A stretch of 35,506 nt of DNA from a virus. The stretch lies in IMG/VR virus record IMGVR_UViG_3300005841_000023, positions 1-35,506 of that record; one strand, 5' to 3'. Below are positions 1-35,506 of the stretch, piece by piece. Positions within the stretch are counted from its first letter, which is position 1. Each line of letters begins with the position of its first letter. The translations under genes and the position numbers were made by a program. The notes under the pieces are model-generated. The model was not told where the DNA came from and did no database searches. It saw only the letters and a list, made by a program, of their open reading frames with translations.

Positions 1-40
1 AATGATTAAGTTTCCCAGTGAAATAAACAATATCATCATC
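1..40. repeat. Terminal direct repeat, left copy (contig closes to a circle)
   Basis: Bases 1-40 are identical to bases 35467-35506. The endolysin reading frame continues without a break across the joined ends, so the repeat is best read as the overlap of a circular or circularly permuted assembly. P22-type phages package headfuls and give such maps. I cannot exclude a real short terminal repeat from sequence alone. Confidence 0.9.
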
Positions 41-202
41 CAAAAGATAAAACGCCTCCGAGGTTGAGATTCCACGGTCATTAAGATTACGCCCAATCCC
101 AATGGTAAGATGCCCAGTAGTATCAATGTAAGGAAATTGTTTATATGTTTCATGACTAATCAATAATTGCTTAAGCTTCAATTTGCCTTCTGGTGTCATC
201 AT
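1..202 (-). CDS. Endolysin, GH24 (T4 lysozyme-type) muramidase, N-terminal part across the map junction
   Basis: This is the first part of a 142-residue lysozyme that continues at 35466 down to 35240 once the terminal repeat is collapsed. It would cut the glycan strands of peptidoglycan at lysis. The catalytic Glu lies in SHET, and the Asp and Thr in the DTTGHLTIGIG segment, which matches the E-D-T triad of T4 lysozyme. ISTSEAFYLLDDDI is the following conserved GH24 helix. The start is ATG at 202 (or 199), with GAAGG just upstream. There is no signal peptide or membrane anchor, so a holin should be needed. The gene overlaps the zinc-ribbon gene upstream by 32 bases and is followed by the small terminase, so it sits at the head of the late operon. 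Confidence 0.92.
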   Translation of the reverse strand, partial: MMTPEGKLKLKQLLISHETYKQFPYIDTTGHLTIGIGRNLNDRGISTSEAFYLLDDDIVYFTGKLNH

Positions 203-335
203 GACCTTCGCTTATCCACGATATTGAGCAAACTGTATCACACGCATGATTACATTTTCCACATACGTAAAAACTCGTACCTTCATCCGCAGAGTAAACA
301 TAAACTGCTTCCTTACAACAACGACTCACAATCAT
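171..335 (-). CDS. Small zinc-ribbon-like protein, first gene of the late block
   Basis: This 54-residue protein begins MIVSRCCKEAVYVYSAD and then has SFYVCGKCNHACDTVC. The cysteines (CC, CxxC, CxxxC) look like a small zinc-binding fold of a kind often seen in phages. The ATG at 335 has TTGGAG six bases upstream, which supports this start over a longer reading. It lies between the terminator at 346-379 and the endolysin, whose start it overlaps by 32 bases. The function is unknown; it could bind nucleic acid or a protein partner. Confidence 0.6.
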   Translation of the reverse strand: MIVSRCCKEAVYVYSADEGTSFYVCGKCNHACDTVCSISWISEGHDDTRRQIEA

Positions 336-345
336 CCATAACTCC

Positions 346-379
346 AAAATAAAAAAGAACCCGGCGCATATTCCGGGTT
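346..379 (-). terminator. Rho-independent terminator closing the leftward early block
   Basis: Read on the minus strand, AACCCGG and CCGGGTT form a 7-bp stem with an 8-base loop (stem bases 358-364 and 373-379). A T-rich run, CTTTTTTATTTT, follows at 357-346. It lies between the VRR-NUC gene (stop at 416) and the zinc-ribbon gene (start at 335), both on the minus strand. It therefore separates the replication block from the late block, unless it is read through. Confidence 0.85.
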
Positions 380-415
380 GGAAAATATCATACAAGGAAG
401 AGTACTAAAGGAATG

Positions 416-790
416 TTAAACGGCCGGTTTGGTAAGCGAAAGATAGTGCAATACTATTTCCTTAGCTTCCAGAAAACCATTTGCCACATCTGCATAATAC
501 CCCTTTTCTCTCAAAAATGTAAGCCAATAAATCTGTGAATCTGAAACTCGGCCACCCTTCTCTCGTTTAAGCTCAATATAGAGCCCGTGGTACGATCCTG
601 ACGGTATGGGTATACATAGATCAGGTATTCCAGGTTGGACGCCACAGCGCTTAAATTTAACGGCTTCTATAACATTTCTACTTCCACCATTCGGAATTGC
701 ATAAAATTTAATTCCCTGGTTTGTCAGCCAAGAGGCTAACTTGATTTGTTCCTGGTCCTCTGTCGGTGTCGTGTTGAGTTTCCGAGGCAT
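416..790 (-). CDS. VRR-NUC domain nuclease
   Basis: This is a single-domain restriction-like nuclease of the VRR-NUC family (PF08774), 124 residues. The family signature is visible: NGG at residues 34-36, GVQPGIPD with the metal-binding Asp at 57, IELKRE with Glu73 and Lys75, and SDSQ with Gln86. Relatives include junction and flap nucleases, so a role in resolving replication or recombination intermediates is likely. The start is ATG at 790, with AAGGA eight bases upstream; an open frame extends to 874 but lacks a comparable ribosome site. The 5' part overlaps the 59-residue gene at 708-887 in another frame. It is the last gene before the terminator at 346-379. Confidence 0.85.
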   Translation of the reverse strand: MPRKLNTTPTEDQEQIKLASWLTNQGIKFYAIPNGGSRNVIEAVKFKRCGVQPGIPDLCIPIPSGSYHGLYIELKREKGGRVSDSQIYWLTFLREKGYYADVANGFLEAKEIVLHYLSLTKPAV

Positions 791-887
791 GACTACATTC
801 CTTGTAAAGCTTACCCAATTCATCCATGTATCGGGTTTTGTATTTCTTACTCTTACGAGTCCATTCATTGCCAAATACTTTATTCAT
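708..887 (-). CDS. Small basic protein overlapping the VRR-NUC gene
   Basis: This 59-residue frame begins MNKVFGNEWTRKSKKYKTRY and is rich in Lys, Arg and Tyr in its first half. The ATG at 887 has AAGGA seven bases upstream, as good a ribosome site as its neighbours have. Its last 83 bases overlap the start of the VRR-NUC gene in a different frame, and the tail beyond that point reads as low complexity. It may be a genuine short regulator or only a leader for the nuclease. I recognise no family. Confidence 0.45.
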   Translation of the reverse strand: MNKVFGNEWTRKSKKYKTRYMDELGKLYKECSHASETQHDTDRGPGTNQVSLLADKPGN

Positions 888-903
888 ACCTAAATCCTTG
901 GTT

Positions 904-1101
904 TCACATAGAACGCTTAGATTTTGACTCAAGTACATTTTTAAAACAATCAATCGCTTTATCTAAATCGCCTTTGTTATCTTCTATCACTTCATCGATA
1001 TATTCTGCCAAGAAAGATGGATCGTCGCCGCCAAAGCTTGTTGAAACCGATTTGATTAAAAAAACTAAATAATCTTTCTTTTCCATCCATGAAACCAACA
1101 T
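904..1101 (-). CDS. Small acidic helical protein of unknown function
   Basis: This 65-residue protein begins MLVSWMEKKDYLVFLIKSVS and continues with acidic helical sequence (YIDEVIEDNKGDLDKAID). It has no membrane segment or known motif that I recognise. The ATG at 1101 has AAGGAG eight bases upstream. It is the first gene downstream of the repeat-rich origin candidate and lies 16 bases before the next small gene, so it belongs to the leftward replication block. Confidence 0.65.
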   Translation of the reverse strand: MLVSWMEKKDYLVFLIKSVSTSFGGDDPSFLAEYIDEVIEDNKGDLDKAIDCFKNVLESKSKRSM

Positions 1102-1124
1102 AAATTCTCCTTAAGTTATGAAAG

Positions 1125-1389
1125 TGATTCATCAGTGATTCACCCTCGCGCGCGCGTGTAAAAAAATATAATGAATAATATATATATATATATATATTAT
1201 TCATATATTTATATGTGATTCAGGGTATGAATCAAATGTGAATCATTGAATCAATTATCACCCCTTTGATTCATGTTTGATTCACCCCTATGAATCATCT
1301 GAGAGACCAATGAATACGAGGCCTCTCAAGCTTTAATACCCCTTTTGATTCACATATTCGTTGTGCCAGGGGTAAATCAGCATGAATCA
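1125..1389. repeat. Iteron-like array of TGAWTCA heptamers
   Basis: Eleven copies begin at 1125, 1136, 1216, 1228, 1239, 1247, 1267, 1278, 1291, 1346 and 1383. Two pairs face each other as spaced inverted repeats (1216-1234 and 1278-1297), with GGGTA and CCCCTA between the arms. Several copies are followed by an ACCCCT-like run. Every copy contains GANTC, the target of CcrM-type adenine methylases. Confidence 0.8.
1171..1204. repeat. 34-bp perfect AT palindrome
   Basis: ATGAATAAT (1171-1179) and ATTATTCAT (1196-1204) flank an alternating (AT)8 core, so the whole stretch is a perfect palindrome able to extrude as a cruciform or melt easily. It lies fourteen bases after the (CG)5 tract and within the heptamer array. 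Confidence 0.85.
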
Positions 1390-1395
1390 CTTAAT

Positions 1396-2403
1396 TTATT
1401 CTTTGGTTAAGCCTAATTTTTTGGCTTTCTTGATCAATCTATTTACAGTAGATTGTGAGATTAATAGCTCTTTTGCTATTTCACGTTGGCTAACACCGGC
1501 ATTGAGGTTTTCAATAACTTTGTCTAATGTGGATGATTCAATGGATCGGTATGACCACTGACCATTTTTGAGTTGAGCTTCATAAGCGACGGCATCTTCA
1601 CCACCAAAGCCACGAGCTTTTTGATAAACGATTTTTAATTTCTTACATTCAATCTGATGAAGATCATCATCTTCAACACCATCATTGGTTATAGCTTGGA
1701 GCGAAATAGCAGAATCAGCGCAATCAAGCATTTTAGAACTACCGCGATATCCTGTTTTCTCTTTACCTGCATGGTGAACCACAATAATGGTTTTACCAAT
1801 AGACCTTAAATACAATAACCAATCTTGTACTACTTTCCATTCATTGCTTTTATTTTCATCAATCGAACTCAAAACAGATAAATTATCAAATACAATGACG
1901 TCTATATTGTAAAATTCAATCAGTTTTTTGTATATTTCTTGACCTTCAGGCGTATCAATTTGGGGTATGCGGTGCGGAAGAATTTTATCGGGTGTTAAAA
2001 GTAAAAAATTTTCAGGGAAATAAATTTTGTTAGAAGTAGCTGAAATTTGGGTCATGCGCGAATGAATTTGTTGATACGCCATTTCACCATCAACATACAA
2101 AACCTTCCTTGGTTTAGGGCATTTATATTTAAGAAATTGCCCTCCGCAAGAAATGGCATAAGTCGCATTGAGTGCGAATAAGGTTTTACCAACACCGGTA
2201 GCGGCATAGATAAAGGCAATGCCTTGCAATGGAAGCCAAGGAAATAGTACAAATTCAATAGGTTGTGGAGCGGTATTAATTAATTGGTTTAAGGTGACAG
2301 GTACAATAGATTTTTCTATATCGAAAGGAAATTCAAGAACACCATCATTTGTAGGTTGCGATAATTCTTTAATCAAACCAGGAATGTTATTTTGATCCAT
2401 CAT
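1396..2403 (-). CDS. RepA-like hexameric replicative helicase (RecA-fold) with C-terminal HTH
   Basis: This 335-residue ATPase of the RecA/DnaB-like RepA group (AAA_25 type) should unwind DNA at the phage fork. Walker A is AATGVGKT at residues 67-74. DGEM at 105-108 carries the likely catalytic Glu. Walker B is VIVFDN with Asp173. VVHHAGK at 208-214 and GYRGSS at 218-223 match the sensor and DNA-loop regions. Residues about 295-330 form a helix-turn-helix (VSQREIAKELLISQSTVNRL), which could bind the neighbouring origin repeats. The start is ATG at 2403 (or 2400), with GGAG upstream. It overlaps the end of the primase gene by 17 bases, which suggests translational coupling. Confidence 0.85.
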   Translation of the reverse strand: MMDQNNIPGLIKELSQPTNDGVLEFPFDIEKSIVPVTLNQLINTAPQPIEFVLFPWLPLQGIAFIYAATGVGKTLFALNATYAISCGGQFLKYKCPKPRKVLYVDGEMAYQQIHSRMTQISATSNKIYFPENFLLLTPDKILPHRIPQIDTPEGQEIYKKLIEFYNIDVIVFDNLSVLSSIDENKSNEWKVVQDWLLYLRSIGKTIIVVHHAGKEKTGYRGSSKMLDCADSAISLQAITNDGVEDDDLHQIECKKLKIVYQKARGFGGEDAVAYEAQLKNGQWSYRSIESSTLDKVIENLNAGVSQREIAKELLISQSTVNRLIKKAKKLGLTKE

Positions 2404-3310
2404 GTATTACTCCATTTAATAATTGGTTTTCCACTATTTCAATACCAGCTAAACACATCAAATCATTAAAATCCGTGGCATTTTGTGAATATTCAACGTA
2501 TGTAAAGTCAGGGTAAACAACATGAGCCTTGATACTTTTAGCGGCTTCAATGGCTGAAAGTAAGCCCACATTCTTTCCTATTTTTAATTCGGTTTTTCTA
2601 TCATCATCGGCACAAATATGAATTTCTAAACTGGGATATTTATTTCGAATCCATTTAGCAATATTAATTAAATTATTTGCAGTGAAACAAATTAAAACCG
2701 GTGAACCAATCGCCTCATAAATACTGGCGCCAGTGGAATATCCCTCACAAAGACGTATAGGCGCTACAATTGATTCACCCATAGGGAGATACCCATTACG
2801 ATAACTTGAGCCTTCCTCAAATAGTTTAAACCCATCAGGTTGAATTGTTTGAAGAGATTGAAGGTTTCCAGAAAAATCATAAATAGGGATAACCAAATTA
2901 TCTCCATATTGTCGAATATAAATTGGCTTGATTTTTTTTCGAATCAAATAAGGATGGTCTAATGAGGGTTCTCGGCTTTTATCCCAAATATTTTGACAGC
3001 GAAGGAGTGCAACTTTTCGTTTTTCTTCTTTTTCTTTTTCAAATTTAGCAAGCTGAATTTTATATTGATTTTGCTCATGAAAAGTTAATTTATTAAAAGA
3101 TTTTGCAAACCATTTAACATGAATATCCCTACGCCAACATCCAAAAATAATCCCGATCCGATTTGGCAGTAAAATATAAAAACAACAATTTTTACGACAA
3201 AGAGAATCACTTTTAAAACGAACAATAGAACGACTATTTAAATCAATATAAGGTGGAAAAATATCATGACGAAGCATGGCATCTTTCACAGATGACAAAA
3301 AATCAAACAT
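2387..3310 (-). CDS. TOPRIM-domain phage primase
   Basis: This 307-residue protein has a C-terminal TOPRIM fold: the metal-binding Glu189 lies in LCEGYSTGASIYEA and the acidic motif is ADDD around 234-237. Before it, the WDKSREPSLDHPYLIRKKI and VIPIYDFSGNLQSLQTI segments are typical of phage and plasmid primases that pair with RepA-like helicases. The N-terminal third holds CRKNCC at 38-43, which may be part of a degenerate zinc site. The start is ATG at 3310 with AGAGGA close upstream. It is co-transcribed with the helicase and would lay primers for phage replication. Confidence 0.82.
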   Translation of the reverse strand: MFDFLSSVKDAMLRHDIFPPYIDLNSRSIVRFKSDSLCRKNCCFYILLPNRIGIIFGCWRRDIHVKWFAKSFNKLTFHEQNQYKIQLAKFEKEKEEKRKVALLRCQNIWDKSREPSLDHPYLIRKKIKPIYIRQYGDNLVIPIYDFSGNLQSLQTIQPDGFKLFEEGSSYRNGYLPMGESIVAPIRLCEGYSTGASIYEAIGSPVLICFTANNLINIAKWIRNKYPSLEIHICADDDRKTELKIGKNVGLLSAIEAAKSIKAHVVYPDFTYVEYSQNATDFNDLMCLAGIEIVENQLLNGVIHDGSK

Positions 3311-3329
3311 TATTTCCTCTTAATGAGCT

Positions 3330-3356
3330 AAGCGTTGCGAATCTTTCGCAAAGCTT
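3330..3356. promoter_or_regulatory. Inverted repeat upstream of the primase gene
   Basis: TTGCGAA (3335-3341) and TTCGCAA (3345-3351) are perfect arms around TCT. The arms extend to AAGC/GCTT with one mismatch, giving a 27-base near-palindrome. It lies 20 bases upstream of the primase start, just above its ribosome site, so it could be an operator or an mRNA hairpin that tunes primase expression. Confidence 0.5.
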
Positions 3357-3393
3357 TATAATTGCTCATGCAACAAAGTAATAAGGATATTCA

Positions 3394-3417
3394 AAGGGAA
3401 GGTTGACGCCTTCCCTT
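3394..3417 (-). terminator. Hairpin after the 40-residue gene; weak terminator or attenuator
   Basis: AAGGGAAGG and CCTTCCCTT form a perfect 9-bp stem with a 6-base loop. On the minus strand only a short TTTGAAT follows, so termination is likely to be partial. It stands just after the stop of the 40-residue gene and before the primase, and may reduce transcription into the replication genes or protect an mRNA end. Confidence 0.5.
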
Positions 3418-3420
3418 GTT

Positions 3421-3543
3421 TCATAAATTAAGTATATCAATTATCTCTGTTATTCGTCTTTCATATTCCTCTGCACTTAAATTTAAATGAGAAATTCTTC
3501 CTTTCTCAATCTCATATTCTTCCCATGGATTAATATTATTCAT
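3421..3543 (-). CDS. 40-residue protein, first leftward gene
   Basis: This small acidic helical protein begins MNNINPWEEYEIEKGRISHL and ends in EYERRITEIIDILNL. The ATG at 3543 has AAGGA seven bases upstream. It is the first gene after the leftward promoter candidate and is followed by the hairpin at 3394-3417. Position and size fit an early regulator or host-interaction peptide, but I recognise no family. Confidence 0.6.
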   Translation of the reverse strand: MNNINPWEEYEIEKGRISHLNLSAEEYERRITEIIDILNL

Positions 3544-3552
3544 TTAATCATC

Positions 3553-3606
3553 CTTGAATTAAACTTATTCAAGTGATACCATACATCTAATATCTATTAA
3601 AAACAA
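3553..3606. promoter_or_regulatory. Overlapping divergent early promoters with operator-like repeats
   Basis: Rightward: TTGAAT (3554-3559), a 17-base spacer and TACCAT (3577-3582), with an extended -10 TG at 3574-3575. Leftward: TTGTTT (3606-3601), a 17-base spacer and TATGGT (3583-3578). The two -10 elements are almost the same bases. The inverted repeat CTTGAAT-N7-ATTCAAG (3553-3573) covers the rightward -35. TGATACC at 3574-3580 repeats the half-site of the palindrome at 3774-3789. One bound protein could shut both directions. The boxes are moderate matches, so the call is an inference. Confidence 0.5.
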
Positions 3607-3618
3607 CAGGTAAAGATC

Positions 3619-3792
3619 ATGACGAGAAGAAAAACACTCACCCTAAGAATTCCTCCCGAAGTTTGGTCTTTTTTAAAGAAAAGAGCAGTAGATCATGAAA
3701 CATCTTTGAACGATGTCATTGTGGATCGACTCATTAAATTTAAAGATAAATGTGAAAAGAGATTGCATTCTAGTGATACCGTGGTATCATAA
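3619..3792 (+). CDS. Arc/Mnt-type ribbon-helix-helix DNA-binding protein
   Basis: This 57-residue protein begins MTRRKTLTLRIPPEVWSFL, with the beta-strand residues (TLTLRIP) that contact DNA in ribbon-helix-helix repressors. Two helices follow (EVWSFLKKRAVDHETSLND, then VIVDRLIKFKDKC). Length and layout match Arc-like phage regulators. The ATG at 3619 follows CAGGTAAAGATC, a weak ribosome site. It is the first rightward gene, directly after the divergent promoter region, and its own 3' end contains the TGATACC palindrome. Control of its own operon, and perhaps of the leftward one, is likely. Confidence 0.8.
   Translation: MTRRKTLTLRIPPEVWSFLKKRAVDHETSLNDVIVDRLIKFKDKCEKRLHSSDTVVS
3774..3789. 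promoter_or_regulatory. TGATACC-GT-GGTATCA operator candidate
   Basis: Perfect 7-base arms flank a 2-base centre at the very end of the ribbon-helix-helix gene. The same TGATACC half-site occurs at 3574-3580 over the divergent -10 elements. This is the spacing expected for a small dimeric or tetrameric repressor. No binding data are available to me. Confidence 0.5.
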
Positions 3793-3833
3793 CCTCATAA
3801 ACTTAATGAGGCAGATAACATGAGGAAAAATCA

Positions 3834-4034
3834 ATGACCCCAGCAGAGAGTCTAGCAATAACAAAATACGATTTATTTTATGAACAAAGAATGACAAAAG
3901 TAGAATGTGCGATTGAAGAACTAAAAGGTGATGTAAGAGAAATAAAAATAGATTTACGTTGGATGCTAGGATTAATGATTTCATTTAGCACCATCATGAT
4001 TGGAATTATGGCAAAAGGTTTTCACTGGATGTAA
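3834..4034 (+). CDS. Small tail-anchored membrane protein (XhlA- or holin-like layout)
   Basis: This 66-residue protein has an N-terminal charged, probably coiled-coil region (MTKVECAIEELKGDVREIKI) and one C-terminal membrane helix at about residues 43-61 (WMLGLMISFSTIMIGIMAKG). The arrangement resembles XhlA-type haemolysin/holin-associated proteins. It lies in the early rightward block, far from the endolysin on the map, so superinfection exclusion or a membrane anchor is equally possible. The ATG at 3834 has GAGGA upstream. It is one of the few membrane proteins here and hence a holin candidate. Confidence 0.6.
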   Translation: MTPAESLAITKYDLFYEQRMTKVECAIEELKGDVREIKIDLRWMLGLMISFSTIMIGIMAKGFHWM

Positions 4035-4069
4035 AGATTTAACACTCAACGCTCGCCAAGGATGGTCGA

Positions 4070-4354
4070 ATGAGCAGTTTGTCGTTAACGAATTTGCTTC
4101 ACTCCCTCATATTAGAATATGGGTTACGAAAAGATGGAACATATTACATTAACGCCAATGATTTAAGTTATGGTGATAAGAGATTAATTTTATCTCATAT
4201 TACTTCAAGTGAAGAGTATGAGTATCTATGTAGTAATGATTGCAAGACGCAAGCATTTTACTTAGAGAATGAAAAATATATCCAGGCTTTATTAGATAGC
4301 GAATGCGATCAAGTTTATAGAGCTGAAATGGAAGACAGAAAGAATTTTAAATAA
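4070..4354 (+). CDS. Hypothetical acidic protein before the recombinase
   Basis: This 94-residue protein begins MSSLSLTNLLHSLILEYGLR, contains DLSYGDKRLILSHITSSEEYEYL and ends highly charged. I recognise no family. The ATG at 4070 has AAGGA seven bases upstream, and the stop lies 15 bases before the Sak4-like gene. Similar small acidic helical proteins often precede recombinase genes in phages, but no function can be assigned. Confidence 0.65.
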   Translation: MSSLSLTNLLHSLILEYGLRKDGTYYINANDLSYGDKRLILSHITSSEEYEYLCSNDCKTQAFYLENEKYIQALLDSECDQVYRAEMEDRKNFK

Positions 4355-4369
4355 AAGGAATTATTATTT

Positions 4370-5215
4370 ATGGCTTTAAAGTTTAAGAAACCAGAAGTAA
4401 AGCAACAGCGTTTAAAGGCTATGTTTTACGGTGAAATGGGTACAGGAAAATCGACATGTGCGTGTCAATTTCCTAATACAGCATACATTGATACAGAGGA
4501 TACAACGTCTAAAAAGAAATATGCAGAAGCCATTTTAGCCAATGGTGGTGAAGTATTAGCAACAGGCGACTTTGAAGAAATATTGTCGCAAGTAAAAGAG
4601 TTAATGACGACAAAGCACAATTTTAAAACGTTGGTCATTGATTCATTAACCGTTCCATATGACAACTTGCAAGCTGATTGTGAACGAGTGGTTGGAAATG
4701 AGTTTGGCAGGCATGTAACGGCTGCAAATAAAAAGATGAAGTTGTTAGTGAATCTTTTATTACGCATCGATATGAATGTGATTATTACGTGTCAGGCGAA
4801 AAAAGAATACGGTAGTAATATGTCAGTCATGGGTCAGACATATAGCTGTTACAACCGATTAGGATACATGTTTGATTTAGTATTTGAATGTCAGTTACGC
4901 GGTGATAAGTATTTAGCACTGACGAAAAAATCACGCATAGATGCCTTCCCTATGAATGAAACATTTAATTTTAATTATGCGGATGTGATTAAACGTTGTG
5001 GTATTGAATCAATAGAAAAAGAGGTTGAGATCCAAGAATTAGCTAGTAAAAAGCAAGTTGATGAGGTAAATAGGCTAATCGATTTGTTTAAGGTGCCAGA
5101 AGAAACGTATTTAAAATGGATTGAAAAGCATAATGCGGAAAGTTTTGAAGAACTACCAAGTGATGTCATTCAAAAGATAATTGATCATTTACGATCAAAA
5201 ATACAAGGAGAGTAG
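4370..5215 (+). CDS. Sak4-like RecA-fold ATPase, single-strand annealing recombinase
   Basis: This 281-residue phage ATP-binding protein has Walker A GEMGTGKST at 21-29, a DTED segment at 41-44 and Walker B TLVIDS with Asp91. The core continues through IDMNVIITCQAKKEYG. This is the compact RecA-like core of the Sak4 / AAA_24 group, which anneals or exchanges single strands with the help of an SSB-type partner. A helical C-terminal extension follows residue 215. The ribosome site is AAGGAA, about nine bases from the ATG. The next gene, three bases on, is a DUF669 protein, the usual neighbour of Sak4 in phages, which supports the assignment. Confidence 0.82.
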   Translation: MALKFKKPEVKQQRLKAMFYGEMGTGKSTCACQFPNTAYIDTEDTTSKKKYAEAILANGGEVLATGDFEEILSQVKELMTTKHNFKTLVIDSLTVPYDNLQADCERVVGNEFGRHVTAANKKMKLLVNLLLRIDMNVIITCQAKKEYGSNMSVMGQTYSCYNRLGYMFDLVFECQLRGDKYLALTKKSRIDAFPMNETFNFNYADVIKRCGIESIEKEVEIQELASKKQVDEVNRLIDLFKVPEETYLKWIEKHNAESFEELPSDVIQKIIDHLRSKIQGE

Positions 5216-5218
5216 ATA

Positions 5219-5665
5219 ATGCGATTTACGCCAGTTAGTGAAAATGATTTACAAGTTGCAAAATTATTACCAGAAGGAATTTATTCTTATCAAGTATTAA
5301 AGAGTGAGGAAAAAGTTTCCAATGCAGGAAATGAATATATTTCTCTCTTACTTAAAGTATGGGATGAAGACGGTAAAGAACATACTATATTTACCAATTT
5401 AGCATTAAAGCATTTATTAAAGCATTTTTGTGATGTAAACGACATGCAGGAGGAGTATAAAAGCGGAAACATATCCGAAGAAAAATTCTTAAATAAATCG
5501 GGTGGATCCGTTGTAATAGGGATAGAAGGCGAAAAGCCAAATCCTACAGGGGGAATGTATAGGGCTAAAAATATTGTGAAAGATTATGTGATTTTACCTG
5601 GATCAAAGTTAAAGCCCTTACCCAAGCCAAATGAAGATTTTTTAAATGATGAAATACCTTTTTGA
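5219..5665 (+). CDS. DUF669 family protein, likely ssDNA-binding partner of Sak4
   Basis: This 148-residue protein contains EGIYSYQVLKSEEKVSNAGN, LLLKVWDEDGKEHTIF and GMYRAKNIVKDYV, the pattern of DUF669 proteins that resemble OB-fold single-strand-binding partners. The C-terminus is acidic and ends NDEIPF, like the acidic tails of SSBs. It has an AAGGAG ribosome site. It follows the recombinase by three bases. The stop codon directly abuts the structured RNA at 5666-5770. Confidence 0.78.
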   Translation: MRFTPVSENDLQVAKLLPEGIYSYQVLKSEEKVSNAGNEYISLLLKVWDEDGKEHTIFTNLALKHLLKHFCDVNDMQEEYKSGNISEEKFLNKSGGSVVIGIEGEKPNPTGGMYRAKNIVKDYVILPGSKLKPLPKPNEDFLNDEIPF

Positions 5666-5770
5666 TTTGACAGGCGCGGCGTGGAGTAGCAGATCACGCT
5701 AGGGCTACAGTAGTGCGCACCCGATTCCCTGCTACAGGATATGCCAGTGCAAGTCTGGCCGTCTGTCAAA
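5666..5770 (+). ncRNA. GC-rich structured RNA candidate with pseudoknot and tRNA-like coaxial stack
   Basis: By my count 60 of 105 bases are G or C, in a distinctly AT-rich region. P1 is an 11-bp helix, 5666-5676 with 5760-5770 (one G-U pair). P2 is GCGTG 5679-5683 with CACGC 5695-5699. The P2 loop carries GTAGCAG (5686-5692), which is complementary to CTGCTAC (5729-5735) and would form a pseudoknot. P4 is GCCAG 5743-5747 with CTGGC 5755-5759 and a 7-base loop TGCAAGT, close to a tRNA T-loop, stacked directly on P1 as a T-arm stacks on an acceptor stem. No anticodon arm can be built. It fills the gap between the DUF669 stop and the ribosome site of the DUF2829 gene. It may be a free RNA or a cis-acting leader. 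Confidence 0.6.
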
Positions 5771-5786
5771 TAATTTAAGGATTAAT

Positions 5787-6161
5787 ATGAACTTCGACAA
5801 AGCACTTAAAGAAATGATGAATGGAAAAAAGATCCGTCGTAAAGAGTGGGTGCCTTTAACTCATTTACGTTATATGAACGGTGCAGTGGTAGCCTTCCAA
5901 GGGGAATATAAAGCCTTTTATGAAGATGCTAATATTCTCATTTCTACGGGGTGGCGCACTATTGATGGTGATGGAACCGAGATGAGTTTTGTCGAAGCCA
6001 TTGAAGAATTAAAAGCTAAAAAATGCATCACCAATAATGATATGGGTGAATCTTTTATGTTTATCGATAAAGATCAATTGGCAACTTGCACGCCAGTGCA
6101 ATTTGAATTTATGCCAACTTGGAAATGTTTAAATTCTAATGATTGGGAAATATTAAAGTGA
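5787..6161 (+). CDS. DUF2829 protein (Thoeris anti-defence Tad2 family)
   Basis: This 124-residue protein opens MNFDKALKEMMNGKKIRRKE, the typical DUF2829 start (F-x-x-AL...M..GKK..R..W). It ends NSNDWEILK, matching the family's closing DW motif. Some family members (Tad2) bind the cyclic ADP-ribose-type signals made by Thoeris ThsB and so block that defence. Residues 65-80 (MSFVEAIEELKAKKCI) look like a second, degenerate copy of the opening motif, so this version is longer than the minimal protein. The ribosome site AAGGA lies a few bases after the structured RNA. Anti-Thoeris activity is an inference from family membership. Confidence 0.72.
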   Translation: MNFDKALKEMMNGKKIRRKEWVPLTHLRYMNGAVVAFQGEYKAFYEDANILISTGWRTIDGDGTEMSFVEAIEELKAKKCITNNDMGESFMFIDKDQLATCTPVQFEFMPTWKCLNSNDWEILK

Positions 6162-6208
6162 TTACATTTATTCTTTTATTTATTTTTTATCTACTTGTGG
6201 CGGATTAA
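6158..6208 (+). CDS. Possible 16-residue hydrophobic peptide
   Basis: A GTG overlapping the DUF2829 stop (GTGA) opens a 16-codon frame, MITFILLFIFYLLVAD, which is almost wholly a membrane-spanning stretch. The next gene's ribosome site lies at its end, so it may act as a coupling leader. The start is weak and the frame may be fortuitous. Confidence 0.3.
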   Translation: MITFILLFIFYLLVAD

Positions 6209-6211
6209 TAT

Positions 6212-6472
6212 ATGAGCGAATGGATAAGTGTTAAAGATGAATTACCACCATTAAGCACATCTGTTCTATGTTGGGTAAAAAATCATTGTCAATTTATATC
6301 TGTTGTTTTATCCAGAGAATTAACAACTCATGATGGCTTATATTCTTGGGTAGCTACATTTGCATTTAAACATAATATAGAAGGAATGGAAGGATATAAA
6401 GAACCTATATTTCCATCGGTAGATCAATCGATGATTACTCACTGGATGCCACTTCCGGAGCCGCCTAAATGA
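6212..6472 (+). CDS. DUF551 protein, copy 1
   Basis: This 86-residue protein begins MSEWISVKDELPPLSTSVLC and ends ITHWMPLPEPPK. Both ends are diagnostic of DUF551, a family common in phages and prophages and of unknown function. The middle carries a beta-rich variable part. Its last four bases overlap the start of copy 2 (ATGA), so the two are translationally coupled. Confidence 0.82.
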   Translation: MSEWISVKDELPPLSTSVLCWVKNHCQFISVVLSRELTTHDGLYSWVATFAFKHNIEGMEGYKEPIFPSVDQSMITHWMPLPEPPK

Positions 6473-6654
6473 CTCAGTGGATAAGCGTTCACTCTGCCTT
6501 ACCCTTACAGGGTAGCTTTGTAAGCGTTAAAATACATTGTTTATTTAGCGCTCAAGTAGATTGTTATTTTGTTAAAAAGTATTTTGTTGTATGTGGCGAG
6601 AATATAAGTAAATGGGTAACCCACTGGATGCCATTAGCGGATAAAGCAGTATGA
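6469..6654 (+). CDS. DUF551 protein, copy 2 (short)
   Basis: This 61-residue protein begins MTQWISVHSALPLQGSFVSV and ends WVTHWMPLADKAV, so both DUF551 signatures are present with a shorter centre than in copy 1. ATGA overlaps join it to the genes on both sides. It looks like a tandem duplicate that has diverged from copy 1. Confidence 0.78.
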   Translation: MTQWISVHSALPLQGSFVSVKIHCLFSAQVDCYFVKKYFVVCGENISKWVTHWMPLADKAV

Positions 6655-7145
6655 ATTTAGAATCACAAATATGCTCGCTTGAATTGGCGAAACGATTAAA
6701 AGAGTTGCATGTTAAACAAGAGAGTTTGTTTTTTCATATAAATGTTATTGGCGATTGGAATATTACCGCAAATATAACAGAAAAAGATAAAATGTATTTA
6801 AATCATTTAACGTATGATATTTTTCCATTGACTGATATTTACTCAGCCTTCACCGTCTCTGAACTATTTACCTTATTACCTCATCGCATAACACTAAAAG
6901 AAGGCGAACCATTTAATTCATTCCGATTACGAGTCGAAAAAGGTATATGGTGCCTCGAGAATAAAGATGTTGGTTTTGAAAATATTAAATATTCTAATTT
7001 TTATTCAGTTAATTATTACTGTGATACGACAGACCAAACATTAGAATGGCAATTTAATGCCCTTATGAAAAATATCACTGATGAAAATTGCGCTAATGCG
7101 TTAGCCAAAATGCTGGCTCATCTTATTGAGAAAGAGATGGTTTAA
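6651..7145 (+). CDS. Conserved phage protein of unknown function
   Basis: This 164-residue protein contains QICSLELAKRLKELHVKQES near the N-terminus, YSAFTVSELFTLLPHRI in the middle, VNYYCDTT near residue 125 and NALAKMLAHLIEKEMV at the end. I recognise this set as a recurrent phage family that I cannot link to a function. It is cytoplasmic, with no signal or membrane segment. The start is coupled to DUF551 copy 2 by an ATGA overlap. Confidence 0.75.
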   Translation: MNLESQICSLELAKRLKELHVKQESLFFHINVIGDWNITANITEKDKMYLNHLTYDIFPLTDIYSAFTVSELFTLLPHRITLKEGEPFNSFRLRVEKGIWCLENKDVGFENIKYSNFYSVNYYCDTTDQTLEWQFNALMKNITDENCANALAKMLAHLIEKEMV

Positions 7146-7146
7146 T

Positions 7147-7500
7147 ATGATTAAAGATTGGTGCGGAACATATTATTTAGATGAAAATAAAAATGCTATT
7201 CCCTGTTCAACAGAAGATTGGGCAAAACAAATTGAAGAAATGAAAAAAAATAAAACCAAACATGTTGGATATGAAAAGATTGATGGAAAAAGAATATCAA
7301 CAGTATGGGTTGGGTTGGATCATCAATGGGATGATAATGGGCAACCACTTATTTACGAAACAATGGTTTTTGATGGAGAAGCTTATGATATTTATTGTCA
7401 AAGATATTCCACTTGGCAAGAAGCAGAAGAAGGTCATAAGAAGGCTATTCAATGGGTAAAGGATGGATGTAAAGAGGAGGAAGAAGAAATAAATGAATGA
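7147..7500 (+). CDS. Conserved phage protein with VGLDHQW and YSTWQEAEEGHKKA motifs
   Basis: This 117-residue protein contains GTYYLDENKNAIPC at the start, STVWVGLDHQWDDNGQPLIY in the centre, ETMVFDGE and then RYSTWQEAEEGHKKAI. These are the marks of a widespread phage and prophage family of unknown function. I place the start at ATG 7147, just after the stop of the previous gene; an in-frame ATG at 7126 would give seven more residues but overlaps that gene. The acidic end overlaps DUF551 copy 3 by eight bases. Confidence 0.75.
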   Translation: MIKDWCGTYYLDENKNAIPCSTEDWAKQIEEMKKNKTKHVGYEKIDGKRISTVWVGLDHQWDDNGQPLIYETMVFDGEAYDIYCQRYSTWQEAEEGHKKAIQWVKDGCKEEEEEINE

Positions 7501-7741
7501 ATGGATACCAATAGATAAAAAATTACCTCGTCATGCAACGCATGTATTAGTTGTGACAAACAGAGGTGCGCAAGCGGTTGTTATTTTTATTGATAACAAA
7601 ATCGCAATGAACGAATTAAGAATGAAGGGTGTCGATGTTCCTAAATCTGAAGATGTAGGATTTTCATTTTGTTCACAAGAAAAGAATGGCGAGACTTTAA
7701 ATGGCGTAACGCATTGGATGTATTTACCGAGAGCCCCCTAA
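7493..7741 (+). CDS. DUF551 protein, copy 3
   Basis: This 82-residue protein begins MNEWIPIDKKLPRHATHVLV and ends VTHWMYLPRAP, where the usual MPLP is MYLP. GGAGGAAGAAG at the end of the previous gene provides the ribosome site. It is separated from copies 1 and 2 by two unrelated genes, and its centre differs from theirs. It ends in a TAATG overlap with the next gene. Confidence 0.78.
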   Translation: MNEWIPIDKKLPRHATHVLVVTNRGAQAVVIFIDNKIAMNELRMKGVDVPKSEDVGFSFCSQEKNGETLNGVTHWMYLPRAP

Positions 7742-7923
7742 TGACAGAAGAAGAAATAAATAAAATTATAGGTAAAAATCAAGAGCTATTATTATTGTTA
7801 GGCTATGCAATGTCACAAATATTTAAGTTTGAGAAACTAATTGAAAAAGAAAAATACGATTGGTTGCTTGAAGCAGTTAATAATGTTGTTTATTTGGATA
7901 AACCACTACCACCTAAACCATAG
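7741..7923 (+). CDS. Small helical protein of unknown function
   Basis: This 60-residue protein begins MTEEEINKIIGKNQELLLLL, is predicted mostly helical and ends YLDKPLPPKP. The start overlaps the stop of DUF551 copy 3 (TAATG), which favours this ATG over an upstream alternative inside that gene. I recognise no family. Confidence 0.65.
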   Translation: MTEEEINKIIGKNQELLLLLGYAMSQIFKFEKLIEKEKYDWLLEAVNNVVYLDKPLPPKP

Positions 7924-7937
7924 ATAAGGAGATCAAT

Positions 7938-8111
7938 ATGTCAGACATAAAGCCAGAACATGATCATTTATTTGAAGAAGGATTGAAGTTACTAGATGAT
8001 GCCCTTGGTATATTCATGAATCTTGAAAGCCCTCATGGTAAAGCCATATCAAATGCATTGCATGGTGCATTAGTATTGGGTGAAATGATACATGAAGCGA
8101 TTAAGAAATAA
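7938..8111 (+). CDS. Small protein of unknown function before the tRNA elements
   Basis: This 57-residue, largely helical protein begins MSDIKPEHDHLFEEGLKLLD and ends GEMIHEAIKK. A strong AAGGAG ribosome site precedes the ATG at 7938. The stop lies seven bases before the tRNA-like cloverleaf. No domain is recognised. Confidence 0.65.
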   Translation: MSDIKPEHDHLFEEGLKLLDDALGIFMNLESPHGKAISNALHGALVLGEMIHEAIKK

Positions 8112-8117
8112 GGTTTA

Positions 8118-8196
8118 TGGCAATAGCGTCTTATCACGCGGATGAGAAAGTTACCAACTAACTTAGATGACGTTTGGTCAATCCAAACTATTGCCG
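8118..8196 (+). ncRNA. tRNA-like cloverleaf with non-canonical loops
   Basis: GGCAATA (8119-8125) and TATTGCC (8189-8195) form a perfect 7-bp acceptor-like stem. Three hairpins lie inside: a 7-bp D-side hairpin (8129-8135 with 8141-8147, one G-U), an anticodon-side hairpin AAGTT/AACTT (8148-8152, 8160-8164) with loop ACCAACT, and a T-side hairpin GTTTG/CAAAC (8172-8176, 8184-8188) with loop GTCAATC. The T-side hairpin abuts the acceptor strand exactly as in tRNA. Against a working tRNA: base 33 is C rather than T, base 37 is C, base 54 is G, and there is no CCA end. If decoded as a tRNA, the anticodon would be CAA (Leu). It stands eight bases before tRNA-Gln. Confidence 0.55.
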
Positions 8197-8203
8197 GACA
8201 TAT

Positions 8204-8278
8204 TGAGGGATCTTCTAATGGTAGGAAAGCTGACTTTGACTCAGCGAATGATTGGTTCGATTCCATCTCCCTCAACCA
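8204..8278 (+). tRNA. tRNA-Gln, anticodon UUG, CCA encoded
   Basis: This 75-base cloverleaf has a TGAGGGA/TCCCTCA acceptor, a D-arm TTCT/GGAA with loop AATGGTA, an anticodon arm GCTGA/TCAGC with loop CTTTGAC (anticodon TTG at 8236-8238) and a T-loop TTCGATT, then discriminator A and CCA. The opening T with TC at positions 8-9 is typical of bacterial tRNA-Gln. One oddity is that the T-stem needs a bulged T (GATTGG facing CCATC). It would read CAA, the glutamine codon favoured by AT-rich phage genes. Confidence 0.88.
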
Positions 8279-8295
8279 ATCAATAAGGAGAAAGA

Positions 8296-8460
8296 ATGAA
8301 AGTGATAGTTGAACTGAATGAAAATGTTTCTATTGAGAATAATCCTAAGATTGAAGAAGAAGTGATTATTCGATTTAATGTCGATGGCCAGGGAAGTGCT
8401 TATGGATCATGCAGAATAGAAGATCTCAAACTCGCATTAAGAAAGTTGACTGCGAAATGA
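8296..8460 (+). CDS. Small protein of unknown function after tRNA-Gln
   Basis: This 54-residue protein begins MKVIVELNENVSIENNPKIE and contains VIIRFNVDGQGSAYGSCRIE, which suggests a small beta fold. A strong AAGGAG ribosome site precedes the ATG at 8296. It overlaps the next gene by four bases (ATGA). I recognise no family. Confidence 0.65.
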   Translation: MKVIVELNENVSIENNPKIEEEVIIRFNVDGQGSAYGSCRIEDLKLALRKLTAK

Positions 8461-8606
8461 CCGAACATCCAATCTGCCGAGAATGCGGAAAAGAAATATG
8501 GGGAATATCTCATATTCAATTTACGATTGGTGTTGAATTACCGACACTTTTACATTCTGTTTGCTATGAAATATTACTTGAAAATGCCGGAAGAGATAAA
8601 GAATGA
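8457..8606 (+). CDS. Small CxxC protein
   Basis: This 49-residue protein opens MTEHPICRECGKEIWG, with a CxxC knuckle and a further Cys at about residue 36 (LHSVCYE), so a half zinc ribbon is possible. The start is the ATGA overlap with the previous gene. It ends in another ATGA overlap with the next gene. The function is unknown. Confidence 0.6.
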   Translation: MTEHPICRECGKEIWGISHIQFTIGVELPTLLHSVCYEILLENAGRDKE

Positions 8607-8788
8607 GCAGTGAATTATTTAAATATTTAGCTCAAAAACCTATTAAGATAAATAGAGACGATATTGAGCAAGCATTATCTTGGTATTCAAGATTGTCTTT
8701 CGCCGATACCACGCAAAAAGATACAGAATCATTTAATAGATTATTAAATATTACTTTAAAAATGAGAGCATTAGGAATCGATGAATAA
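8603..8788 (+). CDS. Small helical protein of unknown function
   Basis: This 61-residue protein begins MSSELFKYLAQKPIKINRDD and continues with helical sequence ending LKMRALGIDE. It has no cysteines, signal or membrane segment. It is coupled by overlaps to both neighbours (ATGA at its start, TAATG at its end). No family is recognised. Confidence 0.62.
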   Translation: MSSELFKYLAQKPIKINRDDIEQALSWYSRLSFADTTQKDTESFNRLLNITLKMRALGIDE

Positions 8789-8997
8789 TGAAAAAATTAA
8801 TCTTACTATTTTTGTTATCAAGTAACTGTTTTGCATCATCATGGGAATGTATTGCGAGAGCTGTTGGTTTTTGCCATACATGGCGAATGGAAGTACCTGC
8901 CGGATGGATTGTTTCAGGTGATAATAGTTCCGGCGGTGGAGAGCATGGTTATGCAATGATTTTTGTGCCTGATCCTGGCCATCTTTGGAGAAATTAA
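8788..8997 (+). CDS. Exported small phage protein with VPDPGHLW end
   Basis: This 69-residue protein has a clear signal peptide, MKKLILLFLLSSNCFA, with likely cleavage after the FA. The mature part, beginning SSWECIARAVG, has two cysteines that could form a disulfide in the periplasm. The end (MIFVPDPGHLWRN), together with the VPAGW segment, is a motif of short phage proteins of unknown function. It is followed directly by a second exported protein. A role in the envelope during infection, such as superinfection exclusion, is possible. Confidence 0.72.
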   Translation: MKKLILLFLLSSNCFASSWECIARAVGFCHTWRMEVPAGWIVSGDNSSGGGEHGYAMIFVPDPGHLWRN

Positions 8998-9405
8998 ATG
9001 TTAATAAGAAAAACCATAGTTACAATTTTAAGCTTAACTGTTATTAATGCTCACGCCGATCAAATCCTTTTATCAGCCGTTGGACAAAATGTTGAGGGTT
9101 GCAAAGTCGATCATCGCTGCGATATTAAAGGATCACATGATATTCAAATCATAAATGAATCGAATAAACCACAATCTTACAAGTATCATTATACGATTTG
9201 CGCATTGAAATATACGTATAGAACCAATTGTAACATTGCCGAAAATACAATTACTATTGCGCCCTATTCACAATGGAATAATCATTATGATAGTGAATCA
9301 AAACCAAGATTTTCAGTTGCTTCGCAATTTCATTACACCGTAGAAACAGAAGTGAGAGGATATGGAAAATCTGAGAATCAATATTCTATAAGAGTTAAAA
9401 ATTAA
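8998..9405 (+). CDS. Exported cysteine-containing protein of unknown function
   Basis: This 135-residue protein has an N-terminal signal, MLIRKTIVTILSLTVINAHA, with cleavage likely after AHA. The mature part is beta-rich with four cysteines (GCKVDHRCD, then TICALKY and TNCNI), which suggests disulfides and a periplasmic location. The start follows the previous stop without a gap. I recognise no family. Two exported proteins side by side in an early block suggest a small envelope-directed cargo pair. Confidence 0.7.
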   Translation: MLIRKTIVTILSLTVINAHADQILLSAVGQNVEGCKVDHRCDIKGSHDIQIINESNKPQSYKYHYTICALKYTYRTNCNIAENTITIAPYSQWNNHYDSESKPRFSVASQFHYTVETEVRGYGKSENQYSIRVKN

Positions 9406-9413
9406 GGATTAAT

Positions 9414-9500
9414 ATGCTACTAGCAATCGGTGCCTTTGCTTTATGTACAATACTAACTGTATTTGCTTGTTTATTTATGAAAGGTTGTAAAGATGATTGA
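9414..9500 (+). CDS. 28-residue membrane peptide
   Basis: MLLAIGAFALCTILTVFACL forms one membrane helix and is followed by a short charged tail (FMKGCKDD). AAGGA lies five bases before the ATG at 9414, and the gene overlaps the next by eight bases. The size is like tiny phage membrane peptides that modulate host envelope proteins. It is too small for a usual holin, though that cannot be excluded. Confidence 0.55.
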   Translation: MLLAIGAFALCTILTVFACLFMKGCKDD

Positions 9501-9756
9501 TACCATTATCGTTGTATTCTGCCCTCCTTTATCTTTATATAAAGAACAACCAGAAGATCAATCTAAATGTAGATTAGAAGATTGCCCGCATTGTAATGAA
9601 AAGATGTGGTTATCAGAGAAAAAAGAATATATTTTAAATAAAAATAAATTAAAAGAAGATCCTTTAGAAGAGGTTCTTGCTTGCTATATTTGTTTTGAAA
9701 AAATGGTTAGATCAAATCCTGAATATTGGAAAAATCATATAAGGGTAGATATCTAA
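9493..9756 (+). CDS. Zinc-ribbon-like phage protein
   Basis: This 87-residue protein contains CRLEDCPHCNEKMWLSEKK and later ACYICFEKM, giving CxxC pairs that probably bind zinc. The CPHCxEKMW-S-KK segment recurs in short phage proteins that I know only as hypothetical. The N-terminus is hydrophobic (MIDTIIVVFCPP) but too short for a confident membrane segment. Confidence 0.65.
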   Translation: MIDTIIVVFCPPLSLYKEQPEDQSKCRLEDCPHCNEKMWLSEKKEYILNKNKLKEDPLEEVLACYICFEKMVRSNPEYWKNHIRVDI

Positions 9757-9758
9757 AA

Positions 9759-9968
9759 ATGATTCAACAAGAATATAAAGTTAGACCAAAAAATCTTACT
9801 TACGCAAAAGTGTATAGCTATGCATTAGAGATGTTTGGTTATGATAAAGATAAGACAAATCATTGGTGGATGTCGCGGCAAAAAATATTAGGCGATAAAT
9901 CACCTTTTGAATTAGTGAAAATGGGACAAGGAAGAAAGTTAGTGAGATTGATTCAGAGGTGTAGATGA
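9759..9968 (+). CDS. Stand-alone MbcA/ParS/Xre antitoxin C-terminal-like domain
   Basis: This 69-residue protein has YALEMFGYDKDKTNHWWMSR and then KILGDKSPFELVKMGQGRKL, the pattern of the DUF2384 / MbcA-ParS toxin-binding domain (a W-rich helix, L-G-x-SP-x-E-L, then G-x-x-L). The DNA-binding half usual in Xre-type antitoxins is absent and no toxin gene lies beside it. The AAGGG upstream is fourteen bases from the ATG, a long spacing. Such a domain alone could neutralise a host RES or ParT-type toxin, or be a structural adaptor. The family call is by eye. Confidence 0.5.
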   Translation: MIQQEYKVRPKNLTYAKVYSYALEMFGYDKDKTNHWWMSRQKILGDKSPFELVKMGQGRKLVRLIQRCR

Positions 9969-10279
9969 AAAAAATATTTAAATATCCTATTCCCGTTACA
10001 GATTATTTCTCCGTACCAACTGATGATAAATTTGTTATTTCAATGCCAAACTATGCAAAAATTTTATGCGTTCAACTTCAAAAAGAAAAACCTTATATTT
10101 GGGCTTTGGTAGATGATGAAGAAAAATTAAGAAATAGACATTTTCGTATTGTTGGTACAGGCGAACTAATTTTGGAAAGTGAGGATCAATTAGATTTTGT
10201 TGATTATATCGGCACAATTCAAATGTTAGATGGCTCATTGGTATGGCATTTATTTGATTTTTATTATGACGAAGATTGA
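9965..10279 (+). CDS. DUF7352-like conserved phage protein
   Basis: This 104-residue protein begins MKKIFKYPIPVTDYFSVPTD and contains AKILCVQLQKEKPYIWALVD, FRIVGTGE and LVWHLFDF. These are the hallmarks of a small conserved phage family (DUF7352-like) of unknown function. ATGA couples it to the previous gene. It carries an unusual insert, TDDKFVISMPNY, near residue 20. Confidence 0.7.
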   Translation: MKKIFKYPIPVTDYFSVPTDDKFVISMPNYAKILCVQLQKEKPYIWALVDDEEKLRNRHFRIVGTGELILESEDQLDFVDYIGTIQMLDGSLVWHLFDFYYDED

Positions 10280-10289
10280 GGTTAAATAA

Positions 10290-10388
10290 GTGTCAACCAT
10301 ACTATATGTAGTGGTATGGTCATTCAAAAATAGAGTAAAGACATTTTTGCCTATACAATGGACAAAATGTACTGAGATTGGTCGATAA
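10290..10388 (+). CDS. Possible 32-residue hydrophobic peptide, GTG start
   Basis: GTG at 10290 has GAGG eight bases upstream and opens MSTILYVVVWSFKNRVKTFL, ending IQWTKCTEIGR. The first half is hydrophobic. It fills the 149-base gap between the DUF7352-like gene and the CxxC gene at 10429. The frame overlaps an inverted repeat (ACCATAC and GTATGGT), so the stretch may instead be regulatory. Confidence 0.38.
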   Translation: MSTILYVVVWSFKNRVKTFLPIQWTKCTEIGR

Positions 10389-10393
10389 TTTGA

Positions 10394-10413
10394 CCGGTAA
10401 TGTTTATTACCGG
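10394..10413 (+). promoter_or_regulatory. Hairpin just upstream of the CxxC protein gene
   Basis: CCGGTAAT and ATTACCGG form a perfect 8-bp stem with loop GTTT, followed by ATTTTAG and then the AGAGGA ribosome site of the next gene. The T-run is short, so a weak terminator or a translation-control hairpin are both possible. Confidence 0.5.
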
Positions 10414-10428
10414 ATTTTAGAGGATAAT

Positions 10429-10632
10429 ATGCCTTTTATTAATAAAGAATGCCATAACTGCGGTAAGTCTGATAAACCTGTTTATGAACGCTATCAATGT
10501 GTATCAGGCTCTGTAATGAAATTTAAGATTGAGGAAATAGATAAAAAATTTTTTAGTATAAAGCCAGCAAATATGGAATATTGGTGTATAGATTGTTACA
10601 GGATAGAGAATGTGAAAATGGAGATACTTTGA
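10429..10632 (+). CDS. Small two-knuckle zinc protein
   Basis: This 67-residue protein begins MPFINKECHNCGKSDKPVYE and has a second CxxC near residue 55 (YWCIDCYR), so the pair can hold one zinc. I chose ATG 10429 because AGAGGA lies four bases before it; an upstream TTG reading would run through the hairpin. It is coupled to the next gene by a TGATG overlap. The function is unknown. Confidence 0.65.
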   Translation: MPFINKECHNCGKSDKPVYERYQCVSGSVMKFKIEEIDKKFFSIKPANMEYWCIDCYRIENVKMEIL

Positions 10633-10799
10633 TGCCCGTCATCTTAGGTAAAAGTCGCCCTCTTGTTCCTAGAGGAGTGAAGGTCATAAAACCTATCAGT
10701 GAAACTGAGAAGAAATGTACTGCTTTGGTGACTGAGATTGCCAAATCTTTTGGGCTTCAATCTAAAAAGATGAAACCCAAGAAGATTATATTTCGTTAA
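10632..10799 (+). CDS. Small basic protein, last rightward gene
   Basis: This 55-residue protein begins MPVILGKSRPLVPRGVKVIK and ends MKPKKIIFR, so it is strongly basic at both ends and may bind nucleic acid. The start overlaps the previous stop (TGATG). Its stop codon overlaps the stop of the convergent gene at 10796 within a single TTAA. Confidence 0.6.
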   Translation: MPVILGKSRPLVPRGVKVIKPISETEKKCTALVTEIAKSFGLQSKKMKPKKIIFR

Positions 10800-11062
10800 T
10801 AGATGGTATCAGTTGAAACAGGAATTTCTTTTGATTCAAGCGCAATAATATGCATTTGAGCTTCTTTCGCTGCTTCTAATTCTTTTTTCAATGCCGCAAT
10901 TTCTTCTACATGCTTATTGCATTGCTCAATCAATTTTCGGACTGAATCATCTCTTAAGATAAGTTGCTTTTTGCATTCATGTAATTCTTTAATAGAGGAC
11001 ATATACATTTGATCTAATGCAATCTTTTCTGCGATTAAATTGTCAATTTCTTGTTGAGTCAT
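10796..11062 (-). CDS. Coiled-coil protein, last gene of the late block
   Basis: This 88-residue protein begins MTQQEIDNLIAEKIALDQMY and is rich in E, K, L and A in a heptad-like pattern to about residue 70 (AALKKELEAAKEAQMHIIAL). The ribosome site is AAGGG. It lies directly downstream of the fibre genes and may be a fibre chaperone or a small virion protein. I recognise no family. Its end overlaps the convergent rightward gene by four bases. Confidence 0.65.
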   Translation of the reverse strand: MTQQEIDNLIAEKIALDQMYMSSIKELHECKKQLILRDDSVRKLIEQCNKHVEEIAALKKELEAAKEAQMHIIALESKEIPVSTDTIY

Positions 11063-11088
11063 TTGTTAATCCCTTAAAAAAATTATCA

Positions 11089-12864
11089 TTATGCCCATAT
11101 ATTTCCTTGAATTCCACTTTGCATTGTTCCTGCAAAGTCCCCGTACCATGTTTGAGTATTAGCACCTGCACCACGCTCAAGCCATGCTAGAGTATGCCGA
11201 CCAACGGTAATAAACGCATTATACTCAGCCTTAGGGAATGCATTTCCTGTTGCTGAATTACACTGACCAAGAACAAAATTGACCGCACTATTTACGGTTG
11301 TGCTATCTAATCCAACTCCAACCGCTACAAAGTTAAATGCTGCAGCAGAGTTAGAAGCCATTGAAATAACAGTCGCATTGACTGCATCTTCACTAACACC
11401 TATTACAAAATCTAATTGATTAGCAGTATTCGCATTTGCTTGTCTATAAGCAATATTTGAATATGCCCATGTGTTGGTCGTATCAATTGCACTCATCGTT
11501 CTTTTAGATCGATTGTAATAATTAAAAACATATCTTTTTTGTGCGCTATCTTCTGTTTGACCATTAACAGTAGTGGTTCTAAACGATCCTAAATAACGTC
11601 TCGTTGTAACACCTGTTTTCACATATACGCCATCTTGTAATATTAATCCTATTGCTCTTGTCGTATCATTTGTCCATGCTTGCGTTTCTAATGTTGCGGT
11701 TCCCGCATTGTTATAGCAAAAAAGGTCATACATGGTTGAAGTGGTAGCAGGCACCGCGATAGAAATTTCAGAAAATGAAATCGTTTCCCATGCGCTAGAA
11801 CCATCATATAATGAGATTTGATTACCCTTGTAAGGCGTAAAATAAAGAGTAGTAGCCGCTAATATATTGGATGTGGTGACAGCTAATCCAGATGTTAAGG
11901 TGATACGACCATCACAAAAATCATTTAATAATGGCAATAGCGATGAACCGCCATCCCCTATTGTTCCATTCGTATCTGTAAATACTGCTATATTGCCGAT
12001 TGTAGTTGCTGCATCCGCCATCACCGCAATAGTCTTTGCGGCATCGGACGCTGCTTTTGTTGCCACTGTTCCCAAGCCAATATTTGCTCGCGCTGTTGCC
12101 GCAGTTCCGGTTAATTCCGAAAGATTGTTAGCAATTAATAAAAATGAAGAAGGTGCAAAAGTAAATTGTGAAAATAAAATAGGATCTGTATCAACGGTAA
12201 CAACCGTTGCTGTTTCAAGCCATGATGTATTAGCATTAACTGTACCGGCATTGACCGCGATTAATGTACCCGGTTGAATCTCGGCTGGTTGATCATAATC
12301 CGTTGCTCGAGTCAAAATCCAGTTTGTAGCGCCAGAGCCTATATCTGTAACCGTATAAACACCATTTTCTTCTGGTAAAGTTTGATCTTTTACCAATATG
12401 CGATCACCAACAACAGTCGCAACACCATCAATCGATAATGCAACCATAGCCCCCGCATTAGTCAGTGTCGCGCCTACGCCTGCGCCTGCTTGTGTCGCGT
12501 TAAGATTCGCAGTCGTTGCAAGTCTGCAAGCAAGTATGACTGTAAAGCCACCGCCTATTGCATCGGCATAGGCTTTATTAACTGCATCGCCTGGATTAAC
12601 AGGTGTATCGACATTAGTAATGCTGTTATTACCCATACTAATATCGCCAGTCATCGTTCCACCAGCTAACGGCAGAAATGATGCGAGCGCAGCAGGCAAT
12701 CCAGTGACTTGTGCGGTACTGGATAATTGAAGATTAGCATTATAAAGCGTAATCAATTGTGAATTTGATGCTTTGTATGTCACTCCACCCTGAACAAATG
12801 GCGCAACATCAGCTAATGCAGAAGATGGAATTGCGGGTAGAGCAGAAATCTTTATACCTGCCAT
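11089..12864 (-). CDS. Tail fibre / receptor-binding protein
   Basis: This 591-residue protein is built from known fibre modules. Residues about 66-100 hold the fibre repeat GGTMTGDISMGNNSITNV. Residues about 108-232 hold a lectin-like domain (LACRLATTANLNATQ, GDRILVKDQTLPEENGVYTV) that also occurs in the 368-residue protein at 15600-16706. The C-terminal part from about 318 (GRITLTSGLAVTTSNIL, YFTPYKGNQISLYDG, TRRYLGSFRTT, YVFNYYNR) is a receptor-binding module shared by many unrelated phages. The ribosome site is AAGGA. It probably forms the distal tip that recognises the host surface. Confidence 0.8.
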   Translation of the reverse strand: MAGIKISALPAIPSSALADVAPFVQGGVTYKASNSQLITLYNANLQLSSTAQVTGLPAALASFLPLAGGTMTGDISMGNNSITNVDTPVNPGDAVNKAYADAIGGGFTVILACRLATTANLNATQAGAGVGATLTNAGAMVALSIDGVATVVGDRILVKDQTLPEENGVYTVTDIGSGATNWILTRATDYDQPAEIQPGTLIAVNAGTVNANTSWLETATVVTVDTDPILFSQFTFAPSSFLLIANNLSELTGTAATARANIGLGTVATKAASDAAKTIAVMADAATTIGNIAVFTDTNGTIGDGGSSLLPLLNDFCDGRITLTSGLAVTTSNILAATTLYFTPYKGNQISLYDGSSAWETISFSEISIAVPATTSTMYDLFCYNNAGTATLETQAWTNDTTRAIGLILQDGVYVKTGVTTRRYLGSFRTTTVNGQTEDSAQKRYVFNYYNRSKRTMSAIDTTNTWAYSNIAYRQANANTANQLDFVIGVSEDAVNATVISMASNSAAAFNFVAVGVGLDSTTVNSAVNFVLGQCNSATGNAFPKAEYNAFITVGRHTLAWLERGAGANTQTWYGDFAGTMQSGIQGNIWA

Positions 12865-12885
12865 ATAAAATCCTTTTTATATGTA

Positions 12886-15069
12886 TTATTTAAATGCTAA
12901 ATATCCGATTGTTGCTGTTCCTGTCGGTGATCCTGTTTTTGTCCATGTAATAACGAATCCATCGCTGGTAAATGATGTAACAGACCCTACTTGTTGATTA
13001 CCTGATGAAACAGTTAAACTTAATGATCTATCTGTATTAAATGCAAATTGCGCTACAGTTCCTCTATTGCTGGAGCAAAATCTTGAACTTGTATTATCCC
13101 AACCCCAAGATGCAGTATTAGTATTTGTAATACCAGCAAAAATAATGACTAAAGAGGGTTGAAATGCAAGACCTGTAATTGTTTGCGTACCTGAAGCTGT
13201 ACTAACATCATATGTTGTTGATCCAAGAGCAGAAACACCACTATTACCAAGCGCGATTAAATTACTAGCAGCAATTGCAGCTACAGAAGTCCAATTTGTT
13301 CCATTGGATTGGAGAAGATTAAGATTTGTTCCTGGAACCGCCCATGTTTCAGTTGATGCTGTCCAATTAGTTCCATCAGATACAATTATTTTTCTACTTG
13401 TTGCGCTAGCATTAGGAAATGTTGGAGTAGATAAAACATAATTTGTTCCATCGCTTAATAATAATTTATTTGCTGTAGCGCCAGCGGACGTTGGAATAGT
13501 AGAAGTGCTATAAACATTATTAGTACCATCAGAGATGAGAAATTTTCCAGAGGTACCGCTTGCTGATGGATAAGTTGGTGTCGACCAGGTCATAGCTGCC
13601 GCACCACCACCGCCACTTTGCAATACTTGACCAGTGCTACCAGCTGTAATCGGTAAGTTAAAATTAAATGTTCCGGCCGCTGCTTGTGGGGTTATGGTCA
13701 CTGTACCCGATGTGTTACCTGCTAATTTAAGTTGACCAATAACAGAGGTTGCAATACCTAGGGTTAATGCCCCTGCACTAATATTTGCATTAGCATTTCC
13801 TGATACCGCAGCAGCACTCGCAGGATAATAAGTCATTTGACCAGCGGTACCGGCATTTACTGTACCACTTGCAGCAGGTGCCGCGCTCGTCCAGTTAGTA
13901 CCGTCACTTGTCATTACATTTCCAGAGCTTCCTGGAACCGCATAAGTTTCAGTGGTAAAACTAGGGGCAGCGCCCGCATTAGACATTAGTAAATTTCTGC
14001 TTGTGCCGGGACCTGCCAAAATAGAAGGCACGCCCGCATTACTGGTAACCAACAATCCATTATTTGCAGTAGTAAGTCCCGCTACATTATTCGCACCATT
14101 AGCATAGAGAATAGAACTTGCAGCATAAATATCAGCAAACGTAGAAGTTGTCTCTACCCAATTTGTGCCATCCGCACGTAATATGCGAGCAGCATTGGTC
14201 GCAGTAGATGGATAGGTCGCTGTTGAATAAGAAAGCCCTAATGATGCTGCGGAATTAACCTGCAATACTTGACCGTTGGTTGATCCAACAGGCAATCGAT
14301 CATTCGTTGTTGACCATCCCCAAAGATCACCTTTGGTAGTTAAAGGAGAGGTCAGCAATCCAGAAGTTAATGCTATCGTTCCATCAGCATCAGGAATAGT
14401 AAGAGTTCTATTTGCTGTAATCACTGGAATATCAAAACCAACCTTCCATATATTGAGACCAGATGTATTAGGCCATAATTTAATAACCGTAGTACCTGTT
14501 TGCGAAATCATTTCCAGCCATTTATTGCCTTTTGACTGTATCCGCATTGATATATCTGGATCAGTTCCTTGCGCAGATAAATTAATCTCTGCACCTGTTG
14601 CAGAATTAGCCATATCAAAATAATTAACTGCGGCGCCTGCATAGGAAAAAGATAAGGCGTTTCTCGATCCGCTATCGGCAATAGCAGTAGGAGCTTGCAA
14701 TTTACCGGTCAAGCCAGTCATGGAAGTGATATCAGAATTTGCACCGCTATGAGCATATCCCGGTATGGTTAATCCAGATGGAAGAGTTGAACTAATAGAC
14801 GGAACGCCGCCAGCTGAGGTGATCAATACCCCATTATTGGCGGTAGTTAGACCACTTAATGTTGTTCCGGCTGCGGCATAATAAGCTAATTGATTAGCAA
14901 GACCTGGGCTGACTGTTCCTCCTGTACCAAATGCAGCTTTAAGACTAGCACCAGTGATTGCAGCATCAGCACCAGGTGTATAAGGAGATTGGACAAGATA
15001 GTAAAGATCGGTATCGGCAACAGTTGTAGTTGGATTTAGTGCATAGATTTGGGCAACTGTCATTGACAT
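12886..15069 (-). CDS. Long repetitive tail fibre protein
   Basis: This 727-residue protein is rich in Ser, Thr, Gly, Ala and Asn. The motif LTTANNG[VL]L appears twice, followed by a GVPSI run. The short motif [DN]GTN[WNY] recurs at least six times, as expected for a trimeric beta-structured shaft. The N-terminus (MSMTVAQIYALNPTTTVADT) may attach to the tail. The last 100 residues (SGTQTITGLAFQPSLVIIFA and onward) form a distinct C-terminal head. It begins with AGGAG nine bases before the ATG and probably works with the fibre protein downstream. Confidence 0.75.
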   Translation of the reverse strand: MSMTVAQIYALNPTTTVADTDLYYLVQSPYTPGADAAITGASLKAAFGTGGTVSPGLANQLAYYAAAGTTLSGLTTANNGVLITSAGGVPSISSTLPSGLTIPGYAHSGANSDITSMTGLTGKLQAPTAIADSGSRNALSFSYAGAAVNYFDMANSATGAEINLSAQGTDPDISMRIQSKGNKWLEMISQTGTTVIKLWPNTSGLNIWKVGFDIPVITANRTLTIPDADGTIALTSGLLTSPLTTKGDLWGWSTTNDRLPVGSTNGQVLQVNSAASLGLSYSTATYPSTATNAARILRADGTNWVETTSTFADIYAASSILYANGANNVAGLTTANNGLLVTSNAGVPSILAGPGTSRNLLMSNAGAAPSFTTETYAVPGSSGNVMTSDGTNWTSAAPAASGTVNAGTAGQMTYYPASAAAVSGNANANISAGALTLGIATSVIGQLKLAGNTSGTVTITPQAAAGTFNFNLPITAGSTGQVLQSGGGGAAAMTWSTPTYPSASGTSGKFLISDGTNNVYSTSTIPTSAGATANKLLLSDGTNYVLSTPTFPNASATSRKIIVSDGTNWTASTETWAVPGTNLNLLQSNGTNWTSVAAIAASNLIALGNSGVSALGSTTYDVSTASGTQTITGLAFQPSLVIIFAGITNTNTASWGWDNTSSRFCSSNRGTVAQFAFNTDRSLSLTVSSGNQQVGSVTSFTSDGFVITWTKTGSPTGTATIGYLAFK

Positions 15070-15073
15070 ATTA

Positions 15074-15220
15074 TTAGGCTCCTGCCGTCTCTAATGGCGT
15101 GTTATCCGTCATTAGTAAATCCGATCCATCGGTTATTAATAAAAATCCACTTGGTGGATGCGGTACCTCATCAGCAGCCAATGGGTAATACATAATGGGT
15201 ATGCTTCCAAAGCAATACAT
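15074..15220 (-). CDS. Small protein between fibre genes
   Basis: This 48-residue protein begins MYCFGSIPIMYYPLAADEVP and has a repeat-like GFLLITDGSDLLMTDN segment. The ATG at 15220 overlaps the stop of the preceding gene (TAATG), and GGGG lies upstream. Short proteins with FLL..DGS..L motifs occur next to phage fibre genes. A minor virion protein is plausible. Confidence 0.5.
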   Translation of the reverse strand: MYCFGSIPIMYYPLAADEVPHPPSGFLLITDGSDLLMTDNTPLETAGA

Positions 15221-15540
15221 TAACTACCCCATCTAAGTTGGGCCGATGCAATGGTGGTAGATGCACTTAAAATATTTGTTGCATAAATTGGATGCCAAAT
15301 ACCAGCAGCCAAATTAGGTAAGAGTTCGGTGGTTCCATCCCATTTTGTATAGGCAAGATTTCCGGTGACTCCAACATAAATCCATCGCGAAAATTCCCAT
15401 ACGCCTGGAGGAGTGCTTGAATTTGTAAATCCCACATCATAAGTCACCGTTCCTGTGCGAGCTGGTCCGCCCAATGTTCGAACTTGTGAGGTATAAATAT
15501 TAGGATCTAAAGGTGGTACAAAAGTTACGGGTAAACCCAT
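15220..15540 (-). CDS. Spike-base-like virion protein
   Basis: In this 106-residue protein the second half (RWIYVGVTGNLAYTKWDGTT, then AAGIWHPIYATNILSAS) resembles the small spike-base proteins of the Rcc01079 type known from gene transfer agents and phages. It probably sits where a fibre or spike joins the tail. A good AAGGA site precedes the ATG. It is the first gene after the terminator-like hairpin at 15566-15590. Confidence 0.6.
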   Translation of the reverse strand: MGLPVTFVPPLDPNIYTSQVRTLGGPARTGTVTYDVGFTNSSTPPGVWEFSRWIYVGVTGNLAYTKWDGTTELLPNLAAGIWHPIYATNILSASTTIASAQLRWGS

Positions 15541-15565
15541 AGTTTGACATCCTTATCAAATTAAA

Positions 15566-15590
15566 GGGTAGGCGCATCATGCACCTACCC
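15566..15590 (-). terminator. Strong hairpin inside the late block
   Basis: On the minus strand GGGTAGGTGCA pairs with TGCGCCTACCC (11 bp with one G-T wobble) around a 3-base loop, followed by TTTAATTT. It lies between the 368-residue gene and the spike-base gene. It should end a share of late transcripts and so make the genes downstream less abundant. Confidence 0.65.
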
Positions 15591-15599
15591 TATTCACAA

Positions 15600-16706
15600 T
15601 TACTTCATAATGACGTAGTTAACTGTACCAACACCTGCATCAACATCAGAGATGATGTCAAATGAGCCAGCGCCAGGAACCACAGTTCGAATAACCGCAG
15701 CATTGGTTTGAGTTTGCCATACAGCCAATACCACACTAGCTGCGGTACAGAAGGCATCAACGATATTTTGTGTCGCAGAACCACCGGCAGCAGCAGCGTC
15801 CGCTACCATTTTCATACGTACAGCACCGGTAGAAACTGGAATTCCACCTGTTGCAGCGCCAATATCGCCAATCGTATAAACTGTCGATTGACCCATTGCG
15901 CCGTTGGAAATGGTTGTATTAAACGCACCACCAGCATTGACGGCCGCCATGATCATGGTTCCGTTTGCACCGGTTGCAGGGAAGGAAATGAAAGTACCCG
16001 CATCACCAGATGAACCAGAGGTGATATTGCCAGCGGTAGAGGTGATAGCTCCAGAAGATGTAATCGTACCAGCAGAAACAGCAATATTTCCTGTTGTAAC
16101 AGTAAGGCCGGTACCCGCTGTTATAGTGGTTCCTGAGCTTAATGTGGTGGTTGCTGATATAGCTCCAGTGACCGCCAACGATTGTCCAAGTGTAGTGGTA
16201 GTGCTTGCTGCTTTAATATCACCCGAAGCATTCGAAAATACGACGAGGGCATTATTGGTAGATGCGGGGCCTGAGAATGATACACCACCAGCGGAAGGAT
16301 CGGCATTGATAACCAATGCATCGATACCAAAACGAGCTGGAAGAGGTTCAACAACAGAGAACATATTACCTGCACTAATCGAACCTGCACCGATCGAGAC
16401 AAATTGACCCGCTCTAATTTGTTCGATGGATTGCATATCAGCAGCGCGCTGTAATACGACAGTTGATCCTATGCTTAATACGACATAAATACCATTTTCC
16501 CAACCATTAGTTTGACCCATGAGTAATACACGATCGCCTTCGACTAAAAGGACGCTATCAATAGTGAGTGATGATGCGGCAATCGTTAAGGTAGCTTTAA
16601 CGCCATTATTGAGAGGACCATTGAAATAGGTTCCTGCTAAGTCTGCGGTATCTACAACACGACAAGCAGTTAAACCGTCATAAATGTTATATTGTTGGAA
16701 AGCCAT
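15600..16706 (-). CDS. Fibre or decoration protein with lectin-like N-terminal domain
   Basis: In this 368-residue protein, residues about 12-140 (TACRVVDTADLAGTYFNG, EGDRVLLMGQTNGWENGIYV) share a module with the 591-residue fibre. Residues about 165-235 are a Ser/Thr/Gly-rich repetitive stalk. The C-terminus from about 240 (FISFPATGANGTMIMAAVNA) is a common phage beta domain. It is followed by the hairpin at 15566-15590. An AAGGAA site precedes the ATG. A high-copy fibre or surface protein fits the sequence. Confidence 0.7.
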   Translation of the reverse strand: MAFQQYNIYDGLTACRVVDTADLAGTYFNGPLNNGVKATLTIAASSLTIDSVLLVEGDRVLLMGQTNGWENGIYVVLSIGSTVVLQRAADMQSIEQIRAGQFVSIGAGSISAGNMFSVVEPLPARFGIDALVINADPSAGGVSFSGPASTNNALVVFSNASGDIKAASTTTTLGQSLAVTGAISATTTLSSGTTITAGTGLTVTTGNIAVSAGTITSSGAITSTAGNITSGSSGDAGTFISFPATGANGTMIMAAVNAGGAFNTTISNGAMGQSTVYTIGDIGAATGGIPVSTGAVRMKMVADAAAAGGSATQNIVDAFCTAASVVLAVWQTQTNAAVIRTVVPGAGSFDIISDVDAGVGTVNYVIMK

Positions 16707-16767
16707 GAGTTAAATTCCTTTTAATAAGTGATCACAAATTCCATTTGTTAACGTGCATATTATACTA

Positions 16768-18639
16768 TCAAAGTTTGATAAATACATTCATAAAGACCGT
16801 TGGCTGCATCACATTAAACGGTGTTCCACCACCTTGAGACGCGACATTGGCAGGATGAGTCACACCAGAGAAAAGATTCTCACCAAAACCAGTATTACCA
16901 GCGCCCACGCCAGCATCAACCGTTGATCCTGGATGGTTATGAGCTGGCATCTCAGCAATGGTTTGTAAATGATTTTCTTCTCCAATATAAGATCCAATTA
17001 AATGTTGAGGTACTGCCGTAACAACACCCGCCGCAACGTTAGATGTTAAATTAATAGCCGTACCAGCAATCGCATTGGCTTGAGTTGATGCCACAGACAT
17101 TGTGGTATTAGATAAAATAATCGCATAATAAGTTGTATTTGCAACCAATGGAGTCGGGATAGTTCCTGATATTAAAACGTGTTCTCCCGTAATAATGGAA
17201 GCAGTTGAAGCAACAGTAATAATATTTCCAACGTTGGTAAAAGACTGGCTTATGGCAGTAGGTACCGCCCCTGCCATAACACGACCAAGATTTCTTGTGA
17301 GTGAAAGTTGGCGGTTTGCATTGAAGTCTGTGAATGAATCAGCACCATAAGCAATCGGCGCTCCAGCAGCAGTGTACATTGGTGCGACAGATTGTCTTGC
17401 TTGAAATGTTGTCCAAATTAAATCAAATAATGGAAAAGTATCTTTATCAGCTCGAGCCGTTGCATTAGATGAAGAGCTGCCAATGGTTCCATCATTCATT
17501 AAAACCCAACCAAATGGATTAAAGGCATTTAAACTTGTTCTAATATCACCGGTTCTTGGCAAGCTAATAATCGAATCAATTTGATCATTAGTTTTAAAAT
17601 CAATAGCAGTTGGCGATAAAACATTAACTAAGAAAACCTGAGGCAAAACAATATCAATATCAATTAAAGATGGTGATAAAGGTAAATTGACTTGAAGAAA
17701 TAAAGCATCATTTCCACAAGTTCCTAATGTTTTTGTTGCAATACTAGGAACCACGATCCCATCAAATATAAATGATTTCCAGGTATTCGTTAAACCACCT
17801 ACAGGGCCACCACTCACTTGCGTTGTGAAATCTGCGGTAGGCGATCCACCGTTTCCAAAGAATTGTCTTAGTGTGAGTGAAACATTATTCGTTCCACTAT
17901 TTAATCGCATGAAAATTTTTATACTGACAGTTTGACCACTAAAATTTTGCAATCCTTGACCAATAGGTAATTGCAAATATTTATAGGTTTCAGCTGCGCC
18001 AGCCCCTGAACAGGTATAATTAAAATATTGTGGAGGCGTCGGATTGGGCGCAAGGGATGCAATACCAGGTGGGTCGACATCAGGTACATTAGGAAATGAA
18101 ATAGTATCAGTTGCTGTATTATTATTTTTAGCAAAAATAATATCAGGTGAAGCAGGCCCGTTAGGATCAGCTAAATTACCAACAAAACCAGCATTATTAC
18201 TAGGTGCAAGAATAGAAAATACTGGAACAGGAGTAATAGTACCTGCATTACGATAAAATTCACCATTTGTAATTAAATTCTGAATATCATTATTTGAGGT
18301 AACTACCCCACCACCTCCACTTGTAGCACCTGATAATCCGTCAAAATCCCATAAAAAGTTTTGTGTCGCTGGGTCATCAGAATCATAAACGCGAATGTAA
18401 TACAGATCATCGGGTGCAGTATCATCAAATTCCCAAAACATGGGTGGCATCGTGCCATTGCCAAAACCTACAATTGGCTGACCATAAGCAACGCTTCCTG
18501 CTTCATCTTGGAATGCAGGCTTAAATACAGAAGGATTTAAACTGCTATAAGTATAAATCGCAGCGCCATTCGGTAATCTTGAAAAGTTATCAATGATTAC
18601 CCAATGTGGATTAGGTTGTATAGTATAAACTTTTGCCAT
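16768..18639 (-). CDS. Tail fibre with phage tail-collar domain
   Basis: This 623-residue protein has an N-terminal domain of about 105 residues (MAKVYTIQPNPHWVIIDNFS) that ends in a Gly run and probably attaches to the tail. Residues about 120-345 resemble a carbohydrate-binding beta sandwich. The C-terminal part is a tail-collar domain: GWVLMNDGTIGSSSSNATAR at about 377-396 and IAEMPAHNHPG, then FNVMQPTVFMNVFIKL at the very end. Residues about 462-546 interrupt the collar with a TTYYAI-type module that also occurs in the gp4-like and gp10-like proteins. An AAGGA site precedes the ATG. Confidence 0.8.
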   Translation of the reverse strand: MAKVYTIQPNPHWVIIDNFSRLPNGAAIYTYSSLNPSVFKPAFQDEAGSVAYGQPIVGFGNGTMPPMFWEFDDTAPDDLYYIRVYDSDDPATQNFLWDFDGLSGATSGGGGVVTSNNDIQNLITNGEFYRNAGTITPVPVFSILAPSNNAGFVGNLADPNGPASPDIIFAKNNNTATDTISFPNVPDVDPPGIASLAPNPTPPQYFNYTCSGAGAAETYKYLQLPIGQGLQNFSGQTVSIKIFMRLNSGTNNVSLTLRQFFGNGGSPTADFTTQVSGGPVGGLTNTWKSFIFDGIVVPSIATKTLGTCGNDALFLQVNLPLSPSLIDIDIVLPQVFLVNVLSPTAIDFKTNDQIDSIISLPRTGDIRTSLNAFNPFGWVLMNDGTIGSSSSNATARADKDTFPLFDLIWTTFQARQSVAPMYTAAGAPIAYGADSFTDFNANRQLSLTRNLGRVMAGAVPTAISQSFTNVGNIITVASTASIITGEHVLISGTIPTPLVANTTYYAIILSNTTMSVASTQANAIAGTAINLTSNVAAGVVTAVPQHLIGSYIGEENHLQTIAEMPAHNHPGSTVDAGVGAGNTGFGENLFSGVTHPANVASQGGGTPFNVMQPTVFMNVFIKL

Positions 18640-18656
18640 GAATCATATCCTTATGA

Positions 18657-20372
18657 TTACTTTTCTAGCATTTTATTAACTAATTTCTCCCTCACTGTAG
18701 GTGAAGTGATAAGTTTATTCAATGCACGTGATGATAAAACGCTCCCGATAGTTGTCATAGGCGCAGTAGCAAGACCTCCTAATGCAAGAAAATCAGATAA
18801 TCTTGCACCAGTTTTAGGATTTTTCATTAATTGAAATGCTTCAGGATTTTTCTCAACTAAATCAGCATAATTTTTAATCTGTTGGCCTAATTTACCAGGG
18901 AATAAAAGATCAAATTGTCTCTTACCTAAATTTTTTGTTGAGATTAAATTTTTAAATGCTAAAGGATCAACCTCACCATTTTGATTGATCGCTCTTTTTA
19001 AATAGGCATAACCCAATAATTGGCGTTTATCTTCAGGTAATTTGCTAACAAATTTACCTAATAAATTAGCACGATCTGTTGCTTTCCCTGTCTTAATAAA
19101 AGCTTGAACAATCATATCTGGATCACCTTTACCATTCGCAAATTTGTAAATTTCTTTTTCTAAAAATGGTGAATAGTTTTCAGCATAATTTTTTTCTGCT
19201 TTATCAAAACTTGTTTGCAATTCTTTGTGACCTGATTGCTGAACAGCAGATTTCACATCATTTTTTAAAGAAGTTGCTAAACGTTTGAAAACAGCACTTG
19301 CATTTCGATCAGCTGTATTTGGAGAAGATGCATAGCGCTCAGCAATATCATTCAAATGACTTACTAATGTATTTGCTTCTTTAAGTGTGGGATATTTCTT
19401 TTCAGATAATAATGGCTTACCTTCTTTAGAAATAATCTTCCCTTCCACTGTTTTAGTAGGCGTTTCATAACCTTTTAATTTATTCATTAAAGATTTAAAT
19501 TCTGGTTCAGTTTTTAAAATGTTTGTTCCTTCAATTGCATCAGCATATTGCTTTGCTTGTCTGGAAAATGAAGGTAAAGATAATTTTAAATTAATCTGAT
19601 TAGCAATTTTGTCAGGCTCATCATAAAGTTTCGTTTTTAAATTACGATGAAATTTATTGGCAGCGACCAGTGTATCATGCAATTCACCTTCTACATTGGC
19701 TGGAGAATGTTTTCCTAATAATTGCCCCATCAATGATTGGCCTTTATTAACAATCTCTTTACCTGTTTTCATCATTGATTCAGTAGCACCAGAAAATGGA
19801 ATTTTAGCAATCACATTTTCATAAGTGCCTTTTAAAAAGGGTGATTGCAACACATCACCTAATGGCGTTTCAGTACCTTTAGTCACATTCAAAGCATTTT
19901 GTAGTTGTTCTGGTGTTTGTGATCCACGAAATAAATTAGAAGGTTTTAATGTATTGATAACTTTTCCAGCAACTCCGGGTAGCGAACCTAAAACACCACC
20001 TGCAATGGCTCCAGCAACGGGATGTTCAGGATTAACAGATCCACCTAATGCAGCGCCTGATAAAGGTCTATCAATCATTCTTAATGCATTTTGAACTTTA
20101 GGCATATTGCCTAATAAACCACGCACACCACCTAATAAAGTGCCTGATGCTAATGGACCGCCAGCAGCATAAGTCTTAATCATTTCATCCATTTGTTTAG
20201 GATCATTTAGCATTGCTCTCATATCAAGACGAGGCATTTGACCTAAAAATGTTGGTACTTTTTCGACAGGTTTACTTGGCTCATGACTTGAAAGCGCTTT
20301 ACTAATATCTTGATCGGTAAAATCATCAGGAAATTCGTGTATTTCGCCTTCATAGGATATTTGTTTAGACAT
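18657..20372 (-). CDS. Candidate internal (ejection) virion protein
   Basis: This 571-residue protein has an N-terminus (ISYEGEIHEFPDDFTDQDIS) that carries a short module common in phage internal and injected proteins. Residues about 75-140 are Gly- and Ala-rich (AAGGPLASGTLLGGVRGLLG), possibly membrane-active. The rest is long, Lys-rich and helical with coiled-coil character. In P22-type maps the ejection proteins lie at this place between head-completion and fibre genes. It would leave the capsid with the DNA and form a channel across the envelope. No enzymatic motif is seen. The gene overlaps the next one upstream by one base. Confidence 0.55.
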   Translation of the reverse strand: MSKQISYEGEIHEFPDDFTDQDISKALSSHEPSKPVEKVPTFLGQMPRLDMRAMLNDPKQMDEMIKTYAAGGPLASGTLLGGVRGLLGNMPKVQNALRMIDRPLSGAALGGSVNPEHPVAGAIAGGVLGSLPGVAGKVINTLKPSNLFRGSQTPEQLQNALNVTKGTETPLGDVLQSPFLKGTYENVIAKIPFSGATESMMKTGKEIVNKGQSLMGQLLGKHSPANVEGELHDTLVAANKFHRNLKTKLYDEPDKIANQINLKLSLPSFSRQAKQYADAIEGTNILKTEPEFKSLMNKLKGYETPTKTVEGKIISKEGKPLLSEKKYPTLKEANTLVSHLNDIAERYASSPNTADRNASAVFKRLATSLKNDVKSAVQQSGHKELQTSFDKAEKNYAENYSPFLEKEIYKFANGKGDPDMIVQAFIKTGKATDRANLLGKFVSKLPEDKRQLLGYAYLKRAINQNGEVDPLAFKNLISTKNLGKRQFDLLFPGKLGQQIKNYADLVEKNPEAFQLMKNPKTGARLSDFLALGGLATAPMTTIGSVLSSRALNKLITSPTVREKLVNKMLEK

Positions 20373-21490
20373 TATGATAACCTCACTGGATTACCTTGTT
20401 TATCTTTACCCCATCTGACAATTCCGCCAGATTCTTTACCAGCATTGCCACTAGTTGCACTCGATGCGCCTATACCCACTTTTCGACGAGCTTCTAACCC
20501 TTTTTTTAATGCTTCATCTAAATAACGAGAAGCTTCTTTACGAGCTTCATATGTCATTCTTGGCATAACAGGATTCATCATCTGACCGGATAATTTCATC
20601 AATTCTTCTGTAGAAGTAACGCCAGGCTGACCATTAGCTAATCTAATTCTATTTTGAGCAATTTCATATTGAAGAGCTTGAGATGCCATTAAGCGCCCTA
20701 GTTTTTTCTGATCTTTTATATCATTTGATGCAACATCAAATACTTGGCTTGGAGACATACCAAAATAAGTTGTTCCATAAGGTTCTAAACCTTTCTGAGC
20801 ATAATTATTTAAAACATCGATTTCAGCTTCAGCCGATGCAGCTTTCATCAATGGAACTGCAGCACCCGCATACGTGCCCGCTTTTGACAGACGATCATAG
20901 GAGGCACGAGACGCCGGGGATAGTGGATTCAATGGAGTGCCATCTGAAAGTCGATCACGACCTTCTCTTAATGCATTAGCCGCTTCATAAACTTTTGAGG
21001 GATCATTTTGTAATTGAGGATTATCCCGAGCAACAAAATTTTGAAACATAAATTCTTCTTTACCACCTGTACCCATGCCAATACCACCCATACCACGATA
21101 GTTTGACAAAGCATTTCTTGCATCAATTTCTGATTTTAATGTTTGTGGTAAAAATTCATTTTTAATACGCAATTCAGCCGCTTCTAATGGCGTCATCGTA
21201 TTATATTTATTAGTTAAAGCATTACGCCCTGCGATTTCAGAACGTGTTACCTCAGGATAAAATTGATTTTGCATTTGGGAAAATGCATTCGCCAATCGTA
21301 ATTTATCAGGCAAATATTCATTAGTAATATTTTGGCCTTTAGTTAATGCATTACGTTGATTAATTTCTGATTCAATATTAGGCGCATAAAAACGGTTCTC
21401 TAACTGCCGTCTTTTAAGCATATTAATCTCATTCATTGCGTCAACAATGCCGCCTGCAGCGCCTGGTGGGTTGGGTAATGGTAGTGCCAT
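20372..21490 (-). CDS. Candidate ejection protein with N-terminal SEIxxRNAL repeats
   Basis: In the first 140 residues of this 372-residue protein a unit of about 30-45 residues recurs, ending SEINQRNALT, SEIAGRNALT and SEIDARNALS, each preceded by FYAP, FYPE or FLPQ. A Gly stretch follows near residue 135 and the rest is helical. Such repeats suggest an elongated helical rod. The position beside the 571-residue protein fits a second ejection protein. The ribosome site is AAGGA. The assignment rests on position and composition only. Confidence 0.5.
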   Translation of the reverse strand: MALPLPNPPGAAGGIVDAMNEINMLKRRQLENRFYAPNIESEINQRNALTKGQNITNEYLPDKLRLANAFSQMQNQFYPEVTRSEIAGRNALTNKYNTMTPLEAAELRIKNEFLPQTLKSEIDARNALSNYRGMGGIGMGTGGKEEFMFQNFVARDNPQLQNDPSKVYEAANALREGRDRLSDGTPLNPLSPASRASYDRLSKAGTYAGAAVPLMKAASAEAEIDVLNNYAQKGLEPYGTTYFGMSPSQVFDVASNDIKDQKKLGRLMASQALQYEIAQNRIRLANGQPGVTSTEELMKLSGQMMNPVMPRMTYEARKEASRYLDEALKKGLEARRKVGIGASSATSGNAGKESGGIVRWGKDKQGNPVRLS

Positions 21491-21504
21491 AAATTATCCT
21501 TAAT

Positions 21505-22242
21505 CTATCCGAACAATCCGCCCCAAATAGAACTTCTATCTTTATTTTCCTGTGTCTTTTTACCATAGGCAGCTTCTGCCATATTGCGACCCATATCACC
21601 AAATAAATTAGTTAATGTATTGGCTGCATTTTGTCCGCCTGTAATTTCACTGCCTAATCCTTGGCCGTATTGAGTATTAATACCTAATACATGATTTAAC
21701 CATTGATTTTGATCTTGCGAGGAAATGTCATGCATTCCTTGTTGTTCAAATTGAGCTAGAGGAGTTGATCCTGTCAAACCTGATGCAGAACCAGCATTAC
21801 CAAAACGTCTTGCTGATTGATCTTGTTGGTATTTAACCCATGGTGATTCTTGATAACCGCCCATTAATTTATTAATGAAAGCTGAAGGATCTTTTTGACC
21901 CTTTAACCATTCTTGAAATTGAGGTATTGCACCTGTGCCCATATTTAAAAATGGATTTTGAACATCTTGACCGCGTTGTGCCCATTTCTCATATTGCTTC
22001 ATGGCATCTTTATAAGGCGCACCAGAATTGCCAAATAGTCCGCCAAGAATACTTGCAATGCCACCACCGCCACCCAAAAGACCCATGCCACCGCCTTGGC
22101 CCATGCCACCGCCTTGGCCCATGCCGCCGCCTTGGCCCATGCCGCCGCCTTGGCCCATGCCGCCCATTCCACCTTGTTGGCCTTGACCACCACCACCGCC
22201 GCCCATCATCTGAGCCAGCATCATCATTGTCATTGGATCCAT
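21505..22242 (-). CDS. Gly/Met/Gln-rich virion protein, candidate ejection factor
   Basis: This 245-residue protein begins MDPMTMMMLAQMMGGGGGGQ, runs through a GGGMGQ hexapeptide array (about residues 30-54), a Gly- and Leu-rich part (LLGGGGGIASILGGLFGNSG) that could insert in a membrane, and then an ordinary helical domain with many Gln and Asn (QQDQSARRFGNAGSASGLTG). It lies with two other candidate internal proteins. P22 carries three ejection proteins, so a matching trio is tempting, but I see no sequence proof. Confidence 0.5.
   Translation of the reverse strand: MDPMTMMMLAQMMGGGGGGQGQQGGMGGMGQGGGMGQGGGMGQGGGMGQGGGMGLLGGGGGIASILGGLFGNSGAPYKDAMKQYEKWAQRGQDVQNPFLNMGTGAIPQFQEWLKGQKDPSAFINKLMGGYQESPWVKYQQDQSARRFGNAGSASGLTGSTPLAQFEQQGMHDISSQDQNQWLNHVLGINTQYGQGLGSEITGGQNAANTLTNLFGDMGRNMAEAAYGKKTQENKDRSSIWGGLFG
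22082..22153 (-). repeat. Four tandem 18-bp units coding GGGMGQ
   Basis: On the plus strand the unit is CCCATGCCRCCGCCTTGG, repeated at 22082, 22100, 22118 and 22136, with a partial fifth unit. The copies differ only at one A/G position. Unit number can change in frame, altering the Gly-rich stretch without breaking the gene. Confidence 0.9.
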
Positions 22243-22260
22243 GTCATCTCATCCTTAGAT

Positions 22261-22569
22261 TTATGGAACTGTTGTTACCGTTCTCCATGCGCCTACACCC
22301 GCTTTGACTTGCCAAATTTGAATCTCAGCACTGCGTGGCGGGCCAACAGTTGCATCAGTATTATAAATCATTTGCCCTTCAACAGGCGATTGTATTTCGC
22401 TCCTTTGAGCGGTTGTTACCTGTGGAATTAAGATTCCATAAGGTTGTAAATATCCATTTAAAACATCTATCAATGAACTGACTTGTGATATCCATTCATC
22501 ACTCATTTTAAGTGATCCACGTCTCACAAGATCATCGTAATAATTTAATTGATCAATACTATTTGCCAT
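22261..22569 (-). CDS. Small head-tail region protein
   Basis: This 102-residue protein begins MANSIDQLNYYDDLVRRGSL and has a helical first half. The EGQMIYNTDATV segment in the second half is a motif shared with phage fibre or head proteins. The ribosome site GGAG lies five bases from the ATG. It sits between the gp10-like gene and the Gly-rich gene. It may be a minor virion or tail-needle-like subunit, but no family is recognised with confidence. Confidence 0.6.
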   Translation of the reverse strand: MANSIDQLNYYDDLVRRGSLKMSDEWISQVSSLIDVLNGYLQPYGILIPQVTTAQRSEIQSPVEGQMIYNTDATVGPPRSAEIQIWQVKAGVGAWRTVTTVP

Positions 22570-22571
22570 GA

Positions 22572-24500
22572 TTACTCCGGCAACACTTCATAAAACCAGG
22601 CAGCACCTAAAATAATAAAAGGCACTTCACTGAAAAATTCAATCTTTGGTACAAATCCTTGACCTCGAGGCACAACTCCTAATTTCCGCCATAATGTTCT
22701 ATGTTTTCTTTCACCTAATGCTCCCATGGTTGCCGCTTGGCGATAACCAAATGTCACACCACCATCTTTCGAATAAGATAAAAACACAGGCGGTTGCGAT
22801 AAATCATAAACCGGAGTAATCGTGCTGGTTTCCAAAATAATATCGAGATCATTTTCTGTATCGATATTAATTCCATTTTCCGTTAATAAATTTAAAATAT
22901 TAGTGAGATTTGAAACAACAGGTTGACCTTGGATAATATCCACCATGAATCTATCGATACGAGTACGATTGTAAGTTGATGGAACATAGCTTCGACCTAT
23001 TCTGATTCTTGGGATAGCTTCACCATCATTCGTAACAAATGTTTGATCCACTTGATATAAAATTGGCTGATCAAAACTTCCGTAGTAGTTGTTTCCGAAA
23101 AAATATCCATGTGTTTGTGCTGGATGCCTGTCTCCATCCAATGTTTGCTCTTCATGCCACAACTTTCCCTCTTCTGTTTGTGGATTACTTAATGTGACAT
23201 CATAAACAAATGTATGATTTGCTGCGGTAAAATTAAGACGATAAAATATAATTCCATTTTCTTTGATAAATATTCCGCGAGCATCACTAATTTGTCCGGC
23301 TTGAGCATATTGTGCTAATTGAAAATCTAGTGCGCGATTACTAATTGGTATTGATTCAGTACCAATAACTTGCATCACAGCACCCAATCCATCTCTATCT
23401 TGAGACAAGAAAATCATCATATCAAAACCAGTGACTATGGATGCGCGAGAAGGTGTGCCATATTCCATTAACAAACCATTATTACGTCTGAAAGGAAGAT
23501 TGGTTCCTATTCCTGCATTTTCCCAGACTTCAGTATAGTTGGTTGAGAAGAAAAATATTCTTCGATGTAATGTCCTACACGCAACAATGTCGCCAGGATG
23601 AGAATTGATAGCACCTAATTGTAATTGACCAGGCGCAAAGGCTTGCGTAAGAGAAGCAATAATCCCACCATTTGTAATAGTATTAGGCGGAGTACCTGCA
23701 GCAGTAATATCAATAAAAATATTTGAAAGTGCATTTGTAAAAGATGTTGCAACGCGAATGTGTGTATCATCTACATAGATAGCATAATACGTCGTAGCGG
23801 CAACTAAAGGAGGTGGAATAACACCACCCACTGTTATTTGAAACTGCATACCTGTTCGCATAACAGTACTGACAATCAATGTATCAGCAAATGGCCCAGG
23901 GCCTGGATCTGCCGTAAAAGTATTTGCTACTAATCCCCAGCTATAAACATTATTTAATGCTGATAACTGAAAAGTATTGGTTGGAATCTGACTGAGTTGA
24001 GCTCCAGCATTAGCTACTACTAAAAATCCATCTAAGAAACATACATCAATTGGCGCAACTGGAAATGCAGGATCGACCAACGCTAAATTAGGGGTAAATT
24101 GATTAGTTCCTGTGTCCCACACATAACCACGGATACCATCAACAAATAATATTTGCTCACCGTTAGGATTATTATTTGCATCTACACCAACATAACCAGA
24201 AGTTGTTGCAATAGGTGATGAATTTAGTTTTGTTAATGTATCAAATTGATCACGACGCCAAATGTCAGATCCAATCACAAAATATTCATATTCATTTAAA
24301 ACAAATTCAGCTCTAAATCCGCCTGTACTACCAGTAAATACCAAATCAGTATTTAAAATACCTGATGTGCTAATCAGTGACTTAGGTTTCTTTCCCTTCA
24401 GATCAATATATTCAAACATATTGATCGTTCTTTCCGCATCAATGTTAGGGAATCTTTGATTGTTGTAACTGCCTACTAATTCAAAATTTTCGATAGGCAT
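22572..24500 (-). CDS. P22 gp10-like tail accessory (packaged DNA stabilisation) protein
   Basis: This 642-residue protein opens MPIENFELVGSYNNQRFPNI with DAERTINMFEYID, the typical start of gp10-like proteins. The body is beta-propeller-like (VGVDANNNPNGEQILFVDGI, ISDARGIFIKENGIIFYRLN), as in P22 gp10, which seals the portal after packaging. It is longer than P22 gp10 (about 470 residues), partly because of a module at about 196-282 (PPPLVAATTYYAIYVDDTHI) also found in the gp4-like and collar-fibre proteins. It lies two bases after the gp4-like gene, in P22 order. Confidence 0.78.
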   Translation of the reverse strand: MPIENFELVGSYNNQRFPNIDAERTINMFEYIDLKGKKPKSLISTSGILNTDLVFTGSTGGFRAEFVLNEYEYFVIGSDIWRRDQFDTLTKLNSSPIATTSGYVGVDANNNPNGEQILFVDGIRGYVWDTGTNQFTPNLALVDPAFPVAPIDVCFLDGFLVVANAGAQLSQIPTNTFQLSALNNVYSWGLVANTFTADPGPGPFADTLIVSTVMRTGMQFQITVGGVIPPPLVAATTYYAIYVDDTHIRVATSFTNALSNIFIDITAAGTPPNTITNGGIIASLTQAFAPGQLQLGAINSHPGDIVACRTLHRRIFFFSTNYTEVWENAGIGTNLPFRRNNGLLMEYGTPSRASIVTGFDMMIFLSQDRDGLGAVMQVIGTESIPISNRALDFQLAQYAQAGQISDARGIFIKENGIIFYRLNFTAANHTFVYDVTLSNPQTEEGKLWHEEQTLDGDRHPAQTHGYFFGNNYYGSFDQPILYQVDQTFVTNDGEAIPRIRIGRSYVPSTYNRTRIDRFMVDIIQGQPVVSNLTNILNLLTENGINIDTENDLDIILETSTITPVYDLSQPPVFLSYSKDGGVTFGYRQAATMGALGERKHRTLWRKLGVVPRGQGFVPKIEFFSEVPFIILGAAWFYEVLPE

Positions 24501-24501
24501 A

Positions 24502-25539
24502 TTAGTAGCTCAATATATTTGGCCAATAGAATGGCTCTGGAGCCGTCATTGTCACAGATGGACGAATAGTAAGATCTGTTTCATTACAATTTTTAAATGT
24601 TTCATAATAATCGTTATATTCTGCTTCATTCGCTGCAGGCCAGTTACCAGAAGGATAGTAAGCTAAGAATTTACGAGCCAATGCATATTTTAAAAATCCA
24701 TAATAATTTGGTGGAAGTTCTCCAATTGATTGTTGATTACTTAAAAAGTTAAGCATGCATTTTACTTGTATCTTACAAGCATAGGGTTGATCAGGAACGG
24801 GATAAACTGTAATGAAAGATTCTTGCGGCTGTTTATCCAAGAAAATAAAACCAGGGCGCGCCAATAAATTGGTTTGACGAACGACATTCCAGTAAGTCGC
24901 TTTATTGATAATTCTCATTGGATAAACAAGCGATGCATTCACAGGATTAGTTGGAAAGTTGTAAGCTGTTAAAATGTTTTGACCCGATCCGCTTGTTAAA
25001 ATATCAATCCCAATACCCAATAAAGCATTCGCACTGGTTGATGCTAATTTTAAAGTTGTGCCGCTTACTTGTATGCTGTAATAAGTAGTTCCTGCCACAA
25101 ATGGTGATGGCACAGTGCCGGTTGTTGAAATCGTCACAGGCGTATTCGTTGGATATGAAGTAGTTGAAGATAATGTCAATAAATTGGTAACAGTATCCGC
25201 AGTAAAAGGAGTAGAGATCGGAAGTGCGCCCGCAGGATTTCCATTTGCCGGAACAAAATAATTGGCAAACGACAAATCTACAATACGATCAGCGGTTATA
25301 TCAGCTGGGATCATATCTGAAACTGAATAAACATCTTTACCTACGACTAAATTAAAATCAATCGTAGTAAGGTAAGGAATATAAATACTATCTGCCGCAA
25401 ACTTATCTAATAATTCATTAATAAGCTCTAAACCAGTAGACAGCATGAAGCCATCAGGTGTTTCGCCAACACCTAATTCGCCAAGCAAATACAGGGCGTT
25501 AATAATGACATCATTAGTCGTTTTGACTTGCTGGGACAT
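24502..25539 (-). CDS. P22 gp4-like tail accessory protein with inserted module
   Basis: This 345-residue protein has an N-terminus (TTNDVIINALYLLGELGVGE, LINELLDKFAAD) and a C-terminal half (KATYWNVVRQTNLLARPGFI, PPNYYGFLKYALARKFLAYY) that match the gp4-like adaptor family, which binds below the portal. Residues about 108-195 are an insert with PSPFVAGTTYYSIQVSGTTL, a beta module also found in two other virion proteins here. P22 gp4 has 166 residues, so the insert explains much of the extra length. A GAGGAG site precedes the ATG. Confidence 0.78.
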   Translation of the reverse strand: MSQQVKTTNDVIINALYLLGELGVGETPDGFMLSTGLELINELLDKFAADSIYIPYLTTIDFNLVVGKDVYSVSDMIPADITADRIVDLSFANYFVPANGNPAGALPISTPFTADTVTNLLTLSSTTSYPTNTPVTISTTGTVPSPFVAGTTYYSIQVSGTTLKLASTSANALLGIGIDILTSGSGQNILTAYNFPTNPVNASLVYPMRIINKATYWNVVRQTNLLARPGFIFLDKQPQESFITVYPVPDQPYACKIQVKCMLNFLSNQQSIGELPPNYYGFLKYALARKFLAYYPSGNWPAANEAEYNDYYETFKNCNETDLTIRPSVTMTAPEPFYWPNILSY

Positions 25540-25576
25540 TCCGTTGTCTCCTCGTCATACATAAATTTTAAGGTTT

Positions 25577-25606
25577 TCTATGCATGAGTTTGAAGTCATG
25601 CATAGA
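25577..25606 (-). other. Stable hairpin between the 94-residue gene and the gp4-like gene
   Basis: TCTATGCATGA and TCATGCATAGA pair perfectly over 11 bp around an 8-base loop. On the late-sense strand As rather than Ts follow, so it is not a standard terminator. It could be an RNA-processing site or a stabiliser of the upstream coat mRNA. Confidence 0.5.
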
Positions 25607-25625
25607 TTTAACCGTAATTTATGGA

Positions 25626-25910
25626 TTAGGAGTCATCGCCTTGGCCATCAACAGGAAATGCAACCTTGTCTAAACCAGCCGTTAGCTTTTTGCCGAATTC
25701 TTGTGCCCATTTGCCGTTATTCTGCATATTGGCATTGAATTCAAACATATCAGCTTTCATCACTGGTTTTTTGCCAGCATATTGCTTGACCGCAGCTTGT
25801 TCTTTCTTCACAAAGGCATCTTTACCCATATGTTGCGATTCAAGTCGTCTTTGGCGAACATTCGCAATCGCCGCTTCTTTACCTGGATTACCATCGTATC
25901 TATCTTTCAT
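25626..25910 (-). CDS. Small protein downstream of the coat gene
   Basis: This 94-residue protein begins MKDRYDGNPGKEAAIANVRQ, is rich in Lys, Gln and Ala, and ends FPVDGQGDDS with an acidic tail. A good AAGGA site precedes the ATG. Its place directly after the coat gene suggests a head-associated or chaperone role. No family is recognised. Confidence 0.65.
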   Translation of the reverse strand: MKDRYDGNPGKEAAIANVRQRRLESQHMGKDAFVKKEQAAVKQYAGKKPVMKADMFEFNANMQNNGKWAQEFGKKLTAGLDKVAFPVDGQGDDS

Positions 25911-25921
25911 GTCGATCTTCC

Positions 25922-27133
25922 TTATGAGAGTAATTTAACAGCATATTGTGGATGCCATTTAAACCCGCACAAAATGTCGATACGCATCAAGTTTTGATAA
26001 CCTAAAATATCGCCAGTTTGAGTAACAGCGAGGGAAAGACCCGTCTCTGGATCAACCGCAACGCTCGCATATGGAACTTGCAGTTTATAGAGAGGTGGGC
26101 AAACGATATCGAGTGCGCGTGCAGGATATGCAACGTTCACATTATATGAAGGCACAACCGAGACAGCAGAGGTTGTAAGTACTGGGCCATCCACATTTTG
26201 TAATGGGCTGGAGGTCGAACTTACAATGCTTGGAGAAACAGTAATAGTTACTGCACCACCACCACTTGAGTTTGCAGCTGCGGTAATAACAAACTGCATG
26301 TTCTGACCGGTTGATTGACGGCTCAATGGATTGACGCTATGAACGCCAGCAATCGAGATCAAATCACCAGGTAGAAAGTAATTGGTCACACCAGCTGTTG
26401 CACCGGCAAGAACAATGGTATTACCTGAAGATACCGTACCGTTAACCGTTAAAGTATCACCAGGTGTTAATGTTGGACCTGCACCGGCTTGGTGACGAAC
26501 AATGTTTTGAGATTGGAATATGTCGAAATATGACAAGTGACCAATTGCTGATTGTCTTACAATTTCTTCATTGAAAACAGGAGTGAAGTTATTCAGCAAT
26601 GCTGATTTCAATGACGAGCCGTCTCTTACCGTCATGGCGAGGTAAGCATCACTTGCAATATTCACACCCTGCTCCAACAATTTAGCACCAGCTAAATCGA
26701 CGGTTGAGAATGAGTTAATTGGCGAACCAGCAGAACCTTGGAAGAAATACAATTCTTGTTCCGCATCAGCACAAATGTCTCTTTCCATTTGAGTAATGAT
26801 GTTTTGAATCGCTGGCTGGATAAACATACGACTGAAATCTTCAATACGTAATGTTAAATCCTGAACGGTATAAGCAATCAATGCATGGTACTGGTGAGCC
26901 ACTGTAATGTTTTCAACCGTCTCGATGATGTCTTGTGGTACAGCAGTAGAACCATCACCAACGATAAAGTTGTTCTGTCTACGAACCTGCAAAGTGTCGC
27001 CGATCTTGTAGCCTGAATTTTGGAAGTCATCTTGATAAATTCTCGATCCTGTCATAACGAAAGGTGAGTTGTTTGCAAACATTGCTAAAGCTGTGTTTGA
27101 AACCAATTGCGTAGTAATAAATTGATTAGGCAT
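25922..27133 (-). CDS. Major capsid protein, P22 coat-like
   Basis: This 403-residue protein matches the P22 gp5-like coat family in size and features: an N-arm with ITTQLVSNTALAMFANNSPF, FQNSGYKIGDTLQVRRQNNF, a spine with MERDICADAEQELYFFQGSA, and a C-terminal IVCPPLYKLQVPYASVAVDP. Residues about 228-310 (PGDLISIAGVHSVNPLSRQS and following beta sequence) form an inserted domain comparable in place to the coat I-domain. The start is ATG at 27133, with GGAG eight bases upstream; a longer frame would need TTG. It forms the icosahedral shell and is preceded by the scaffold gene. Confidence 0.82.
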   Translation of the reverse strand: MPNQFITTQLVSNTALAMFANNSPFVMTGSRIYQDDFQNSGYKIGDTLQVRRQNNFIVGDGSTAVPQDIIETVENITVAHQYHALIAYTVQDLTLRIEDFSRMFIQPAIQNIITQMERDICADAEQELYFFQGSAGSPINSFSTVDLAGAKLLEQGVNIASDAYLAMTVRDGSSLKSALLNNFTPVFNEEIVRQSAIGHLSYFDIFQSQNIVRHQAGAGPTLTPGDTLTVNGTVSSGNTIVLAGATAGVTNYFLPGDLISIAGVHSVNPLSRQSTGQNMQFVITAAANSSGGGAVTITVSPSIVSSTSSPLQNVDGPVLTTSAVSVVPSYNVNVAYPARALDIVCPPLYKLQVPYASVAVDPETGLSLAVTQTGDILGYQNLMRIDILCGFKWHPQYAVKLLS

Positions 27134-27179
27134 TGCCAAATCTCCATCCGTGAATAATTCATCCGTTTAAGGCAAATTC

Positions 27180-27977
27180 TTACTTGAACGTGCCTTGTTT
27201 CATCCTGGATCTGATGTCAGAGACAGGAGTCTTATCGTTTACACCGGTTGAATTAATAACTGGATTTGACTTGATTGTGCCTAATGGACGGTTGGCCGAG
27301 CCTTTTTGCTCACCACCACTAATCAAGGCATGACTCAGTGCTACTAATTCAGCCGCTTGATCAACAGGGTGGAGTTTAGAAATACGAGCTAGAGATTCAG
27401 GATCTTTGCCGAGTTTGTACAAGACTTCGCCTGCACTTCCTGGGCCTTTTTTAGGTAACATTAATGCGGCATCACGCATGTGTGCAGTAAATGGGGCATT
27501 ATCACCACGCACAACATCGTCAAAGTCATCATATTTGTCAGCCGTATTATCAAGATGTTTTTGAAGATCTTGATATTGCTTAGCAATATGTTGCTGAGAC
27601 TTCATTTCATTAGCTTTGCGCTCTTCCATATCCCGATGTTGAAGCGCATAACTAACTGCCTTGTGAATCGCATCATCAATACCGCCTTGGTCACCCATGG
27701 CATTATTGGGATTCATTTGTTGGTTGCTATATTGGTTAGGTTGCATTTGTGATTGCATTTCAGCGATCCTCGCTTGCATCTCACGCATTTCCCTCTCGTG
27801 AGCCCTCTTTTGTTGCTTCAATCGTTTCTGCACATAAAGAGGATCATTTGCATTACTACCGCCCTCTGATTCCTGACTTTCGTCATTCATCGCATCCTTG
27901 GGCATTCCTAAACCTTCTAAAGCTTCACCAGTCAAATTTTCCGTGTCGTTACCCGACATATCCTGAGCGCTATCCAT
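27180..27977 (-). CDS. Scaffolding protein
   Basis: This 265-residue, highly charged, Gln- and Met-rich helical protein lies between portal and coat genes. An acidic N-terminus is followed by a coiled-coil run (KRLKQQKRAHEREMREMQAR), a Gln/Asn-rich linker and a basic C-terminus (VSDIRSRMKQGTFK) of the type that binds coat in P22-like scaffolds. The ATG at 27977 has GGAG five bases upstream, so I prefer it to the TTG 18 bases earlier. Confidence 0.72.
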   Translation of the reverse strand: MDSAQDMSGNDTENLTGEALEGLGMPKDAMNDESQESEGGSNANDPLYVQKRLKQQKRAHEREMREMQARIAEMQSQMQPNQYSNQQMNPNNAMGDQGGIDDAIHKAVSYALQHRDMEERKANEMKSQQHIAKQYQDLQKHLDNTADKYDDFDDVVRGDNAPFTAHMRDAALMLPKKGPGSAGEVLYKLGKDPESLARISKLHPVDQAAELVALSHALISGGEQKGSANRPLGTIKSNPVINSTGVNDKTPVSDIRSRMKQGTFK

Positions 27978-28104
27978 ATCAACTCCACTCGGCAATTCTT
28001 ATGCCCCGTCTCTAGGCTAGACGTTAGCCCCGCAATCATCCTGATTACGTATGAGTAAATTTTACTCTTGTAGTATTTAGTTGCTACGCCACTAATAGCG
28101 TTTA

Positions 28105-30303
28105 TTAAGATTTTGGTTCTTTCCTTTGCGGATATTCATGTTTGTATAAATCCGCCAAAATAGAATTAACTTTATGATTGAAATCTAATTCTGTTTTCTT
28201 ATGATCCATACCATGAATAATTTCAGCTTTCCTGACATCTAATTGATGCTTGTAAACATCAGCCGTTGATTTATCTTGAATCTCTTGAGCTTTCAAAAAC
28301 ATTTCAGCTTTCTTTAACTCGATTTCTTCTTCTTCAAGTTTTAACTTTTGCATTTTTACTTGAACTTCAGCTTGCTTATTTTGTATCTCAGCCTGCTTTG
28401 CCTGAATTTCAGCTTGCATCATAATGGCTTGTGGGTCAGGTTTAGGCTGTGGAGGTTCTTTTCCTTCCTCCTTAGCAATAATTTCAGGTGGCACCAAATT
28501 CTTAAGCCTCTCTTTAACTTGCTGCATTTGCTGAATATCAAGATTGCCTGCCCAAAGGTCAGCAATGAGATTAAAGACTTGAGGATTGTTAGCGATCGTT
28601 TCTTGGAAGAACTCCAAGGCAACTTCTTTCTGAACAGCAAATGATGGGCCTGCATTAATCTCAACATCAAAATCGCCAATACCGAGATCATTCTGAATAT
28701 TTCCCTCGCGATCTCTTTCATTGATATTGACCGAATCAGTCTTACCGTCACGTTTACTGATGACCATAGTACGTTCATCTTCACCAATGATATGAGGTAA
28801 TAGATCATTTACAACACGGCCACCTTGTTCAACAGCTTGACTCATATTGTCAAAGTAAACATAAGCGCTCATTGAGCCTTCTAGTTTACGCTCACGTCTT
28901 GCTTTACCAGAGATATCGCGGCCCTGTAGCGCTTCCGTTTCACTGAATCCAAGGATTTCACGAATATCCTGAGTCGCTCGTTGAAAATTTTGCATGATTG
29001 CAGGTGATAAATCCCATGGGGGTTGTTTAACAGGCATTTGTCCTGTTTTGGGATCGGGCTTCGCTCTGAGTATGCCCATTTGGAGTTCAGGATTTCGCCA
29101 ATCCTGCTCATATCCACTGATATTATCGGGCGTTCCCAACCATTGTTCACGCCTTCTATTTTTAACTTCGGCAGCAATCTCGCTTCCGAAATAATTAACG
29201 CATTTTTGAGCATCACGAGCTTCATGGATAAATGACCTGGTATATTGACGACCTTCGATATAATAACTGTCGCCATCCACAAAGATAATAGGAAGTTGTT
29301 TTGATGGCCATTCAGAGAATTCGATGATCTGATTGCGAATCATTCGATAATGCATAATGCGATAATCTTGTGTTTGACGCTCATTGACAATGCGAGGTTC
29401 CATTGCCTTAACTATCTTTTTAATTTCTTGCGTTTCTTCCGTAATTTCTAATTGAAGTTTCCAATCTTTTTGTATCTTTTCCCACTCAACCTCATTAACT
29501 ACTCGACCATCATTTAATTTGTAAATCGTTATAGGGAACCATTCTTTGACGTAGTAGTCGCAGACGACGATGGTGTCTCTGGTTTGCCATTGGAAATCAA
29601 GTAGCATGTACGGATCAACATAACTAACGGGATCTGTAACAAACGGATAAGTAGCAAAGAACTCATCTCGAGTAAACAGATACATACGAGCGCAAAAATT
29701 GCCATCACCCTTATGAGGTTTAAGAGCTGTCGGATCAAAGGCAGTACGTGTCGGGTCAGGGATAAGATCATAGCGAATGATTTGATTAAATGATTTTGGG
29801 GACTCATAATCTAGCACAATTTGAAATGCACCGAAACCCATCATGAGGGCAGATTTGAATGCAGTCTGATACACTAAATCATTTTGTGACTGGTATGATA
29901 TTGTTCTTACTAAATCTGCTCGTAGGTTTATCTGTTCTTGCGTGGCCTTACCTGTTAACGATCTTACTATCAAGTCTGGTTTATTCTTTCGTTGCTCTCC
30001 GGCTATTTTTTTCGTGGCGTCATATAACTTGTTGAAAGTCATCGCAGGCTTAAACAAGCGCGTAAACTCGCTTCTTTCAATCGCAGTCCATTGATCTCGC
30101 AACACAAAATTCATATCATCTTTGCCGCGCGTGATATTCTCGCCAAAGTATGAGTTCCAGGTATTTATATGCTTTGCTGATTGAGTTAAAACGGCTTGTT
30201 CATCAATGCCCGCTTCATTCAGGCGTTGAATACGTCTTTGTTCCATTTCATTCAGTTTCTCAGGATCAAAATCCTGATTCACATCATTAGGATCACGTTC
30301 CAT
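28105..30303 (-). CDS. Portal protein, P22 gp1-like
   Basis: At 732 residues it is nearly the size of P22 gp1 (725). Family features include NFVLRDQWTAIERSEFTRLF, MTFNKLYDATKKIAGEQRKN, the ARMYLFTRDEFFATYP segment and TQDIREILGFSETEALQGRD. The C-terminal 130 residues are a long charged coiled coil (IQAKQAEIQNKQAEVQVKMQ), like the P22 barrel. The ring of twelve would be the DNA gate and terminase docking site. An AAGGAAGG site precedes the ATG. Confidence 0.85.
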   Translation of the reverse strand: MERDPNDVNQDFDPEKLNEMEQRRIQRLNEAGIDEQAVLTQSAKHINTWNSYFGENITRGKDDMNFVLRDQWTAIERSEFTRLFKPAMTFNKLYDATKKIAGEQRKNKPDLIVRSLTGKATQEQINLRADLVRTISYQSQNDLVYQTAFKSALMMGFGAFQIVLDYESPKSFNQIIRYDLIPDPTRTAFDPTALKPHKGDGNFCARMYLFTRDEFFATYPFVTDPVSYVDPYMLLDFQWQTRDTIVVCDYYVKEWFPITIYKLNDGRVVNEVEWEKIQKDWKLQLEITEETQEIKKIVKAMEPRIVNERQTQDYRIMHYRMIRNQIIEFSEWPSKQLPIIFVDGDSYYIEGRQYTRSFIHEARDAQKCVNYFGSEIAAEVKNRRREQWLGTPDNISGYEQDWRNPELQMGILRAKPDPKTGQMPVKQPPWDLSPAIMQNFQRATQDIREILGFSETEALQGRDISGKARRERKLEGSMSAYVYFDNMSQAVEQGGRVVNDLLPHIIGEDERTMVISKRDGKTDSVNINERDREGNIQNDLGIGDFDVEINAGPSFAVQKEVALEFFQETIANNPQVFNLIADLWAGNLDIQQMQQVKERLKNLVPPEIIAKEEGKEPPQPKPDPQAIMMQAEIQAKQAEIQNKQAEVQVKMQKLKLEEEEIELKKAEMFLKAQEIQDKSTADVYKHQLDVRKAEIIHGMDHKKTELDFNHKVNSILADLYKHEYPQRKEPKS

Positions 30304-30344
30304 GTATGACCTTCCTTAGTCATTAACATTTAACAGAGCTTATC

Positions 30345-30393
30345 TGATCATTTAACCAATTCCATTCATTTAATGATCAAATTCAATTGGTTA
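30345..30393 (-). other. Interleaved inverted repeats in the gap upstream of the portal gene
   Basis: The gap 30304-30486 has no gene that I can support. In it TGATCATT (30345-30352) pairs with AATGATCA (30372-30379), and TAACCAATT (30353-30361) pairs with AATTGGTTA (30385-30393). The order a-b-a'-b' allows a pseudoknot or two exclusive hairpins. A further GCCGTC/GACGGC stem lies at 30431-30455. They may tune portal expression. Confidence 0.5.
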
Positions 30394-30486
30394 TATCTTT
30401 TTCATAAGACATAACATTTAACAAATTTATGCCGTCTATATTCCTAGGCGACGGCGAACCACAAGGGACGAGGGATATCGTCGGAA

Positions 30487-30753
30487 TTAAGGTAGAACAG
30501 TTAAAGTAATCACGCCACCTGCACCAATCACAGGTTTATAGATCTGATTACCATCGGAAGCTGCGACAAATACAAAGTCAGAGCTATATAAAGTAAGACC
30601 TTGAGCTGCGATTAACGGATTCAAGAAGCCTGCACCTACTACTTCAGCTAAGGTATTGCCACATTTGAGGCGGCAAAATCGTGGTACGGAATTGTCTTGA
30701 GATTGTCCAGGTAATTCACAGTCGAACAAAAGATTGATTGGTACAGCTGCCAT
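30487..30753 (-). CDS. Small virion-associated protein upstream of the portal
   Basis: This 88-residue protein begins MAAVPINLLFDCELPGQSQD and contains KCGNTLAEVVGAGFLNPLIA and FVFVAASDGNQIYKPV. This pattern recurs in short beta-rich phage structural proteins. The ATG at 30753 has AAGGA eight bases upstream, which is better than the longer frame. A decoration or head-completion role is possible. Confidence 0.6.
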   Translation of the reverse strand: MAAVPINLLFDCELPGQSQDNSVPRFCRLKCGNTLAEVVGAGFLNPLIAAQGLTLYSSDFVFVAASDGNQIYKPVIGAGGVITLTVLP

Positions 30754-30898
30754 GATTGATATCCTTATCAATTGAGTTATTTCTTTTAAATGGAAAATTA
30801 CAGTCTTCTAGTATAACCCAAGACCAGTCTTTCCATATATACCATCTTCGGTAAGATCGCCAAGATTTTATATCCTTACCTTTCAAAAAGCGAATCAT
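30716..30898 (-). CDS. Small Trp-rich basic protein
   Basis: This 60-residue protein begins MIRFLKGKDIKSWRSYRRWY and continues WKDWSWVILEDC. Six tryptophans fall within residues 13-29. The ATG overlaps the stop of the DnaJ-zinc-finger gene (ATGA), and its end overlaps the next gene by 38 bases. No family is recognised. Confidence 0.55.
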   Translation of the reverse strand: MIRFLKGKDIKSWRSYRRWYIWKDWSWVILEDCNFPFKRNNSIDKDINHGSCTNQSFVRL

Positions 30899-31413
30899 CC
30901 CCATACGATGCCCTTACCCTGACAACTATTGCATGATGCATATTTCATCATGAACTGATAATTTGGATTAGATTCTCGAGTGCCTTTATCATTTCCACAA
31001 CCATAGCAGACGGGGCATGTAAATGGTCGTTTTTCGCAATTTAAAACGGACTTTCGCATAAAATCTTCAAATTTTGACTTTAACTTATCAAATTCTTTAA
31101 ATTTCGATCTAATTTGATCGTCAGCATATTCATTATCTTCGATGCTAGCTTCATAATGCGATTCTATATCCAGTGCAATCTCGTTGATCTTTTTTTCTAA
31201 TTCATCAACTCTTCTCGATATCTTCTTATTCTCATCAATTTGTTTGAGTTTATGTTCGTGAAGCGCCTCAATACGAACAGCATGAGATCGTGACATGTCA
31301 TACAAAGAATCTAATGATTTTATAATTTGTTGTTTAAATGATTCGTCAATCATAGAGCATTTGCATTTTATTGGTTGCTCATTCTGACAATCGCTAGGAT
31401 AACAGCCGCTCAT
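30895..31413 (-). CDS. Coiled-coil protein with DnaJ-type zinc finger
   Basis: This 172-residue protein has an N-terminus with CYPSDCQNEQPIKCKC, a long coiled coil at about 30-125 (ISRRVDELEKKINEIALDIE) and a C-terminal zinc finger made of CPVCYGCGNDKG and CNSCQGKGIVWG, the CxxCxGxG repeats of DnaJ. There is no J domain. It could be a dimeric chaperone or adaptor for virion proteins. It is coupled by ATGA overlaps to both neighbours. Confidence 0.68.
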   Translation of the reverse strand: MSGCYPSDCQNEQPIKCKCSMIDESFKQQIIKSLDSLYDMSRSHAVRIEALHEHKLKQIDENKKISRRVDELEKKINEIALDIESHYEASIEDNEYADDQIRSKFKEFDKLKSKFEDFMRKSVLNCEKRPFTCPVCYGCGNDKGTRESNPNYQFMMKYASCNSCQGKGIVWG

Positions 31414-31526
31414 TCATCTTCCCCATAAATTTCATAATAACAATCAGCACAAATATGCCCCTTAAGTAAGGGACAAAAATACCAAGGTGTTCCTAATTCA
31501 CCGCATTTGGAACACTCTTCGCACAT
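31410..31526 (-). CDS. Tiny zinc-ribbon protein
   Basis: This 38-residue protein, MCEECSKCGELGTPWYFCPL then KGHICADCYYEIYGEDE, has three CxxC-like pairs, enough for one or two zinc sites. It starts in a TAATG overlap with the Lys-rich gene and ends in an ATGA overlap with the DnaJ-finger gene, so coupling strongly supports it. The function is unknown. Confidence 0.65.
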   Translation of the reverse strand: MCEECSKCGELGTPWYFCPLLKGHICADCYYEIYGEDE

Positions 31527-31678
31527 TATTTCTTTTTACCTTTCTTTGCCATTTTACTTTTCATTTCTCGCATTTGTTTTGTATCCATTTTTTCGTGAAT
31601 CATTTTATCTTTCTTTTCATCACGCTTTTCGCTTTTCTTTATCATGCCCATAACTTCTTTCTTTTCTTTCTTTTCCAT
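31526..31678 (-). CDS. Tiny Lys/Met-rich protein
   Basis: This 50-residue protein, beginning MEKKEKKEVMGMIKKSEKRD and ending KMAKKGKKK, is nearly half lysine and may bind DNA or be disordered. AAGGA lies eight bases before the ATG at 31678. The end overlaps the zinc-ribbon gene. Similar Lys-rich small proteins occur near DUF6496 genes in phages. Confidence 0.6.
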   Translation of the reverse strand: MEKKEKKEVMGMIKKSEKRDEKKDKMIHEKMDTKQMREMKSKMAKKGKKK

Positions 31679-31700
31679 GGCTAATTATCCTTAGTTAATG

Positions 31701-31850
31701 TTATTTCTTTTTACTCTTCTTTCCGCGTCTCGCCTCACTATAAGCAATCGCAACAGCTTGCTTCTGTGGTTTTCCTTCATGCATTTCACGTTTCACATTT
31801 TCGCTGAAACCTTTTTTACTACTCGCTTTCTTTCCCTTGACTAATGGCAT
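31701..31850 (-). CDS. DUF6496-like small basic protein
   Basis: This 49-residue protein, MPLVKGKKASSKKGFSENVK then REMHEGKPQKQAVAIAYSEA, matches a recurrent phage family (DUF6496-like) with the conserved S-x-N-V-x-R-E-M-x-x-G-K-P-x-K-Q-A-x-A-I-A core. The function is unknown; a nucleic-acid-binding or head-associated role is usually guessed. A strong AAGGAG site lies inside the previous gene. Confidence 0.75.
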   Translation of the reverse strand: MPLVKGKKASSKKGFSENVKREMHEGKPQKQAVAIAYSEARRGKKSKKK

Positions 31851-32088
31851 GTTGAAACTCCTTAATTGAGGTTGGAAAATTAAATGATCGAATTAAACTA
31901 TTCATTGTTGATTCTAAAGCTTCACTCAAAACATCAGGATCATTTGTAAACATAAAACATGTATTCACACATTCTGTTGGTTCTTTTAGATGTCCATAAA
32001 CAACCTGTATCGCAATATCATCATTACAACGAATGACATTAACTTTAAATTTAGGAAGCATCATCCATCTTTCAAAATCTCGCATCAT
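31819..32088 (-). CDS. Small protein of unknown function
   Basis: This 89-residue protein begins MMRDFERWMMLPKFKVNVIR and has beta-type sequence with NTCFMFTNDPDVLSEALEST, then a helical end. The ATG at 32088 (or 32085) overlaps the stop of the upstream gene. GAGG is close to both. No family is recognised. The last 32 bases overlap the DUF6496-like gene and hold its ribosome site. Confidence 0.62.
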   Translation of the reverse strand: MMRDFERWMMLPKFKVNVIRCNDDIAIQVVYGHLKEPTECVNTCFMFTNDPDVLSEALESTMNSLIRSFNFPTSIKEFQHAISQGKESE

Positions 32089-32237
32089 GAACCTCTATAA
32101 TACGTCGCACGATAAAACATTTCTTGTTCTTGATTAAACATCTTACCTTTGGCTTCGAGATGTTCGTCAATCCAAGATACTTGTTTCTTTATTTGTGGAT
32201 CGAATGCATGCTTGTTTGGGTCATTAGTCTTATCCAT
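32085..32237 (-). CDS. Small acidic/amphipathic protein
   Basis: This 50-residue protein begins MDKTNDPNKHAFDPQIKKQV and ends FYRATYYRGS. GAGGG lies eight bases before the ATG at 32237, and the gene overlaps both neighbours (eight bases upstream, four downstream). The function is unknown. Confidence 0.6.
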   Translation of the reverse strand: MDKTNDPNKHAFDPQIKKQVSWIDEHLEAKGKMFNQEQEMFYRATYYRGS

Positions 32238-32469
32238 AATTTTTACCCTCTTCAAATCCTTTTAAAAATCCTTCAACCCATAAGTCACGATGCAAATTGC
32301 TATTTTCAAATACATGACTTACCGCAGAAACAATCTGACTTATTTGACGACTATTAAAACCATCATCTTGCGCCCTTGTTTGTTCTTCAACATTAATCAC
32401 TGTAGATTTAGTGCAACCTCTACAATATCCAGATCTTGTGCCATCTTCATTTATACAAGTACATGCCAT
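32230..32469 (-). CDS. Small protein with N-terminal Cys cluster
   Basis: This 79-residue protein begins MACTCINEDGTRSGYCRGCT (CxC and CxxC, probably a zinc site) and is followed by a helical part (SRQISQIVSAVSHVFENSNL). The ribosome site is weak (TAAGAA). It sits among other tiny zinc proteins between the terminase and portal genes. Confidence 0.62.
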   Translation of the reverse strand: MACTCINEDGTRSGYCRGCTKSTVINVEEQTRAQDDGFNSRQISQIVSAVSHVFENSNLHRDLWVEGFLKGFEEGKNYG

Positions 32470-32470
32470 T

Positions 32471-32716
32471 TTAATTCTTACCTAATAATTTAATCAAACC
32501 CTGCTCAATCAAAAATTGCTCTACACGCTGAATCTTCTTTTTATACTGTTCAACATGCAGCAATAATTGTTTGCGCTCCTCTTCTATCGCTAACAATCTA
32601 TTATTAAGACTAACATTACTTCTTTCTAAATCATCCAGTCTTCGCGATATCTGTGGATAGATATAATCAAAAAATGCCACTTGTTCGTCAATGGTTCTAT
32701 TCATCAATTCTGCCAT
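32471..32716 (-). CDS. Coiled-coil protein next to the terminase
   Basis: This 81-residue protein (77 if it starts at the ATG at 32704) is almost entirely coiled coil: ISRRLDDLERSNVSLNNRLL, then EQYKKKIQRVEQFL. The 32704 start overlaps the terminase stop (TGATG) and is equally plausible. It may be a terminase or head accessory factor; no family is recognised. Confidence 0.62.
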   Translation of the reverse strand: MAELMNRTIDEQVAFFDYIYPQISRRLDDLERSNVSLNNRLLAIEEERKQLLLHVEQYKKKIQRVEQFLIEQGLIKLLGKN

Positions 32717-34293
32717 CTCATCACTGTATTATTCGCAAATGGATCAACCTTTGGCTTCTCTGGTTCTTTACTCTTACCAGCTAATTTCATCAAGACATAT
32801 TGTAATGCATCATGCGGATGAGAGTATTTATTTTTATTAGGTACATCTTGATAGCGCTCATCACCTGAAACACTCATGCGTCTAAAGTGATAACCGCTCA
32901 TAAAGCCTTTAACAAGAACTGGACAAGCATTACGAGAAATAATAAAGCTCGGCTTGCCATCTAACATGAGATTCAAAAAATAACGAACGGAATTAATTCT
33001 TACATCAGGATCATTTGTTGAAGCTGGATTAGTATTAATACCTAGAGAATTAAGTTCGCCAATACATGAAAGCTCTTCCATGATTTGATCACCCGCAATA
33101 CCAGCAGGATCAGCCTCTGAACTACCAACCTTATTGTAAGGAAAATCAATCGCTAGCTGAGGTATCACCACATTCTTTGCAAATGTTTTGATACCCATAT
33201 CCTCAGCTAGATATTCCTTTAAAACTTTTATCTGTCCGCGTTGCGATATTTGCACTACAACGCATGCAGGTGTTAAACCAAAGTCCCAACCAAGATAAAG
33301 TGGATCGCCTTGTACAGCATCAATATGCGGCACAGAATGGAAATCATAATTAAATTCAGGATAAACACGTTTACCTGATTCGACTAAACCGTACTTACCA
33401 CCGCAATATACTTTAATAAATCCTTCTGACTGTTTTTCGGCAAGCTTAGGATAATAATCCCGACTAAGATGGCAAGCGTTATCAGCTTCATGATTCTGTA
33501 TATAATTTCCGTCAGAATCTTTAATGAATCCGTCTTTGTCTTCGAGGAGTCCCGAAGGCTGATGGAATACGGTATAGCTCGGGGTAACATTGACTTCAAA
33601 GTCTTTGAAGATCCAATGATCTTCGTCAGGGGGATTAGTGTCCGCAATAATGCCAGACCAATAAGGATCAGGACAAAAAGAACGAGAAGGATAACGACCA
33701 TTAACCCGTCCTTTAAAGTGAGACAATACATTTTGAGGTAATTCAGAGAGTTCATTAAGATATACTCCTGTCAGTTCCAGTGATTTAATCTTTCTAACAT
33801 CATCTGGTCGATCAAGTGCAATAAAAATGAGATCTAACTCAACTATACCATTACCATCATTGAATATATGTTCATAAGTTAAAAGAGGTTTTTGACGCTT
33901 TGTGAAGTCGCCTAAATCTGCAAACCAAGTTAACCAGGTTTGGAGAGTGGTGGAATATAACTCCCCGGATGTATTTCTAACGATTGCCCATCTAGCTCTT
34001 CGTCTTCCATTATACCAATATGGCATCTCACAAACTGATCTGACAATTCGCTGAACGCACATTGTAGATTTACCACTTCCGTACGGACCAATAACAAGGT
34101 CAACAAACCCATTACTAGCAGCAAAACGTTTACCAGTAGCAGAAGGGATATATATTTTGTCCGAATCGCTTGCATGTATGATCGTCCTATCATCTTCAAA
34201 CGTTATATGACGTTGCGACCGTCTGTTGTAACCTGACACAACATCCCTGAGCTTTGAAATCATATACCGAGGCGTCAATTCTGTATGATTCAC
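32704..34293 (-). CDS. Terminase large subunit
   Basis: This 529-residue packaging motor has an N-terminal ATPase with Walker [10 protein letters not shown] at 69-77 and a Walker-B-like LTGVYLNEL region near 173-181. Its C-terminal RNase-H-like nuclease has acidic residues in [17 protein letters not shown] and [11 protein letters not shown]. It cuts the concatemer and drives DNA into the head; the circular map fits headful packaging. The start is GTG at 34293 in a GTGA overlap with the NrdR-like gene, with AAGGA nine bases upstream. Confidence 0.9.
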
Positions 34294-34454
34294 CTACCAA
34301 CATCCTTTTTCTGCTTAGGACTCTTCACTAATTCTTGAGTCGTGAATCGCAATAAACATTTCATGCATTGACGTCTACGTCTTATACTTTCCTTTCCATC
34401 AGGGCGTGATTCAAGCACTCGTGTATCAGAATATTTGCAGCCTGGACAATCCAT
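34290..34454 (-). CDS. NrdR-like zinc ribbon without an ATP-cone
   Basis: This 54-residue protein is [20 protein letters not shown] then [20 protein letters not shown]. This is nearly the complete zinc-ribbon half of the NrdR repressor (MxCPxC...DT.V..SR...G..IRRRR.C..C..RFTT.E). NrdR has a further ATP-cone of about 90 residues that senses nucleotides; here it is replaced by a short basic tail ([10 protein letters not shown]). The ribbon and Arg run bind DNA in NrdR. It might control nrd promoters, act on phage late promoters as Ogr-type zinc activators do, or assist the terminase, to which it is coupled. Confidence 0.75.
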
Positions 34455-34507
34455 TTTGTCAACCTTATGCCATTAGTTAATCAACCTTAACAAAAAGATT
34501 GTAAACC

Positions 34508-34681
34508 TTATGTCATAGCCTTCATCATTGATTGTAAGCTAGGAGCTTCTTTCCCTGGATGTGCAGGTGTACTTGGATATTGAGATTTTGGCGCTTTCAC
34601 AAAATCTTGGGGATAATCGATCCCATTTAATCCGCCCTTCATTTCCAATCCACAGGTATACATTTCAGTTGAATCTTTCAT
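34508..34681 (-). CDS. Small protein in the terminase region
   Basis: This 57-residue protein begins MKDSTEMYTCGLEMKGGLNG and continues with a Pro-rich part (KAPKSQYPSTPAHPGKEAPS). The ATG at 34681 has AAGGA seven bases upstream. The stop lies 53 bases before the NrdR-like gene. It is probably extended; no family is recognised. Confidence 0.6.
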   Translation of the reverse strand: MKDSTEMYTCGLEMKGGLNGIDYPQDFVKAPKSQYPSTPAHPGKEAPSLQSMMKAMT

Positions 34682-34683
34682 GG

Positions 34684-34821
34684 TTATTTCCTTGTTCCAC
34701 GTAAAGTCCTATGCACTGACGCATAGGTTTTAGCCTGCATCGGTATGACGTCAGGATTAAATTGTCTCTTCTTTGGTTTCTTTTCGGGCTTATTAGGCTT
34801 GTTCGTTTTGTCTTTGATCAT
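34684..34821 (-). CDS. Small basic protein overlapping the small terminase
   Basis: This 45-residue protein begins MIKDKTNKPNKPEKKPKKRQ and ends VHRTLRGTRK, so it is very basic. AAAGGA lies eight bases before the ATG at 34821; the first 29 bases overlap the end of the small terminase. An inverted repeat (CCTATGC/GCATAGG, 34708-34727) lies inside it. It may bind DNA during packaging. Confidence 0.58.
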   Translation of the reverse strand: MIKDKTNKPNKPEKKPKKRQFNPDVIPMQAKTYASVHRTLRGTRK

Positions 34822-35215
34822 AATTAGAATCCTTTCCTAATAATGGCAATATCACTTTGAATAAATCACGCAGTTCTTTGATCTCCATACCCTCAACACC
34901 AAAGTCTTCACGGCATATCTTGCCTAACCACCACATGATAAATTTTGATTTCTTTTCATCAGCTAATGCGGTCTCACACATCTCCATGACCACTTCCGCT
35001 TGCTTCTCTCTTAAAATGCACGAAAATTGACCAATATCAGTACGTAAGCGATTTTGTGTATCTTCATCACCATAAGAAATCCAATCTCTTAATGTCTGAC
35101 GAGCAATATGATTAAAGTCTGCTATTTGACCAATAGATCCGCGTGCGCGTTGCACTGAGGCAATTATTTGAGGGAATTTAAGTGGGTCATATTCCCGTTT
35201 ACGACCAGTTTTCAT
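34793..35215 (-). CDS. Terminase small subunit
   Basis: This 140-residue protein begins MKTGRKREYDPLKFPQIIAS and carries an N-terminal helix-turn-helix (GSIGQIADFNHIARQTLRDW) for recognising phage DNA. The helical middle (FSCILREKQAEVVMEMCETA) fits the oligomerisation region, and the tail (LGKDSNYDQRQNEQA) fits contact with the large subunit. I chose ATG 35215 because AAGGA lies seven bases upstream; ATGs at 35221 and 35233 are poorer. It lies 24 bases after the endolysin stop. Confidence 0.78.
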   Translation of the reverse strand: MKTGRKREYDPLKFPQIIASVQRARGSIGQIADFNHIARQTLRDWISYGDEDTQNRLRTDIGQFSCILREKQAEVVMEMCETALADEKKSKFIMWWLGKICREDFGVEGMEIKELRDLFKVILPLLGKDSNYDQRQNEQA

Positions 35216-35239
35216 GTGCATATCCTTATGCAATATGAG

Positions 35240-35506
35240 CTAAATATTACCAGTTCTCACAATATTCGCAAGGGTTGTAGCGCGTTCACCAACTTGATCA
35301 GCCCATTTACTATTCAGCATCTCATCAGCAGCGCGATGATAATCTCCTGCTTCCAAGGCCAATATCATTTGTTTGAAATTAAGAAAACCTTGAACTCCGA
35401 CATTAAAACATAAATCAACCAATGCGATTTGGCGATTTTCATCTAATTGGGAAAAGAATTTAAGAAAATGATTAAGTTTCCCAGTGAAATAAACAATATC
35501 ATCATC
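35240..35506 (-). CDS. Endolysin, GH24 muramidase, C-terminal part
   Basis: This is the continuation of the lysozyme that begins at 202. Conserved GH24 features are QIALVDLCFNVGVQGFLNFK, MILALEAGDYHRAADEMLNS and KWADQVGERATTLANIVRTG, which close the lysozyme fold. Bases 35467-35506 are the duplicated terminal repeat and should be counted once. The joined protein of 142 residues is close to the usual length of this class, so the gene is intact. Confidence 0.92.
   Translation of the reverse strand, partial: DDDIVYFTGKLNHFLKFFSQLDENRQIALVDLCFNVGVQGFLNFKQMILALEAGDYHRAADEMLNSKWADQVGERATTLANIVRTGNI
35467..35506. repeat. Terminal direct repeat, right copy
   Basis: This is identical to bases 1-40. 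It lies inside the endolysin reading frame, so collapsing one copy restores a single open frame. Confidence 0.9.

Follow-up and report, generated by a model that had tools for sequence, protein, structure and literature searches.

The sequence at positions 5666–5770 of the window (the whole 35.5-kb IMG/VR stretch analysed here, whose structural genes we take to be of the P22-like podovirus type) is, on comparative evidence, a structured RNA that belongs, as a divergent member, to a family of small RNAs widespread in phages. The family was previously unlisted and belongs in kind to the tRNA-like RNAs. Comparison of its members shows helices in a tRNA-like arrangement, in which a hypervariable and, in many members, probably pseudoknotted insert takes the place of the anticodon arm. 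As a whole, the element is best explained as the gene for a free phage-encoded tRNA-like RNA, and we consider this explanation probable. A first-pass annotation had proposed a new structured phage RNA at this site; a 91-member family, the match of a covariance model trained without the window, and covariation all support that proposal. The element and its surroundings are laid out as follows:

5219–5665, + strand: upstream gene in a Sak4-type recombination cassette, presumably DUF669-like by our reading, with no Pfam match; the element starts directly past its stop codon
5669–5767, + strand: predicted core of the tRNA-like RNA element, as placed by the covariance model (32.9 bits, E = 4e-7, window outside the training set)
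5665–5676, + strand: 5′ strand of the closing (acceptor-like) helix, 12 bp in the sequence, of which an 8-bp helix covaries in the family
5669–5676, + strand: family part of that strand, GACAGGCG, with four additional pairs outside
5677–5678, + strand: 2-nt linker CG (family: C in 90/91, G in 89/91)
5679–5699, + strand: D-arm-like hairpin GCGTG-GAGTAGCAGAT-CACGC, with an 11-nt loop (family: 8 nt, GACAGUGA)
5686–5692, + strand: D-like loop segment GTAGCAG, complementary to 5729–5735, a possible pseudoknot of the window member
5700–5742, + strand: hypervariable insert replacing the anticodon arm (74/91 family inserts have no detectable relative)
5729–5735, + strand: CTGCTAC, putative partner of the D-like loop by complementarity
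5743–5759, + strand: T-arm-like hairpin GCCAG-TGCAAGT-CTGGC (family loop TGCAATT)
5760–5771, + strand: 3′ strand of the closing helix, read from the sequence, continuous with the T-arm
5787–6161, + strand: downstream Tad2-like (DUF2829) gene, outside the RNA

What the first-pass annotation had read from the letters of this stretch holds on recounting. The GC-rich island contains 60 G+C within 105 nt, compared with 37.7% G+C for the window, and no equally GC-rich 105-nt stretch occurs elsewhere in the first 11 kb. The closing helix, given earlier as 11 bp, counts 12 bp with one G-U pair; the 5-bp hairpin is present, and its loop segment GTAGCAG is fully complementary to the downstream CTGCTAC; the 5-bp/7-nt arm abuts the closing helix with zero gap; and GCTACAG occurs twice, at 5704 and 5731. 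The boundaries also stand, with the stop codon TGA (5663–5665) on the 5′ side and an AAGGA ribosome site on the 3′ side. No + strand ORF of at least 50 aa in the ORF list spans the element. Its D-like loop, GAGUAGCAGAU, is 11 nt long and keeps the CAG of the family loop, and its T-like loop UGCAAGU is identical to the family UGCAAUU at six of seven positions. CCA is not encoded; the bases past 5767 are AAAT. Folding energy by itself is weak evidence for the element (MFE z = −1.7, with 14 of 200 shuffles equally stable), and the 7-bp pairing between D-like loop and insert has a p of about 0.016 against shuffles of the insert.

Relatives were found by way of a neighbouring gene and two DNA patterns. 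Searching the element region by blastn gave only chance-level matches in phages, mostly to the AT-rich end of the upstream gene, and none in plasmids, and the Tad2 and DUF669-like proteins served as bait without yielding useful relatives. The neighbouring Sak4-type ATPase did yield them: this gene (AAA_24, Sak4-like), two genes upstream of the element, retrieved 14 relatives at 70–85% identity, about half of which carry other GC-rich, structured, non-coding sequences past the DUF669-like stop codon. The motifs GCGGYG and GCC[GA]GTGCAA.TC[CT]GG are common to the window, L005 and L026, the last from the second scan. With the first DNA pattern, derived from the 5′ motif, some 30 intact copies were recovered. 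The second consisted of the D-like arm and the preceding base only, excluding the closing helix and T arm; it matched 108 stretches, and nearly all the new pattern loci score as members. The resulting family has 91 members, all from IMG/VR phage contigs except one, which comes from a gammaproteobacterial genome assembly; the phage contigs range from ∼33 kb to above 200 kb. In the GTDB genome set, the element is found on one phage-sized contig (L121) in that gammaproteobacterial assembly and in none of the 55 other genomes searched around it.

The first-pass annotation had called for a homologue search with a covariance model. We trained such a model on 22 sequences, leaving the window out, and ran it on the window with filters off. 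The window element is the top match (5669–5767) at 32.9 bits, with E = 4e-7 in this search and 9.5e-6 in 846 kb of phage sequence, values that are rough by the tool's own statement. Next in the window comes 8119–8195 beside a tRNA gene, at 19.5 bits on the + strand and 12.4 bits on the − strand; all other matches score at most 11.6 bits, at chance level. Because a model free of the window recovers the element at this E-value, the homologues are the decisive evidence for a structured RNA. The window element has the 8-bp closing helix, the CG linker, the 5-bp D-like arm and the stacked 5-bp/7-nt T-like arm by which members are recognised.

Members share a layout of an 8-bp closing helix, a 2-nt CG linker, a 5-bp arm with the 8-nt loop GACAGUGA, the insert, and a 5-bp/7-nt arm with the loop UGCAAUU that is stacked on the closing helix. 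In the 91-member alignment, 98.8% of cells are paired, and compensatory changes affecting both sides occur at 17 of the 18 pairs. Double-change cells number 290, against 55.7 in shuffles, and the covariation score is 0.568, against 0.148 in shuffles (0/500 shuffles reach either value); as this alignment was fitted to the model, its counts lean towards the structure. Free of that lean is an unfitted MAFFT alignment of the 22 sequences without the window, from which RNAalifold predicts the same structure and whose double changes are again reached in 0/500 shuffles. The covariation check that the first-pass annotation had suggested, run here as a shuffle test, is thus in favour of the fold. The closing helix varies freely (e.g., GCCACTCA/TGAGTGGC, GAATGCGG/CCGCATTC and TGACTCAG/CTGAGTCA), and both it and the T arm covary in members found by the second pattern, which contained neither. 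Covariation of the D-like stem, which that pattern partly fixed, rests mainly on the first set. The near-invariant unpaired positions are the CG linker, the 8-nt loop GACAGUGA, which was partly fixed by the search patterns, and the 7-nt loop UGCAAUU, which was fixed by none. Elements are GC-richer than their own locus in 83 of 91 cases, and 53 of 91 are nearly ORF-free, compared with 18% of random stretches.

The order of parts in the family (acceptor, 2-nt linker, D arm, insert, and a T arm running without a gap into the acceptor) is the topology of tRNA. The T-like arm keeps the equivalents of U54, C56 and A58, and its loop is canonical in some members (UUCGACU, for example). That T-loop is present in all five intact members with the D-loop CACGGUGA, which contains the GG of tRNAs, and in 1 of 87 otherwise (Fisher p = 1.2e-7); other D-loops go with UGYAAUU-type T-loops in all but one case. 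Across the aligned members, the D- and T-loops therefore vary jointly, as at the tRNA elbow, though one ancestral switch, or a small number of evolutionary events, may account for this coupling. At the counterpart of G19:C56, 85 members have G:C, two have G:U and one has A:U. Nine records (G015, G029, G035, G036, G037, G041, G044, G046 and G050) have same-strand tRNA-family matches 6–9 nt from members, counting both G044 and G046, which are near-identical phages, and several tRNA matches that are degenerate; in G050, a tRNA-Gln lies between two members. CCA stands one unpaired base past the helix in 9 of 91 members against a 1.2% background (p = 1e-6), and the other 82, the window included, do not encode it. 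U is found at −1 in 60 and G at +1 in 77 of the 91, and the 5′ flank tends to TTTAT|G.

The family thus shares with tRNA (RF00005) the acceptor, the 2-nt linker, the D arm, the acceptor-stacked T arm of 5 bp and 7 nt, elbow-type coupling, neighbours in arrays and, in some members, an encoded CCA. It differs from tRNA in its 8-bp acceptor, in the loops GACAGUGA and UGCAAUU in place of the tRNA GG and UUCRA, and in the variable insert of 29–163 nt; neither an anticodon arm with a 7-nt loop nor a tRNA-model match is detected at the elements by ARAGORN or Rfam. The tRNA mimic suggested in the first-pass annotation accordingly stands as a description of architecture: the acceptor and T arm resemble those of tRNA, the topology is that of tRNA, the D- and T-loops are coupled, and some members have tRNA operons as neighbours.

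Between the D-like and T-like arms, 74 of the 91 inserts have no relative at E 1e-3. Many appear, by eye and in a systematic scan, to fold into an H-type pseudoknot, the final strand of which stops a few bases short of the T arm. Pseudoknot scores of the inserts have a mean of 22.6; dinucleotide shuffles give 12.0 and mirrored sequences 17.3, and 20 of 86 inserts reach p <= 0.05. Since the scan made no comparison with nested structures, we regard the insert pseudoknot as a probable rather than proven family feature. The scan finds no pseudoknot of the family type in the window insert, where the enlarged D-like loop may itself knot with the insert. The first-pass annotation had described this loop–insert pairing, and a switch between two partners, and as family features both fail: a 7-bp pairing is reached by the window alone, other members keep the loop GACAGUGA, and many have their pseudoknots inside the insert. 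For the window element by itself, both the pairing and the switch are possible. A small number of inserts turn up again on other chassis, where the closing helix differs (L073, L169, L178 and L203), so insert and closing helix can evolve separately. L183 carries three whole or partial element copies within 1 kb (3002–3976, − strand), all with the same closing-helix sequence, two with the same insert and one with a different insert, which suggests duplication and exchange. In three members, the interior is replaced or followed by an ORF (L007 7420–7904, L063 2049–2369 and L093 1666–1785, − strand); that of L007 resembles an HNH homing endonuclease.

Other RNA-like sequences occur in the same arrays. 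A second unlisted family has the form TTTAT-GGCC-GACGATAC-(24–76 nt)-GGGAAAATA-GGCC, often followed by ACCA, in 22 distinct copies (e.g., L014 3557–3614); in two, the closing stem is GGGC/GCCC. Its records are L004, L005, L008, L012, L014, L032, L039, L048, L068, L074, L089, L098, L104, L182 and L193. We set aside a hammerhead reading of GACGATAC...GGGAAAATA: the U of CUGANGA is absent in most copies, and the family is unmatched in Rfam. L004 (∼3126–3193) and L005 (∼7587–7655) share a third recurring element, GGCAGCAAAT...ATTTGCTGCC, which encloses a hairpin. Sequences in L122 (1265–1332, − strand) and L007 (∼7350–7410) are tRNA-like, with a tRNA T arm and a shortened anticodon-arm loop; that of L122 matches the Rfam tRNA model at 42.7 bits and draws no ARAGORN call. 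In the window itself, the 77-nt sequence at 8119–8195 resembles a cloverleaf, closed by a helix of 8 bp (GGCAATAG/CTATTGCC) and with 5-nt loops; it ends eight bases before tRNA-Gln (8204–8278), and its match to the family model is mostly closing helix.

The main rival explanation, to which we assign a small but appreciable chance, holds that the element is a tRNA-like processing signal (‘punctuation’) in early phage mRNAs and that the excised RNA is functionless. Intergenic sites between co-oriented genes, tRNA-like boundaries and unconserved neighbours would all fit such a signal. However, cutting needs no invariant GACAGUGA loop, T-loop coupling, CG linker or pseudoknotted inserts, and copies within tRNA arrays would be redundant. 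It is unlikely that the element is a strongly decayed or intron-bearing tRNA gene, its anticodon arm interrupted by an insertion. The tRNA topology, the tRNA neighbours and some degenerate tRNAs in the same arrays would agree with this origin, but ARAGORN tRNA calls and Rfam tRNA matches at the elements number zero, the closing helix has 8 bp rather than the 7 of tRNA, compensatory changes in many phages point to selection rather than decay, and the inserts are too short and too varied for a group I intron. The design of tmRNA (SsrA), a tRNA-like domain plus pseudoknots with the anticodon arm absent, recalls the family, including the pseudoknots between the D and T parts, and an RNA of this type might enter or block the ribosome rescue pathway. 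We nonetheless find this improbable. Neither ARAGORN nor Rfam detects a tmRNA, and no G-U occurs at the third acceptor pair in any of the 91 members (CG 67, AU 10, GC 9, UA 3), which disfavours tmRNA kinship because the alanine identity element G3:U70 is then absent. The family also differs from tmRNA in its total length of ∼80–220 nt, its proper D-stem, the lack of a recognised tag, and its phage-borne, sometimes multi-copy genes.

Two further alternatives appear very improbable. One is the riboswitch-like leader of the DUF2829/Tad2 gene put forward in the first-pass annotation, with the GTAGC loop swapping between two GCTAC copies. The element does lie six bases ahead of a ribosome site and GCTACAG is present twice, but there is hardly a downstream gene that two members have in common (clustering of 81 downstream ORFs gives 73 clusters, none larger than 2), in close relatives that possess a Tad2-like gene the site ahead of it holds another RNA or no RNA, and the switching segment is unconserved. 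In a near relative, L006, no element is present directly past the DUF669-like gene, which argues that the element is gained or lost as cargo. The other, no more credible, is a self-cleaving ribozyme akin to twister-sister (RF02681), whose Rfam hairpin, with the loop UGCAAG, matches 5743–5759 at 13.6 bits. This match covers only one 17-nt hairpin (model positions 31–47 of 81) and falls far below the 34-bit cut-off, while the rest of the model, including the internal loop of the cleavage site, is unmatched. A T-loop is the better explanation for this loop, given its change to UUCGACU in family members.

Apart from that hairpin, Rfam returns chance-level snoRNA matches for the window element and nothing else, and no Rfam 15 family matches it or the strong members. 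Members searched by blastn have no match in 50,697 phage records (INPHARED) and a single chance-level match in 72,556 plasmid records (PLSDB). Open-access literature, with few subscription journals and almost no preprints covered, contains no description of the family that we could find. Bacterial Y RNAs (YrlA) and viral tRNA-like structures are likewise non-decoding RNAs built on a tRNA-like module; the present family differs from them in that it has no Rfam match and does not occupy the 3′ terminus of an RNA virus genome. It was apparently overlooked because its members lie among tRNA genes, vary in sequence internally, and are rare or absent in cultured phages.

The U at −1 and G at +1, the enrichment of CCA and the placement in tRNA operons make it likely that the element is matured by the tRNA machinery into a stable small RNA. 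In the mechanism that we propose, host tRNA-processing enzymes would cut the element out of a polycistronic phage transcript, with RNase P cleaving at U|G to set the 5′ boundary and the 3′ end being trimmed and, where CCA is not encoded, receiving it by addition, and the product would persist as a small, stable RNA. In the window, the copy is short and divergent for the family and has extra pairs beyond the family helix; it lacks the TTTAT leader and lies between two protein genes, not beside a tRNA. Pairs beyond the acceptor helix can disturb RNase P cleavage. Our best guess for the job of the RNA, and a tentative one, is that it engages a host tRNA-handling factor, a suggestion prompted only by the absence of an anticodon, the constancy of the elbow and the rapid evolution of the insert. 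The non-decoding RNA would occupy a host factor that handles tRNA via the elbow and the acceptor/T helix, and the fast-evolving knotted domain would set the specific effect or escape a host countermeasure.

The family suggests that many phages make a tRNA look-alike, and it opens to experiment the question of why phages have tRNA-like genes that are unable to decode. A tRNA chassis with an insert is a natural parallel to the artificial tRNA scaffolds that stabilise inserted RNAs. It is possible, though doubtful at present, that these elements form a new class of RNA effector, in which a constant, host-matured, tRNA-shaped chassis directs a fast-diversifying pseudoknotted domain at some target in the host, for instance a defence aimed at tRNA or the translation apparatus; a phage array could then hold several versions, together with other unlisted RNA families. 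If the insert is indeed an effector, the family would represent a new, RNA-made route of counter-defence or host takeover.
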